Source: Deroplatys truncata (taxonomy: Eukaryota; Arthropoda; Insecta; Mantodea; Mantidae). Taken from it: a stretch of 64,000 nt of DNA. Position 1 is the stretch's first letter, and each line of letters starts with the position of its first letter. Shown one piece after another: positions 1 through 64,000 of the stretch. The position numbers were made by a program, and so were the translations under genes. The stretch covers positions 54,774,421 to 54,838,420 of the forward strand of contig CM060978.1 of assembly GCA_030765065.1 (NCBI GenBank). Reading direction: 5' to 3'. A model generated the notes under the pieces. It was not told the DNA's origin, did no database searches, and saw only the letters and a list, made by a program, of their open reading frames with translations.

Positions 1-115
1 GCCACTGTGGAAAACAAATGCGGGAAATGGAAAGAAGACAATTGTGTTAAATGCTTTTAACAAATTCTGTGAAAAGTACCCACCTTTAATCGACAATGAA
101 TATGGTTGGCCATTG
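1..115 (+). pseudogene. Transposase N-terminal domain fragment (KYP family), cut by the window edge
   Basis: Reading from base 2 gives KKTIVLNAFNKFCEKYPPL and then decays. The same block recurs in this window near 17500, 20540, 21790, 35800 and 40500 (minus), where better copies continue into a conserved VKLTSEFTGVS segment. Three of those copies sit in elements flanked by TA, so the block is probably the DNA-binding N-terminus of a Tc1/mariner-superfamily transposase. The family link is inference. The element's left end lies outside the window and no terminal repeat is seen to the right. Confidence 0.5.
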
Positions 116-129
116 TTTAGCAATAATTA

Positions 130-599
130 AACCTTTTTGTTAGTGATGCATAATTGTTGCTCGGATAGCTTGGGTCGCATTTGTTTTCTGTTGTGTTTTA
201 ACCTATAGTGCTAATCATTATTTAACTTGTTGACTCATAAAAGGTTAAAGCAAAGGTGGTACACTGATATTAGTCATTAAATGAATGATTTCTAAAGCCT
301 GAAGAACAGTTTAATCCAGTATCTTTAATTACAGATATAAAACTGTTCAGGTACAACTTTTATTTGTCCACTCTGAATATTGTGTTTAGGATGTAAGGCA
401 AAATATAGGAACAAAACATACAGTGTTTAAAAGCTAATGATCCCCAAGCTGTGCAATATACTGTATTCGCATTCTGTCTGAAGCAATTTCCTCTCACAGG
501 TCTTAGTTCCCGTCATCCTCCACGTGGTGCTGCCATGTGCTCAGCGGAGTGATACATTTAAGTTTTGTTTACTTCTCCTTTCAACTTATAGTGAAAAAG
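130..599. other. No recognisable feature
   Basis: AT-rich sequence with no convincing ORF, terminal repeat or RNA gene. Confidence 0.5.
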
Positions 600-1272
600 T
601 GAGGCAGTATTTTGGTACCTGAATAATTTCAATTGTTATTTAAAATACGTAAATTAAATAACAGCCCGCCTTGAAACAATATGTATGTAATAATTATTTA
701 AATTGTATGTAACAGTCATTTCAAATGCTTATTTTTATTGTAAATATGTTTTATTAATGTTATATGAATACTTTATATATTCTAATAATGCAAGAACTGT
801 GAGAATAGTAAATTTTAAGATTGCTAACAATGAGTAATAATGAGGTAATTATAGCAATAATGTGTTTGGAATTTGAAAATGTACTGGTCATGATTAGAGC
901 GACGATGACGTAGTTTCAGTGACAGTTTTAAAATTAGCCAATCAACGGCAAAGAAAAGTTTTAAGTTGAATGCAGAAATTCTATTGGACTAGAATTAGCC
1001 AATCAGAGACTTGCATTACCAAAGCTATTGGTTTTGACCGTTGAGGTTATTCAGTTCCTGGCAAGACATGGTAGTGTGTAGATGGAAAAATGTGTTCTCT
1101 ATGGGCGTTTAGTAAAAGCATATATACGCGCTAAGTGAATATATAAAAGTTTGTCACAGTTCTTTTAAAAGTGTAGTGGTTTATAAATATGTGCAAGAAG
1201 TTAAAATAAAAGTAAAACTTTAAAAGTTTAATTCTGTGACGTCTACAATAATTGTCATTACCACACCCTGCA
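600..1272 (+). mobile_element. LTR-like unit, probable solo LTR of a diverged subfamily
   Basis: It starts TGAGGCAGTATTTT, the same terminus as the solo LTRs at 59552 and 32899 (minus), and ends in CA. Parts seen are CCAAT-type boxes, a TATA-like stretch near 1140 and an AATAAA signal near 1206. The flanking four bases (AAAG and TAAG) nearly match. No internal retrotransposon coding region lies beside it. It is a fossil and looks older or more diverged than the other three units. The right edge is my best guess. Confidence 0.45.
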
Positions 1273-1697
1273 TAAGAATCCCGACTCTAAATTAAGACTG
1301 ACGCAGCCGAGGCAAATTCAAACAGTAATATTATGTAAGCATTAAATTCAATCCGACGCTCAAAGCAACTATTAATACATAACAACTCTTCAAATTTTCA
1401 TAAACATTTATTACACAATATTACGTAACAGCAGCTAGTCATCTTCAAGTTAGCGCACATACGTAGGGCTAACTCAAAAAGCAGCTAAAAATAATATGTG
1501 AGCCAACTCCTTAACCAACCACCTTCAAAAGGTATAGTGACAATCCATGCATTGGAAGTGACCCTCCGTTCCCAGAAAGAAAGTGTGTATGAGCAAATAA
1601 AAAAATCAAAGCAATGCAATTGTTGTTTTGGGATATTCTGGGGGTTATCAACATTGATTGAGTGCCTGCAAGTCAGACTGTAAATCATGTTTATTAT
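1273..1697. other. No recognisable feature
   Basis: Noncoding AT-rich sequence between an LTR-like unit and a LINE 3' end. Short ORFs here match nothing I know. Confidence 0.4.
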
Positions 1698-2486
1698 AAA
1701 AATGTTTAAATTTAAAAGATAGTAATATATTAAAAGAATGTATACAGCTTCAAAAAGCTGTCTTAGGAGAAGAGTGTTGGTTAGGGGAGATGGGAAATGT
1801 CCTAAAAGAAATTGGCATGAGGAATATTTTCCTATTAGATAAATATAATAACAGTGGGTTTTGGAAAGAAGTGAGATTGAGGGTGGAAGATATCGAGAAA
1901 CAAGAGATTTGGGCTAGTTTTGAGGATAAAAGATCATTGATCTTGTATAAATCACTTGAAAGAAATTGGGGAAGGGAGAAGTATGTAGATATATGCAATA
2001 AATTTGGTAGAATAGGTCTTGCGTGGATGCGCACAGGAGTAATATTTTTAAAAAGGAATGGATATAATTGTTTGGGGAGATGTATTATGTGTGATGAATC
2101 GGATAGTACTTTTCATTGTCTAATAGAATGTGTAAGGGTAAAAGGTGGAGAGAGGTTATATGGAACAAAAAATGGGACAAGTTAAACAAAGAAGCAGTAG
2201 CATTAAGAATGTTGGGAAGCGCAAAAGTAGAAACAATTAAAATGATGGGGACATTTTTAGGCAATACAAGGGATAAGTGGATAAGGAGCTTAAGAAAGGT
2301 ACAGCAGAACGGGCACAGTTTGGAAAGTGGAGAGATGGTAGAGCAGGTTTATCCCATATATACAGCCTAGGGGCTAAATATGGGGGAGCTAGAAAACTGG
2401 TGCACTAGGCATAAGTTTTAGATGTAAGCTTTATTTGTATTATTGTAATAATGCAGAAATAAATATTACATATTACATTACACATA
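1698..2486 (+). mobile_element. 5'-truncated LINE 3' end (family B, copy 1)
   Basis: This is the C-terminal end of a non-LTR retrotransposon ORF2 and its 3' UTR, about 95 % identical by eye to 11355-12136. The reading is 1790-2185, then 2116-2370 in a second frame, so one frameshift lies near 2140-2170. Landmarks are GFWKEVRLRVEDIEKQEIW, the C-terminal zinc-knuckle start CIMC with a following H and C, and NKEAVALRMLGS. The 3' end has AATAAATATTACAT units, a short tandem-repeat tail as in L2/CR1-like LINEs. No reverse transcriptase is present; 5' truncation is usual for LINE insertions. Confidence 0.7.
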
Positions 2487-2514
2487 AAAATGTTTTGAAA
2501 AACCGTCAACTTTT

Positions 2515-2764
2515 GAACATGTGCAATGAAGGAGACCAGACTTGTGGAAGAATACCTCATGGATCCTCCACCAGGACAATAGCCCAGTCCACAATGCGCT
2601 ATCTGTGAAGTTTTGGCGAAAAACATTCAAGTGATGGAGCATCCACCGTATTCAACAGACCTAGCACCATGTGACCTTTTCCTCTCCCCAAAAGCCAAGT
2701 GTGCACTCAAAGGAACCCGGTTCAAGTCCATGGATACGGTGAAAGCAAAAGCAATGCATCTATT
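2515..2764 (+). pseudogene. Mariner (irritans-like) transposase C-terminal fragment
   Basis: Translation gives ILHQDNSPVHNALSVK and then, in another frame, VMEHPPYSTDLAPCDLF and ALKGTRFKSMDTVKAKA. These contain the second and third catalytic aspartates (HQDN and APCD) of the mariner DDD triad. The N-terminal helix-turn-helix region and first aspartate are absent. The right side is cut by a 0.83 kb interspersed repeat beginning near 2765. At least one frameshift is present and the gene cannot be functional. Confidence 0.7.
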
Positions 2765-3548
2765 ATAGTAAGTAGAGGAAGTATTGTATTCCAAACAAAA
2801 ATCTGATGTCTAGATTTCACCAGAAATATGTTTTGAGGCCTCCAGAATAAAAAAAAAAAAAGCATTTTTAGACAGAGTGTGTGCGCGTGCATGTCTATGT
2901 GTACAGCGTAACTTAAAACTGGTATTTAAGTTCAGTAACTTACAAAGATGCAACACAAAGAGTTCCAAGAAAATCCCCCCACCCCAACTAATCTTTACCT
3001 CGAACATTTTTCAAGATTTATTTTCTCTCAAATGGTCTAATGATTTTGATTAAAACACCATATATTAAAGATATCTACATGATAAATGAAATATATAATC
3101 TTGAATTTTCTAGGAATACCCTGTGAAGTCCTCTTCATTCGGAAGAAATTTTGTATAATCATCAATAGCACACTAACCAAAAAAAAAACTCTTTAAAACA
3201 CAATTTATCTCAAATAACCCTTTTTGTGGCACAAGCCCTTCCAAGATAGCCATTAACAGTTCAAATTGCTCAGCACTTTGTAATTCTTTTAAAGTCCTGT
3301 CGATTTTCAGTTATTTCTCTCGATTGCATGGAAGAGTATGGAATTCTAAGGTCAGCATATAACATCCAGTTCTTACACATGAGTATCACTATTCCCTTTA
3401 TATCTATAATGAAACGTGCAATTAGGTTATTTCTGCAAGGATTTATCTCGGTTAAAATGCTGTAGATAGAAAAATAAGCTTTCATAAGAATAGTTTGTTT
3501 GCCCACAATAAATGACAGAGAAAGTCATGTGAATGTAACACATCAAAC
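2765..3548 (-). repeat. 0.83 kb interspersed repeat, copy B1 (diverged)
   Basis: Minus-orientation copy, running from AGTAAGTAGAGGAAGTATTG at its right-end side to GAGAAAGTCATGTGAATGTA. It is diverged and shares indels with the copy at 24000, suggesting an older subfamily. It interrupts a mariner fragment on its left. Confidence 0.7.
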
Positions 3549-4010
3549 ATTTTTCAATTAAATGTAGCTGCCTGAATCCAGTTTCTTTATTGCCATACCT
3601 ATATGCTTGGAAGTAGGAGGAGCTAAAGCAACATTGTAGACAGTGAATTTACAGCTCAGTACTTGAACACACACCAGTTATGGCTTACAGTACAGCTCCA
3701 TACTACAACATGCACTTGAAGTTGGTAGAGTGGAAATTTTCTGTTGTGGCCAGCCATTACATTGTATATATGTTACACATAGCATTTCCAATTTGATCCA
3801 CATCTAAAACCCTTTTAGGGTCGTGTACACCCATGGACAAAACAAATGAGTTATCCCCAGATTCCATGTGACAATTGGAGGAATCCATGTACTTCATAAC
3901 AGCTGTGTTCACAATGCACATACAGGAACTGTAGAATGGTCTGACCTGTGAGCGCAATGGTCACTTTATAATGTTTCTCGATGGTGATGCTTATAGGCTA
4001 CTGAAAAAGA
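3549..4010. other. No recognisable feature
   Basis: No ORF with recognisable content on either strand and no repeat shared with the rest of the window. Confidence 0.4.
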
Positions 4011-4017
4011 GCACAGG

Positions 4018-4105
4018 AAAATGTTTCATTGGCCAAGAGGTTAAGAAGGTACTGCTTGCACTCATAAGCTCCTCAGTTCAAATCTCGCATTAGGATGTGT
4101 AGAAC
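4018..4105 (+). mobile_element. tRNA-derived SINE or tRNA pseudogene
   Basis: TTGGCCAAGAGGTTAAG resembles the A box of Ser/Leu-type tRNAs, and CAGTTCAAATCTC about 35 bases later resembles a B box. No complete cloverleaf can be folded by eye, so this is a relic of a pol III element and not a tRNA gene. Confidence 0.35.
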
Positions 4106-4599
4106 ACAATATTGCATTAATATAACTTTAGCATTTTAAGTTTTAGGGATATCTCCGTACACAAAAACACAATTCTACTAAAATGCTTGTTTTAAATAGC
4201 TAATGAAATAAATGCAAATAACCAAATAAATGCATATTACATTCTAAAACCAAAACACACAAAAAATAAAACAAAATTGATGTTGAGTGTATGAACCCTG
4301 ATACCTATAACAGCACTCATTTTTGGGTTGTAGGTGAAATTAAATCCCTGTAGTAGCATGTATGACAAGCTATAACATCTCAGGCTTCTTGAATTTGTGC
4401 CCAGAATCTCAAATGAATTTAACAATTCCATTAGGATATCTTATTCTCAACAGAGGGTACCAAAATATTCTCAAGTATTACCATGTATTACGTACTGTTC
4501 ATCATATCGTCAAGCTGCTACATCACCCTAGTATCCAACAACATACAGATATGTGATCATAATGAAATTGTGAAGCCGCATATTTTGTATTGTAATAAC

Positions 4600-4708
4600 T
4601 AAGCCCCGGATTTTTAGGTTCTAAAAAGTTAAAATTAGGTTCTATGTATCAGTGCATTAGGATTTTACAGGATATTATATATTGAATTTAGGAATTTATA
4701 GGATCCTT

Positions 4709-4746
<38 letters not shown>

Positions 4747-5391
4747 AATCACTGGGCACTTTGTTAAAACACAAACTTTAAATTGTAAAAAGTTAAATTA
4801 ACTGTAACTTCAGTATGTATTTGAAAGTACCAAAATTCAAAAATGTGTTAGAAACTGCCTATAACGGAAAAAGCAATAATACATATTATTCAACAGCGCT
4901 ACTAAAATGTTTGCCTCTAGTTTTCACCTATTGTTGCGGCATGTAAACATCACACGTTTCAGAAATGCTGCGTGCCACTGACCACCTCTTTCGACAATAG
5001 CTAGAAAATGATAACTGAAGGCGGTGAACGTTTTAATTACTTTATTATTGTGGTGGACGGTTTAATTAAAGTTTATTATTGTACGGTATTGCGCAAGATT
5101 TCATAAACTAATTATTTAATAGTTTCCTTATTCGAACGGTCTCCCTTGGTTTTAAAAACACTTTTATATTCATAAATCTACTTTTATTTGCTTAAATAAC
5201 CGAATTAGGCACTTTTAGGTTCTATCATGAAAAATAGGTTTTATTAGGTCCTAACGTAAAATTAGGTCAATTTAGGCTCTATAAAATTGAAGTATATTAC
5301 TCGTTGGTAACTAAAACATTAAAATAAACCGAAGTTTGGAGTGTAGGAGGTTAGGAATAAAATAGGTCAGAACCTAAGAATCCGGGGCTTA
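4600..5391. mobile_element. MITE with 8-bp target duplication, hAT-like
   Basis: The termini are TAAGCCCCGGATT...AATCCGGGGCTTA, a near-perfect inverted repeat of about 23 bp continuing into TTAGGTTCT. Both flanks are GTAATAAC, a perfect 8-bp target site duplication (4592-4599 and 5392-5399). The interior has no ORF but many copies of TTAGGTTCT, TTAGGTC and relatives clustered near both ends, as expected for transposase-binding subterminal repeats. An 8-bp duplication fits hAT best. The perfect duplication suggests a fairly recent insertion. Confidence 0.8.
4712..4742. repeat. (TA)n microsatellite
   Basis: Uninterrupted TA dinucleotide run inside the MITE. Confidence 0.95.
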
Positions 5392-5503
5392 GTAATAACC
5401 ATTCTATTATGAACTTTATCAAATGAAATGTATAAAATATAGTATATCAGAAATAAATAGTGAATATGTGTTGATTAAGCATTATTAACAGAAGGAAAAA
5501 AAA

Positions 5504-6319
5504 TCTGATGTGTTACACTCACATGACTTTCTCTACTCTTGTACAAACTATTTTTACAAACGCTTATTCTCCATATGCTTCATGTTAATCGAGATGTTAA
5601 TCTTATTGCTAATTTTCTTGGATGCAAGGGGAATTGCTAGGCTTTAAGCTATAGTCAAATGTTTTAAGAGCTGGTTGCTATGTGGCGCATTCCATTCTCT
5701 TTGCATGTCCAGTACGTAAAAAAACTGAATAACAATTCCCATTTGAGAAAAAGTATTGGAAAATTTAAGGGAATAAGAAGTAATATCTCAAAAATGGTTC
5801 ACTCAACAAACAAAATGTGTATGACATAAATTGTGTATTTTAACACGATCTACATTTTTTGTGCAGTAAAATTTTGGCTATCTCTTATGGTTTACCAGTT
5901 ATGCAAAAGTCGTTCACAATGAAGAATATTTTTGGAGACATTCCCAGAAAATTCAAGATATACATTTTATTTTTCATGAAAATATGTTAAACATGATATT
6001 TTAATCAAAATCGTTAGAGCCATTTTTGAGAAAATTAAAATTTTCAAAAAATGTTCCATGTAAAGGGTAATCTGGGGTGGGGGGATTTTCTTTAAAACCT
6101 TCATGTCGCATCTCTGGAAGATACTAAATCTAAATACCAAGTTTTGTGTTTATCCGACTGTTCGTTTCTGAGTTATGCTGTTCACAGACATGTTTCCAAA
6201 AATGCTTTTTTTGGATTTGGGGGTCTCAAAGCACATATTTCCGGTGAAATCTTGGTATCGAATTTTTGGGTGGAATACAATACTTCCCCTACTTACTATA
6301 TGTAGTAGAGAAAGTAAAA
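5504..6319 (+). repeat. 0.83 kb interspersed repeat, copy A1
   Basis: It starts CTGATGTGTTACACTCACAT after an A-run and ends AGTAGAGAAAGTAAAA. The internal motif ACTTTCTCTACT near the left is inverted at the right end. It carries the family's shared block around TTGAGAAAATTAAAATTTTC. Short ORFs inside recur only because the DNA recurs; they show no sign of selection. Confidence 0.85.
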
Positions 6320-6674
6320 AGTGTTCATTACATGCGAGAAGTAAACCTACAGTCTTAACCACAGAAGTACCCTAGGCTTTGATACAGCGCTAAAGAGAAG
6401 ACACATGGAATATAGCATGTTTAATGCTGCCATGCAACTTGCTGCAGCAGCTACACAACTGTGCTGTAGGACTTAGAAAAATTTGGCATTCCAGACATGA
6501 CTTTGTTGGCTATGGGTGTACATATCACACACACATAAATATAACATATCATAACGACTGCTATATTGAATTTCACTACTACAATACTCTCATTACACCC
6601 AGTGCTACATCAACAGCTTTAGCATTCACCCTGTTTACCAAGTTGCTTTGATTGTCGTATTTTTCACTTCAGGA
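6320..6674. other. No recognisable feature
   Basis: Noncoding sequence between a repeat copy and a candidate hAT-like element. Confidence 0.4.
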
Positions 6675-8191
6675 CAGTGTTGCCAACGCTACTGATTTTT
6701 TATTAGAATGCCCGATTTTTTCACTTGTCTACTGGTCTACTGATTTTTTTTAACAGAAGCGAGCAAATCTCCTGATATTTTAATTTGGGCAACTGCTAAA
6801 TCCAATAATGAAATTCCTGCTTTATAAATCTGATATGTAGGGATGGGATCACGACATACTTTTCGATACTTTTAAATTTTTAAGTTTTGCAATATTGAAA
6901 GTTGTTACATTTAACTTTATGCTAGATAAGGAATGAAATGAGTAGAAACTTTACGCTATTGCCTCCACATGTTCCCAAAGGGTTGCTGGACTTTTAGTTC
7001 TTGATAGACCTTGACTGTGTTTCCTGTGGCTGAATTTATGTAACATTTCATAGACTTGAGTCGAAATAAAAATATGCATAACAATGGCAGAAGGAGTAGA
7101 GATACACATGTAAAATGCAACATTAACCAAGTTGTGAATGAAACTGATTTATCTAAATCATGTTTCTGCAATAGCATGGCTTGGGATTCACTCTCAGTCA
7201 TTACTCAGATGATAGAGAACTGTGAATCCAGCAGAAACAAATCAGAACTTAAGATGCGAGATAATACAGTGCATGGAAACATTTGTTCTTTCCTTCCATC
7301 TGTTAGTGTTTACATAAGTCAAATCTTTTTATTAAACATGTATATGCTAACGTATGAGGATGGGTAGTGGAGAGGCTTAATCCACAAACTTACTATGTTT
7401 CTGACTGTTATACGGCTAATTACCAGATGAAAAAAATATATATCATAAGTGGTAGTTATGAACAGTGGTACAGTGATGTAACACAGGCATTTTTAGTTGA
7501 GTTTCATTCATTCATTAGCTTATATTTTCAATATTGTAGAACAAAGAAGAATATTTGTTTTTCTATGGAGAGAATATCCTTTAAAATCAAGTTTTCAGCA
7601 CAAAATAGAGTTGCAAAAAAAGGGAAGCAAAAAAATTGCTGGAGAATGTCAAACACGAACAATTTTGGAATTACCATACAATACACAATTGATTACAGGC
7701 ATTTATACACACAAAACTACCAATAAGAGCATAATTCAGTGAACAAGCTATTGCCTTTATAGTTATATAGTTTTACAAAGCAAGTATCAAATATCAATGC
7801 TCAAAAATCAGTATCAAGAATCGAGAAATAGTAATGACCCATCAGTATTGAGATCACTTTCATGTTACAAATATTCAGGTAGCTTCCTGCAGCAGTCTTG
7901 ATAATTATTAATTATAGACTAACTGGTTATTAAATAACTGGAACACACAAGCACTCACACCCATATACCAGACTCTGGGCATACCTAGCAACCTTCTTTA
8001 TAAAAATAAATAAAATTAATTCTCGAGCCCAGCCAGGAATTGAACTCGGCAGCCTTAGAACAGGAAAGTATTCTAACAACCGAGCCATCAAGCCAGTCTT
8101 TGTTATATCACTTCTAACGTACTTGCTGAAATCTCCTGAAATTTTCGAACACTTTCTACTCAAATCTTGGCTACTAGGGTTGGCAAAACTG
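6675..8191. mobile_element. Candidate nonautonomous hAT-like element
   Basis: The left end CAGTGTTGCCAACGCTA is inverted at the right as TAGGGTTGGCAAAACTG, about 15 of 17 positions matching. CAGTGTTGCCAAC is a common hAT terminus. The flanking 8-mers are CTTCAGGA and CTTTGAGG, which agree at only four positions, though all four differences are transitions. ORFs inside (7056-7367, 7367-7726) have no similarity I recognise. A tRNA-like SINE lies near its right end. Confidence 0.4.
7985..8105 (-). mobile_element. tRNA-derived SINE or tRNA-like relic
   Basis: On the minus strand GGCTTGATGGCTCGGTTGTT resembles an A box and GAGTTCAATTCCTGG a B box about 40 bases on, followed by an A/T-rich tail with AAATAAA-like units. 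This is the composition of a tRNA-headed SINE. It lies within the candidate hAT-like element. Confidence 0.45.
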
Positions 8192-8285
8192 CTTTGAGGT
8201 AACCCATTATACACCGTAATAGTCTATCATTCAAAATCATCTGTACATTAAGCTTATTACATGTTGTTGGCAAAAACTATATATT

Positions 8286-9109
8286 TTTACTTTCGCTACT
8301 ATGTATAGTAAGTAGGGGAAGTATTGTATTCCACCCAAAACTTCGATACCAAGATTTCACCAGAAATACATGTTTTGAGACCCCCTGAATCAAAAACAAA
8401 GCATTCTTGGAAACATGTCCATGTGCGTGCGTGTGTGAACAGCATAACTCAGAAACGAACTGTCGGATAAACACCAAACTTGGTATTTAGGTTCAGTATC
8501 TTCCAGAGGTGCTACACGAAGGTTGCACCTCCCACTCCAGATTACCCTTTACATGGAACATTTTTCGAAAATTTTAATTTTCTCAAAAATGGCTTTAACG
8601 ATTTTGATTAAAATATCATATGTTTAAGATATTTTCATGACAAATGAAATGTATATCTCTAATTTTCTGGGAATGTCTCCAAAAGTATTCTTCATTGTGA
8701 ACGCCTTTCGCATAACTGGTAAGCCATAAGAGATAGACAAAATTTTACTACACAAAAATGCAGATCATGTTAAAATACACAATTTATGTCATACATTTTT
8801 TGTTGAGTGAACCATTTTCGAGATATTGCTTGTTATTCCCTTAAATTTTCCAATACTTATACTTCTTCTCAAATTCGTTATTCATTTATTTTTGTCCTGG
8901 TAATTCAAAGAGAATGGAATACTCGACATAGCAACCAGCTCTTAAAATATTTGACTATCGCTTAAGGCCTACCAATTCCCCTTGGATCTACAAGAAAATT
9001 AGCAACAGATTAACATGTCAATATCCCGATTAACATGAAGCATATGGAGAATAAGCATTTGTAAAAATAGTTTTACAAGAGTAGAGAAAGTCACGTGTAA
9101 CACATCAGA
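8286..9109 (-). repeat. 0.83 kb interspersed repeat, copy B2
   Basis: Nearly full-length copy from TTTTTACTTTCGCTACTATG to GTAACACATCAG. It lies about 40 bases downstream (minus sense) of the host exon at 9148-9369. Reading through that exon without splicing would run into this repeat and reach a stop inside it. Confidence 0.85.
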
Positions 9110-9147
9110 TTTTTTATAAGGGTACATTAATTTGTTACTTTTCTTAC

Positions 9148-9369
9148 TTGGCTTTGCTAGCTGAGGTTCTGGAGAAGCGAAATCTTTCCTCATAGTCCAC
9201 ATGTACTCATTATAATCCTGTTTGATCGAAGTGGACGAGGAAGCAACTACTTGGTAACCGAGTACCTCTAGGGCAGTCAGCACCACACAAGGATGTTGGA
9301 GGTAGACAATGGTGGACTCGTCGCAGTAACCACCAGATGCAAACCTCTTCAGCTGCTCAATGTCAGAAG
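9148..9369 (-). CDS. Internal host exon, GTP cyclohydrolase I feedback regulatory protein-like
   Basis: On the minus strand an acceptor (TTTGTCTGTTTCAG) precedes, and a donor (CCAA|GTAAGA) follows, 222 bases of open frame. Both junctions split a codon after its first base, so the exon is symmetric. The peptide contains VYLQHPCVVLTALEVLGY and then QVVASSS, ending EYMWTMRKD. Its spacing of P-x-x-VL-x-x-LE-x-x-GY/F-x-V and the tail W-x-x-K match my recollection of the C-terminal half of GFRP (GCHFR), the small pentameric protein that mediates BH4 inhibition and phenylalanine stimulation of GTP cyclohydrolase I. About 20 residues after the W-x-x-K are extra compared with vertebrate GFRP. Other exons are not visible. 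Exon status is well supported; the family call is moderate. Confidence 0.55.
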
Positions 9370-9617
9370 CTGAAACAGACAAATGGTGTTCTCGGTAAGT
9401 GTGTAAACTCCCGTCTCATAGAAATACATGCAGTGCTGTACACACATGCTCACTACAATTCATTCCAGGAATAGCACTATCAATTCAGGTTTTCCCCCAA
9501 CTTGTGAGCAGAATTTCCTTCTAGGCAATGTGTGTGTATAACCATTTCAGTTAACTACATACTTAACCTCCTTGGCTTGAGATGTGAAATTATTACTTCC
9601 TGTATCATTCACCTATA
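9370..9617. other. Intron-like sequence upstream of the minus-strand exon
   Basis: Noncoding; begins with the polypyrimidine tract and acceptor of the exon (minus strand). Nothing else recognised. Confidence 0.4.
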
Positions 9618-10594
9618 CCCCCGCCGTTGAAATGTTGCACTTGACGGCTAGCAATTAAGTTGGTACACTCTTAGCCGTTAAGATTTCCTAAACCAATCAC
9701 AAGGCAGCATTCTGGGTGATCGATGACAAAGTGGAAGCGGAACTGGAAGCAGCTATGTTGCCGGATGTAGCAATTTCCAACCACATGCTTTAGTTTGTGA
9801 ATCTTTAGCACATGCATCAATTTGTTCTTTCCAAGCGACATATTGTTCATTGTTATTTATATTTGTGGTTATTGTTTGATATTTTTGTTATTGCTATTGT
9901 TGGTGTTTGTTTATATATATATATTTTTTTTATTCATATTATTTATACAAGATTTGAAGTGCAACAATATCTCAAAAACGACACCGATCACCGAATGAAG
10001 ATTCACAAAGTGAAAACTCTTTGCATTGAGGCATGCCAAATAATAGTCAGACATTGGAACTGTTAAGGAGGACCCGGGGATTCTTTGAACAGTAGAACAG
10101 TATTCCTGCTTATAAAGCCATACAACGAACTGCAGCAGCTCTTGGACTATGCACGAGAAGTTATTTACAAGGGAATGAAACTCCAAGATATAGAGGATGA
10201 TAATGACAGAGATTTGGATGGAAATAAGCCATTGCAGTTTTAAATCAGTGAGTGAAAATAACTTTGTTATCACATGCTTATAATTTGTTTTATTTCTCTT
10301 CATTGTAGCAGAAAAGTTTGCATTATTTTGTTTCTATATTGCCAAAAAGGCATAATTTATTCTACATACATTGCAATGTTTATGCAGAGTTATTTTCAAT
10401 TGACAATAATACTACAAAATAGTTATTGATTGACGTTCGCTACTTACGTACACTTTTTGTATGCGACTTAGACGCGATAGAAAGGAGAACAATCAGTTGT
10501 TTACCAGCCACTCTGGCAACATTGAAACCACAATATAGCCAATGTTATGCAAAGTCACATGGAATGTCAAGTGCAAAGATTCAACGGCGGGGGG
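9618..10594 (+). mobile_element. TA-flanked nonautonomous DNA transposon D1
   Basis: The ends CCCCCGCCGTTGAAATGTTG and the inverse of ATTCAACGGCGGGGGG form terminal inverted repeats of about 30 bp, with TA at both flanks, the target duplication of the Tc1/mariner superfamily. An interior stretch near 10090-10170 reads IPAYKAIQRTAAALGL, a helix-turn-helix-like piece also found in D2. Only N-terminal transposase remnants remain and no catalytic domain is seen. D2 at 45266-46192 is the same family in the opposite orientation. Confidence 0.8.
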
Positions 10595-10596
10595 TA

Positions 10597-11100
10597 AAAG
10601 TAATATTGTTTTCCACCCAAAAATCTGATATCGAGATTTCAACAGAAATACCCATTTTGAGGTACAAAGGAACCAAAAGGAAGCATTTAATTTTTTGATA
10701 AAGAGAGAGAGAGAGTGAGTGTGTATGTATGTGCGTGCGTGAGAGAGTCTAAAATGAGAAGTCAGATATATACCAAACTTAGTCCTTAAGTCCAGCAACT
10801 TTCAAGGATATAACATGAAATTTTTTGCTAATCCATCCAGAACTACCCATTATTAAAAAAATGTTACTTTTTTTTCTCTCAAAAGCAGCTCTAATAAATT
10901 TGATTAAAATAACTTACCCTTCATTCCGATTGAATTTTATATGACTGAGAAATTATTAAATGACAGCAAAAAGCCTACAAAAGGAAACATCTAGAGCTCA
11001 TTGCACATTTTATGCCAAATTTTTTGGAGTGTTAGCCATTTTTTAAATATTCCACATTTTACATTGCAAGTTCATACTTTCCCAAGTACAATATTTGATA
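10597..11100 (-). repeat. 0.83 kb interspersed repeat, copy B3 (partial, diverged)
   Basis: It starts directly at the TA flanking D1 with TTCCACCCAAAAATCTGATA and continues with family blocks such as TTTGATTAAAAT. The first part of the repeat is missing at the D1 border. Heavily diverged; the right edge is vague. Confidence 0.55.
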
Positions 11101-11127
11101 GATATGCTTGAAAGTATACATTCTTAT

Positions 11128-12136
11128 CACTAGTTGGAAAGGCTATACGAAGCTGTAGTTGAGTCAAAAATGTTATATAGAATAGAAATATGGGGGGTGG
11201 CAAAGAGATGGATTAAGATTGATATAGTCCATAGAATGTTTTGTAGAGAAGTTTTGAGTTTACCTAAGAGTTCACCAAGGGGCGTGGCACTGGCAGAGCT
11301 AGGAATGGGAGGGAGAAAAGGTATAATAGTGGAAAGAATTTAGAAGTATTGGCATAGATGTTTAAATTTAGAAGATAGTAATATATTAAAAGAATGTATA
11401 CAGTTTCAAAAAACTGTCTTAGGAGAAGAGTGTTGGTTTGGGGAGATGGGCAATGTGCTAAAAGAAATTGGCATGAGGAATATTTACCTATTAGATAAAT
11501 ATAATAACTGTGGGTTTTGGAAAGAAGTGAGATTGAGGGTAGAAGACATTGAGAAACAAGAGATATGGGCTAGTTTTGAGGATAAAAGGTCATTGATCTT
11601 GTATAAATCAGCTAAAAGAAATTGGGGAAGGGAGAAGTATGTAGATATATGCAATCAATTTTGTAGAATGGATCTTGCGTGGATGAGCACAGGAGTAATA
11701 TTTTTAAAAAGGAATGGATATAATTGTTCGGGGAGATGTATTATGTGTGATGAATTGGGTAGTACTTTTCATTGGCTAATAGAATGTGATAAGGTGAAAA
11801 GGTGGAGAGAGGTTATATGGAATAAAAATTGGGACAAGCTAAATAAAGAAGCAGTAGCATTAAGAATGTTGGGAAGCACAAAAGTAGAAACAATTAAAAT
11901 GATGGGGACCTTTTTAGGCATCACAAGGGATAAGTGGATAAGGAGCTTAAGAACGGTACAGCAGAATGGGCACAGTTTGGAAAGTGGAGAGATGGTATAG
12001 TAGCTTTATCCCATATATACAGCCTAGGGGCTAAATATGGGAGAGCTAGAAAACTGGAGCACTAGACCTAAGTTTTAGATGTAAGTTTTATTTGTATTAT
12101 TGTAATAATGATGAAATAAATATTACATTACATTCT
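11128..12136 (+). mobile_element. 5'-truncated LINE 3' end (family B, copy 2)
   Basis: A LINE ORF2 C-terminus plus 3' UTR. The frame is continuous from 11134 to 12000 except for a single in-frame TAG at 11341-11343. It opens with the post-RT segment MLYRIEIWGVAKRW, continues through FWKEVRLRVEDIEKQEIW, and has a zinc knuckle of pattern C-x2-C-x7-H-x4-C around CIMCDELGSTFHWLIEC. The 3' UTR ends in ATTACA units. It is homologous to the end of the LINE at 26.9-30.6 kb but belongs to another subfamily. Copy 1 at 1698-2486 is about 95 % identical by eye. Confidence 0.8.
11134..12000 (+). pseudogene. LINE ORF2 C-terminal region with one internal stop
   Basis: The encoded region covers the C-terminal end of ORF2 after the reverse transcriptase domain, including the CCHC-type knuckle thought to bind nucleic acid during target-primed reverse transcription. 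289 codons include one TAG at 11341. Endonuclease and RT are absent because of 5' truncation, so it has no autonomous activity. Confidence 0.75.
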
Positions 12137-13060
12137 TAGCAATGAGTGTATCACTTGGAGGGGTATAATTTTATTGGGAAACAAGGATCAAGGAAGAATA
12201 TTAAAGGTCAAGTTTCTGGAGGTATAGGGGTACTGATAAGGAATAACCTGACTAGTAAAGCTAAGGAGAGAAAGTCAGAAATTAACGGGGCCATGTGGGT
12301 GTTGATATGTGAATGGAGTGTATGCATTGGTGTACTGTATAACCCGAATTCAAAGTTCCACAACCCAGATCACTTTCGTCAGCTAGAAAAGGAAATATTA
12401 AATATATAAGCAGAACTTCCCTTTATAGAATTTATACTAATGGGGGATTTAAATGTGAGAGTTGGAGATTAAGGCATTAAATGTTTGGGAAGACATGAGA
12501 GGAAGGAATTTAGCAAAATATGGACTAGGCATAGCAAAGAGAAGTTGGTAATTCAGTGTTGTCAGAATAAAGATTTATAATGGTGAATGGTTGCTGGGGG
12601 GGAGATGAAATGGGTGAATTTACATTTATAAGTGTGTGGGGTCAGACTGTTGTAGATTGTGTGTTATGTAGTGATATATTATGCAGAGTTTGTGAATTTA
12701 ACGTAATGAACATATTTTTCACTTATAGTGCCTTGTTATAGCTTAATGAGGGGAAAGGTTTACCCTGAAATGTGTCCTATATATGGGGAGAGGGAAGATG
12801 AAGTTCCATTATCTTTCAATGTAAAGCCACTAATGACTGGAGGGTAAACCTAATAAGTAAGAAATGGTTACTGAGAATCAAAGAAATTGCATTATAAAGA
12901 TTTTTGAAGACCAGAAGCAGATTCCCAAACTAGGGGAGTTTTTATGGAAAGTGAAAACAAAATGCAAATCGTCAGTTGAAAAACATGCAAATTTACATTC
13001 ATCTTTGGTTGACAAAGGATATCTATGTAATATGTTAACTTTTGTATTTGTATATTGAAA
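12137..13060 (+). mobile_element. LINE fragment: endonuclease fused to C-terminus, RT deleted (family C)
   Basis: It begins exactly where the previous LINE tail ends. 12146-12409 reads as the apurinic-type (EEP) endonuclease, with GGIGVLIRNNL and, after a stop, LMGDLNVRVGD. GEFTF and VVDCVLCSD follow near 12620. From about 12770 it jumps to a C-terminal knuckle (CPIYGEREDE) and KLGEFLWKVKTKCKSS. The whole reverse transcriptase is missing between these parts. Several stops and frameshifts show age. The 3' end, near 13060-13130, is unclear. Confidence 0.7.
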
Positions 13061-13134
13061 TAGTTATGGCTGGCTAAATAACTATGGTTAAGGTTCAGTC
13101 CATGACCATGTATGAACTTAGCACTTCAATAAAA

Positions 13135-13330
13135 TTATACATTCTTTGTTTTTCTTTCCATCAAAAGAACTCATTACAACTTAACATTTGTTTCAGTGTT
13201 GCGTGTAACCAAGAACTTATTGCTTATTCTGAATTCATTCCAGCAAAAATCTATTGTGAATAATTTTATTCAACATAGAATAGAGGAACAATTTTTATAT
13301 GGATACTATATAAAGTATAACATACTGTGA
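13135..13330 (+). repeat. Interspersed repeat shared with 62255-62430
   Basis: TTTTTCTTTCCATCAAAA, TTTGTTTCAG and a TATATGGATACT-type end align in order with 62265-62430. Together they define a diverged repeat of about 190 bp of unknown class. It follows the LINE fragment here, and a 0.83 kb repeat copy at the other site. Confidence 0.55.
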
Positions 13331-13403
13331 AATTGTCTCAAGTAGTAAAAATTGTGTTAATGTACATCAGATCTCTTTATTTTCTTTTATTGTTGAAGAC
13401 CTA

Positions 13404-14107
13404 CATGGGTGGTTTGAAAAGTTTCCGACATAATAAAGATACAAGACATTTTTTCAGAATTCTTGTTTTTAGTTTTCAACATAGTCTCCTTGTAACTCTA
13501 CACACTTCTCCCATCTCTGTAACCTGTCCAAATAGTACTCAGCATTTTTCTCTGCAAAATAACTGTTCACGACAGTGATTGCCTCTTCATTTAACGAAAA
13601 TCTCTGTCCTCCGAGCGCAATTTTCAGGTGAGGGAACAAAAAGAAGTCACTTGGGGCTAGATCTGGTGAGTAAGGTGAATGGTCAAGCAGTTCAAACCAT
13701 AATTTGTGAATTTTCGCCATTGCAACCGCTGAGGTGCGAGATGGTGCGTTGTCTTGGTGAAACAGGATTTTCTTTTACTGCAAATGTGGCCGTTTTTCTG
13801 CAAGTTCACTGTGGTAAATGATGGTGCAGAGTTCCCATACACAGAATCCAACTCATCTTTGATTTGCGTAGGTGTATTGCCTTTCAAAAACTAATATTTA
13901 ATGACAGCTCGATACTCGATTTTGTCCATTTTCATAAAAACACTCACATCACCTCACTCAAACGACTGTTACATAACAACTGAGCATCCAAAATGGCTGA
14001 AACTTTGGTGAGTAACTGTCAACAGATGAACAACGAAATTCACTAGCTTTTATTTACGAGTGCTGCCATCTTCATGTTGAGGTCAGGAACTTTTCAGACC
14101 ACCCTCG
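13404..14107 (-). mobile_element. Mariner transposon, internally deleted
   Basis: Terminal inverted repeats of about 28 bp (CGAGGGTGGTCTGAAAAG at the 5' end, CATGGGTGGTTTGAAAAG at the 3' end), flanked by TA on both sides. At 704 bp it is about half the usual 1.3 kb. The transposase on the minus strand keeps the N-terminal helix-turn-helix (FLKGNTPTQIKDELDSVYGN) and the C-terminal catalytic part. The middle, including the first aspartate, is deleted. Confidence 0.9.
13469..13930 (-). pseudogene. Mariner transposase remnant
   Basis: Start at ATG near 13930 (MKMDKIEYRAVIKY, then a stop). The N-terminal part runs to about 13805. After an internal deletion comes ILFHQDNAPSRTSAVAMAKI, then HSPYSPDLAPSDFFLFP, giving the last two residues of the DDD triad with 34 residues between them as in mariner. 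The C-terminus ends QGDYVEN. Frames change at least once and the first catalytic aspartate is missing, so it is inactive. Confidence 0.85.
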
Positions 14108-14109
14108 TA

Positions 14110-14974
14110 TGTAAACTTTATATGGGAGAAGTTGTGCAAAAGCTTATTAATGCATTAAGAATGAGTATTTGATCGTTCAAAACGTTCCTGTATTTTACAA
14201 TTGCCTTGTAAGACGCTTGATAGAGTGATTTTGTTTCATGCTTAAAATCAATCAAATTAAGATTTCTGAAAAACTGTAATGGATTCCCGTTCCCATTTTG
14301 GTTCTTGTTTCTGTTCCTCTGCAATTGTCCACCGGATTTACAAAGATGTTTTCCCTCTGTAACAAGCTCTTGAGGCACTTGCTAGATAACATAGTTGTGC
14401 TATACTCTTTAAGACATTGTTACTCACAAGAGTGCTGCGAGTCAAGTTTCACTGATTAGTAGTTACATTAAACATTTAGATTTATTGGCACAAAGTTCCA
14501 AATAAATCTGATCACTCAACAAAGGATTACAACAAGAAAATACTTCACAATAACTTAACATACTTTAACACTAGTTTAGAAATCATTGCACAAGGAAGAA
14601 ATTATCAATGCCGTCTACAGTCAGTTCTCTGAAAACATTCAGTTATGTTATTCTATAATAAACAGTATGTCTACCTATTTCTTCCTCATAGACTACAATA
14701 TTTCATCCAAGTAATGTAATTTTCTTACTTGTATTTTGAACTCGCACCTACTTATCTATGGCATCATCATACAAATCTCACTTACAAGGTAAAGCAGAGA
14801 AGTTAATAGAAAAGTGTTAATCACCAGCACATACAGGATAATCTTACATTTACAAAACCTTATACAAAACAATTTAATGAGCTCTGTAGCCAAGAATAGG
14901 GGCAAATGCTCCGGAAACTAGTTCAGGTAAATGCGTACTTCCACACATAGATAAGCGTAGAAAAAGGAATCGCA
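14110..14974. other. No recognisable feature
   Basis: About 0.86 kb of AT-rich DNA. A minus ORF at 14118-14378 has an Asn/Arg-rich stretch but no family I know. Confidence 0.4.
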
Positions 14975-15057
14975 TTTGAAAAATTCAATGGCATGGCTGG
15001 GATGCAAACCACAGATTTTTGGCTGTCGATGTTCTTATCTCTTGAGCTGCATATGTG
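14975..15057 (-). mobile_element. tRNA-derived SINE fragment (family S), minus
   Basis: GAAAAATTCAATGGCATGGC and a B-box complement (GGGATGCAAACC) match the SINE family seen at 16567, 31329, 33806, 43465, 44650 and 44930. It abuts the left 31-bp terminal repeat of the next element. Confidence 0.6.
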
Positions 15058-16516
15058 GGTAATGTTGCTGCAGAGGTTGACGTGTCATTATGGACAACAT
15101 TAATGTGTAATGTCAGGTATCAACTGTAAAGCAGAAAAAAATGCTGTGGCTATACGAAACATGGAAATAGTTGGAGTTGCAAAATATTATACACTGCGGT
15201 AATAGAAAAGCACTAAACAGTAAATGTAATGCAACTAAATTATTACTGTGAAGTAGTAAACAAATGTAATACAAGTGAATAAAAATAAATGCTACTGTAA
15301 TTATGCCCAAGGGCAAACTTGCTCTTTCATGATGCAACTGTTAACCTAATAAAGGCTGTTTTACAACAATGCATATAAAAAAATCTGATGTGTTACACTC
15401 ACATGACTTTCTCTACTCTTGTACAAACTATTTTTACAAACACTTATTCTCCTTATGTTTCATGTTAATCGAGATGTTAACCTTATTGCTAATTTTCTTG
15501 TAGATGCAAGGGGAATATGGTAGGTTTTAAGCGATAGTCAAATATTTTAAGCGCTGATTGCTATGTGGTGCATTCCATTCTCTTTGTATGTCCAGAACAT
15601 AAAAAAAAATGAATAACGAATTCCCATTTGAGAAAAAGTATTGGAAAATTTAAGGGAATAACAAGCAATATCTCGAAAATGGTTCACTCAACAACAAAAA
15701 TGTATAGGACATAAATTGTGTATTTTAATGCGATCTACATTTTTTGTGTAGTAAAATTTTGTCTATCTCTTATGGTTTGTCAGTTATGCAAAAGTCGTTC
15801 ACAATGAATATTTTTGGAGACATTCCCAGAAAATTCGAGATATATATTTCATTTGTCATGAAAATATCTTAAAACATATGCTATTTTAATCAAAATCGTT
15901 AGAGCCATTTTTGAGAAAATTAAAATTTTCAACAAATGTTCCATGTAAAGGGTAATCTGGGGTTGGGGAATTTTCTTGAAAACCTTTGTGTCACATCTCT
16001 GGAAGATACTGAACATAAATTAGCAAGTTTGGTGTTTATCTGGCTGTTCGTTTCCGAGTTATGCTGTTCTCTCTCACACGCACGCACATACACACACATG
16101 CGCATGCACATATGCACGTTTCCAAAAATTCCTTTTTTGGATTCAGCGGGTCTCAAAACATATATTTCTGGTGAAATCTCGGTATCAAATTTTTGGGTGG
16201 AATACAATACTTCCCCTACTTACTATATGTAGTAGAGAAAGTAAAAGAAAGGCAGATAGTTCTGGAAGATGTATGTAGAACAAAGATACAGTTCTGAAGG
16301 ACAGGACAGACATTGAAGAAGTAACAGCAGTTAACAACCAGAATTCAATAAATTGCGTCAGAATACATAATTGGAAGTGGTGTAACAACTTTTGCATATT
16401 TGAAAGGCCAAATGCCATGCATTCGCGGAATTTTAGTGAGCTTATTTCTACAAGGTAGCCTGCCTGACGTTGCACAGTAGCTGCCATGACACGTCAACCT
16501 CTGCAGCAACATTACC
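15058..16516. mobile_element. Element bounded by perfect 31-bp inverted repeats
   Basis: 15058-15088 (GGTAATGTTGCTGCAGAGGT and 11 more bases) is the exact reverse complement of 16486-16516. The identity stops abruptly on both sides, as for terminal inverted repeats. The interior holds an entire copy of the 0.83 kb repeat (15384-16246), leaving about 0.6 kb of element with no recognisable transposase. No clear target duplication was found, so superfamily is unknown. SINE sequences lie just outside each end in opposite orientation, so a local inverted duplication is an alternative. Confidence 0.55.
15384..16246 (+). repeat. 0.83 kb interspersed repeat, copy A2
   Basis: Full-length copy, CTGATGTGTTACACTC to AGTAGAGAAAGTAAAA, preceded by an A-run. 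It contains an expanded CACACGCACG-type tract near 16075-16115. Confidence 0.85.
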
Positions 16517-16566
16517 TATAGATGAACTCATCTGATTCAAGTATACTGTAAACCTTCAAGGCAACT

Positions 16567-16712
16567 TGCTATGGTAGCTCAAAAGGTAATAGCATCAGCA
16601 TGGAAAGCCAAAGTTCAGCAGTTTGAATCCCAGCTAGGGTGTTGAATTTTCCAAACCTGATTCAGCTTTCCAACTTACACACAGCTAGTGTAAAAGAATG
16701 ATTACTTATCAA
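16567..16712 (+). mobile_element. tRNA-derived SINE (family S), plus
   Basis: TGCTATGGTAGCTCAAAAGG (A-box region), CAGTTTGAATCCCAGCT (B box), then the family body GGTGTTGAATTTTCCAAAC and a CTAGTGTAAAAGAATGATT tail. Confidence 0.7.
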
Positions 16713-16987
16713 TTACATAAACACAGCTCCCAGTTATATGTTAACATCCTATACGATGTATAAGAAAAGAGCTAAAACAATGACCTAAAAGCTAACAGAC
16801 AATTTTGCTTCCAAAATAGTAATTCTTACAAAATTATATCATGATTTACTAGAGTTCTTTCCTTACAATACTTCATTCAGATTTTTTCACCAATTGTAAT
16901 CACTTTACAGGTTTCATCATGTGAAGTAAAGTATACAAGTTACAATTTAATCATAAATATGAGGGGAGGTTTTGCTATCTATATGTA

Positions 16988-18096
16988 CTGTCCTTCCAAA
17001 CCAGAGTTCCCTCTGATGTAAACAGAAGCACGTGCTTCGGCTTGTCACGAACCCAAGAACACACTCTTATGCCAACGTAAATAGTTTCTTAATACATGTA
17101 TTGTATTATGAAATATTAAAGCAGGAAAAGTATAGAACTGCACATTTTATTGCGGTTATCATAAGAACTCATCGTTACAGGTAATGGATATATACTAGCT
17201 GTTAAGAGATTACAAAATATGATTTTCGCCTGCTATTGCGCTAACGCCAAGAGAATCTTGCTTGTTAATACCAACGTATGCCGACTGCCACTCTCTTACA
17301 TACACAAGAAATGCAGCAATGAATTCCCACAGGTGCTATCTGAGTACCGAATAAACACTTTGCGTAACACAGGATATATGATAAGCGAACAGTCATTCAT
17401 AATACACTAACACACATATGCTCAGCTCAGGTCAAATCTTATGATTTAATCAGTTGGTATTTGAGCTCACATGGCAGAGGAAGGTGCGTGTAGTGCGAAT
17501 AAACTGTTCAAACACAGAAGCGGGAAACAGTTAAAATGTGGCTAAAAACAAACAATACTTCATATATTCAACTCACTATTACAAAAATACCCGACACTTG
17601 CATTATTGCATATTATGAAACTAATATCGAATTTTACAGGCGTTTCAGTGAGAAGAGTAATGAAAGCAAGCACGGAATATAAACAGACATAATACAACAT
17701 AGAAGAGGATAAAATGTGGGAACTTTTTTTAAGTGTGACAGTGCTGTGGAATTGTGGATAAGCTTGTCATTATTTCGGAGAGTAATTCTGATTCTGATAT
17801 GGCAGCTGAGTCATCTTCGGAAGATTCGGATTTGGGTGTTGCAGTTTTGCCCAAGGATTGTGATTAACGTAAATAAAATGTTCATTGTCACATACTTATA
17901 AAATTGATTGTTACCTCAGGTTGCATTTTGAACTATGATTCTCATGCAGGGCACCTTTTTATAGATTAAATAGTGTTCAACAAGCACGTGGGAGGGGAAC
18001 AAGCAGCCATTATGGGCGGGGATTGTGAACTACTTTCGCGCAGATAATACAAAGAGTTTGTTTTCAGTGAAAGGCACTCTGGTTTGGAATGGACAG
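16988..18096 (+). mobile_element. TA-flanked nonautonomous DNA transposon C1
   Basis: CTGTCCTTCCAAACCAGAGT at the left is inverted at the right as ACTCTGGTTTGGAATGGACAG, with TA on both sides. At 1109 bp it matches C2 (35256-36292) over its whole length and C3 (30908-31038) at the left end. From 17472 it encodes MAEEGACSANKLFKH and then a degenerate KYP-type block (NSLLQKYPTLALL, LISNFTGVS). No catalytic domain is seen. Confidence 0.85.
17472..17690 (+). pseudogene. KYP-domain transposase N-terminus remnant in C1
   Basis: Starts MAEEGACSANKLFKH, then after a stop TILHIFNSLLQKYPTLALL, LISNFTGVSVRRVMKAS. The order FN-x-L-x-x-KYP ... TGVS-x-x-SV equals the block found in five other places in the window. 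I infer a helix-turn-helix DNA-binding domain of a Tc1/mariner-superfamily transposase. Confidence 0.5.
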
Positions 18097-18467
18097 TAGT
18101 TATAGCATAAACTTTTAAATTTACTAAGATGGGTTGAAACTAAATTCGCTCCACTGTTAGAACCAAACCTGATGTAAGCACATGACGCCATTAATTAGCG
18201 CACGATATGCAGAAAACCAGAACACGGCATTAACATATAATACCTTAAATAGCACATTTATCTGTGGATTTTCAAGAAGGGTTGTTTGAAAAGTTCTCAG
18301 AATCACCAACAGAGGTCACTGCTGGTGCAATTCGGATTTGACATCATAATTAGTCATCCTTCTTGAGTAAACAAGTGGCATATCAGTGCTCTGGATATAC
18401 AGTTGTGATGCTGATACTTATCTATTGTTGTTACCATATAGTGATTTTTGAAGATGTGTTACACTCT

Positions 18468-19196
18468 GTGTTACACTCACATGACTTTCTCTACTCTTGT
18501 ACAAACTATTTTTACAAACACTTATTCTCCATATGCTTCATGTTAATCGAGATATCGAAATGTTAATCTTATTGCTAATTTTCCTGTAGATGCAAGGGGA
18601 ATTGGTAGCCTTTAAGCGATAGTCAAATATTTTAAGAGCTGGTTGCTATGTGGAGTATTCCATTCTCTTTGCATTTCCAGGACAAAAAAAAAAGAATAAC
18701 AAATTTCCATTTGAGAAAAAGTATAAGTATTGGAAAATTTAGGGAATAACAAGCAATATCTCGAAACTGGTTCACTCAACAAAAAAACTGTATATGACAT
18801 AAAATGTGTATTTTAACAGAATCTACATTTTTTGTGTAGTAAAGTTTTGTCTATCTCTTATGGTTTACCAGTTATGCAAAAGTCGTTCACAATGAAGAAT
18901 ACTTTTGGAGACATTTCCAGAAAATTCGAGATATACATTTCATTTGTCATGAAAATATCTTAAACATATGATATTTTAATCAAAATCGTTAGCCATTTTT
19001 GAGAAAATTAAAATTTTCTTTTGGTGTTTATCTGACTGTTTGTTTCTGAGTTATGCTGTTCACAGACACACACACGGATGCTTTTTTTGGATTCAGGGGG
19101 TCTCAAAACATATATTTTCGGTGAAATCTCGGTAACGAATTTTTGGGTGGAATACAATACTTCCCCTACTTACTATACGTAGTAGAGAAAGTAAAA
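18468..19196 (+). repeat. 0.83 kb interspersed repeat, copy A3, inside mariner
   Basis: TGTGTTACACTCACATGACT to AGTAGAGAAAGTAAAA with an internal deletion of about 100 bp near 19018. Just before its left end GTGTTACACTC occurs twice, perhaps an insertion-site duplication. Confidence 0.85.
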
Positions 19197-20250
19197 AACC
19201 GAGATTCAAGCAGTGATAAGGTGCTTCGTAAAGAAAGGTATGAAAGCAAATGAAATTCATGCTGATTTTCTAACACACTGAAGGACTCTGTTCCTTCATA
19301 TTCAATTGTTGCCAAGTGAACCAATGAGTTTAAATTTGGTCAGAAGAGCTTAGGAGATGATCCACGTAATGGTCAGCCAAGATGTGTCACCAACCCGGAA
19401 ATTATTACAAAAGTGCACAATATGGTTTTGGAGGATCACCAACTCAAAGTGTCAGAAATTGCTGATACTCTAGAGATATCATCTGAAAGGGCATACAACA
19501 TTTTGACTGGGGAATTGGGTATGAAAAAATTATCTTGTAGGTGCATGCCGTCATTGTTAATACAGGACCAAAAATGCATCAGAGTGCAAATGTCCGAACA
19601 ATGTTTGGCACATTTTCAGAAAAATCCTCAAGATTTTTTGCATCGATATGTGACCACAGATGAGACATGGGTCTGCTACTGTACCCCAGAGACAAAGCAA
19701 CAGTCAAAGTAGTGGAAACGTGCTGATTCTCCACCACCAAAGAAAGCAAAGGCAATATCGTCAGCCGGAAAGGTCATGGCATCAGTGTTCTGGGATGCGA
19801 AAGATATTCTGTTGATAGATTATCTTCCCAACGGTCAAACAATTATGGGAGAATACTATGCTAACCACCTGGACCAACTATAGCAAAAATACGTAAAAAA
19901 AAAAGGCCTCGTCTAGCAAGGAAGAAAATCATCCTACATCAAGACAATGCGCACCCACACATGTGCCCTTGCCATGGCAAAAATTCACGAACAGAGGTAT
20001 GAATTGTTGCCACCCCACCTTATCCACCTGATATAGCTCCATCAGATTTCCATTTCTTCCCTAAGCTCAAAAATTTCCTTGGTAGATGGAGATGCTCTTC
20101 AAATGAACTCATAGCCGGAGTTGACAAGTATTTTGCAGGCCTGGAAGAATCTCATTTTTGAGATGGAATAATAAAGGCATTATAACATCAATGGACCAAG
20201 TGCATTAGTATACAGGGAGACTATATTGAAAACCAAAAATATTTTGGATG
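19197..20250 (+). pseudogene. Mariner transposase, degenerate
   Basis: The reading is KTEIQAVIRCFVKKGMKANE (helix-turn-helix), HNMVLEDHQLKVSEIAD, then YVTTDETWVCYCTPETK with the first catalytic D. Further on are the HQDNAHPH region (second D) and a YPPDIAPSDFHFFPKLK region (third D). An uninterrupted ORF covers 19413-19712. Elsewhere several stops and frameshifts break it. It is recognisably irritans-like. All parts are present in order, so the element was whole before it decayed. Confidence 0.85.
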
Positions 20251-20449
20251 AGGTCAGTTTTTATTTAGTATGTCATTCCGAGAACATTTCAAACAACCCT
20301 CATATGTTAATTAAACATGATGCAAAACGTTTGATATGATAAAGTAAATATGAACAGCAAAACTAAAGAAGGTTGTTTAATTCTGTTCAGTGTCTCTCAA
20401 CACACATCTGCATTCATATGATGAGCAGCAGGCAGTGGGACACCAAACA

Positions 20450-20940
20450 TTGTTGCTTCTGCAAGTGCTGTTAGCTTTGTAAGTGACAATAAAGGCAAAA
20501 TAGTGAAGCATTCTAAAGGTAAGCTGTTAAAAGCAACAAGAAACGAATTGTGTTGAGTGTTTTTAATAAATTCATGCAGGAGAATCCAACTGACAAGAAT
20601 AACATCATTAAAGTAACTTTAGATTGTACTGGTGTTTCTGAGGGGAGTGTTGCGTTTGAAAAGCCAGAATTAAAACAAAGCAGATTACTTTACCAAAAGC
20701 TGTATTTGTAGGAAAGTACACAAGCTTTTCCTTAAGAACCACCAATGTTGGAAGTCTTAACTTTTGTCAACCATGATCCCACCTTGTCTTCTTTTAAGCA
20801 ATCTGCATTTTATAAATTACGGCTAGAAATTGGATTTAGGTTTGTGAAGAGAAGTAAAGTGAATATAATTACTGACAGAGAGAATATCATGTGATGGAGA
20901 CCTAGATACTACAGCTCTACCGATAGCGATGCAGCTTAGA
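20450..20940 (+). pseudogene. KYP-family transposase fragment, extended copy
   Basis: Across shifting frames it reads GKLLKATRNEL, FNKFMQENPTDKNNIIKVTL, DCTGVSEGSV, then EVLTFVNHDPTLSSFKQSAF and FYKLRLEIGFRFVKRSK and DRENIM. The second half corresponds to the block that follows the N-terminal domain in the copy at 40154-40560 (minus). This is the most complete view of the family's non-catalytic part in the window. No terminal repeats were found. Confidence 0.5.
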
Positions 20941-21013
20941 TTAACATGAAGATAAATGTTTTATTTTAATTATCTTGTATTTAATTTAACACACCTTTTA
21001 TTTTGGTGTTTTA

Positions 21014-21017
<4 letters not shown>

Positions 21018-21070
<53 letters not shown>
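21018..21070. repeat. (ATT)n microsatellite
   Basis: Uninterrupted ATT run. On the minus strand it is an (AAT)n run that may be the 3' tail of the LINE fragment at 21072-22530. Confidence 0.9.
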
Positions 21071-21071
21071 T

Positions 21072-22530
21072 GAATAGTACCTAATTCTATTACATTATAG
21101 ACATCAGTCAACACAACTTTTGTTCCTGTTTGTTCCTCGCAGTTGATACAAACACAAAGTTAATGCAAAGGGATAACTGAGCGGCCTCTTAAATAGGCTA
21201 TGAATGAAGGCCCTAGGGCCCATTGTGCCTCATATTTTAGGTATTATTGAAGTTCGATAGTCTGTATGAAACAGACCACATCCTTGATATCTGTCCTTAT
21301 CTCCTCAGGTTCCAAAAAGAAGGACTCTAAGGATACATACCTACTCTATATTCACTCTTAGGTTGATCCGCGGCAAAACAAACCCACGTGGTCAGTGCAC
21401 CGTGGTACAACACGGTAGAATGTGCCCAGGAAAGTAGTCCTATGCTAATCCCTGAATTTTAGAATGAATTTATTCTTAAATAGTATAATATCCTATACAA
21501 ATACCTAAGGTTTTATTTAACGCTGATTTATACCGTAAAACAGAGCTGCAATCCCATGACGCAATTCATATGAGTCACCTGACATCCAAGTAGGCGCAGA
21601 ATATTGTTTACAGCCAGAAACCAGCAGTAGTGTTTAGTATCATGGAGGATGGTGAATTTGCTCTTGTGTTTTCGTCGAATTACGTAAAGCATTAGCCGCG
21701 CAAACCATTGACTAGTGGTGAAAAAACAATAGTATTGAATCTGGTGAAAAAACAATAGTATTGAATCTGGTGAAAAAACAATAGTATTGAATCTTTATTA
21801 TAAGTTATGTGACAAATATCCAACACTTTCGGCGAAAGAAATGGTGAAATTAACTTCTGAGTACAAGTATAAACAGTGCTTGTGTAGAAAAATCTGAAAC
21901 GAGAAAAGTGGTTACACCCAGAAAAAAAAGAAAGCATATGAAATACACGATGCAAGAATGTAGTGATCTTGAGAAGAATGCAATTTGCGTAACAGTGCAC
22001 AATTTCTTTTTTAAAATGAGCCGCCAACAGTTAACAAAGTGCCACTTCCAGAGAGCGAATAAGTTAGGTTATCGCATACCTGTTACTTTATTTTTCGCTC
22101 GTTTATTTTAGAATTAACTATTATTATATGTGCAAACGTTTCAGTTGTTGAAATAAGGACTCTATTCCTTTTTGCACTACGTGCCGCTTGTACTCGCCAC
22201 ATGGTCTGAAAGTGTGACAGTATTTCTAGTGCGAATGGCAGAAGGATACATTATAGCGGTGCACTGGTCAGGTTTGTTTTGACGCGGATCAACCTAAGAG
22301 TGAATACAGAGTATACAGAGTGAAACTTTCACATTCACATAGTATATGCTGTGAAGTCTCAAAATCCCTCACACATTTCCAACATAAAGGGTCTTGTGTA
22401 AGACCTATTATGTACAGATGTCTGCATAGTGTTGTGTCCCAAAAGACAGCCCACAACCCCTCTGAGCTTAGCACTGGTCAAATTCAGGAAAAACTCGCTC
22501 ACTTTACAGTCAGGTCCTGATATCAATTAA
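21072..22530 (-). mobile_element. RNase H-type LINE 3' end (family D), split by element E
   Basis: On the minus strand 22475-22314 gives HLYIIGLTQDPLCWKCV and ETSQHILCECESF, the C-terminal zinc knuckle found after the RNase H domain of R1/Jockey/I-type LINEs. The reading resumes at 21343 with ESFFLEPEEIRTDIKD and then a 3' UTR with GGCACAATGGGCCCTAGGGC. Element E lies between these halves. The same family is at 36440-37440. Confidence 0.7.
21344..22311 (+). mobile_element. TA-flanked DNA transposon E inserted in a LINE
   Basis: Terminal inverted repeats of about 55 bp (CTCTATATTCACTCTTAGGT ... GCAAAACAAACC) flanked by TA at 21342-21343 and 22312-22313. The 968-bp interior has an in-frame triplicated 29-bp unit near 21716-21790 (GTGAAAAAACAATAGTATTG repeated), then a KYP-type block: YYKLCDKYPTLSAKEMVKL, TSEY and VVTPRKKRKHMKY. 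The catalytic domain is absent. The LINE is continuous on either side, so this is a clean insertion. Confidence 0.85.
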
Positions 22531-22539
22531 GGGCCTACC

Positions 22540-23896
22540 TAGCAGTGGTTTGTATACAGAGGGATACAAAATGTTTTGTTTACACCAAGGCTGGTGCTAA
22601 GGCTTGATCAACTATAGTAATACTGACATCACTTATTTTCCTGATTTAAACATGTTTTGGAAAATGGTTGTTCACATCATCAGGTGTCTGGTTTGTGTTG
22701 TTCATGTTTCTGTTGTGGTTGTCTATTGTGGCGTCATCCTATGGAAGTGAAATGTACTTTCAGGGGGACTTGGCAGCACAAATTAAAATTCATTAATTGT
22801 GGGCTGAGTTTCAAAATTAAGATCTCGCATATGTCTAATTCTGTTGCATATCTGGCCTGTTTGATTTGTGATGTTTGGCCAGATATGCAACAAAAACACC
22901 AACAACACGGACCAGTCGGACACTGATAATGGGAATAATCATTTCCCAAGACATGTCTAAGTGAATAAAACAAATGTCAGTGTTACTAGTTCCAACTCAC
23001 CTTACATAAATTCAATACAAACCACTGTTTCTAGCTTTTTTTCCATCTATTAAAATTACTCGCTATTTGCTTTCACTAGTTTATATTCCCCTACTGCATA
23101 GAAGGCTTCTTAATCAGGTAACAATTTAGTTTTTAGACAGCATGGCCTAAAAGTATAACTTCTAACATGGAGCATACAAGCTAAACTTTACATCATCGCA
23201 CTAGTGTGATTATCTTCAGTGTGACCAACTTTGGCTTCAACTCCAATCACATGGCAATTATGCTTTGTATTTGCACGTGTTTAATAACTCGACTTGGTTT
23301 TTACTTTTCATTCCATCTGTTTACATGATTAATTTCTCATGGTGCTTGCATCATCTGTTCACAATACAAATCGTATTACTTCAATTTATCACAACTTGTA
23401 GAGTTAACCTATACACTGTAGCTTTCTTTGATCTAAAACATTTCTCATTTAGCTAACCTACATAAAGATTAAATGGCAAAATTATGAATTCAGAAGAAAC
23501 TGAAATGGAAGTGAAATTACAGAAGCAACAGAAACAAAACACTAGAAGTACTTGCCAAAAAATCCAGAAAGCAATATGATATAGCACTTAATTGCTTCAT
23601 TGCCTGGTGTAAGGCAAAATTATAAAAAATAATTTCACTGAAAATGACTGATAGTGAATCAATAAAACATCAAAACATCTGGCATCTCACTTTTTTTTAG
23701 AGTCATCTCTCTTGTTTCAAGAATCAATACAATATTATTGATAATTTACAAATTTGAGCACTAGTTAAAAGTGGTTTTATCATAATCTACTATTATTTTT
23801 CTTGCTTCCTCTTTTATTTCTTTAATCCAGTGAAGTAAATGATTGCATATATGAATATTTTTGTCTTCTTTATGGATTTTTACAACATATTTTAGA
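22540..23896. other. No gene; one foldback structure
   Basis: No recognisable ORF. A hairpin lies at 22843-22891 with weaker pairing between about 22672-22712 and 22892-22930. Confidence 0.4.
22843..22891. repeat. Hairpin with 15-bp perfect arms
   Basis: GTTGCATATCTGGCC at 22843-22857 pairs with GGCCAGATATGCAAC at 22877-22891 across a 19-base loop. Confidence 0.85.
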
Positions 23897-23898
23897 CT

Positions 23899-23970
<72 letters not shown>

Positions 23971-23972
23971 GA
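23899..23972. repeat. (GA)n microsatellite
   Basis: Almost uninterrupted GA run beside the start of a 0.83 kb repeat copy. Confidence 0.95.
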
Positions 23973-23999
23973 AGGTAAAGCAATTCTGCAGGTATTTCT

Positions 24000-24838
24000 T
24001 TTTTACTTTCTCTACCACATAGATAGTAGAGAACGTATTTAATTCCACCCAAAAATTTGATACCGAGATTTCACCTGGAATACATGGTTTGAGGCCCCTT
24101 AACACCAAATTTTAGAAAAAGGGGGGTGTGCGTGTGGGAAACTGAACATCATTCAAAGATAAGAAGTCAGATAAATACCAAAATTGGTACCTTCCAAAGA
24201 TGACACAAAAATGTTCAAGAAAATCCCCCATGCCAAACTACCCTTTACATGGAACATTTTTCAAAATGTTTTATTTTATAAAAAACAGTTCTAAAAATTT
24301 TGATTAAAATACCATATATTAAAGTTATTTACATGACCAACAAATTGCATATCTTGAATTTTTTGGAAATAGCCTGCGAAGTGCTCTTCATTCCGAAGCA
24401 ATTTTGTATAATCTTATATAACTGGTAAACATTAAGTGATAGACGAAAACGTAGTACACAAAAAAAGCAGATCTCTTTAAAACACACAATTTATTTCAAT
24501 AACTTTTTTGCAACATAGTCATTTTTGAAATGTTATTAATGGTGCCAAATGTTCAATACTTAGCCATTCTTTTAAAGTCCTGCCAATTTTCACTTGTTTC
24601 TTACAAAGTCATAGTAACAGTATGGAATTTAAAGTCAGCATAGTGTCCAGTTCTTAAAACATTTGACTATCGCTATTTCCTTGGCATCTATAACGAAATG
24701 TGTAGTGCAGCTATTTCCGAAAAAGGTTTATCTCGATTAAAATGAAGTAGATAGGAAAACAAACTTTCGTAAGAATAATTTGTATACCTACTAAGCGATA
24801 GAGGGTAGATAAAGGCATGTAAACGTAACATATCAGAT
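24000..24838 (-). repeat. 0.83 kb interspersed repeat, copy B4 (diverged)
   Basis: Runs from TTTTTACTTTCTCTACCACA to ACGTAACATATCAG. Shares with B1 the variant block around TTCTTTTAAAGTCCTG, marking an older subfamily. Confidence 0.75.
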
Positions 24839-25411
24839 CTTTTGGATACTTTTAACAATTCTTATTGTTTTTTTCTGTAGCCTACATATTTTTAATACAT
24901 GTTTCTTCCCTGCTCATAAAAATAGTCCTGTAACTCAAATGTGAGGTACAAATGTGTATTATACCTGTGCTGCGCTATCTTCATCCAAGGTTTGTACGAC
25001 TGTTTTAGAATATATTAACCCTTAAGGATATAGTTTTTCTCCAGCAGGCTTGAAAGGAATGAAAGTAGAATTTTAAAGTATATGAGAGAACAGAGCAATA
25101 GAACTTTGGCACACAGATAAAACATTTTTAATTTAAAAAAAAAAAGAATAAAAAAGGCACTGCAAATGAAAAATGTGCAACATGCTGATACAAAACACAT
25201 GTTCATGCTCCTTGCAATCACCTGCAAATAATTTCAAATTCTTCATAGTTCACTAATTTCATATCACTCTTCATGCCTTTAATGATATCTTAGCTAGAAT
25301 TTTAGATTTAAATGAAGTATTAATATTAGCAACAACATATGGTCCAGTTTATGCTGCGAGGTAAATAATTAGCACACAGGCTCATGCTAAGTGAACATTT
25401 GATCTGTAAGT

Positions 25412-25738
25412 TCACTGATAATGCCTTTGATCAACTGGCTCTTGGCTCTCAAGAATACTCGATACTGAATTTGGAAGTTTTAAAAACTTTTCATGGAAAT
25501 GATCCTCAAACACTGCACTAAAATCAGGATCCAAGTGCAATATTGCATTTCTGGTATTTAAATAACGAAACACGTGGTTATTTAAAAACGGCATTTTTAA
25601 ATGGACGCGTGCAGGTTTCTGCAATTTTTGTTGAGTTTCTTTAATACTCTCTGCAAAATGTTCTCTGAAAATTTTGCAAAGATCTAAAGATCCTTTTATA
25701 GTAAGTTTGGTTTTGGATTTAGTTTTATTATATTCCAT
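25412..25738 (-). CDS. Unrecognised 108-residue ORF
   Basis: It starts MEYNKTKSKTKLTIKGS and has a balanced composition with DLCKIFREHFAESIKE and AVFEDHFHEKFLKLP, unlike the low-complexity chance ORFs nearby. I do not recognise a family. It could be a host exon, a transposon remnant or chance. The flanks are AT-rich with no clear splice sites checked. Confidence 0.2.
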   Translation of the reverse strand: MEYNKTKSKTKLTIKGSLDLCKIFREHFAESIKETQQKLQKPARVHLKMPFLNNHVFRYLNTRNAILHLDPDFSAVFEDHFHEKFLKLPNSVSSILESQEPVDQRHYQ

Positions 25739-26147
25739 TGATTTTTAAAAACAGTGTTACATAATTTATTTAATTTTAATCTCATTTTTTGAAAATTATT
25801 TTCTCAGAAAGTTATATGCATATGACCATGAAAATTAATTTCAAGTAAATTGGTTGAAATTCGTAGAAATTAGCATTTCAGTACTGAATAACATTGATGG
25901 ATCTTGAAATTGTATTATGGTGCTTAGAAAAATACCTAATTCAAGCCTATATGTAACAGTTCGTGAATTGGATTCATAAAACAGGAATGTGATCACAAGC
26001 AACAAAGAAGCGTTTTGTCTCAACATTATGTAGTTGTTTCAGTTGCCCACTCCAAAACTGAATACTCAACTCAAGTAGGTATGGATTGATTGCAACAGTT
26101 GGTATTTATTACCTTATGAGCATAGCTGTGTTTTTATTATTTTTATT

Positions 26148-26151
26148 TTTA

Positions 26152-26214
<63 letters not shown>
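26148..26214. repeat. (ATT)n microsatellite
   Basis: Uninterrupted run of ATT. Confidence 0.95.
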
Positions 26215-26216
<2 letters not shown>

Positions 26217-26969
26217 ATGTTTTGCAACTTTGACCAGAAGTATCATAATATATGTTTCATAATAAATGTAGACAATTTAAACCCGTAAATTTTTAGAGAA
26301 TTTTCATGAATTTCTCATTTTCTCACAAAAGTCTTTATTTACACAATAAACACAAAAATTGATATATTTTAAAAATTAGTTACATTTACATGTTGGCAAT
26401 ATAAAGGTAATCAAAGCAATCAATTTTCTTTTTGAGCCTCAAAATTAATTGCAAAACCTGATAATCTCGATTTGGTAGTGTAAGCAACTACCTGAATTTC
26501 AGAGTGAAAGTAATAGGCATGTACTTTTATGTTATATTGAATTTTGTAACTATGTCCGAATGTACCGCATGCTTTGTTGACATTAAAGCTAAAGGTTACC
26601 AATTTCATAGGTTTGGCGAGATATCTGTTCCAGCCTTATGACCACCAATAAATGCAGACAGTGAAAGATTCTTTTTTGCACTATAATTTAATAGTTACTT
26701 ACGAGATTTTCAGTGCCCTGAAAACAATGTAATCTCTTGTATGTTGCCATTTGGTGTCATGGAATAAACAGTGTGGCTAAATAATATTTAATTTAATATT
26801 TCCTACCAAACATTAATATCCTTTCAAAAATAACTTGTATATGTGTTTATACCTTGTATAAACTACTGGTGGTATTAATAATTCAATGGAGTGCTAAGCA
26901 AGCAGTGGAAGAGAGTGGACGTGTTAGGAAGAAGCTCCTGGAGTGGATGAAAGAGGGGCTTAAGTAACC

Positions 26970-27578
26970 ATGGGAATTGGCACTGAGGTGTATAGAGCAA
27001 GAATTGGAACATTTAACAAGTTAAAGTGGAAGGATTCTAAAACAAACAAAGGTGTAGAAGAGATGGCAAACATGTTTCTTCTCACATGTATAATAGGTAT
27101 ACTATTGATAATTGGTGGAGTTGAAATCAACCCTGGGCCAAATGGGGATCAAAACGTCATGGAACAAACGTTGGCATACATTAAAGATATGGATGAGAGA
27201 TTAGGAATTAAACTCAATGGGATGGAAAAGGAACTAATAGATATCAAGGGAGAGATCAAAAATGAAATGCAAGATATACGAAATGAGATACAGAAAGTTA
27301 AAAGTAGAGTTGAGCTGCTGGAAGAGAGACACCGCAGATTTAATCTGGTTATAGCAGGAGTGAAAGAAAGGAACGGAGTATGGCCTGTAGATGAGGTCAG
27401 AGAGATTATAGAAGGAAAGCTTGGTTTGAAGTTACAGGACTGGGAGATTAGAGAAGCATTTAGAGTGGGGAGATCAAGAGGAGCCAGAATGATAGTTGCA
27501 AGATTTACGTCAGTGCAGTTTGTGTATGAAGTATTGAAGAAATCAAAGTTACTAAAAGGAACAAATATCTTTATATAA
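26970..27578 (+). CDS. LINE N-terminal ORF with 2A-like peptide and coiled coil
   Basis: 202 residues. Residues 34-48 are strongly hydrophobic (MFLLTCIIGILLIIG from M35), followed immediately by GGVEINPGP at 49-57, a 2A-type ribosome-skipping motif (canonical D-V/I-E-x-N-P-G-P, here with G for D). Residues 65-125 are a charged coiled coil (DIKGEIKNEMQDIRNEIQKV). The C-terminal part (RRFNLVIAGVKE ... VREIIEGKLGL ... AFRVGR) resembles the RNA-binding ORF1 domain of LINEs. In-frame ATGs at 27063 and 27072 would give a short hydrophobic leader ending at the 2A, so the real start may be one of them. If 2A works, the leader is released and the RNA-binding part starts at proline 57. Confidence 0.75.
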   Translation: MGIGTEVYRARIGTFNKLKWKDSKTNKGVEEMANMFLLTCIIGILLIIGGVEINPGPNGDQNVMEQTLAYIKDMDERLGIKLNGMEKELIDIKGEIKNEMQDIRNEIQKVKSRVELLEERHRRFNLVIAGVKERNGVWPVDEVREIIEGKLGLKLQDWEIREAFRVGRSRGARMIVARFTSVQFVYEVLKKSKLLKGTNIFI

Positions 27579-27609
27579 GTCAAGTGATGGTTTTATCGAA
27601 TTTTGTGAA

Positions 27610-27897
27610 GTGAACGCTTTAGACATATTGAACGGTAAATATGGAGATGATTTGGAGGGAGAGTTTACTTTTGTTAATATGAATGGGCAAAGTGTCATTG
27701 ATTATATATTATGGCCGATTAGCAAGGCATATACAATAGAAAACTTTAAGGTACTAAACTTTGTATCTAATAGCTCCCACTTCCCGCTGGTAGTGGAGAT
27801 TCAAAGGCGATCAGAGGAAGTACGGGAATTCAGACGGGAATGGGGAAAGATACTAAGCAATATATTGAATTTAAATGGAGGGAGGAACAGAGGATAG
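27610..27897 (+). pseudogene. LINE endonuclease C-terminal remnant
   Basis: DILNGKYGDDLEGEFTFVNM, GQSVIDYIL and NSSHFPLVVEI are the last conserved blocks of the EEP endonuclease, the final one carrying the catalytic SxH. The N-terminal two thirds, with the N, E and Y/D catalytic blocks, are deleted. Its frame differs from both neighbours. Confidence 0.8.
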
Positions 27898-27934
27898 AAT
27901 TTAAACGAACATTAGATTCCAAGCATGGTCAAAT

Positions 27935-29725
27935 ATGTCAACAGGAATGATTTTTATGATAAAGAACCAGGAAATAGAGAATGTAAACAATATTTTTAAT
28001 ATGTTAATGCAAAGAGCAGGGGAAGGGATGAGAAGGGGGAGAGGCAGGGTAATAAAGGAAATAGGGTGGTATGATGAGGAATGCAAAATAACAAAAAAGG
28101 TGGTGAAACAGGCATTAGTACGATGGAAAAAGAGAGGGTATGAGGAAGATAAGAAGGAATACCTAAAGAGTAGGAATTTATATAATGCGCTATTAGAAGA
28201 AAAGAAACAAGAATGGAGAAATAAAGAACAAAGTAATTTGATTAAAGTATTAAGGGAAAACAATGCCAGTAAGGTGTGGAGAGTGTTAAAATCCACGTAT
28301 AATAAATGGTTAGTTAAACCAAATATCACTTCAGCAGATTGGATGGAGTATTTTAAAATGTTATTCGAGGAGGAGGGCTTTATCAAGATGAAGCCAGTGG
28401 CGGATTTTGGAGTGGGATACATAGATATATTAGATAGTGAAGTAAGAGATGAGGAGGTAGTGAAACAAGTGAAGGTAATGAAAAATAATAAGGCAACAGG
28501 TATTGATGGAATTCCTACCGAGTTTATCAAAGAATGGTGTAGCGATGAGACTAGAGTAAAGATGTTTACTGATTTGTTTAATGTAATAAAAACCAAGGGG
28601 TATATACCGAAGCATTGGAGGAAAGCAATAATTCATCCTATATATAAAGGTAAGGGGAGTGTTGATAAGCCCAATAATTACAGGGGAATAGCATTACTTT
28701 CAAATGTTGGAAAGATTTTCACAGGGATTTTAGCTAATAGGATACAAAACTGGGTAGAGGAATATAATATCCTCTCGGAGTTTCAAATGGGTTTCCGTAA
28801 GAGGAGGAGATCGGTAGATAACTTATTCATAATTAAAACTCTGGTGGATAAGTATTTAAAAGAAAAAAGGGGAAAATTATACATGGCATTTGTCGATTTG
28901 GAGAAAGCGTATGACCGCATTGATTTAAATTTGTTGTGGCACAAACTTTTGAGGAAGGGAGTAAGCCAACAGATAGTAAATTTATTTAAAGCTCTATACA
29001 AGGACAACACTTTCTGTGTGAAAGTAGGAGTAGGATTGGTGACAAAAGAAGTAAATCAAAGGAAGGGGCTACGACAAGGATGTAAATTAAGTCCAGTGTT
29101 ATTTAATCTGTACATTGATGATATCCTCACTGAGATAGGAAGGAATAATACTTGGTTGCCTACGATAAATAAGGTATCAATCCCTGGGTTATTATTCGCT
29201 GATGATTTAGTGATAGGATCAGTTTCAACGATTGGTCTGAAGCAGTCCCTACAGCAAATGAATAAATACTGCGATGAGTGGAATTTGAAAGTAAATCAAG
29301 AGAAGACTCAAATTATAGTGTTTAAGAAAGGTGCCAAACTGAGCAAGTATGAAAAGTGGAAGAATGGAGAGAAGGAATATAAAGTGGTCAGAGACTGTAT
29401 ATATTTAGGGGTTAAAATGGATGGGGGTGGAAAATGGGAGAAACAGAAGAAACTGGTATTGACAAAGGGGAAAGGGGCAATGGCAGCGATTAGAGGGTGC
29501 AAATATAGAATACCAGATATAAATGTTAAATGGCTAGAGAAAATATATAACACAGTAGTTGAAGCAAAAATGTTATATGGTAGTGAAATATGGGGAGTAG
29601 AACGAGGCTGGGAAGAGATAGATATGGTACATAGGAGTTTCTGCAGAGAAGTTTTAGGCCTGCTAAATGCTACAGTTAAGGAATTTGCTCTAATTGAAAT
29701 GCAGAGAGTGGGGGGAAAGGGGTAA
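27935..29725 (+). CDS. LINE reverse transcriptase (ORF2 core)
   Basis: 596-residue open frame. RT blocks seen in order are TGIDGIPTEFIK, NYRGIALLSNVGKIF, GFRKRRRSVDNLF, FVDLEKAYDRI (catalytic D), RQGCKLSPVLFNLYIDDI and LLFADDLVIGS (catalytic FADD at 29195-29206), then thumb-like segments to MLYGSEIWGV. Role: copies LINE RNA into DNA at a nicked target. The N-terminal linker starts out of frame with the endonuclease. It ends at TAA 29723-29725, where a frameshift in a G-rich stretch separates it from the C-terminal region. Loss of the endonuclease makes this copy non-autonomous even with RT open. Confidence 0.85.
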   Translation: MSTGMIFMIKNQEIENVNNIFNMLMQRAGEGMRRGRGRVIKEIGWYDEECKITKKVVKQALVRWKKRGYEEDKKEYLKSRNLYNALLEEKKQEWRNKEQSNLIKVLRENNASKVWRVLKSTYNKWLVKPNITSADWMEYFKMLFEEEGFIKMKPVADFGVGYIDILDSEVRDEEVVKQVKVMKNNKATGIDGIPTEFIKEWCSDETRVKMFTDLFNVIKTKGYIPKHWRKAIIHPIYKGKGSVDKPNNYRGIALLSNVGKIFTGILANRIQNWVEEYNILSEFQMGFRKRRRSVDNLFIIKTLVDKYLKEKRGKLYMAFVDLEKAYDRIDLNLLWHKLLRKGVSQQIVNLFKALYKDNTFCVKVGVGLVTKEVNQRKGLRQGCKLSPVLFNLYIDDILTEIGRNNTWLPTINKVSIPGLLFADDLVIGSVSTIGLKQSLQQMNKYCDEWNLKVNQEKTQIIVFKKGAKLSKYEKWKNGEKEYKVVRDCIYLGVKMDGGGKWEKQKKLVLTKGKGAMAAIRGCKYRIPDINVKWLEKIYNTVVEAKMLYGSEIWGVERGWEEIDMVHRSFCREVLGLLNATVKEFALIEMQRVGGKG

Positions 29726-29727
29726 TA

Positions 29728-30357
29728 ATGGAGAGAGCTCTTAAATATTGGCACAGACTATTAAATTTAGAAGAGAAGAACTTGTTGAGGCAGTGTTTGG
29801 AATTCCAAGAAAGGAGCTTAAAGAAGAATGGGTGGAGTTATAGTATACAAACTAATTTGGAAAATAGTGGTCTAGGGGAAATCTGGAGAAGGAGGGAAAA
29901 TAATGTTAAGGGTTTTTGGAAAGAAGCTAGGCAGAGGTTTGAAGATATAGAGATACAAAATTTATTTAGCAACATTGGGAACAAAAGTTCCTTGGAATCA
30001 TATATATTAATAAAAAATGTATGGGCTAGAGAACAGTACGTGGATAACTCAAATAAGGAACAAAGAGAAAGTATTGCCTGGGCACGAGCAGGTGTATGGA
30101 GATTAATAGGAATGAGAAATGGGTTCCCACAGAATCAATGCCCAATATGTGGGGAAAGAGAAGATTTAGAACATATCGTTTTTGACTGTAAAGGTACACA
30201 GCATTGGAGAAAGGTAGCCATAAATGGAAAATGGTTAAAACGGGACAGGAAAGTAGCTTTAAGCAAGATTTTTAACAAGGATAGTAAAAAGGTAGGAGAA
30301 TACTTGTCCAAAGTTAAAAAGAAATGGTTATGGACAATAAAAAGAGATGTAAATTAA
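29728..30357 (+). CDS. LINE ORF2 C-terminal region with CCHC knuckle
   Basis: 209 residues, in the +1 frame relative to the RT ORF. Both frames read GGKG just before the junction, so a small indel in the G-run at 29711-29722 explains the split. It contains CPICGEREDLEHIVFDC (C-x2-C-x7-H-x4-C) and ends VGEYLSKVKKKWLWTIK. Homologous to 11446-12000, to the end of 12137-13060 and to 47210-47800. Confidence 0.8.
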   Translation: MERALKYWHRLLNLEEKNLLRQCLEFQERSLKKNGWSYSIQTNLENSGLGEIWRRRENNVKGFWKEARQRFEDIEIQNLFSNIGNKSSLESYILIKNVWAREQYVDNSNKEQRESIAWARAGVWRLIGMRNGFPQNQCPICGEREDLEHIVFDCKGTQHWRKVAINGKWLKRDRKVALSKIFNKDSKKVGEYLSKVKKKWLWTIKRDVN

Positions 30358-30383
30358 TTTCATCAAGTGATGTTATGTAATTA

Positions 30384-30384
<1 letters not shown>

Positions 30385-30415
<31 letters not shown>

Positions 30416-30418
30416 GTA

Positions 30419-30450
<32 letters not shown>
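30385..30450. repeat. (ATT)n microsatellite in LINE 3' UTR
   Basis: ATT run with one TAG interruption, inside the 3' UTR of the family A LINE. Confidence 0.9.
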
Positions 30451-30452
<2 letters not shown>

Positions 30453-30907
30453 TATTACTATAAGATTATTATTTTCGTATCATTACTATTATTTTTACAA
30501 CTATTTGTATTATTATCATCATTTTTTATGTTATAATAAGAGTGTAATATGGGTAGAATATGGCAAGATAACAGCTTGGGCTGATGTATAGCCATATTCT
30601 AAGGAAGATTGCTAGCACAAATAAATAAATAAATAAAAATAATTCAATTTTAAGGATAATACAGTATTTTTCTACTATGTAAAATAACTTAAATCTTTTT
30701 TCTCCAAATGAATTTCAAAGTCAGTTTTTATATGCATATAATTTGTTTTTATTTTTGTCGCAAACTTATTGCACAATTTTGTTGTATTATTAACACAAAA
30801 CTGCAAAACTTTAAACATTAAATGTGAACTCTTTAAAAAATTATCACAATAAAACCCACCCCTACTTATCAGGGTAACTCAATAGATGAAAGAAGCAATT
30901 GTACCTA

Positions 30908-31038
30908 CTGTCCATTCTAAACCAGAGTTCCCTCTGATGTAAACAGAAGCACGTGCTTCGGCTTGTCAGGAACCCAAGAATATACTTTTACGCCAACGTA
31001 AATAGTTCCTTAATACATGTATTGCATTTATAATATCA
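30908..31038 (+). mobile_element. Truncated left end of a C-family transposon (C3)
   Basis: Starts CTGTCCATTCTAAACCAGAG after TA and follows C1 and C2 up to about 31035, where a mariner remnant begins. The rest of the element is lost. Confidence 0.75.
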
Positions 31039-31039
31039 T

Positions 31040-31777
31040 GGCACAAGTTTTTCAATACCCCCTCTGTAAAAGTCTGCCGCCTGTGACTTCAACCACTGGT
31101 TTACAGCGGCATGCAGCTGAGCACCAGTACAAAGCATCAATTTGATGCACCAAACTCTGTGAAATTTTGGGAAAATGTTCCGAAAGTTCTGTAATCGTGA
31201 AAACAACGATTTTCACAAATTTTGTCATTGATTTGCATTGACAGTTCATCAGTCATAAGGCTAGGCCTACCACTGCGATCCTCGTCGTGAACATTGGTAC
31301 GGCCATTTTTAAAATCAATGCACCATTGGAAAGGTAGAATCAAGCGATTGAAAAATTTCAATGCCATAGCCGGGATTTGAACCACGGATCTCCCGGTCTG
31401 AATTTTCCAGTCGCTTGATTCTACCTTTCCAATCCTGTCCAACACACGGCTTGTGTGGAAGAACAATTAATTCCAATGCACCATTGCCTGACTCGGCTTT
31501 CACTCATTATTCCCTGCCCGTAAACATCACAAAGTTGACGATAAATTTCAATTGGTTTGTTCTTTTTAGACAACCGCACTTCACTATTGGCGGGATTTTC
31601 TATTGCAGTGCACATTTTAACAACTCACAGAGAGTACAGTAAGGAAGGCACAGTCCTCAAGCTACCACAGCTGGATGCATACTGAATGTAGGAACGTTCT
31701 GACACCAAGATGGCGGCTCTAGCCCTACTCATCGCCACAATAGCCCAAAACATCTGGGACTTTCTGGACTGCCCTCG
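31040..31777 (-). mobile_element. Mariner transposon remnant carrying a SINE
   Basis: The 5' terminal repeat (CGAGGGCAGTCCAGAAAGTC on the minus strand) lies at the right with TA outside. The transposase N-terminus reads MCTAIENPANSEVRLSKKN, EIYRQLCDVYGQGIMSESRV and TNVHDEDRSGRPSLMTDEL. It then jumps by deletion to the C-terminal QWLKSQAADFYRGGIEKLVP. The catalytic middle and the 3' terminal repeat are missing. A SINE is inserted at 31329-31473. It joins C3 on the left. Confidence 0.8.
31329..31473. mobile_element. SINE (family S) with inverted 5' part and 13-bp target duplication
   Basis: Flanked by CAATGCACCATTG at 31316-31328 and 31474-31486, a perfect 13-bp duplication of mariner sequence. 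The right part is the SINE 3' body in plus orientation (GATTCTACCTTTCCAATC ... GTGTGGAAGAACAATTAATT). The left part is the body and B box in minus orientation (GGGATTTGAACC). The two parts overlap, so about 33 bp form an inverted repeat. This is the pattern left by twin priming during target-primed reverse transcription. Confidence 0.8.
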
Positions 31778-31935
31778 TATATAAGAGAACTATGGAAGAA
31801 AATGTCACAAAATGAAATTTGATAGATTATTTTCGGAAATAGGATGGACACATACTCAGAAGACCTAAAAGTATTCCAAAGAGACCTTTGGACTGGGATC
31901 CTTAAGGACAGTAAAGGAGAAAAGACCTACAAATA

Positions 31936-32519
31936 CAGGATGCCCATAAAGTCCCAATACATTTTCTTGTTCCTAGTCTGCTACACCACCATAAACATAT
32001 TAGAAAACAGAGTAGGACTTTATAAAGTCTAATACAGTTCAACATGTCCAGCTTCATTATCAACACAAGACAATCTACCTGAACATGCTGAAGTTGTTCC
32101 TGGAGCCACAGTTATGGCAGGATTGTATTCTTGCCTCTGTCATTTATCAACAAGATGGGGCACCACTCCACTATGCAAATATTGTACAGACTATCTGAAT
32201 GAGACCTTTCCTAACCATGGATCGGAAGAGTGGCATATCGCCTGCTCCCCCTACTTCATTCCCCCTGACTTTTAGCATGGGGTTTCATGAAGAGCTAGGT
32301 TTACGCTACCACGGTGCAAGATGTATGAGCTGAAACAAAGAATAAGAGCGGCATGCCTGCAATAAACCCTCAAATCTTACAGCATGTGTTCCATAAAAAC
32401 CACAAGATGATGTGAAGAGTGTGCTGATAATGAAGGTAGACATGTTGAACTGCATTAGACCTTATAAGGTCCTACTCATCATTTATTGGTTGTATCAGAC
32501 AAGGAATATGTGCACCCTG
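31936..32519 (+). mobile_element. TA-flanked Tc1/mariner-superfamily transposon remnant
   Basis: CAGGATGCCCATAAAGTCC at the left and the inverse of TGCACCCTG at the right, each next to TA. 32080-32290 reads LNMLKLFLEPQLWQD, VIYQQDGAPLHYANIV and PAPPTSFPLTFSMGF, the remains of QQDGAPPH and PRSPDLTPLDFFMWG blocks (last two catalytic D). LKQRIRAACLQ and CADNEGRHVEL follow. The N-terminal half is deleted and frames shift. Confidence 0.65.
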
Positions 32520-32898
32520 TACATGAGGGGTACAAAATATAATAAACAATTTGGAAACTTTAAATGTAACAACAAAAAGAGGCTTTAAAGCATGCAAGAT
32601 GAAGACAACTATATTTTATGAGCTCATGGTAATTAAATTTATAGAGAAGATTTTTCTAGAGGGCATTATAATTGTCACTGTGTACTAAAAGCCTTTATAA
32701 ATGAAAGCTACATTACTGAGGGACAGAAACTGAACAAGCAAAAAGCTGGAATGGAAATAAGGATTTAGCAAAAACAGTTCGGTTATACGCTTTCAAGGCC
32801 CTAAGCCTCCAAGAGAAATACTAGTACAGCAGGTAATTACTTTAAACCAAATCCCTCTCCCCAAAAAAACTGAATTGTTACAGAAATAATACAAACCT

Positions 32899-33715
32899 TG
32901 TCGCAGTAATCTCTCGTGTTATCTTTTTTTACTTGGCGCCTGTTATTGTTTTACTATTTTGAATTTTGGGTTCTTTGTCCTCCGGCTAGCTATTATTACT
33001 CAGTCGAGCACATATCTCTAAGCAGGGCATGTAAACGGAAAGGAGTTGTTACTAAAAGATAAGACTGATAAAAGAATTTGTTTTCACACTTTTATTGCCA
33101 TCACACTTAATTACTAGTTCACATCTGTAATCTTTATACACGCCTGATTGAAACGGTTATATTTCCGAATATAATTACTGCCGTACGCTTACTTCACATT
33201 TTGTAACTAACTTTACGATGCGAGATTCTGTAGCATTGCGTAATGTGTACCTCGCGAGAGATTGCTGAGAACTGCGTAATGTGTACCTCGTGAATGATTC
33301 TGTAGAACTGTGTGATGCTTGCTTTTGGCTCAAGAATTTATACTCCATCACCCCGATATGCCTAAACATTATAATAGAGCTGCTATTGATTAATAAAGCG
33401 TGCCAACATTAGCGTCTGTTTTATAAGCCAATCATAATTACTAAAACATATGCTCTAGGGAAGATATTCCCTCCATTTCTAAAGAAAGGCACGCTACCCT
33501 GACGTCATTTGTTTCTCTCTTCTAAGTGATAAACAACTCACCCCATCGCTTCATTGTTACCCACTCCTATTGTCAGTTTCAGTGAGGCCGTGTAAACTTA
33601 TTTCCTAACAATGCTTATAGCTAACAAACATCTACAATCATTGTCATACAATAATGTTAATTTACACTACAATCACTCTGGCATTCACAGTGTTGTGATA
33701 TAAAATACTGCCTCA
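32899..33715 (-). mobile_element. Solo LTR of an LTR retrotransposon
   Basis: Termini TG...CA flanked by the 4-bp duplication ACCT on both sides. It is the same LTR family as 59552-60446 and 43546-44375. A TATA-like box and an AATAAA signal are present in the minus sense, and a short unit around CGCAGTTCTC/GGTACACA is repeated in tandem in the transcribed part. No internal region remains, as after LTR-LTR recombination. It looks whole as an LTR. A 4-bp duplication suits Gypsy-type elements. Confidence 0.85.
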
Positions 33716-33805
33716 ACCTACACTGTGCCAACAGATGAATCAAAATAACTGTATCCTGCTTCAAAATTTTATTCATATTCTGTTCAGTAAATTATTAAAA
33801 TAAGT

Positions 33806-33965
33806 AACATGCAGCTTAGTTGATTAGAGCAACAGTATAGAAACCCGAAGATCCGTGTTTCAAATTCCAGCTATGGCACTGAATTTTTCAGTCTGATTCT
33901 ACCTTTTCAACTTGATTTACCCTATCTTTATGCAAAGTGCAACAAATTGAAATCACAAAAATTTA
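33806..33965 (+). mobile_element. tRNA-derived SINE (family S), plus
   Basis: CAGCTTAGTTGATTAGAGCA (A box), GTTTCAAATTCCAGC (B box), then GGCACTGAATTTTTCAGTC and GATTCTACCTTTTCAACTT. Confidence 0.75.
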
Positions 33966-35253
33966 CAGTTCCAACATCCCATGCCACTCATGTTAAAGAG
34001 ATGACAAAAGAAAATCTCATTTCCCCCTTTCTGCTCCTTGCTTGAATGTCTCTGTAAACCAAGATCATCACTATCAAACAAATCATTGCCCCACTTGCAT
34101 TTTCAGAAGTCAGTGTTTGGGTGAAAAATTCAGTCTAAAAGCTTTTCATTTTATCATACTTATTTGTACATTTTACATACAGCTTCACCAGCCAGTGAAG
34201 TGAGAATGGTTAAACGAAAAAGATGAAAGAAAAATAACGCCCAAAATAAAAGAAGAGCTGTGCAATGCGTCCAGGTGCATTTGGATTCCTAGCATCTTTG
34301 CAAGATGTTCAAGCTGCATCTATTATACAATAGGTATAAAAATCCATTCAACAGACAACAGAGAAATTGGAAGATTTGAACACATGCTGAAGAAACATCT
34401 CACACTGGAGCAGGATTTTTGACTCAACCTTTAGAGGAAAAGAACAACAAAAATTTAAAAGAAACAATTTATTTACAAAGAGAAGCTTTTAAAGTGTAGG
34501 TACCTTTTTTAGAGACACATGCATACCTTTTAAGCCTGAGACGAGGACTCTCCATGGGTAATCCTTCCCATAAGATGACAGATTACCTCTCACTAAGATG
34601 TAAGGCATGGATTCTCAACTTCAGGCCTCGTTTCTGGTGAAACAAACAATTCCTAATGTGGCACACGATTAGCAAATGACACACTTATCCGACCCAATAG
34701 CATTCTGCTGACCAGAAAAAGGTGGTTAAAAATAAACCATGAATTTTTCCAATTAAAGAAGCAAAATTTTTGCTTTAGATAAAAACAAATGTTCAGTTTC
34801 TTTTAGATCGCTGCCAGTAGGTCGGAATATGAAAGATATTAAGGTGGATGTAGCGTGCAGATTATGTTGCATTAAGTACAGTATGCAAACCCTCTGTCCA
34901 GTATTGGATTACCATATCCTGAAGCCACGTCAGCAAATTCAGTAAACCTTTAGGAAAACTGTAAGTGGACCAACAATTACCACAAAGAAATCGGTATATT
35001 TTACTTACATTACATCAGCACAATTTCCGCAAGCCTGAATGCAATGCAATACTATGCTGGAAGATTTATTGCCACTGTTTTGTTGACTCATACATACAAT
35101 TTAAGTTTACAGCTGCTTTTGGCAAAAGCACTTTCGCTGAAATGTGCTAAAGCATGTTTTCACAATGTAAACAATATGACTGCCACATAACATTCAAGCA
35201 GAAAGCAAAAGCACTTTCAAGCACAATTTATTTATTTGTGCTTAGCCACAAAC
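33966..35253. other. No recognisable feature
   Basis: About 1.3 kb of AT-rich sequence with no recognisable ORF, terminal repeat or pol III box. Confidence 0.45.
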
Positions 35254-35255
35254 TA

Positions 35256-36292
35256 CTGTCCATTCCAAACCAGAGTTCCCTCTGATGTAAACAGAAGCAC
35301 ATGCTTCTGCTTGTTACGAACCCAAGAACACACTCTTATGCCAACGTAAATAGTTCCTTAATACATGTATTGTATCATGAAATATCAAGGCAGGGAAGGT
35401 ATAGAACTGCACATTGTATTGCGGTTATAATAACTCATTGTTAAAGGTAATGGATATGTACTAGCTGTTAAGAGATTACAAAATATGTTTTTCGTCTGCT
35501 GTTGCGCTAACGCCGAGAGTATCTTGCTTTAATACCAACCGTATGCACGACTGCCATTCTCTTGCATATACAAGAAATGCAGCAATGAATTCCCAGAGGT
35601 GCTATCTGAGTACCGAAAAACACTTAACACAGGAAATATGATAAGCAAACAGTCATTCATAATATGCTAACACACATATGCTCAGCTCAGGTCAAATCTT
35701 GTGATTTACTCAGTTGGTATTTGAGTTCACATGGCAGAGGAAAGTGCGTGTATTGCGAATAAACTGTTCAAACACAAAAACGGGAAACAGTTAAAAAGTG
35801 GCGAAAAACAAACCGCTCTTCATATATTCAACTCACTATTAGATAAATACCCGACACTTGCATTAGTGCATATTACAAAACTAATATCGGATTTTACAGG
35901 TGATTCAAAATGTGGGAACTTGTTTTAAGTGCGACAGTGCTGTGAATTTTGGATAAGCTTGTTATCATTTTGGAGAGTAGTTCTGATTCCGATATGGCAG
36001 CTGAGTCATCTTCGGAGGATTTGGATTTGGCTGTTGCACTTTTGCCCGAGGATTGTGATTAATGTAAGTAAAATGTTCATTGCCGCATACTTATAAAATT
36101 GATTGTTACCTCAGGTTGCATTTTGAACTATGATTCTCACGCAGGGCGCATGTTTATAGATTTAAATAGTGTTCAACAAGCACGTGGGAGGGGAACAAGT
36201 AGCCATTAGAGGTGGGGATTGCGAACTACTTTCGCACGGATAATACAAAGAGTTTGTTTTCAGTGAAAGACACTCTGGTTTGGAATGGACAG
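35256..36292 (+). mobile_element. TA-flanked nonautonomous DNA transposon C2
   Basis: CTGTCCATTCCAAACCAGAG and its inverse CTCTGGTTTGGAATGGACAG at the ends, TA on both sides. 1037 bp, collinear with C1. Near-perfect terminal repeats suggest relative youth. Confidence 0.9.
35731..35928 (+). pseudogene. KYP-domain transposase N-terminus in C2
   Basis: 65-residue open frame MAEESACIANKLFKHKNGKQ ... NSLLDKYPTLALVHITKL, ISDFTGDSK. It is the C2 counterpart of the degenerate ORF in C1 and keeps the frame where C1 has a stop. No catalytic part follows. Confidence 0.5.
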
Positions 36293-36439
36293 TAGGTAAT
36301 CGCTTGGAATCAAGGCTGCTTCTTCACTATGCCATAACCAGAAAAACAAATATAAAACACATAATTTATAGTCCTTACAATCTAGGAGCCCTTATCTTGT
36401 CTTATACAATACGGATTTCCATCATTGCTCCGGACACAC

Positions 36440-37440
36440 TTCAGCTTTGGGTTTACTGTGCTACCTGTATCATTTTAAAGCCAATTCATTATGCCTGCAC
36501 CATTTACCATGGAATACAGTCTTGTAACAGATGCAGTTTCAAATTCTTCTGGTTCTAAAAACATTTTCCCAAAAGCAATATATCTCCTGTAAGCCAAAGC
36601 CTCACAGGAGCATATAATGTGCTGGGCTGTTTCAGTTTCTTTCTTGCACAATCTGCAATCTAGTTACCATGAGACACTCCCATTAGGTTAGGATGCTTTT
36701 ACACATGAGCATCTCCTGTGAGAAATGCAATAATTGTTCTCAGCTGCAGTCTGTTACATTTAAGTGAACTTTCAGCTCTTTACTTACATGGTTTTCTAAT
36801 AAACAGTTTACCAGTTTCCTGGAGTTTTAAGCCAAGTTTTGATGATGATCTACCTTGGACTAGTTCTTATTAGCCTCTCTTACTAAACATCAAGATGTTC
36901 CTAGAGCTGGCTCTGGCCCAATAAATTGTGAAGCTGCTTGCAAGTTCATCAGCCCTTTCATTTCCCTATATGCCACTATGATCCAGCAACCTCATTCTGT
37001 TCTGCCAAGCTTGTGAACATGTTTGGCATTTAAAACCAGTCCTAACATTACCTTATGACTACTTAGAGCCGTAAGTGAAGCCTGGCCATCTGAGAAGAAA
37101 AAGATCTGTTTACTGTGTAAGCTCCCCTTATGTTTTCACGTTTGCATTGAATAATAGCAGTAACATATTCTCCCAAGGGAGAAACCTTTTTGCATCTTGT
37201 TCTTAGACCATATACTTGGATCCTGTTCCTGAGCCATATTTTGAGCAGTCTGTAAACCATATAAAAGTTTTCTCAAGAGTTTCTAGAGTTTTTTCGACCA
37301 ACATTCAGGATCAATAATGGCTCTGACATTTTTCATTAGGAGTCTTATCTAGTGGCCATTATATTTATTTTTAACTTTTTCTTCTACCTTTCCTAGGATT
37401 GGGAATTTAATCCCATTCCATGCCAAAGATATTTAAATTG
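36440..37440 (-). mobile_element. RNase H-type LINE remnant (family D)
   Basis: On the minus strand, frames in turn give WFTDCSKYGSGTGS (the DGS catalytic block of RNase H), VYGLRTRCKKVSPLGEYVTA, LVLNAKHVHKLGRTE, HSGI-GNERADELAS (last RNase H block) and FIGPEPALGTS. Then come CRLCKKETETAQHIICSCEA (zinc knuckle) and KMFLEPEEFETAS. This is the 3' half of an R1/Jockey/I-type LINE ORF2, the same family as 21072-22530. Many stops and frameshifts are present and no RT was found. Confidence 0.75.
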
Positions 37441-37716
37441 ATTCTGGCTATTTCCTTTGGTATTTTTAATAATAATTTTTTTTTACATGGATGGGTTACT
37501 GGTCCGTCGCATAACCCCCACTCTGGAGGACTGGGACTTTTAACTTTATACAAATATTTCCCTAACAACTTAATTTGTGAACTACTTTAAGCCTTCTCAT
37601 ATGGAATTAGTTTGTGTCAGATTTAACCAGCATTAGACGAGTTGATTAGGATCCCACTATTGGTTGACATGTGAGCACATGGCTGCATAGTACCGATCAT
37701 CACACACTCTATTTAA

Positions 37717-38500
37717 GGCTGGTTCACAACCAACAAGAACCAGAATGAGAACAAGAAAGTTGAAATACATGTATTCAAATGGGAGTGTTCACAATCAGCG
37801 GGAAGCCTTCAGGAACGGGAAAGAAGAGTTGCCCAACTTCTAACTTTCTCGTTATCGTTCCCAGGCACAGCAAATTAGATCCATACGGTGCATATTAGAC
37901 TCTTTCTAGAGATTATTCTAGGCGGCCGTGACATGAAACAGTCACTAGTGATCTCTGTAGTCGCAAGCTGAAAACATGAAACTGGAAGAAATTTTATTAG
38001 AAGTAATGTGTTTCCTGACCTCATCCCGACACCCGCAAATCCTCTAGTGAAAGGGTCATTTGTAGTTTGTTTATATGTAACTCAAAACTGGTTATTACCT
38101 AAAAAATAATGGCAAACGCTACATAAAACAGCAAAAACCAGTGGAAATTAAAAAAGGACAATAAACAACTTTAATGCATGCCATTAAATAAAGGAATGAA
38201 AGCTTGGCACTACTAGAGGGATCTGAAATGTAATGAATATGCATTTAGATAATGTTTACTCTATCGAATTTTGATGTTGGCTAACACGACTGTGTTGGCT
38301 AAGTTGGAAGCAGGTGAAAAAATATCATTGGTCAGTTAAAAGCAAATGAAATCCCAATGTGCAAAATTGACTTTCATTTTGTGATCGATATGATCGATAT
38401 GCATTCCTGTTCTCGTTACCGGGCTGTTGTGAATCAACATTTTGTATGGTGTATTGCTTCCCGTTCTCGTTTCTGTTCTCAGACGGTTGTGAACCAACCT
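37717..38500. mobile_element. PIF/Harbinger-like MITE
   Basis: AGGCTGGTTCACAACC at the left, inverted as GGTTGTGAACCAACCT at the right, with TTA directly outside both ends, the 3-bp duplication of PIF/Harbinger. GAACGGGAA and GAGAAC-type motifs recur near both ends. No ORF. 784 bp. Confidence 0.75.
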
Positions 38501-38920
38501 TTATTGTTATTCAACAATTGCTTTGACAGGTGTTAAATATACTTGGTTAAATAAAATAATCAGGGCATTAATTTCCACATTACAAAACACCGGAATATTG
38601 AATGCATGCCCTAAGTTTTCCTCTTTTTCTACAGGAACAATTTCTTAACAATGCTTTCTTCACTGCATTTGTTTAAATTGTTAGTAATCTCCCCTGACCT
38701 GACATACAATCATCTTTGTGTCAAATTGACCCTCCCCCGGAGAAATCTACTCTAGGCGACTACGGGTTGCACTAAAGGAAGGTTGACGTCTACGAGAACA
38801 ATAGTGAAATGAGTATGGTGGTGCTTTGTAAAGGAGACGTAAAGATCAAGAAGAAAGGGCACAGTTAATTTGATTCACGTAGTACATCGGCGAATGTGGT
38901 CGTCGACTGCGCAGGCGCCG
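38501..38920. other. No gene; rising CpG toward a candidate promoter
   Basis: Noncoding. The last 150 bases are less AT-rich and contain several CpGs leading into the site at 38933. Confidence 0.35.
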
Positions 38921-38981
38921 GTTCAGTCCCAGCTCTGCTCATCGTGCAGTGGACGAAGCTGAAGTTAGTCTTTCTTCAACG
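38920..38981 (+). promoter_or_regulatory. Candidate arthropod core promoter and noncoding first exon
   Basis: TTCAGTC at 38932-38938 fits the arthropod initiator (TCAGT). GGACG begins 26 bases after the initiator A, one base from ideal DPE spacing. The CpG-rich context (CGTCGACTGCGCAGGCGCCG) stands out from the AT-rich flanks. A donor follows (CAACG|GTGAGG at 38981/38982), giving a first exon of about 47 bases without ATG. Prediction from motifs only; no downstream exon was assigned. Confidence 0.35.
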
Positions 38982-38999
38982 GTGAGGAATTTCACGAGG

Positions 39000-39740
39000 A
39001 AAACAGCAGGGCAACATTTAGGCAGAAGGCATTGCGGATAGTGTTTCTAAATTCCTTTTGGTTTAACTTATTCAAAATTATCTTTAGTAATTATTAACCG
39101 GGAAAGATTGATCATGCGAAATATAGACTTATTGGTGTTCTAAATTTGAAATATATCGGTAAATGTGAGAGCAGGAAGCAAGTATTTAATAATTGTAATT
39201 TAATTCAATGGATTGAAGCCGTAAAGAATTTAAAGAATTGTGGAAGAATAAGGGTTTCTGAAATTGCAATTATGTATTTTATAGAAGTGTTAAGTTATTA
39301 AATGAAAGAAATTCGGCTTTATTAATTAATTTATTTAATATATTGTCAAGTAGTAATCTGCCATCATTCCTACTTTAATCCTCTTCCTATTGGGACAGAA
39401 ACACATGTTTCATCTTCAAGTTCCTGGAGGCATTTCATATTTTCTGCTCTTGAAATTCCATCTTGTAATCAAACCCTTACCTAACACTATATACATACAA
39501 CTAATAAAATATTGAGTCAGTACTCAAGAAATGCAGAGGATTAATTAGCAATGTAGGATGAACCACAATACCATATTTTACCTCTGTATTCCATGAAATA
39601 TATTGTGATGACATAATCATGCAACAGGAACAATTGACATTTAAGCTGCTCACTCAGTTCATTCACATGTTCAACGTATTCGTTAATTTCAGGAGAATGA
39701 AATATGTGAACACTCCACTAACTAAATAAAAATTGAGCAT
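39000..39740. other. No recognisable feature
   Basis: Intron-like AT-rich DNA downstream of the candidate donor. Confidence 0.4.
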
Positions 39741-39798
39741 AACCCTTATGTGTCGACCAATGTGGCCTAAAGTTGAAAAATCGCTCTAAAATTGAAAA

Positions 39799-39870
39799 CA
39801 CAGTGAAACTTGTGTAATTTGAATATGAAGAGCCGAAGAAAATATGCAAATTATCCAAGAATTTGAATTT
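39799..39870 (+). repeat. Possible pogo/Tigger-like terminal repeat
   Basis: CAGTGAAACTTGTGTAATTT followed by GAATATGAAG, then TGCAAATTATCCAAGAATTT, has the layout of pogo/Tigger ends (CAGT-AACCTC-TAATTCGAA). No matching right end was found. Confidence 0.35.
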
Positions 39871-40153
39871 AAAAAAAATGGTACACGCAATTTATGTATT
39901 CTGATGTCAGCAGAGTATATTATACAATAATACAAAAAAATACAATACAGTAGCAACAGCAGCACACAATGATAGACCTAAGGATGTCATGAATCATTCT
40001 GACAAACTCTGTACACCAAGAGAATAAAGTAGGCATAAACAAATCACCGGTTGTATCACTCCGCGACCATGTGCATTCCAAATGAGGTTACGCCCACCCT
40101 CCATCAGGTATCAGTAGTTAATTAATTACATTCAGTTTATTGAACACATTTAC

Positions 40154-40560
40154 CTATATGGTAACTATGAGTTTTTTCACCACTAGGGCATATTTATTCA
40201 CTCTAAAAAACATACAGGTTCGTTTTAAATTTGGGACGTCCGGATCAGAGTTAACTGCAAACAGCGCTTTGTTTAAGTTGAGGGGTTCATTGTTAACAAA
40301 GAACTGGTGAACTTTTCTGCGGATTGCTGACCTCACAAATTCATCACAAACAACATCCAGCACTCGTCTTGCAACGTGGTCTCTTCTTGCCAGGAGTTCT
40401 AACCTCACCAACTGTGGATTTTTCTTTGCGTGCGCTGTAAACACTTGTAATTGACACACCAGTAAACTCAGATGTTAATTTCACCACATCATCGATAGCT
40501 AGTTCTGGATATTTCTCACAGAACTTGTTATACATGTTCAAAACTATTATCTTCTCTCCA
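40154..40560 (-). pseudogene. KYP-family transposase fragment
   Basis: Two overlapping minus frames. The first reads VLNMYNKFCEKYPELAIDDV, VKLTSEFTGVSITSVYSARK and VRTPGKKRPRCKTS. The second continues RRVLDVVCDEFVRSAIRRKV, HQFFVNNEPLNLNKALFAV and NSDPDVPNLKRTCMFFRVN. One frameshift near 40400 separates them. This is the clearest copy of the N-terminal domain and linker shared with five other loci here. The catalytic DDE domain is not seen. Confidence 0.6.
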
Positions 40561-40631
40561 CTTCATATGTTGTATGTTTAACGACACCGGTTATTTCCGC
40601 CATGTTGGTACATACTGAGTGTTTTGATTTT

Positions 40632-40905
40632 TCCTCCCTGGTGGTACCGTGCTAGCCTCTAGTTCCCAAGGTCGCGGGTTCAAACCCAGCGGAGGGCAAT
40701 GGATTTTTTCGGGCGTAAAAATCCATAGCATGGCTTCCTTCGGAAGGGAAGCAAAGCCAGTGTTCCCGTGTCGTAGATTTACGGCACGTAAAAGAACCTC
40801 AAGCCTGATAGAGGCCTCTGAGCAAAATTACCGGTCTTTCACGCCCAATATGGAATGGGACGCTAAGAACCATAGTAGTTAAAGAGCATCCATAAATAAA
40901 AACTC
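40632..40905 (+). mobile_element. tRNA-derived SINE, second family
   Basis: CCTGGTGGTACCGTGCTAGC (A box), GTCGCGGGTTCAAACCCAGC (B box), then a conserved central part with GTAGATTTACGGCACGTAAA and AGAACCTC, ending in AATAAAAACTCAATTTCAAT. The core with GTAAAAGAAC is typical of arthropod SINEs. It is complete from boxes to tail. Confidence 0.8.
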
Positions 40906-41789
40906 AATTTCAATTTCATTTCCCCTTCTACCAGTTCCAGCAACCAATTAGCGCTGTTACAAATTTAGTAATGCTAGTTACAAATTAATTTATTTATCAT
41001 TTGACATATTGAGTTGAACTACGCTTAGTACTCAATAGTTTGTGCTTTATGAAATTAATGAGCTTCAAACCTTAGTATTTAGTAACACTTTTCAAGGAAC
41101 TATTTAGAGGGCGGAAGCAACAAGGAAACCATGAAGAAGGCACACTGCGGTCAAAACGCACAAGGTTTTGTTTATGCTTACTTTGACCTCTTGATGAACA
41201 TAGTTTAGGTTTACCATGAGTACATCATGTATAGAGTGTTGCAGTACAAGAGTGTATGTTTTCTAAGAGATGCATAAGCCTTGTTGATATCTGAACTGTA
41301 TTTGAGCTCTTCTATCGCTGCAGTTGCTGATTCTACAAATTCCTCTCAGAGATGTTCTCGTTTGGAGCACAGTACACAGCCAACCTGAGAAGTATCAATT
41401 ACCATGTCTTTCTCACTTCTTGAAAGCAGAAGCGCTAACTGTACAACATTTCAGTTTTGTAATTAGAAGTTTGCCCATTGTCATAGTAGAGTCCCCTCTT
41501 GCCCTACCACATTCATAACTTAGCGTTCACTACAGAGATTTTTTTCTTTGAATTAAAATTATATTTGAATAAAAGATGATATTTATACACTGTTTATATA
41601 GAAAATTCAAGGGGATAAAGAAAAAGCTTAAGTTAAGAGTAATTCAAATTTAAAATGTTCAGTTACCCATGTTTCACCACATTATGCCATTTACACTTAT
41701 TCATGTACATTATAACTCAATCTGTGCAAATGTAAGCAATCATACCTGACTTAATGCTGATTTAGAAAAAAAAGCAATTCACTAAGAAA
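40906..41789. other. No recognisable feature
   Basis: AT-rich, no recognisable coding or repeat content. Confidence 0.4.
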
Positions 41790-42131
41790 ATGGTTTATTT
41801 GCTGTCAGGACAGCAGTTGTCACTGCAGCTTGACTGCATCGAGCAGAGCGAGCCTACTGCAGTAGCAGAAACGCCACAAAACTTCGCAAACAGGAATACC
41901 ACAACGGAGCCCTCGCCTGAGATTCTTCAGAAGCTGGAGGATGTGCAGGCAGAGCTTCTCAACATCACTACAAAACTGGCCCAAATGGAGGAAGCACTCG
42001 ACTACCTTCAAGAGAACCACCATTCCATAGTACTAGCAGCTAAACTAATACCAGGACTTTGTAATATACGAACTATAACGCCATGCGACTTAGAGGAACA
42101 TTACCTGAACATCAGAAGGCTCATCAAGTAG
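41790..42131 (+). CDS. Unrecognised ORF, possible exon or retroelement piece
   Basis: 113 codons. The balanced part begins after TTTGCTGTCAG at 41799-41809, which looks like a splice acceptor. It is rich in E, Q and L with a coiled-coil pattern (ILQKLEDVQAELLNITTKLA, QMEEALDYLQENH). The following 0.5 kb (to 42660) is also less AT-rich and carries GCCG|GTGAGT near 42505, a donor-like site. I cannot name a family. Host exon and retroelement gag-like piece are both possible. Confidence 0.3.
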   Translation: MVYLLSGQQLSLQLDCIEQSEPTAVAETPQNFANRNTTTEPSPEILQKLEDVQAELLNITTKLAQMEEALDYLQENHHSIVLAAKLIPGLCNIRTITPCDLEEHYLNIRRLIK

Positions 42132-42576
42132 GAGGTAGCAGCCCTCCAGATGACGCTCTAAACAAAGGACTGCCAAAGGAACAAGACAAGCCCCCATGGG
42201 GGCCCACAGAGAGTGCTCCGGCCACTCACAACTGAGGACGTCGGAAGCCAGGTAACCACCCTACAATCCTGACATACATCCACTCAAACTTCATACACTT
42301 TCTCACCCTAAATTCCCAAGGGCGCAAGTAGGACCTCGGTCATGCTTGCGTTCTGGCACCTTCCTTCACCCGGCTTAGGTCCATGCAGCTGGCCATTACC
42401 TATCAGCTTGAATCCGCAGGTGCTTAATGCGGTACTGCCTCACCTTCACACTTGACTTTTCCCTCTCCGGTGGAGGAGTTTTTAGTGGATATGCCGATTT
42501 GCCGGTGAGTCCCACACTCTCAGTCCCAACTCCCATCGGGGCTAGGTTAGTGATTAAATCATTTTCTCCTCCACTC

Positions 42577-42592
42577 GGGGGGGGGGGGGGGG
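42577..42592. repeat. Run of 16 G
   Basis: Uninterrupted poly-G, flanked by CTCCTCCACTC and AAATGGGGCCC. Confidence 0.95.
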
Positions 42593-42739
42593 AAATGGGG
42601 CCCATTCTTAAGAGCCTTTATATAATGTTTTTTTTTTTAGGACAAAACCATTTTGAATGACTGCTTCTTTTACTTAGAGTGGTGTTCATTATTTTGATGT
42701 TACTATAAAGAAGAATCCTGAAGGAATTGAAAAAAAAAA

Positions 42740-43329
42740 AAAACTACAAAAAGAGAGAAGAGTTTTCAATTTGGGTAGTTTCACTGTCAAAATCAGATGG
42801 TAAAACAGGTTCTTGAACTACATTATGGATTGGTTATAGTTTTTGACAGTCAAGGGTCCACATAACTAAGTCTTTCCAAACAAAAATATCAGTATTGGAA
42901 ACAGAACGTGTTACCTGCAAATCAAGACACTCGCAGGTAACTAGTTTGCAACTAGTTTGCTGCAGAGTGGCTTCTGCATTGCTTTCTTCCTCTTCTGAGT
43001 CAGACAACTTGAAATATCATCAAAGAATTCATTGAAAATTGACATTATTTCACCGTCTGTCAGTATTCATTTTGATGCCATCTTCATATATCATGCAAAA
43101 AACTCTAAAAAGTTAAAACTACTTACACATTCATGTGTGCATCATAAACTTGTGGCTGGGAATCCCCCTTGAAACAAATTTTAACAGGCTACAAATGCTG
43201 TCCTTACACACTGTTTACATCTGATGGTGCAAAGCATTAGATCCAGCCACAAACGCTCAGATGGTAACTAACATTACCTCATCTCTGAATGCTTGTAGTT
43301 ATGAACACATTCCGACCACAAAGGGTTAA
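42740..43329 (-). mobile_element. piggyBac-like 5' end and N-terminal remnant
   Basis: On the minus strand TTAA (43326-43329) is followed by CCCTTTGTGGTCGGAATG, a piggyBac-type terminus. About 240 bases in comes MASK, a stop, then LTDGEIMSIFNEFFDDISS, an acidic N-terminus with the layout of piggyBac transposases. VWKDLVMWTLD and PIHNVVQEPVLPSDF follow in another frame. The catalytic part and the other terminus are absent. Confidence 0.45.
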
Positions 43330-43464
43330 AAAAAAGCTTCCTACAGCTATTTCAATCTTCATAACCTTTCTTCTAAGTCAGCAACTTGTTGCACACCTTA
43401 TCCCAAGCATCTTAAGCTTCCATGGGGCCTGGATTAATTTCCATACCACCTATTATTAATAGCA

Positions 43465-43545
43465 CAACTTCACAACACTGAATTTTCAAATCTGATTCAA
43501 CTTTCCAACTCAGTGGTTACACATGGCTAGTGTGGAAGAACAATT
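43465..43545 (+). mobile_element. SINE (family S) 3' part, interrupted by an LTR
   Basis: CACTGAATTTTCAAATCTGA, TTCAACTTTCC and GCTAGTGTGGAAGAACAATT match the SINE body and tail. The solo LTR begins directly after the tail sequence and duplicates AATT of it. Confidence 0.6.
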
Positions 43546-44375
43546 TGATGCAGTAATTTGTATCACAAATTACTTAAATGTAAATAATGATTGTAATATG
43601 AATATGCATTTTTATGTGACATTGATTTGAGATGTTTATTGATTGTAATTATTGTTGAGAAGTAAGTTTATACTGCCTTACTGAAACTGACAATAATAGC
43701 GTGCAATAATGCAGCGAGGGGGTGAGCTGTTTATCATTATTGGAAACGAGGAAGTTACGTAATGTTGGCGCGTTGAGAATCTTCTGGAACATTTCCCTAG
43801 AGCATATGTATTCATAATTTTCATTGGATATTAAAAATAGACGCTAATGTTGGCGCATTTTATTAGCCAATAGCAGCTCAGTTATAATCTTTAGGCATAT
43901 CTGGGTGAAAGTGTATAAAAGGTAGGTTAGAGGTAAAGACCCCGTCAGTTCGTCGAAAATATTTTGTATGATACACGTCGCCTTCAGTCCAGCAGAAATA
44001 TTACACGTCGGCTATAGATTCACAAGTTACGCGTAGCAGAATTATGAAAAATCTAAAGTGTTGTAAAGGTAATTATACAAAAGGTTGAAGTACGTGGATT
44101 AAAAGTGATCAGTAAGAAGTTATTATAACAGTTTCAGTTTGGCGAGTGTCAAGATCAATGTGTAAATGTGATAGTTAACGTGTTCGACAATAAAAGTATA
44201 AAACAAATTTCTTCATCAGTGTTATCTTTGGATAAAAGATTCCTTTCCGTTTACACAACCTGTATAAAGATAAGTGCTCGACCCAAAAAAAAATAATAGC
44301 TAGCCGGAGGACAGTAAACCAAAATTGAATAAAATAACAGTCGCATTCTTTCAAACAAACATTAATACTACCGCA
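43546..44375 (+). mobile_element. Solo LTR of an LTR retrotransposon
   Basis: TGATGCAG...ACCGCA flanked by AATT on both sides (43542-43545 and 44376-44379). Collinear with 59552-60446 and 32899-33715, with TATA-like GTGTATAAAAGG near 43912 and AATAAAAG near 44189. It is the most diverged of the three. No internal region remains. It is inserted in a SINE. Confidence 0.85.
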
Positions 44376-44649
44376 AATTGCTAACACCAGATGGAGCTAC
44401 AAACCTAACAAAGAATCACGTCACAAAATGGCTTCAACGCGTGAAGTAAACACACATACACAAACATTACAAGTAATTACACCGCAAATTGGGTCCCAAA
44501 TGTGGGGCTTAACAAATTAAATAATATTACAAGTAAAAACCACCTTCAAATTACAATTATCAAAACATTAAAGTGTCTCAAATTGGTGTTTAAACATACT
44601 GAGAAGCGTTTATCCGAGCAACTTCCCTTCTCAGACAGCATTTTTAGAA

Positions 44650-44805
44650 GATAAACAAGATTGGAAAAGTAGTATCAGATGAATGAAAAATTCAATGCCA
44701 TAGCAGGGATTTGAATAAAAAGTCTCCTGGTTTCCGCCCGGTTGCTCTAACCAATTGAGCTACCATAGCATGCCAGAAGGACATTAAATACTCCAGCTGG
44801 CTCGC
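44650..44805 (-). mobile_element. tRNA-derived SINE (family S), minus
   Basis: On the minus strand ATGGTAGCTCAATTGGTTAG (A box, close to a tRNA) and TTCAAATCCCTGCTATGGC (B box), then TTGAATTTTTCATTCATC and TACTTTTCCAATCTTG. Confidence 0.8.
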
Positions 44806-44929
44806 ATTTTTCCCAGTAAACTAAAGGAGATCTCAAATTGTTTTGAAGTGACATACCCCAATGGCTACTTACAATGCCGTAAGTACAAGTCCCAGGCTTC
44901 ATAGTTAAGCCTCTATTAGGTCAATTAAT

Positions 44930-45112
44930 GGAATTAATTGTTCTTCCATACAAGTCGTGTATAGGACAAGATTGGAAAGGTAGTCTCAGGCAACTGAAAA
45001 ATTCAATGCCACAGTCAGGATATGACCACGGATCTCCCTGTTTCGTCCGATCTATAACTAACTGAGCTACCACAGCAACATGCTGGTAGGAGATTAAATT
45101 CTCCAGCTGATT
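44930..45112 (-). mobile_element. tRNA-derived SINE (family S), full-length, minus
   Basis: Best reference copy. The 5' leader CAGCTGGAGAATTTAATCTC is followed by TGTGGTAGCTCAGTTAGTTA (A box), GTGGTCATATCCTGACTG (B box region), TGGCATTGAATTTTTCAG, CTACCTTTCCAATCTTGTCC and the 3' end GTATGGAAGAACAATTAATT. About 180 bp. It lies about 125 bp from another minus copy that shares the leader. Confidence 0.8.
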
Positions 45113-45265
45113 CTCATGTTTGGTGTTCTCTGCATCAATATAAAATTATGTTTCTACATCACCATAGCCCCGCTCCAAGTAACACCAACTAAATGAAAAG
45201 CTAAAAAGCCTATCTCCAAACACTTGTACACCACACACACTTGTACACATAAGTTTGTAGCTATA

Positions 45266-46192
45266 CCCCCCGCCGCTGTATCTTTGCACTTGACAGTTCG
45301 TGTGGCTTCGCGTAAGGTTGGCTACATTGTGGTTGCGACGTTGCTAGAGTGGCTAGTAAACAACAACAGTTGATTGTTCTCCTTTCTATCGTGTCTAAGC
45401 CGCATACGATAAGTGTACGTAAGTAGCGAACGTCAAATAATAATAACTATTTCGTATTATTATTGTTAATTGAAAATAAGCAATATAAGCAGCTTTGGTA
45501 TGGTCGGATACTCCTTTCTGTGATAATAGGCATAAATGTGTCTACGTATGGCGTCTAACTGGAAAGCATCAAGATTTGTGGCTGGACGAGGCTGCTTTCT
45601 TTTCTTCCCTGGAGTTCATAAAAATATCTGTTGCGTTCCAGATGGTTCAGGAATTTTGTCCTCTTTCTCTTGGAGTTTCACTCCCTTGTGAATAACAGTT
45701 GTGCTTAGTCCAAGAGCTGCTGCAGTTCGTTGTACGGCTTTATCAGCAGGAATAGAGGGATTGCATAAAGCTTCAAGTACTCCTTTTCCTGTTCAAAGAA
45801 TTCCCGGGTTCCCCTTAATAGTTCCAATGCCTGACTATTAAGTGGCACACCTCGGCGCAAAGGATTTTCACTTCGTGAATCATCACTCGGCGATCAGCGT
45901 CGTTTTTCAGACCTTGTCGCACTTAAGTTTTGTTTAAATAAACAATATGAATGAAATATATATAAAACTCTATGCTCGTGCTAGAGATTCACAAACTGAA
46001 GCACGTGGTTGGGAATAGTTACATCCGGCAACAGAGCCGATTCCAGTTCCGGTTCCACTCTGTCATCGACCATCCGGAATGTTGTCTTGTGATTGGCTTA
46101 GGAAGTCAAACGGTTGAAGCTTTTCATCTGTTTTTTTGCGAGTGTACCAACTTAAACGCTAGCTGTCAAGTGCAATGTTACAGCAGCAGGGG
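45266..46192 (-). mobile_element. TA-flanked nonautonomous DNA transposon D2
   Basis: CCCCCCGCCGCTGTATCTTT at the left, and on the minus strand CCCCTGCTGCTGTAACATT at the right, TA on both sides. Same family as D1 in opposite orientation. The minus strand carries transposase N-terminal pieces: SENPLRRGVPLNSQALELL, TREFFEQEKEYLKLYAIP, RTAAALGLS and PGKKRKQPRPATNLDAFQ. These resemble a helix-turn-helix plus the PGKKRK linker also found in the KYP family, so the two families may be related. The catalytic region is missing. Confidence 0.8.
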
Positions 46193-46403
46193 TACAGGTT
46201 AACTCTAGGATTTACTTTGTTTATAACGTTTCTGCCTCAAGAATGCTCACATATTTCTCTATTATGTTTAGCATTATCACAAAAGATCTCAGGCTGTTCA
46301 TATTGTTAAAATTATGATTTTGCTTAATAAGGTTGCACAAACAACTAGGAAGAGTAAAGAGCAAAGGAAAGTAGTGACAAGATTTTTAAAATACTGGTTT
46401 TAA

Positions 46404-47176
46404 GCTGCTTGTACACGATCAAATTTTTGTCAAATTTAACAATTTACAAGACTTTTCAAGAGTTGTCACAACTTCACAACTTTTCTTGTCAAATTGCTTC
46501 CAATACTTTTAAAGTCTTTGAAAGTCTTGAAAACAAATAAGGACATGCTTTAAACAGTCAAAGATATCACAATGATTTGATGGCTTTGGCCAATGAAATG
46601 CAAGTATTCGCAGTGCATCACAAAATCTACACATGGCTGAAAGTGAAAAGTTAAAAAAATGACTACCCGGCAAGGTATGTCGTATGCAAACTGATTAGGT
46701 TATACATAAGCTGGCCATGTCTGTACATCGAGAGCTCCGTGGATTACAAGATGGAGCACATGAACGCGATTATGAAGAAATAATTGCCAGGCAGTTTTAT
46801 GAACTAAGTATACATTAATGCAATGTTATATAGTGTGATTAACCTATCAGTTGGTGTTATTTTCATTGTATTCCACACTCGTAATGTGATTTCTTTGGAT
46901 ATAATACGTGAAAATGCTACATAATATTAGTAAAGAACAATATTTCATTGTGAATTGTTATACTGTGACGCAAATACTAAATTTCTTTGAGTGTGATAAA
47001 TTATCAGTGTGTTTCTTAAGGATTTCAGTTTGGCGAAGAGACAACTTGTAAATACACATTTTTGACATTGTCAAGTCTTGCCAAGTCTTTTCCAATCTTG
47101 TCACATATTGAAAAATATTTCACAATTTTTCTTGTAAACTCCTGAATTGAAAAAAAAGTGAGCGTATACAAGGGGC
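46404..47176. mobile_element. TTAA-flanked MITE
   Basis: GCTGCTTGTACACGATCA at the left and TGAGCGTATACAAGGGGC inverted at the right, with TTAA directly outside both ends (46400-46403 and 47177-47180). TTAA duplication is the piggyBac (or Kolobok) signature. CAAGTCTT/AAGACTTG motifs are repeated near both ends. No ORF. Confidence 0.65.
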
Positions 47177-47204
47177 TTAAGATAAAGAATTTACAAGAAC
47201 AATT

Positions 47205-47980
47205 ACCTTGAAACAATGTCTAAATTTAGAGGAGAACGAGACTGGTGTCACACTTGGATTAATAGGATTAAAGAGGTCATAGAAAAAATTGGCTATGGGG
47301 CGACTTCACAACCCAGAGAACAAAGAGAGATTTCTGGAAAGAAGTTAAACAAAGTATCTAATATATTGAAATTCAGGAAATATATTTCAGTAGGTACACA
47401 ATAAAAAGTCATCAAGGATCTGCAGAGAACTAAAGAAAGAATAGGGTAGGGAAAACTATGTAGGTAAAAGTGACAGATGGGCAAGGAAGGGAGCTACATC
47501 GGCTAGAACAGGTGGAGTGAAATTGAATACGAGGGAGCAGAATTTAGAGGAATGCCCAATGAGTGGAATGAAAGATAATTATTGGCAAACAATTCTTGAA
47601 TGTGAAGAAACCAAAATAATGAGAGAAATACTGAGGCTTGAGAAATAGACCAATCTTTCAGAGGGGAAAAAGTTGCTAAACTTAAATCAAGGAAGGACAT
47701 TATCGAGTTTGGGGAATATTTAGGTAAAGTAAAGAGCAAATGCATGAGAAAAATTAAGAAACATGGGGAATCAGAACTTTTAGAAAATAATTAAATATGG
47801 AAAGAGACTGAGTTTATCTTCATGTGTAAAGTGGTCCTGGTAGCAACTCACAAGCACGAGGCAAGAAGTAGTAGCATGTTTCTTTTGTATTACTAAGATT
47901 ATAAGAGAGTATTACAAAAGTGAGATGTACTATACACAGTGCAATGACAATAAATTCAGTCATTCATTCATGATTTGCCA
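47205..47980 (+). mobile_element. LINE 3' end, heavily degraded
   Basis: It aligns block by block with the C-terminal region of LINE families A and B: QCLNLEE (47213), FWKEVKQS, EIQEIYFSRYTIKSHQ, SDRWARKGATSARTGGV, CPMSG ... TILECEETKIMRE (knuckle) and EFGEYLGKVKSKCMRKIKK. Frames shift several times. The 3' end has ATTC units (TCATTCATTCATG) near 47960, a tandem-repeat tail. Confidence 0.65.
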
Positions 47981-48068
47981 GTCTATTGTGCATAGATCTT
48001 CTGCTGGCTGCCAGCAGCTTCAGTGGAATGCAGAAGACAAATGCACAGAAAGGCTGATTTCCCACATA

Positions 48069-49303
48069 CACTATGTGATCAAAAGTATCCGGACAGCCCA
48101 CAAACATACATTTTTCATCTTTGGTGCATTGTGCTGCCACCTACTGCCTGGTACTCATTATCCGCAACCTCAGTAGTCATTAGACATCGTGAAACCGTAG
48201 AATGGGACACTTCGTGGAACTCACGGACTTTGAACGTGGTCAGGTGATTGGGTGTCACTTGTGTCAGAAGTCTGTACGCGTAATTCCCACACTCCTAAAC
48301 ATCCCTAGGTCCACTGTTTCTGATGTGATAGTGAAGTGGAAACATGAAGGGCATGTACAGCACAAAAGCGTACAGGCCGACCTCGTCTGTTGACAGAGAC
48401 CGCAGACATTTGAAGAGGGTCGTAAAGAGTAATAGGCAGACATCTATCCAGATCATCACACAGGGATTCCAAACTGCATCAGGATCCACTCCAAGTACTA
48501 TGACAGTTAGGCGCGAGGTGAGAAACCTTGGATTCCATGGTCGAGCGGCTTCTCATAAGCCACACATCATGCAGGAAAATGCCAAACGACGCCTCGCTTG
48601 GTGTAAGGACTGTCAACATTACACGATTGAACAGTTGCAAAACGTTGTGTGGAGTGACGAATCACGGTACACAATGTGGCGATCCGATGGCAGGGTGTGT
48701 GTATGGCGAATGCCTGGTGAAGGTCATCTGCCAGCATGTGTAGTGCCAACAGTGAAATTCGGAGGTGGTGGTGTTATGGTATGGTCGTGTTTTTCCTGGA
48801 GGGAGCTTGCACCCCTTGTTTTGCGTGGCACGATCACAGTGCAGACCTACATTGATATTTTAAGCACCTTCTTGCTTCCCGCTGTTGAAGAGCAATTCTG
48901 GGATGGCTATTGCATCTTTCAACACGATCGAGCACCTGTTCATGCTGCATGGGCTGTGGCGGAGTGATTACACGACGATAACATCCCTGTAATGGACTGG
49001 CCTGCACAGAGTCCTGATTTGAATCTTATAGAACACCTTTGCGATGTTTTGGAACGCCGACTTCGTGCCAGGCCTCACCGACCTACATCGATACCTCTCC
49101 TCAGTTCCGCACTCCATGAAGAATGGGCTGCCATTCCCCAAGAAACCTTCCAGCACCTGACTGAAAGTATACTTGCGAGAGTGAACGCTGCCATCAAGGC
49201 TAAGGGCCAATACCATATTGACTTCCAGCATTACCGATGGAAGGCGCCACGAACTTGTACGTCATTTTCAGCCAGGTGTCCGGATACTTTTGATCACGTA
49301 GTG
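48069..49303 (+). mobile_element. Tc1-like transposon, nearly complete
   Basis: Terminal inverted repeats of about 27 bp (CACTATGTGATCAAAAGTAT / CACTACGTGATCAAAAGTAT) and TA on both sides. 1235 bp, full length for the group. The transposase covers nearly the whole interior with one frameshift and one premature stop. It is among the youngest DNA transposons here. Confidence 0.92.
48202..49270 (+). pseudogene. Tc1-like transposase (DD34E), one frameshift and one stop
   Basis: It starts MGHFVELTDFERGQVIGCHL. The N-terminal paired helix-turn-helix continues to IPRSTVSDVIVKWKHEGHV, with a frameshift near 48365 before the second frame (from 48344). Catalytic residues are VVWSDESRYTMW (first D), IFQHDRAPVHAA (second D) and SPDLNLIEHLCDVLE (E), with 34 residues between second D and E. 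A TGA at 48965-48967 interrupts the region between second D and E; WPAQSPDLN resumes beyond it. FGGGGVMVW is the usual Tc1 block. It would have cut and pasted the element at TA sites. Confidence 0.9.
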
Positions 49304-49304
49304 T

Positions 49305-51860
49305 ACTTAACTGTTTACTGTGTTTTCTAGTAACACTGGGAACATTCTAGGCGATTTATTGACCACTTGTTTTTCACTTGGAAAAATGGCCAGAATGGGG
49401 CGTAAAGTACCCACTTATTTATTAATTAGAACCAGTTTCCAAGTTTTGTTAATGCGCATCCACTGTCTTTTATGTTGTATGGGCATTATTCTATTTTTGT
49501 TGTTTCTCTTGTAATAAAGTTGAAATATCCTTTCTTCTTGCCACATTATCAAATGTTATTCTGTGTCTTTCCGTAAAAGCATGAGTAACTGCTGTTTTCT
49601 CTGGTTGCATTAATCTGATGTGCCATTTATGTTCAGCTAGATATTTCTTAATTTACCTTACACTCATTCCAACAAACTTTTTCACATAGGCTCCCTTAAT
49701 TGTCCGCATCATTTGGCCTATTTTAGTTGTAGGTATAAACACCTATTGATGCCTTTCTTTTATAAGTCAGGCAATGCATACCATGAAATCTATGTATGGA
49801 AGGAAACCTTTAGGTGATCTCTGGATTTAGATACAGGTGTCTGTCTGGTAGAGTTGCCAGTATGTGTGTTTTAAGGAACAGTGCAGGTTTTTCCTTTTTT
49901 GTTCTGTGTACAGTGCAATATAAGTACCTACAGCAAACTGTTTTCCTTGGAAGTGAAGCGCACCTAAATGAATGTCAACTGCCATCATGTAAATGAAAAC
50001 TAGTAAAGTGCTTATTAGTTATCAAATAAAAATTATTGTGCATGGTTCTTTATTATTTATTGCGATTTTCAAGCTTCAATTAAATATTAAAAGTAAATCA
50101 ACACCAATTTAGCTGTGGTTTGATCTCTACTTTTATTTGTTAGCATCTAGCAGTTCAGTGGATTTAATGAATACAATGAGCTGACTTATTTCAATTACGA
50201 TAAACCACGCACAGAATTTTGCTACCTAGTATTGTTTGTGATAATACTTTGTTAAATATAGCTAGAAATAGCAGTAAATATGGAAATGTTTCAAACTCTT
50301 GTATGAAAATGCATGGTAACAAATACATGGTAAACTTCTGTTTACAAAACCCCACGAAAAATGGATTAAATGACCTTAAAACGCGATAAAGGCGAGTATA
50401 GTGATTCCGAGCCATTATGCATATGGGTGTACATCTGTTTTGGCCTTTGTTCCAACTCTATCTGTAGATAATGGCCTACTTTAATCTCTTGAAAATCTGA
50501 AACCCTATTGCCTGGGTTTCAATATTCTTACTATGGTAACCATTATTGCTTTATTATTCTGTATGAATGTGTTAACATTTTTTGCTCGATGCACTAAATT
50601 TCATAGCTATTCTTTTTTCAGACAGGGCAGTGTTCATGTACTATTCTGTAAAGATAGGTTTTCTACAAACTCTCTGTCCATGGATTTCATAAGATTTTCT
50701 TGTTACAAGCACATATAGAAACAGCACTTGGATATCTGCTTACTATATCTTGTAAGCTTGAATGCAATAGCAAGTCAAAATCTATGGTGGAATACACCAA
50801 AGAAGATTAAAATAACGGTAATGGTGCTGCCAGTCTCTCCCTGTCCTATGTCACGTCGCTAAACCATACAAACCTTGTAACGTTGAAAAATGCGAGAAGG
50901 ATGTGTTAGTTGGCAGGAAGGTGAGTATGTTGGAGTTCCATAGAGGAATGGAAGTGACATATGAAGGGAGGTAGTGTTTGCGGAAAGGTCCGGAAATGGA
51001 ACAAACATATCATAGAAAATGCAAATAAGAATGCGGAGATAAAAGGAGGCATACAGTGTAGAACACACCCACTACTTATTGTGCATTTGCATGATACATT
51101 AACTTAAGTTTATCTCATTAGAAATGTATTTATTTACCTATTGGGGAATTGTGCGAGGTTATAATTTAATAGTTATTTGAGGTTATGTGGTACATAACTT
51201 AGCCAAAGGTTATTTCATCACAATATGAAGAGGCCCTCATTTATTCTGCAATTATATTGCTCAGTCTTACAATGGGTTATTTTTGGTTGAATTAAGGAAT
51301 GTAATGCATAGGCAACATGTCACTATCAAATAATAGCTGGTGTGTTGCTAACAGTCAATATATATGGCAGTAAAAGTCTTAATGAAAGTACATAATAACT
51401 TTCAGAATAATCCAACCAGTTCTTCACATGATTAAGCAGTGAATCAAAATGCAGAGATAAACGAAAGCAAGTAATACCTATTAGTAATAATAGTAAACAA
51501 TAATCGTAACTTTAAGAATAATTGTTAGTCTAATCAGGTCTACTTGCTCTTTTATATGCAAATGTTAGCCTTAAAAAAGGCTATTTTTGCATTGGTTTGG
51601 TTAAAGACACCGCACAATTATAAACTCACCCTAGTTGGCATTTTAAACAGCAATGACTTTTCCTACCGCCTTCTCCCTCTTAGTGCATGGATTACATATT
51701 GCCAACAACACTCATTCTTCAATATTGCTACTCGCGTAATTTTAGCGATTTTTTAAGTATGTATGTTGGCAGCTTACGGTGACGTAGGACAGGAGGAGGC
51801 TGGCAGCAACATTACCAAAATAACATACATGCACGAATGCGAATTTCTCACATCATATTG
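49305..51860. other. No recognisable feature
   Basis: About 2.5 kb without recognisable coding sequence or shared repeats. ORFs here (49814-49996, 50191-50415, 50859-51068, 51544-51756) look like chance. Confidence 0.45.
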
Positions 51861-52032
51861 TAATGGACTATTCCGTATGCGGGAAGGAGGTATGAAATTT
51901 TAAGAAACTTACGAAATCGGGGTTTTTTAATACGCAGAGTTGATTGTGTAGTATACTGGGTTCTTAAATTCCGTAGTTGTTGCTTTATCGAAAATATTGG
52001 GCCCTTCTTGGAGATCGCTTAGCTTTTGCGGA
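51861..52032 (+). promoter_or_regulatory. 5' region of the plus-strand host gene
   Basis: Less AT-rich sequence upstream of the ATG at 52033. It contains TATTCCGTATGCGGG at 51869-51883, whose inverted counterpart CCCACATACGGAATA lies at 52296-52310 in the first intron. No transcription start could be fixed. Confidence 0.3.
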
Positions 52033-52256
52033 ATGTCTGAAGATATTGCGAACATGATGAAAAAAAATATGGCTAACGGAATGTCGCGAAGCACGGAAAA
52101 TGTAGCTAAAGTGGATCATTCGAATTTAGACGCGCAGATCATACGGCTACGCCCTGTCGTCGCTCCGCCTCTCCTCCTAAAAAACATCCCTCGGTTACGC
52201 TTTGAGGCGGAGGTCCTCGATGTTACGGATGCCAACGACAGCAACGCTAGCATGAT
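52033..52256 (+). CDS. First coding exon of an unidentified host gene
   Basis: ATG at 52033 opens MSEDIANMMKKNMANGMSRS and runs 74 codons plus two bases to a perfect donor (GAT|GTAAGT at 52256/52257). The exon is CpG-rich in sharp contrast to its flanks, as expected for a promoter-proximal exon of a conserved gene. The peptide has a basic-polar start, then VAPPLLLKNIPRLRFEAEV and an acidic end (DVTDANDSN). No signal peptide or membrane segment is seen. I do not recognise the family. An upstream in-frame ATG at 51997 would add 12 residues. Later exons are not visible. Confidence 0.55.
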
Positions 52257-52262
52257 GTAAGT

Positions 52263-54860
52263 ACGTGTGTTACGTGATAGCGAAAGTGCTCACTACCCAC
52301 ATACGGAATAATGGCCTATTTCGTAGATGATGTAAAAAGACCGGGCGTTAATTTAGCTTCCCCGTGCTGCCAGAAAACAGGTGCCATGTGTATAAAAATG
52401 CTTGTAATCCGTGGTTTCTAACGTTTTCTTTTCAAAATATTCCATGAAGAAATTCGCAATAGCAGGAATCAGTAGGCTCCCATTGCTACATCTTCCTTCC
52501 GTGCATAAAATGTTTCTTTCCATTAAATATAACACTATCATAATTGAAGCAACTCTACAAGTACATTACCGCATCATGTTGACGTATTCTGAACTTATTT
52601 ATATCTTACTAAATCACAAGTCTGACACTAACAGTCGATTATGTTCAACAAGTAAACGAAATTGCATGCACTCGTAACGTTCACCTCACAAGCATTACAT
52701 TATACCCCCAAAATACTTCTCCATTACCTAGTTCTTAAACTGCTTATGTACACAGCTCGTGCATATTAAAAATAATGCAACAGCATCTTAATTGTGGACG
52801 TGACATTTTACAGGCATAGTAATAGTGAACGCCTTTATTGTTCACTACGAGGAATACTCAGTGACATTATGCAATTATCCACGAATACCAGCTTATCCCC
52901 TTAATTCAGGCTTATACAGAACTATTATATAATTTCTCCAATACTTACACAATATGCAACGACGCTTTTATGAATTTTTCTCACTTTTGTTTACTCTACA
53001 ATTCCAACAAAACTTCCATTCCATTAAATATTTCGTCTACCCTAATACTGCGTAAATCAACATGTGAATGTATGCTTTAAACTTTACATCTTGTAAAGCA
53101 TCAGGTACTGCTAGCTTGCCTGTATGCTCGCCAATTCAAAATTCACATACACTGTTTGCAAAACTGAAAATAGAAAAAAAAAAAATTAATAATGAAATAA
53201 TTACACTGCACATGACATGTAATGCGAAAATATGTGTTTATCCTATCACTTAGCGTTACCCAAATAATTTTTATCTCTTACCCTGCTTCAGTATTATACG
53301 TGGTGTAGAAATGAAGAACATAGCAATAAATCACGAATGTCCTAGAAATTTCTAATGAAAACAACTGGCTTCCATCGAAAAACTAACGTAGTGTGTGTAC
53401 ATGAATGTGCTTCTTGGCTTATTCAAAGCTTCATCACGTTGAAATGAGCGGTTTATTTAAAAACACAATTTTCTGTTGATAATCGTATAATCGGGAAAAC
53501 AGACGAATCTACTCCATGTCTTAAACCAAGATTTATATGTTATAACTTTTATTGCATAAATATAAACAAATATAACGAATAATGTTGTTTTATCATTCCA
53601 TTCGCATAATTAAAGACGAAATCAGCCTGTCAAACTTTTTTGCAGTATTAAAATGCAACTAGTCAAATTCTTGGCTGTGGAAATTTTACTAGTAATGTTT
53701 GATGACGTTTTAAACTGACAACAGAAAAATTTAGCATTTATTCTTTCCCCAAACTCTGAACCATGCTCCCTGTTCATTTAAGTCATATTCCATTTTCTTC
53801 TTCATGGCCAGTCACCACTGCCTCAACAAACTTGCATTAGTGTACTACATTAGCTTTTTATTTTTTTTTAACTATTCTTACATTTGGTTTGCCAGCTTGT
53901 GGGAAAAATGTCATACTATACAATATTTTACATTGAAATTCCTGGGATATCTTGAATTTATTCCACCATTAAAACGCCAAAAGACTAATAATTGGGAAAA
54001 TAGCTTTACAAACTTATGAAAAATCATGAAAGATTTGGGTACCTATCTCAATTGTTTTGGAAAGGACTATTGTGCATGCATGCTCTAGAATGTTTCTTTA
54101 TTTGCAAGTGAAAAATAAATGCAGCAGAAAGAACAGAAGATTGTCAGAAATAATTATTTTTTAGCTTCTTAGTATTAAGTACACATGGAACTGTTAACCT
54201 TTAATTTCCTGCAGTCCTTCTGTTTATATGGTTATTATTTTTACAACCGATCTTGTATTGGTTCTTACACATAAAGCCCAAAGAAGAGAAGCACTTTGTA
54301 AAATACCCATTGTCTCTTTTCTAGCACATCTTATGGCTTTCCTATTTTGGTCTGAGGCCTAATCTTTATTAGTCTGATAATTTAGGCCTTCTGCTGGATC
54401 CATTCTAAGATCTTCAGTTCTTTTAATCAAACACTAAACTATAATGGCATCACACTAATCTCCATTCTCTGATATTCTGCTCTCTGTAACATAATCTTCC
54501 ATTCCAGTGGTTAAAATATCTCTACCAGATGACCATATATAATTTATCTTTGTTAGAGCTGCTTTGATTAAAGGAGAATGAAACATAAAAATCATGTTTC
54601 TTCCTAAATGAAGGATATGACCCGTAAAATGTAGTGCTAAGATTGTTTTCTTACTCCACCCACCATTATTGCTGTGCAAGCAAAAGAATCACGTCATATC
54701 AGAGCCAGTTGTGCACTGGAAGCACATGCTGCACATGCAGAAATACATTTTCAAAAATTGTTTTTGTTGGTATTTAAATTCAAGAATAGTGTACTTTGTG
54801 GTGGTCTTTTGGTGATGATGTTACTGAGTCAGTTTAGTATTATGCAAACAACGTAATATT
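52263..54860. other. Intron-like sequence, no recognised feature
   Basis: About 2.6 kb of AT-rich DNA following the first exon. No further exon could be assigned and no shared repeat was found. Confidence 0.4.
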
Positions 54861-55854
54861 GTGAAAAATAAAATGCCTCAATGTTGTGCATAGGGCTGTA
54901 ATGAGAGAAGGGAAACACAAGAGAACTCTTTTCACACCTTTCCAGACAGAGACAAATCTCCCAAAAGATATAGGATATGGGTAGAATTATGCAAAAGAAA
55001 AGATTTTTTGCCTATCCTAGTGCTTATTTATGTTCCTTTCATTTTAAGGACACAAATTAGGAACAAATACAGTTATTAAAAAAGCAGCTTATGCCAGATG
55101 AAAGTTTCAAAGGGCCTGGAACTATTCCTACTATAAGGAAAAATGATAATTTCCACATATCAAGTTCTAGTAAGATAATTGATCCTTCACCATCTTCATC
55201 CAAGGCAAATGACAAAGCACAGAATGATATGAGGCTAGAAGTAAAAACATAGTTTCTGAGTTATGCAATAATGTTACTTGTAATAAGACAACAAAGGCGA
55301 AACAGAATTCAGAATAGAAGGCGAAAAAAAAACAAGAATTCAGAAGTACAATGTGAACTGGGTACTGAAATCATAAGGAAATATATGTATTGGAACCTGA
55401 AAATATCTACGAAACAAGCAAAGATGAGGAAGATCAGAATAAGCTGAATAAAAGTTTCTACGGCCCTGATACTTCAGATTTTGATATGTGATAATGAGGA
55501 AGAAGAATAAGAGTCTTTCACCATACATGGAAAATTAAGCTACAGTGGAATATTTCATTGTTGCTTGGACATCTCTACTTTTATTTTCAAGGCATGTGTT
55601 TTATGTAGAAATGAAGTCAAAATAATTTCTCATTACATTGAACTTACTTGGAACTCACAAAGTTTATCAGGAAAGAAACTGGAGAGACATGCTTTAATAG
55701 CAAGTTGTTTATTATTATCTGGTATATTGTTTCAGCAACTTAAGTCCTGCAAATCACTGGGTTTGGTAATGTTTTCAAGGCGTATGTTTAATAAAAGCAT
55801 TCGAAACATGGCAGCACCAGTTGTTAGAGCATTTTGGGTTCAAGAAAGAAAAAA

Positions 55855-56710
55855 TCTGATGTGTTACACTCACATGACTTTCTCTACTCTTGTACAGACT
55901 ATTTTTACAAATGCTTATTCTCCATATGCTTCATGTTAATCAAGATATCGAGATGTTAATCTTATTGCTAATGTTCTTGTAGATGCAAGGGGAATTGGTA
56001 GGCTTTAAGCGATAGTCAAATATTTTAAGAGCTGGTTGCTATGTCGAGTATTCCATTCTCTTTGCATTACCAGGAGAAAAAAAAAATGAATAACGAATTT
56101 CCATTTGAGAAAAAGTATATGTATTGGAAAACTTAAGGGAATAACAAGCAATATCTCGAAAATGGTTCACTCAACAAAACAAATGTATATGACATAAATT
56201 GTGTATTTTAATGCGATCTACATTTTTTGTATAGTAATATTTTGTCTATCTCTTATGGTTTACCAGTTATGCAAAAGTCGTTCACAATGAAGAATACTTT
56301 TGGAGACATTCCCAGAAAATTCAAGATATACATTTTATTTGTCATGAAAATATCTTAAACATATGACATTTTAATCAAAATCGTTAGAGCCATTTTTGAG
56401 AAAATTAAAATTTTCGGAAAATGTTCCATGTAAAGGTAATCTGGGGTGGGGGGATTTTCTTGAAAACCTTTGTGTTGCATCTCTGGAAGATACTGAACCT
56501 AAATACCAAGTTTGGTGTTTATCTGACTGTTTGTTTCTGAGTTATGCTGTTCACAGACAGACAGACACAGACATGGACATGTTTCCAAAAACGCCTTTTT
56601 TTGGATTCAGGGGGTCTCAAAACATGTATTTCCGGTGAAATCTCAGTATCGAATTTTTGGGTGGAATACAATACTTCCCCTACTTACTATACGTAGTAGA
56701 GAAAGTAAAA
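55855..56710 (+). repeat. 0.83 kb interspersed repeat, copy A4, inside the THAP-DDE fossil
   Basis: CTGATGTGTTACACTCACAT to ACGTAGTAGAGAAAGTAAAA, preceded by an A-run. Full length. Confidence 0.88.
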
Positions 56711-57479
56711 CTAACTTGAATTCATTAAAAGGTTGTTGATAACTATATAGTTGGCAGGGGATGGCAGTATGACACCCCAGGATTTTCAGTCAAATATTTA
56801 GTCTATTCTGTCATGGATTTAAATTCCTGTAAAATTATCGATTTTGAATTTGTTTAAAGAGGTATGGTGAAAGGTGATTTGGAAAAGGCTGCTTGTGACA
56901 TAATGACTAGGCTTGCAAAACAGGAAATGTGTAGAGTTGAAGTTTTTTCTCCAACAGACATAAAGGTGTAAGATATTAAAAACACAGTATGTGGAAGTTG
57001 AACACAAATTTGACTATGGCGTTTGTCTAAAAGTCTAATGAAAAAAATTAAAATGTTAGAAAAATACACCCATAGCTGATGGCATGGAAAGCCAGTGTAC
57101 ATAAATATTTATGGTGGGCTGCACAAAACTGTAATGAGAGTGGTACCACGTTAATTGAAAAATTCACATCAATTCTTCACCGTATAAAAATGAACATAAA
57201 TGGCTAGAAAACCTTGTGAATATGATGAATTGTTGGAAGAAGACCGAAGAAATAAATTATGGATTAAAGGCAAATCAAACGCCTATCATCTCTGAAGAAA
57301 ATTATTTGGGATAACACCTTCTTAAAAGATTTGGCTGATATTCGACTTTATATACATACTGGCAGTTTAGAAAGTTATCACAGTCTTCATCTCAGATATG
57401 CTCCAAAAGGAATACATTTTTCATACAATTGCTTTCAACTTAGATCCATGATCACAATTTTAATGCAAATAAAAAAAAT

Positions 57480-58310
57480 CTGATGTGTTACACTCACATG
57501 ACTTTCTCTACGCTTGTACAAACTATTTTTACAAACGCTTATTCTCCATATGCTTCATGTTAATCGAGGTCAATCTTATTGGTAATTTTCATGTAGATGC
57601 AAGGGAAATATGGTAGGTTTTAAGCGATAGTCAAATATTTTAACGCTGGTTGCTATGTGGCGCATTCCATTCTCTTTGCATGTTCAGGACATAAAAAAAT
57701 GAACGAATTTGAGAAAAAGTATAAAGTATTGGAAAATTTAAGGGAATAACAAGCAATATCTCGAAAACGGTTCACTCAACAAAAGAAATGTATATGACAT
57801 AAATTGTGTATTTTAACGCGATCTACATTTTTTGTGTAGTAAACGTTTGTCTATCTCTTATGGTTTACCAGCTATGTAAAAGTCGTTCACAATGAAGATT
57901 AGTTTTGGAGACATTCCCAGAAAATTCGAGATATACGTTTTATTTCTCATGACAATATCTTAAACATATGATATTTTAATCAAAATCGTTAGAGCCATTT
58001 TTGAGAAAATTAAAATTTTCGAAAAATGTTCCATGTAAAGGGTAGTCTGGGGTGGGGGATTTTCTTGAAAACCTTTGTGTCGCATCTCTGGAAGATACTA
58101 CACCTAAATACCAAGTTTGGTGTTTATCCGACTGTTCATTTCTGAGTTATGCTGTTCACAGACACACACACACACGGACATGTTTCCAAAAATGCTTTTT
58201 TTGGATTCAGGGAATCTCAAAACATGTATTTCCGGTGAAATCTCGGTATCGAATTTTTGGGTGGAATACAATACTTCCCCTACTTACTATACGTGGTAGA
58301 GAAAGTAAAA
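57480..58310 (+). repeat. 0.83 kb interspersed repeat, copy A5, inside the THAP-DDE fossil
   Basis: CTGATGTGTTACACTCACAT to ACGTGGTAGAGAAAGTAAAA, preceded by an A-run. Full length, same orientation as A4. Confidence 0.88.
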
Positions 58311-58904
58311 AAATAGTAGTGTCGAAACGCAGTACTCCAAAGCATCTGGACCTTGGATCATGAAAAGTAAATATGAGGAATCTAACAAAGAATGGAAACT
58401 GCTGATATGCGTGAAATAAAAATGTCTCTGCACACACATTGTATGGATCCATTACTGGAGGCAGCAATTGATCGGACACTACCGATAGATGTAGCTCCCA
58501 CGCTTTGACCTCCATTAGAGTTACTATGATTGAAGCACTTCTCACATTTCCAGTCAACATAAGAAGGTTAATCACAGACAAGTTATACAATTTTAAATAA
58601 TAATAACAATAATAATAGTGATGGTTGAATTTAAAACATACTACTTTTAATTTGTGTTTTTATGAATGAAGTTTGAAGCCTACATATACTTTGCTGGGTT
58701 CTAGATAAGCATTTTCTAATACTAAGCACTACACATGATGGTATGAAAACTCTTTTTCTGTTTCCAATAGCAGTCCATGAATTAATCCACGCTGTAAACA
58801 ATATTGTTTGTAGCAGGAATATCACCGGGTGTTATTAGGAGGATTGTTGGTGGTGAGTAATTTCTTTTTAGCTCAACTGCTTGTTTTTAACACTAGGTTA
58901 TGCC

Positions 58905-59156
58905 TCATAATATTCAAAACACCACAATCTCTATTTATGAAAATTGGGATGCTTTGTGATACAGACAAAATCACCCTTCACCAATTATATGTTTTCATAG
59001 TCCGAGCAATACACACTTTCCTCAACATTATTCATAGGTATACATTCCTTACACTTACACCAACGGTTGGAACCATCATGGATTTCGGTGTTCACATTAA
59101 CTGTCTCAGAATCACTGTTAGAATGGTGTAAATCTTCAAAACCACTAATGTTCACT
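58905..59156 (-). pseudogene. P2X7 C-terminal-like zinc-binding domain fragment
   Basis: On the minus strand DSETVNVNTEIHDGSNRWCK continues to CKECIPMNNVEESVYCSDY, then GDFVCITKHPNFHK. The pattern W-C-x-C-x-x-C-x-x-M-x-x-x-x-ES-x-x-C and the CIT-x-HP-x-F block match my recollection of the P2X7 receptor cytoplasmic zinc-binding domain, which in invertebrates also occurs in many transposon-linked proteins. Three in-frame stops lie in or after it, so it is a relic. Whether it belonged to a host gene or a mobile element cannot be told. Confidence 0.5.
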
Positions 59157-59551
59157 CATTTTCAAAGCAGATGTTCGACTACTGTTTATCACCTAGTTGG
59201 TATTAACTGGATTAAGAAAAGTGATTGGCTAGCTTTAGCTCTACTCTTTGTTATTCAGAGAATTTATGAACTTCTAGTGAAATTAACACATAAACTTGTT
59301 AGTCATTTAAAACATCTGTGCTACGTACGTCTTGTCTAGGTGCAGTGTGGCTCTCATGATATCAATTGTCAATTCAACAACAGCCTGTAACCTGATAACC
59401 ATTCACCTTAGGATGGTGAAACTGCATGTGTTGTTATTTATTCACAAATAAACTAATGAGGTGAATGAAATATTCATTTTTGTGCTTCATTCCCCTTTAA
59501 ACATGTTAAAATACCAAAAACCAACAGAACAGGTATAGTCAAACTACAACT

Positions 59552-60446
59552 TGAGGCAGTATTTTATATCACAACACTGTAAATGCCAGAGTGATTGTAG
59601 TGTAAATTAACATTATTGTATGACAATGATTTTAGATGTTTGTTAGCTATAAGCATTGTTAGGAAGTAAGTTTACAGGGCCTCACTGAAACTGACAATAG
59701 GAGTGGGTAACAATGAAGCGATGGGGTGAGTTGTTTATTACTTAGAAGAGACAAGCAAATGATGTCAGGGTAGCGTGCCTTTCTTTAGAAATGGAGGTAA
59801 TATCTTCCCTAGAGCATATGTATTAGTAATTATGATTGGCTTACAAAACAGACGCTAATGTTGGCACGATTAAGTAACCAATAGCAGCTCTATTATAATG
59901 TTTAGGCATATCGGAGTGAGGGAGTATAAATTCTTGAGCCAAAAGCAAGTATTGCATAGTTCTACAGAATCATTCACAAGGTACACATCGCGCAGTTCTC
60001 AGCAATCTCTCGCGAGGTATACATTACGCAGTTTTAATGAATCATTCGTGAGGTACACATCGCGCAGTCTTGAAGAATCTATCATGAAGTGCACATAATA
60101 CAGTTTGGAAGAATCTCTTGAGTCGTAAAGTTAGTTACAAAATGTGAAGTACACGACAACTATTAAGACAGTAATTATATTCGGAAATATAACAGTTTCA
60201 GTCAGGCGTGTATAAGATTAAAATGTGAAATTAATTAAGTGTGACGGCAATAAAAGTGTAAAAACAAATTCTTTTATCAGTGTTATCTTTTAGTAACAAC
60301 TCCTTTCTGTTTACATGCCCTGCTTAGAGATATTTGCTCGACTGAGTAATAATAGCTAGCCGGAGGACAAAGAACCCAAAATTCAAAATAGTAAAACAAT
60401 AACAGGCGCTCAGCAAATAAGATAACACGAACAGATTACTGCGACA
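59552..60446 (+). mobile_element. Solo LTR of an LTR retrotransposon
   Basis: TGAGGCAG...GCGACA with the 4-bp duplication AACT on both sides (59548-59551 and 60447-60450). A TATA-like box (GAGTATAAAT near 59929) and AATAAAAG near 60250 divide it like U3, R and U5. A roughly 43-base unit (GGTACACATCGCGCAGT) is repeated in tandem after the TATA box. It looks whole as an LTR and no internal region remains. Confidence 0.88.
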
Positions 60447-60934
60447 AACTACATTGGAGAAACACCCAGATGCGAACAATATGTGTAAAACCAATAACAA
60501 TGGAACCATCCTGTACTACCATGGCGTATAGACTGAGAAGGTGGGAGCATACATGCAAGGGCAGTTTTATTCAGGCTGGCAAAATTACCACAGTAATAAT
60601 AATATTTCTTTCTGTAAAGTTTCAACCAGATTAGCCTTCAAGGCTAATTATTCTGTTACTAATTTTGATATATAGTTGTGAAAAGTGCATGACAGTAGGT
60701 GCTTACCAAGGAAGAGAGAGTGATCTGTAATGACTGGATGCACAAAAATACAAAAGTATCATCTTTAAAGTAATAAAAACAGCAGAATGTCTAAATCAGG
60801 GCCAAATACTTGAACTTCATTATTTCAGGCTAGTTGAAAATAGCACGGAAAAAGGAAAAACATGTATTGGCATGATGAATGGGGTGAAGGTGTGATTTTA
60901 TAATCAATTGGCTGACCTGTAACTGCTATTACTT

Positions 60935-61308
60935 TTTCTACCACTTACCTATTATAGGTAGGTTGTGTTATACACTCCATCCATAAATTTTAAATTGAAA
61001 TTTCACCAGAAATACATGTTTTTTAGATTCCCTGAACACAAAAAAAATAACTTTTAGAAAAAGATCTGTGTACATGTTTGTGAAGAATTCAAAAACAAAA
61101 CACTGAACAAATAACAAATTTGATAGGTATTTAAATTCAGTATTTTCAAGATTTTTACTTGAAGATATTACTGTGGCAACCTTAACTTATATTTAAAATT
61201 TTGTAAGAAGTCTTTATACTGAACAATTGGAAGTCATCAGAGAGAGATTAAAACTTACTAGGGAAAAATGTAGAGCTCATTAACATACATAATTTGCAAT
61301 ACATAAAT
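60935..61308 (-). repeat. 0.83 kb interspersed repeat, copy B5 (partial, old)
   Basis: Starts CTTTTTCTACCACTTACC and keeps TTCACCAGAAATACATGTTT before strong divergence. It stops at the next copy, which seems inserted into it. Confidence 0.6.
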
Positions 61309-62152
61309 TTACTTTTTCTACTACGTATAGTAAAAAGGGGAAGTATTGCATTCCACCCAAAAATTCAATACCAAGATTTCACCGGAAATAAATGCTTTGA
61401 GGCCTCTTGAATCCAAAAAAAAGCATTTTTTGAAAACGTCCATGTGTGTGTCTGTGAAAAGCATAAATCAAAAACAAAAGTTGGATAAATACCAAACTTG
61501 ATATTTGGGTTCAGTATCTTTCAAAGATGCGACACAAAGATTTTCTAGAAAATCCCCCCACCCCAGACTACCCTTTGCATAGAACATTTTTCGAAAATTT
61601 TGATTTTCTCAAAAATGGCTCTAACGATTTTATTTAAAATTCATATGTTTAAGATACTTTCATGGCAAATGAAATGTATATCCTGAATTTTCTGGGAATG
61701 CCCCCAAAGTCCTCTACACTCTGAATGAATTTTGCAAAACTGGTAAACCGTAAGAGATAGACAACATTTTACTACATAAAAAATGTAGATCTCATTAAAA
61801 CACACAATTTATGTTATCTTTTTTTTGTTGAGTGAACCATTTCTGAGATATTCCTTGTTATTTGTATGAATTTTCCAATACTTATACTTTTTCTCAAATG
61901 GGAATTCGTTATTCATTTCTTTATGTCCTGAACATGCAAAGAGAATGGAATGTTCCACATAGCAACCAGCTCTTAAAATATTTGACTATTGCTTAAAGCC
62001 TACCATATTCCCCTTGCACCTATAAGTAAATTAGCAATAAGATAGTTTCTGCAAATGTTTATCTCAATTAACATGAAGTAAATGGAGAATAAGCGTTGGT
62101 AAAAATAGTTTGTATAACAGTAGAGAAAGTCATGTGAGTGTAACACATCAGA
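61309..62152 (-). repeat. 0.83 kb interspersed repeat, copy B6
   Basis: TTTACTTTTTCTACTACGTA to GAGTGTAACACATCAG, full length, inserted in B5. Confidence 0.85.
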
Positions 62153-62254
62153 TATTTTTTCATAGCATTAGCTGTTTTCAAAATGTTTCATTTTGCATGC
62201 TAATGCTTTCCAATGTAAATATGCGTTACTGACAGACATGACTGAAAGTTTGTA

Positions 62255-62430
62255 ATTCTTGTTTTTTTCTTTCCATCAAAAAGTTTGTTACCATGTATAA
62301 ACATTTGAACATTGTTTCAGCATGTTGTATGTAGCTAAGCAGTTATTCTTAATTTTATATAGTTCCTAGGAAAAATATATTTTGTGCAATACAGCATGGA
62401 TAGAAGAGTAGGTTTTTATGTGAATACTGT
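62255..62430 (+). repeat. Interspersed repeat shared with 13135-13330
   Basis: TTTTTCTTTCCATCAAAA, ACATTGTTTCAG and a TTTTTATGTGAATACTGT end aligned with the earlier copy. Confidence 0.55.
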
Positions 62431-62646
62431 ATATATATATATATATATATATACAGTATTCACATAAAATTTCAGCTAAATTATACTTTTCCGTGTTTAG
62501 GTTATAAATGTATTTATGCCCCTACTAGGTATATACGAGCAATATATATATATATATATACAGTATTCACATAAAATTTCAGCTAAATTATACTTTTCCG
62601 TGTTTAGGTTATAAATGTATTTATGCCCCTACTAGGTATATACGAG

Positions 62647-62684
<38 letters not shown>

Positions 62685-62769
62685 TAGGTATATATATACT
62701 CGTATATACCTAGTAGGGGCATAAATACTGTTATAACGTAAACACGGAAAAGTATAATTTAGCTGAAAT
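62420..62769. repeat. AT-rich direct and inverted repeat array
   Basis: A unit of about 90 bases (CAGTATTCACATAAAATTTC ... ACTAGGTATATACGAGC) occurs at 62454-62541 and again, identical by eye, at 62561-62648. An inverted copy lies at 62696-62769. TA runs separate them (62430-62453, 62542-62560, 62650-62683). At the left edge GTGAATACTGT and ACAGTATTCAC form a further palindrome around a TA run. Confidence 0.85.
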
Positions 62770-62814
62770 CTTTAATGAAAAATGAAGCACATAGTTTCCA
62801 GAATTACTTACAAC

Positions 62815-63080
62815 ACTTAGGTTTGAAAATGTCCTCCTTGAGCCCTGATACAGGACCTCAGTCTTCCTGGCTATGCATCAATGCTGGGACAAATAGTCTC
62901 CAAAGGAATTGCCTTCGCTTTTTTCACTATAGCATGCTTCAAACAATCAACATTGCAATGTCTCTTGCTACATACTCTTCTCTGAAGTTCATTCGAAGAC
63001 TGTAATCTAGGGGATTTAAATCACGGCTTGCAGCAGGCCATTCCTCATATAAAATGAAGTTGGGAACATTGTTGCACAAC
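62815..63080 (-). pseudogene. Tc1/mariner-superfamily transposase C-terminal fragment
   Basis: On the minus strand EEWPAASRDLNPLDYSLRMN is the last catalytic-D/E block (WPxxSPDLNPLDY), and in a second frame PLETICPSIDA-stop-PGRLRSCIRAQGGHFQT is the typical C-terminus. It is truncated by the repeat array on its 3' side. Confidence 0.65.
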
Positions 63081-63237
63081 CCATGCCCGTACCCAGAAAA
63101 AAATTTCGGGGAGGGTTTTCCGCAAGTATATCTAAATTTAACAGTACCCCACACAGTTACCATGTACCTACCGTAGTACAGAGAGAGCCAAAAGACTATG
63201 AACCGGCTGCATGGTGTTTTTCCCTTCCGCGTCCTCG

Positions 63238-63284
63238 GCGCTCATTGCCGTCTGCCTATGATAGCGGCAGACGGCAATGAGCGC
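63238..63284. repeat. Perfect hairpin, 19-bp arms
   Basis: GCGCTCATTGCCGTCTGCC at 63238-63256 and its exact inverse at 63266-63284 with a 9-base loop, inside the left terminal repeat of the transposon. A second small hairpin, ACTTACCAAC/GTTGGTAAGT, lies near 63317-63342. Confidence 0.9.
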
Positions 63285-63286
63285 GG

Positions 63287-63714
63287 ATGAAACCATTTTT
63301 AAAACCACTTAGGCACTACTTACCAACTTTATCGTTGGTAAGTAGAACAAAATTGATTTTTTTTCTCGAGTCGATAGTTGAAGCCCGTGCATACGTGAAT
63401 ACAATTTTGCCCTCTGTTTTTAGAGAATTAACAGACAGAGAGCGTGATTTTGGCTTTTTTCAACAAGACTCTGCAGCAGCTCATAGGCCAATATTTCGAT
63501 GAAAACAATTGAAAGTGTGTTTGAGAACAGAATTATTAGTAGAGATTTGTGGCACCCTCGGTCCCCCAGCCTAACCCCCTTTGATTTCCATCTCTGGGGT
63601 AACTTAAAACATAAAGTGTACAAGTCAAACCCACACACCCTGGAAGAATTAAAGCGAAATACCCACCAGGAAATTGCCAGCATTTCTCAATGTGAACTAC
63701 GGCGAGTGATGTAA
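63287..63714 (+). pseudogene. Transposase C-terminal half (DDD/E type)
   Basis: First frame: IVEARAYVNTILPSVF, RELTDRERDFGFFQQDSAAA (second catalytic D). Second frame from 63499: MKTIESVFENRIISRDLWHP, SPSLTPFDFHLWGNLKHKVY (third catalytic D), NPHTLEELKRNTHQEIAS. One frameshift near 63490 joins them. The N-terminal DNA-binding domain and first D are deleted. Confidence 0.8.
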
Positions 63715-63923
63715 AGAGGTGCCAAAAATGTATGGACAACGATAGTGGCCAGTTTCAACATCTCCTTGCATAAAGTTGGTAAGTAAAGTCTTTAAAAGTA
63801 GTTTTAAAAATGTTGTATGGTTTCATCTGCGCCTTTCTATCATAGCGCCAAACGGCAACGAGCGCTGAAAGCGCGGACAGGAAAAACCGCGGAGCCAAAT
63901 CATAGTTTTTTTGGCTCTCCCTG

Positions 63924-64000
63924 TATATATATATATATACGTTATATGGGTAAGAAAATTGCTTGGAGACATTACGTAAACAAGAAAAAACTCACAAGAA
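63924..64000. other. TA-rich end of window
   Basis: A short (TA)n run and about 60 bases with no recognised feature. Confidence 0.5.

Follow-up and report, generated by a model that had tools for sequence, protein, structure and literature searches.

LINE Copy 1 and Its Architecture

The window, by which we mean the whole 64-kb stretch of DNA analyzed, carries on its plus strand a LINE that will be called copy 1, with the following features.

26877-26887, no strand: 5' target-site duplication AATAATTCAAT, an 11-bp exact match to 30638-30648
26888-30637, plus strand: LINE copy 1, from the 5' junction to the AATA-rich tail, bounded by the duplication, with RVT_1 in the RT ORF
26970-27578, plus strand: ORF1 of copy 1, 202 aa, the C-terminus of which is cut by an internal deletion
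27072-27116, plus strand: hydrophobic leader MFLLTCIIGILLIIG, ORF1 residues 35-49, from the sequence and its hydropathy
27117-27140, plus strand: StopGo/2A-like core octapeptide GVEINPGP, by the core definition of PMC12846837
27144-27329, plus strand: coiled-coil-like helix of ORF1 (AlphaFold helix 28-89 of a 171-aa model)
27339-27575, plus strand: RRM-like domain (beta-alpha-beta-beta-alpha-beta), from the AlphaFold model and Foldseek (2yko, E 0.0093)
27574-27894, plus strand: probable C-terminal remnant of an otherwise missing AP-like endonuclease domain, lying in a different frame
27935-29725, plus strand: reverse transcriptase ORF (Pfam RVT_1, E 3.6e-37; L1 and R2 RT chains in the PDB)
29728-30357, plus strand: Cys/His-patterned C-terminal domain, beyond a frame break that follows the RT
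30638-30648, no strand: 3' target-site duplication AATAATTCAAT, an exact match to the 5' one

Besides the RVT_1 reverse transcriptase, copy 1 has two further LINE features, a target-site duplication and an AATA-rich 3' tail. Shuffling the flanks gave duplications at least as good as the 11-bp one in 3 of 2000 cases, and random pairs of places in the window did so in 5 of 2000; the first bases of the duplication could be part of the tail.

The remnant at 27574-27894 resembles a relic at 12580-12666 (E 1e-5). A Pfam search at E<=5 gave no match for this remnant, so that its naming as an AP-like endonuclease is based on motifs seen by eye and on that relative. In the relic at 12.2-12.5 kb, Exo_endo_phos_2 was obtained at E 0.11, below the cut-off. 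The fact that ORF1 runs into what looks like the C-terminal part of the endonuclease, in another frame, indicates that most of the endonuclease is missing. The C-terminal domain gave zf-RVT at E 0.012 and 16.7 bits, as against a curated cut-off of 27.5, and has relatives at 11329-11952 and 1700-2131. Copy 1, probably an APE-type element, is dead: its endonuclease is largely missing and its frames are broken, so that it could not be active by itself. The RT of copy 1 had no match in viral_contigs, none of the eight stretches of genome_contigs fitting a pattern was a relative, and ORF1 had no match among phage records; since these collections are viral or prokaryotic, this lack of relatives says little.

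The Predicted Fold of ORF1

The translation of ORF1 from the ATG at 26970 opens with MGIGTEVYRARIGTFNKLKWKDSKTNKGVEEMANMFLLTCIIGILLIIGGVEINPGP.... An in-frame TAA stop codon is located at 26961, 9 bases 5' of this ATG, which has a strong context (aaccATGG), and the later ATGs at 27063 and 27072 are possible alternative starts.

Both AlphaFold models of ORF1 are single-sequence models of moderate confidence (mean pLDDT 69.6 and 70.8). In the 171-aa model, the block-wise pLDDT along the helix is 78-95 for residues 31-80 and 68 for residues 81-90. Human LINE-1 ORF1p (2yko), which likewise consists of a long helix followed by an RRM-like fold, was the top Foldseek hit for each model (E 0.019 and 0.0093); neither model had a Foldseek match under E 0.001, and no Transposase_22 was found in ORF1 with Pfam at E<=5. 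The predicted models show the order typical of a type II (L1-like) ORF1, namely a coiled coil and then an RRM. ORF1 proteins of this type, composed of a coiled coil, an RRM and a C-terminal domain, are described in the L1, CR1, L2, and R1 clades (PMC4120745). Unlike human LINE-1 ORF1p, the ORF1 of copy 1 stops inside the RRM-like fold or directly behind it and has no C-terminal domain there, this domain having likely been lost with the internal deletion.

The Hydrophobic Leader and the Core Motif

Residues 35-57 of ORF1 read MFLLTCIIGILLIIGGVEINPGP in the window translation. As the sequence-only reading had reported, GGVEINPGP occupies residues 49-57 (bases 27114-27140) after a hydrophobic stretch; the leader MFLLTCIIGILLIIG and GGVEINPGP share one G, at residue 49. 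The Kyte-Doolittle hydropathy peaks at 2.83 over residues 37-51 (15-residue windows, in steps of three residues). The octapeptide GVEINPGP conforms to the core (D/G/C/N)(V/I)ExNPGP as defined by Li et al. 2026 (PMC12846837). The predicted skip site lies between G56 (codon 27135-27137) and P57 (27138-27140), and the length of 56 residues given here for the N-terminal peptide presupposes the use of the first ATG, at 26970. The sequence-only reading, in which a LINE ORF starts with a 2A-like motif, is supported in this respect; the ORF is ORF1, and a predicted coiled coil and RRM-like fold come after the core.

In the six frames of the window, [DGCN][VI]ExNPGP has one match, and no match at all was present in any of 400 dinucleotide shuffles. 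For ExNPGP there are two occurrences, as compared with a shuffle mean of 0.005, and none of the 400 shuffles reached two; bare NPGP is likewise present twice, a count reached in 11 of 400. The canonical D[VI]ExNPGP is absent from the six-frame translations of the 64-kb window. Both NPGP sites of the window are preceded by LLIIGG, a full match to which has a probability of 7e-8 by composition.

Core matches in DNA viral contigs (36 of the form GVExNPGP and two of the Ile form, amounting to 29 distinct upstream stretches) served as a contrast set; the Gly-x-Val form had a single match in these contigs, on a contig already among the 36. Over the 8 residues immediately preceding the core, the mean hydropathy of the viral contrasts does not exceed 2.05; the corresponding values are 3.1 for copy 1 and 2.64 for the second site of the window (copy 2, described below). 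Over 16 residues, the values are at most 1.82 in the viral contrasts, 2.49 in copy 1, and 1.42 in copy 2, so that copy 2 is not above all the viral contrasts over this length. In one viral contrast, L022, five consecutive hydrophobic residues occur among these 8, a run equal in length to that of copy 1, but the stretch ends in TSK.

A Second Copy at 43.4 kb

The second site lies on the minus strand and was absent from the sequence-only reading.

43424-43483, minus strand: second leader and core, IQCCEVVLLIIGGMEINPGP, from the pattern search, translation and tblastn
43311-43329, minus strand: TTAA and a piggyBac-like terminal sequence, 94 bases past the core of copy 2, where the relic appears to be interrupted

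The peptide LLIIGGMEINPGP is encoded at 43462-43424 (minus strand). Copy 2 was also found without any pattern by tblastn with ORF1 when composition statistics were off (13/20 residues, E 7e-4); with default statistics and E<=1e-3 it was not among the matches. From LLIIGG to NPGP, 12 of the 13 residues are identical in copies 1 and 2, whereas 10 of the 39 bases differ, nine of these differences being at third codon positions. When 10 random changes were made, at most one residue change resulted in 4 of 200,000 trials starting from copy 1 and in 1 of 200,000 starting from copy 2. The codons of the core of copy 2 are partly selected, because the search pattern ignored third positions in the core. 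The leader codons are free of this bias, since the pattern began at p13: the six of them show three differences, all synonymous, as do 416 of 22,032 possible triples (0.019).

The maintenance of 12 of 13 residues in spite of 10 differences in 39 bases suggests that the Gly is the family state and that the peptide is constrained. We read the two copies as descendants of LINEs of one lineage in which the peptide would have been kept during codon turnover; for the family as a whole, this conservation rests on two copies. A peptide kept while its codons turn over is evidence, from DNA alone, of selection on the peptide. GxExNPGP is retained at both window sites having the leader, and the count is 2 of the 2 sites reaching this region because none of the other LINE relics of the window shows an ORF1 start.

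The sequence-only reading had hesitated between a family variant and decay in this copy as the origin of the G at the first core position (p12). The former is favored by copy 2, which is divergent and has the same G with another Gly codon (GGA in one copy, GGT in the other). NPGP is kept in copy 2, the sole other window site reaching the ORF1 start, and across the 13 codons of the two copies four are identical, eight differ synonymously, and one shows a replacement (V to M at p13). This Met places copy 2 outside the core definition, and it is not a flagged variant. That the motif might be due to chance, or to the decay of a D-type core in copy 1, would fit with the fact that copy 1 is dead and that Gly and Asp codons can differ by one base; it is nevertheless very improbable in view of the shuffles, none of which yielded the core, and of the two different codons for the shared Gly.

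Another possibility is that the 43.4-kb fragment might be a different element, or an integrated piece of an RNA virus, resembling copy 1 through shared 2A constraints. The DNA outside the leader-core block speaks for it, since the similarity of the two copies there is no better than that of shuffles (72 of 200 as good upstream and 52 of 200 downstream). LLIIGG and the Ile at p15 are common to both copies, however, and are not demanded by the published 2A rules, and a coiled-coil-like stretch, QQVADLEERL, noticed by eye only, is present downstream of the core of copy 2 in another frame. We therefore regard a separate origin of this fragment as unlikely.

A piggyBac-like end (TTAA CCC...) at 43329-42700 (minus strand) seemingly interrupts copy 2, the TTAA-plus-CCC terminus being presumably of this type. 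No matching other end was found in the window when up to 3 mismatches were allowed.

Comparison With Published StopGo/2A Rules

StopGo sequences are described as frequent among RNA viruses, whereas cellular genes rarely contain them (PMC12846837). According to the viral survey of the same authors, Gly is as prevalent as Asp at p12, and they suggest that Gly at this position likely requires compensating upstream contacts (PMC12846837). Their motifs 2 and 6 are L-rich, with (A/S/C)G before p12, and favor Asp at p12; motif 5 ends with (A/G/S)G at p12 and favors Gly at p12 and Pro at p15; the motifs assayed are given as 1, 3, 4, and 6, and motif 5 is outside these four (PMC12846837). The core of copy 1 is preceded by ILLIIG. 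Its Gly-Gly at p11-p12 and its VExNPGP are as in motif 5, which is viral and favors Pro where copy 1 has Ile at p15, and its Leu/Ile-rich tract is as in motifs 2 and 6, which favor Asp where copy 1 has Gly. Since the Gly-Gly is motif 5-like, the Leu/Ile tract is like that of motifs 2 and 6, and p15 is Ile, which in both copies is outside the favored residues, the sequence does not fit any one motif cleanly; this comparison was made by eye against the text descriptions of the motifs in PMC12846837.

Viral sequences often have Gly at p12, and those of them that were tested were active (PMC12846837, PMC6249498). The 2A1 of DHAV-1, a GxExNPGP sequence which shares the Gly of copy 1 and is located in a virus polyprotein, is active in skipping (PMC6249498). 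In FMDV, skipping was reportedly lost when the D was mutated (cited in PMC6249498). DLESNPGP, engineered in a virus context from the viral DLESNPPP, was inactive in an older survey (PMC2885027), which shows that a match or near-match to the core does not ensure activity.

Proposed Mechanism

The segment of copy 1 is probably a StopGo/2A element splitting a 56-residue N-terminal peptide from a LINE-family ORF1p. As copy 1 itself is dead, the proposal applies to the LINE family, and it is for the family that we infer skipping, the fate of the products and the purpose of the process. During the decoding of GVEINPG, the nascent Leu/Ile tract and the core in the exit tunnel would block the formation of the Gly-Pro bond; the 56-residue N-terminal peptide would be released and translation would restart at Pro57. 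The RNA-binding ORF1 protein (coiled coil and RRM) would then begin with proline and be devoid of the leader, and a minority of the chains might remain unskipped and retain it.

The ribosome exit tunnel holds 30-40 residues. The tract is still inside it when NPG|P is decoded and should therefore be first of all the upstream context of the 2A; it is more economically read as chiefly this context, and secondarily as a possible signal sequence. For the same reason, a signal role could show only in the unskipped product. In artificial polyproteins, 2A can be inhibited when certain proteins are translocated (PMC2978324), which suggests that the signal and skip roles of the leader may interfere.

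The leader might alternatively serve ORF1p as a signal at its N-terminus or as a membrane anchor, NPGP being a mere turn or a tolerated sequence and no skipping taking place. The hydrophobic stretch is indeed strong, and a single-sequence model shows a helix at the leader with low to moderate confidence. ExNPGP would be superfluous in a membrane anchor, however, and it was kept in both copies through synonymous turnover. Moreover, 34 residues separate the ATG at 26970 from the tract, which is long for a classical signal peptide; the use of the ATGs at 27063 or 27072 would shorten this distance. We consider it quite unlikely that the leader has this function alone.

A leader with two functions, in the style of the sea urchin NLRs, is a version of the skipping explanation and compatible with it: the skipped product would be a cytoplasmic ORF1p, and the unskipped one would enter the secretory pathway or membranes. 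An NLR sequence of S. purpuratus has the same layout, an N-terminal hydrophobic leader followed by the core (PMC4981915). ORF1p works with RNA, however, and membrane delivery would be of no evident use to it; with the start at 26970, moreover, the tract lies some way in from the N-terminal end. Such a dual role is possible but rather improbable.

Known Systems and Significance

2A-like elements are already known in non-LTR retrotransposons, and the family of copy 1 adds another. A 2A-like sequence was reportedly found by Heras in 2006 in the L1Tc of Trypanosoma cruzi, and 2A-like sequences are said to have been found by Odon in 2013 in APE-type non-LTR elements of multicellular organisms. These elements, known here through citing passages, resemble copy 1 in having the 2A-like core in an ORF of the element and differ from it by its Gly at p12. 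Among the literature matches listed, no title concerned 2A in this LINE or in any insect LINE, which is no proof of absence.

The 2A of the sea urchin NLRs (Roulston 2016, PMC4981915) is, like that of copy 1, near the N-terminus and directly preceded by a hydrophobic tract. It is an element of 26 residues belonging to host immune genes, whereas that of copy 1 belongs to a retrotransposon ORF1p and comprises up to 56 residues. This N-terminal 2A skips at about 80 percent, a skip-dead fusion goes mainly to the Golgi, and several mutations of the hydrophobic tract near the core reduce skipping (PMC4981915). By analogy, it may be speculated that this LINE lineage uses a Leu/Ile-rich, Gly-type StopGo (p12 = G, p15 = I) as an N-terminal switch between a free, proline-initiated cytosolic ORF1p and a less abundant form that keeps the leader and is targeted to membranes. 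It would then correspond, in a retrotransposon, to the leaders of the sea urchin NLRs; we consider this extension unlikely.

As a natural sequence, the locus allows a Gly-type core to be tested behind a Leu/Ile-rich tract; this pairing is not reported as assayed in the parts of PMC12846837 considered here. The sequence also makes it possible to test for what purpose LINEs would remove a leader from ORF1p.

Other Relics and Elements in the Window

Three further clear LINE relics, each with at least one match at E<=2.4e-5, are present at 1700-2298, 11134-11952, and 12580-12921, all on the plus strand. Those at 1700-2298 and 11134-11952 are 5'-truncated, have closely similar C-terminal ORFs and are related to, and distinct from, the 26.9-kb element. 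The segment 12160-12992 (plus strand) is an internally deleted LINE relic in which pieces of the endonuclease almost directly abut the C-terminal domain, with no RT; of these pieces, one was recognized by a match at E 1e-5 and the remainder by eye. A weak LINE relic at 47326-47761 (plus strand; E 0.023 and 0.22) may be a decayed C-terminal fragment.

Some fragments of DNA transposon type were also noticed. A fragment of a Tc1-like transposase ORF, identified by eye in translation, is located at 48344-48967 (plus strand), and a mariner-like coding fragment, also recognized by eye, at 31137-31466 (minus strand). The latter contains a 33-bp inverted repeat (31325-31357 / 31401-31433, 94%), as from a fold-back rearrangement. 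A 58-bp inverted repeat at 32010-32067 / 32420-32477, 90% complementary and with its arms 352 bases apart, may be a small DNA transposon.
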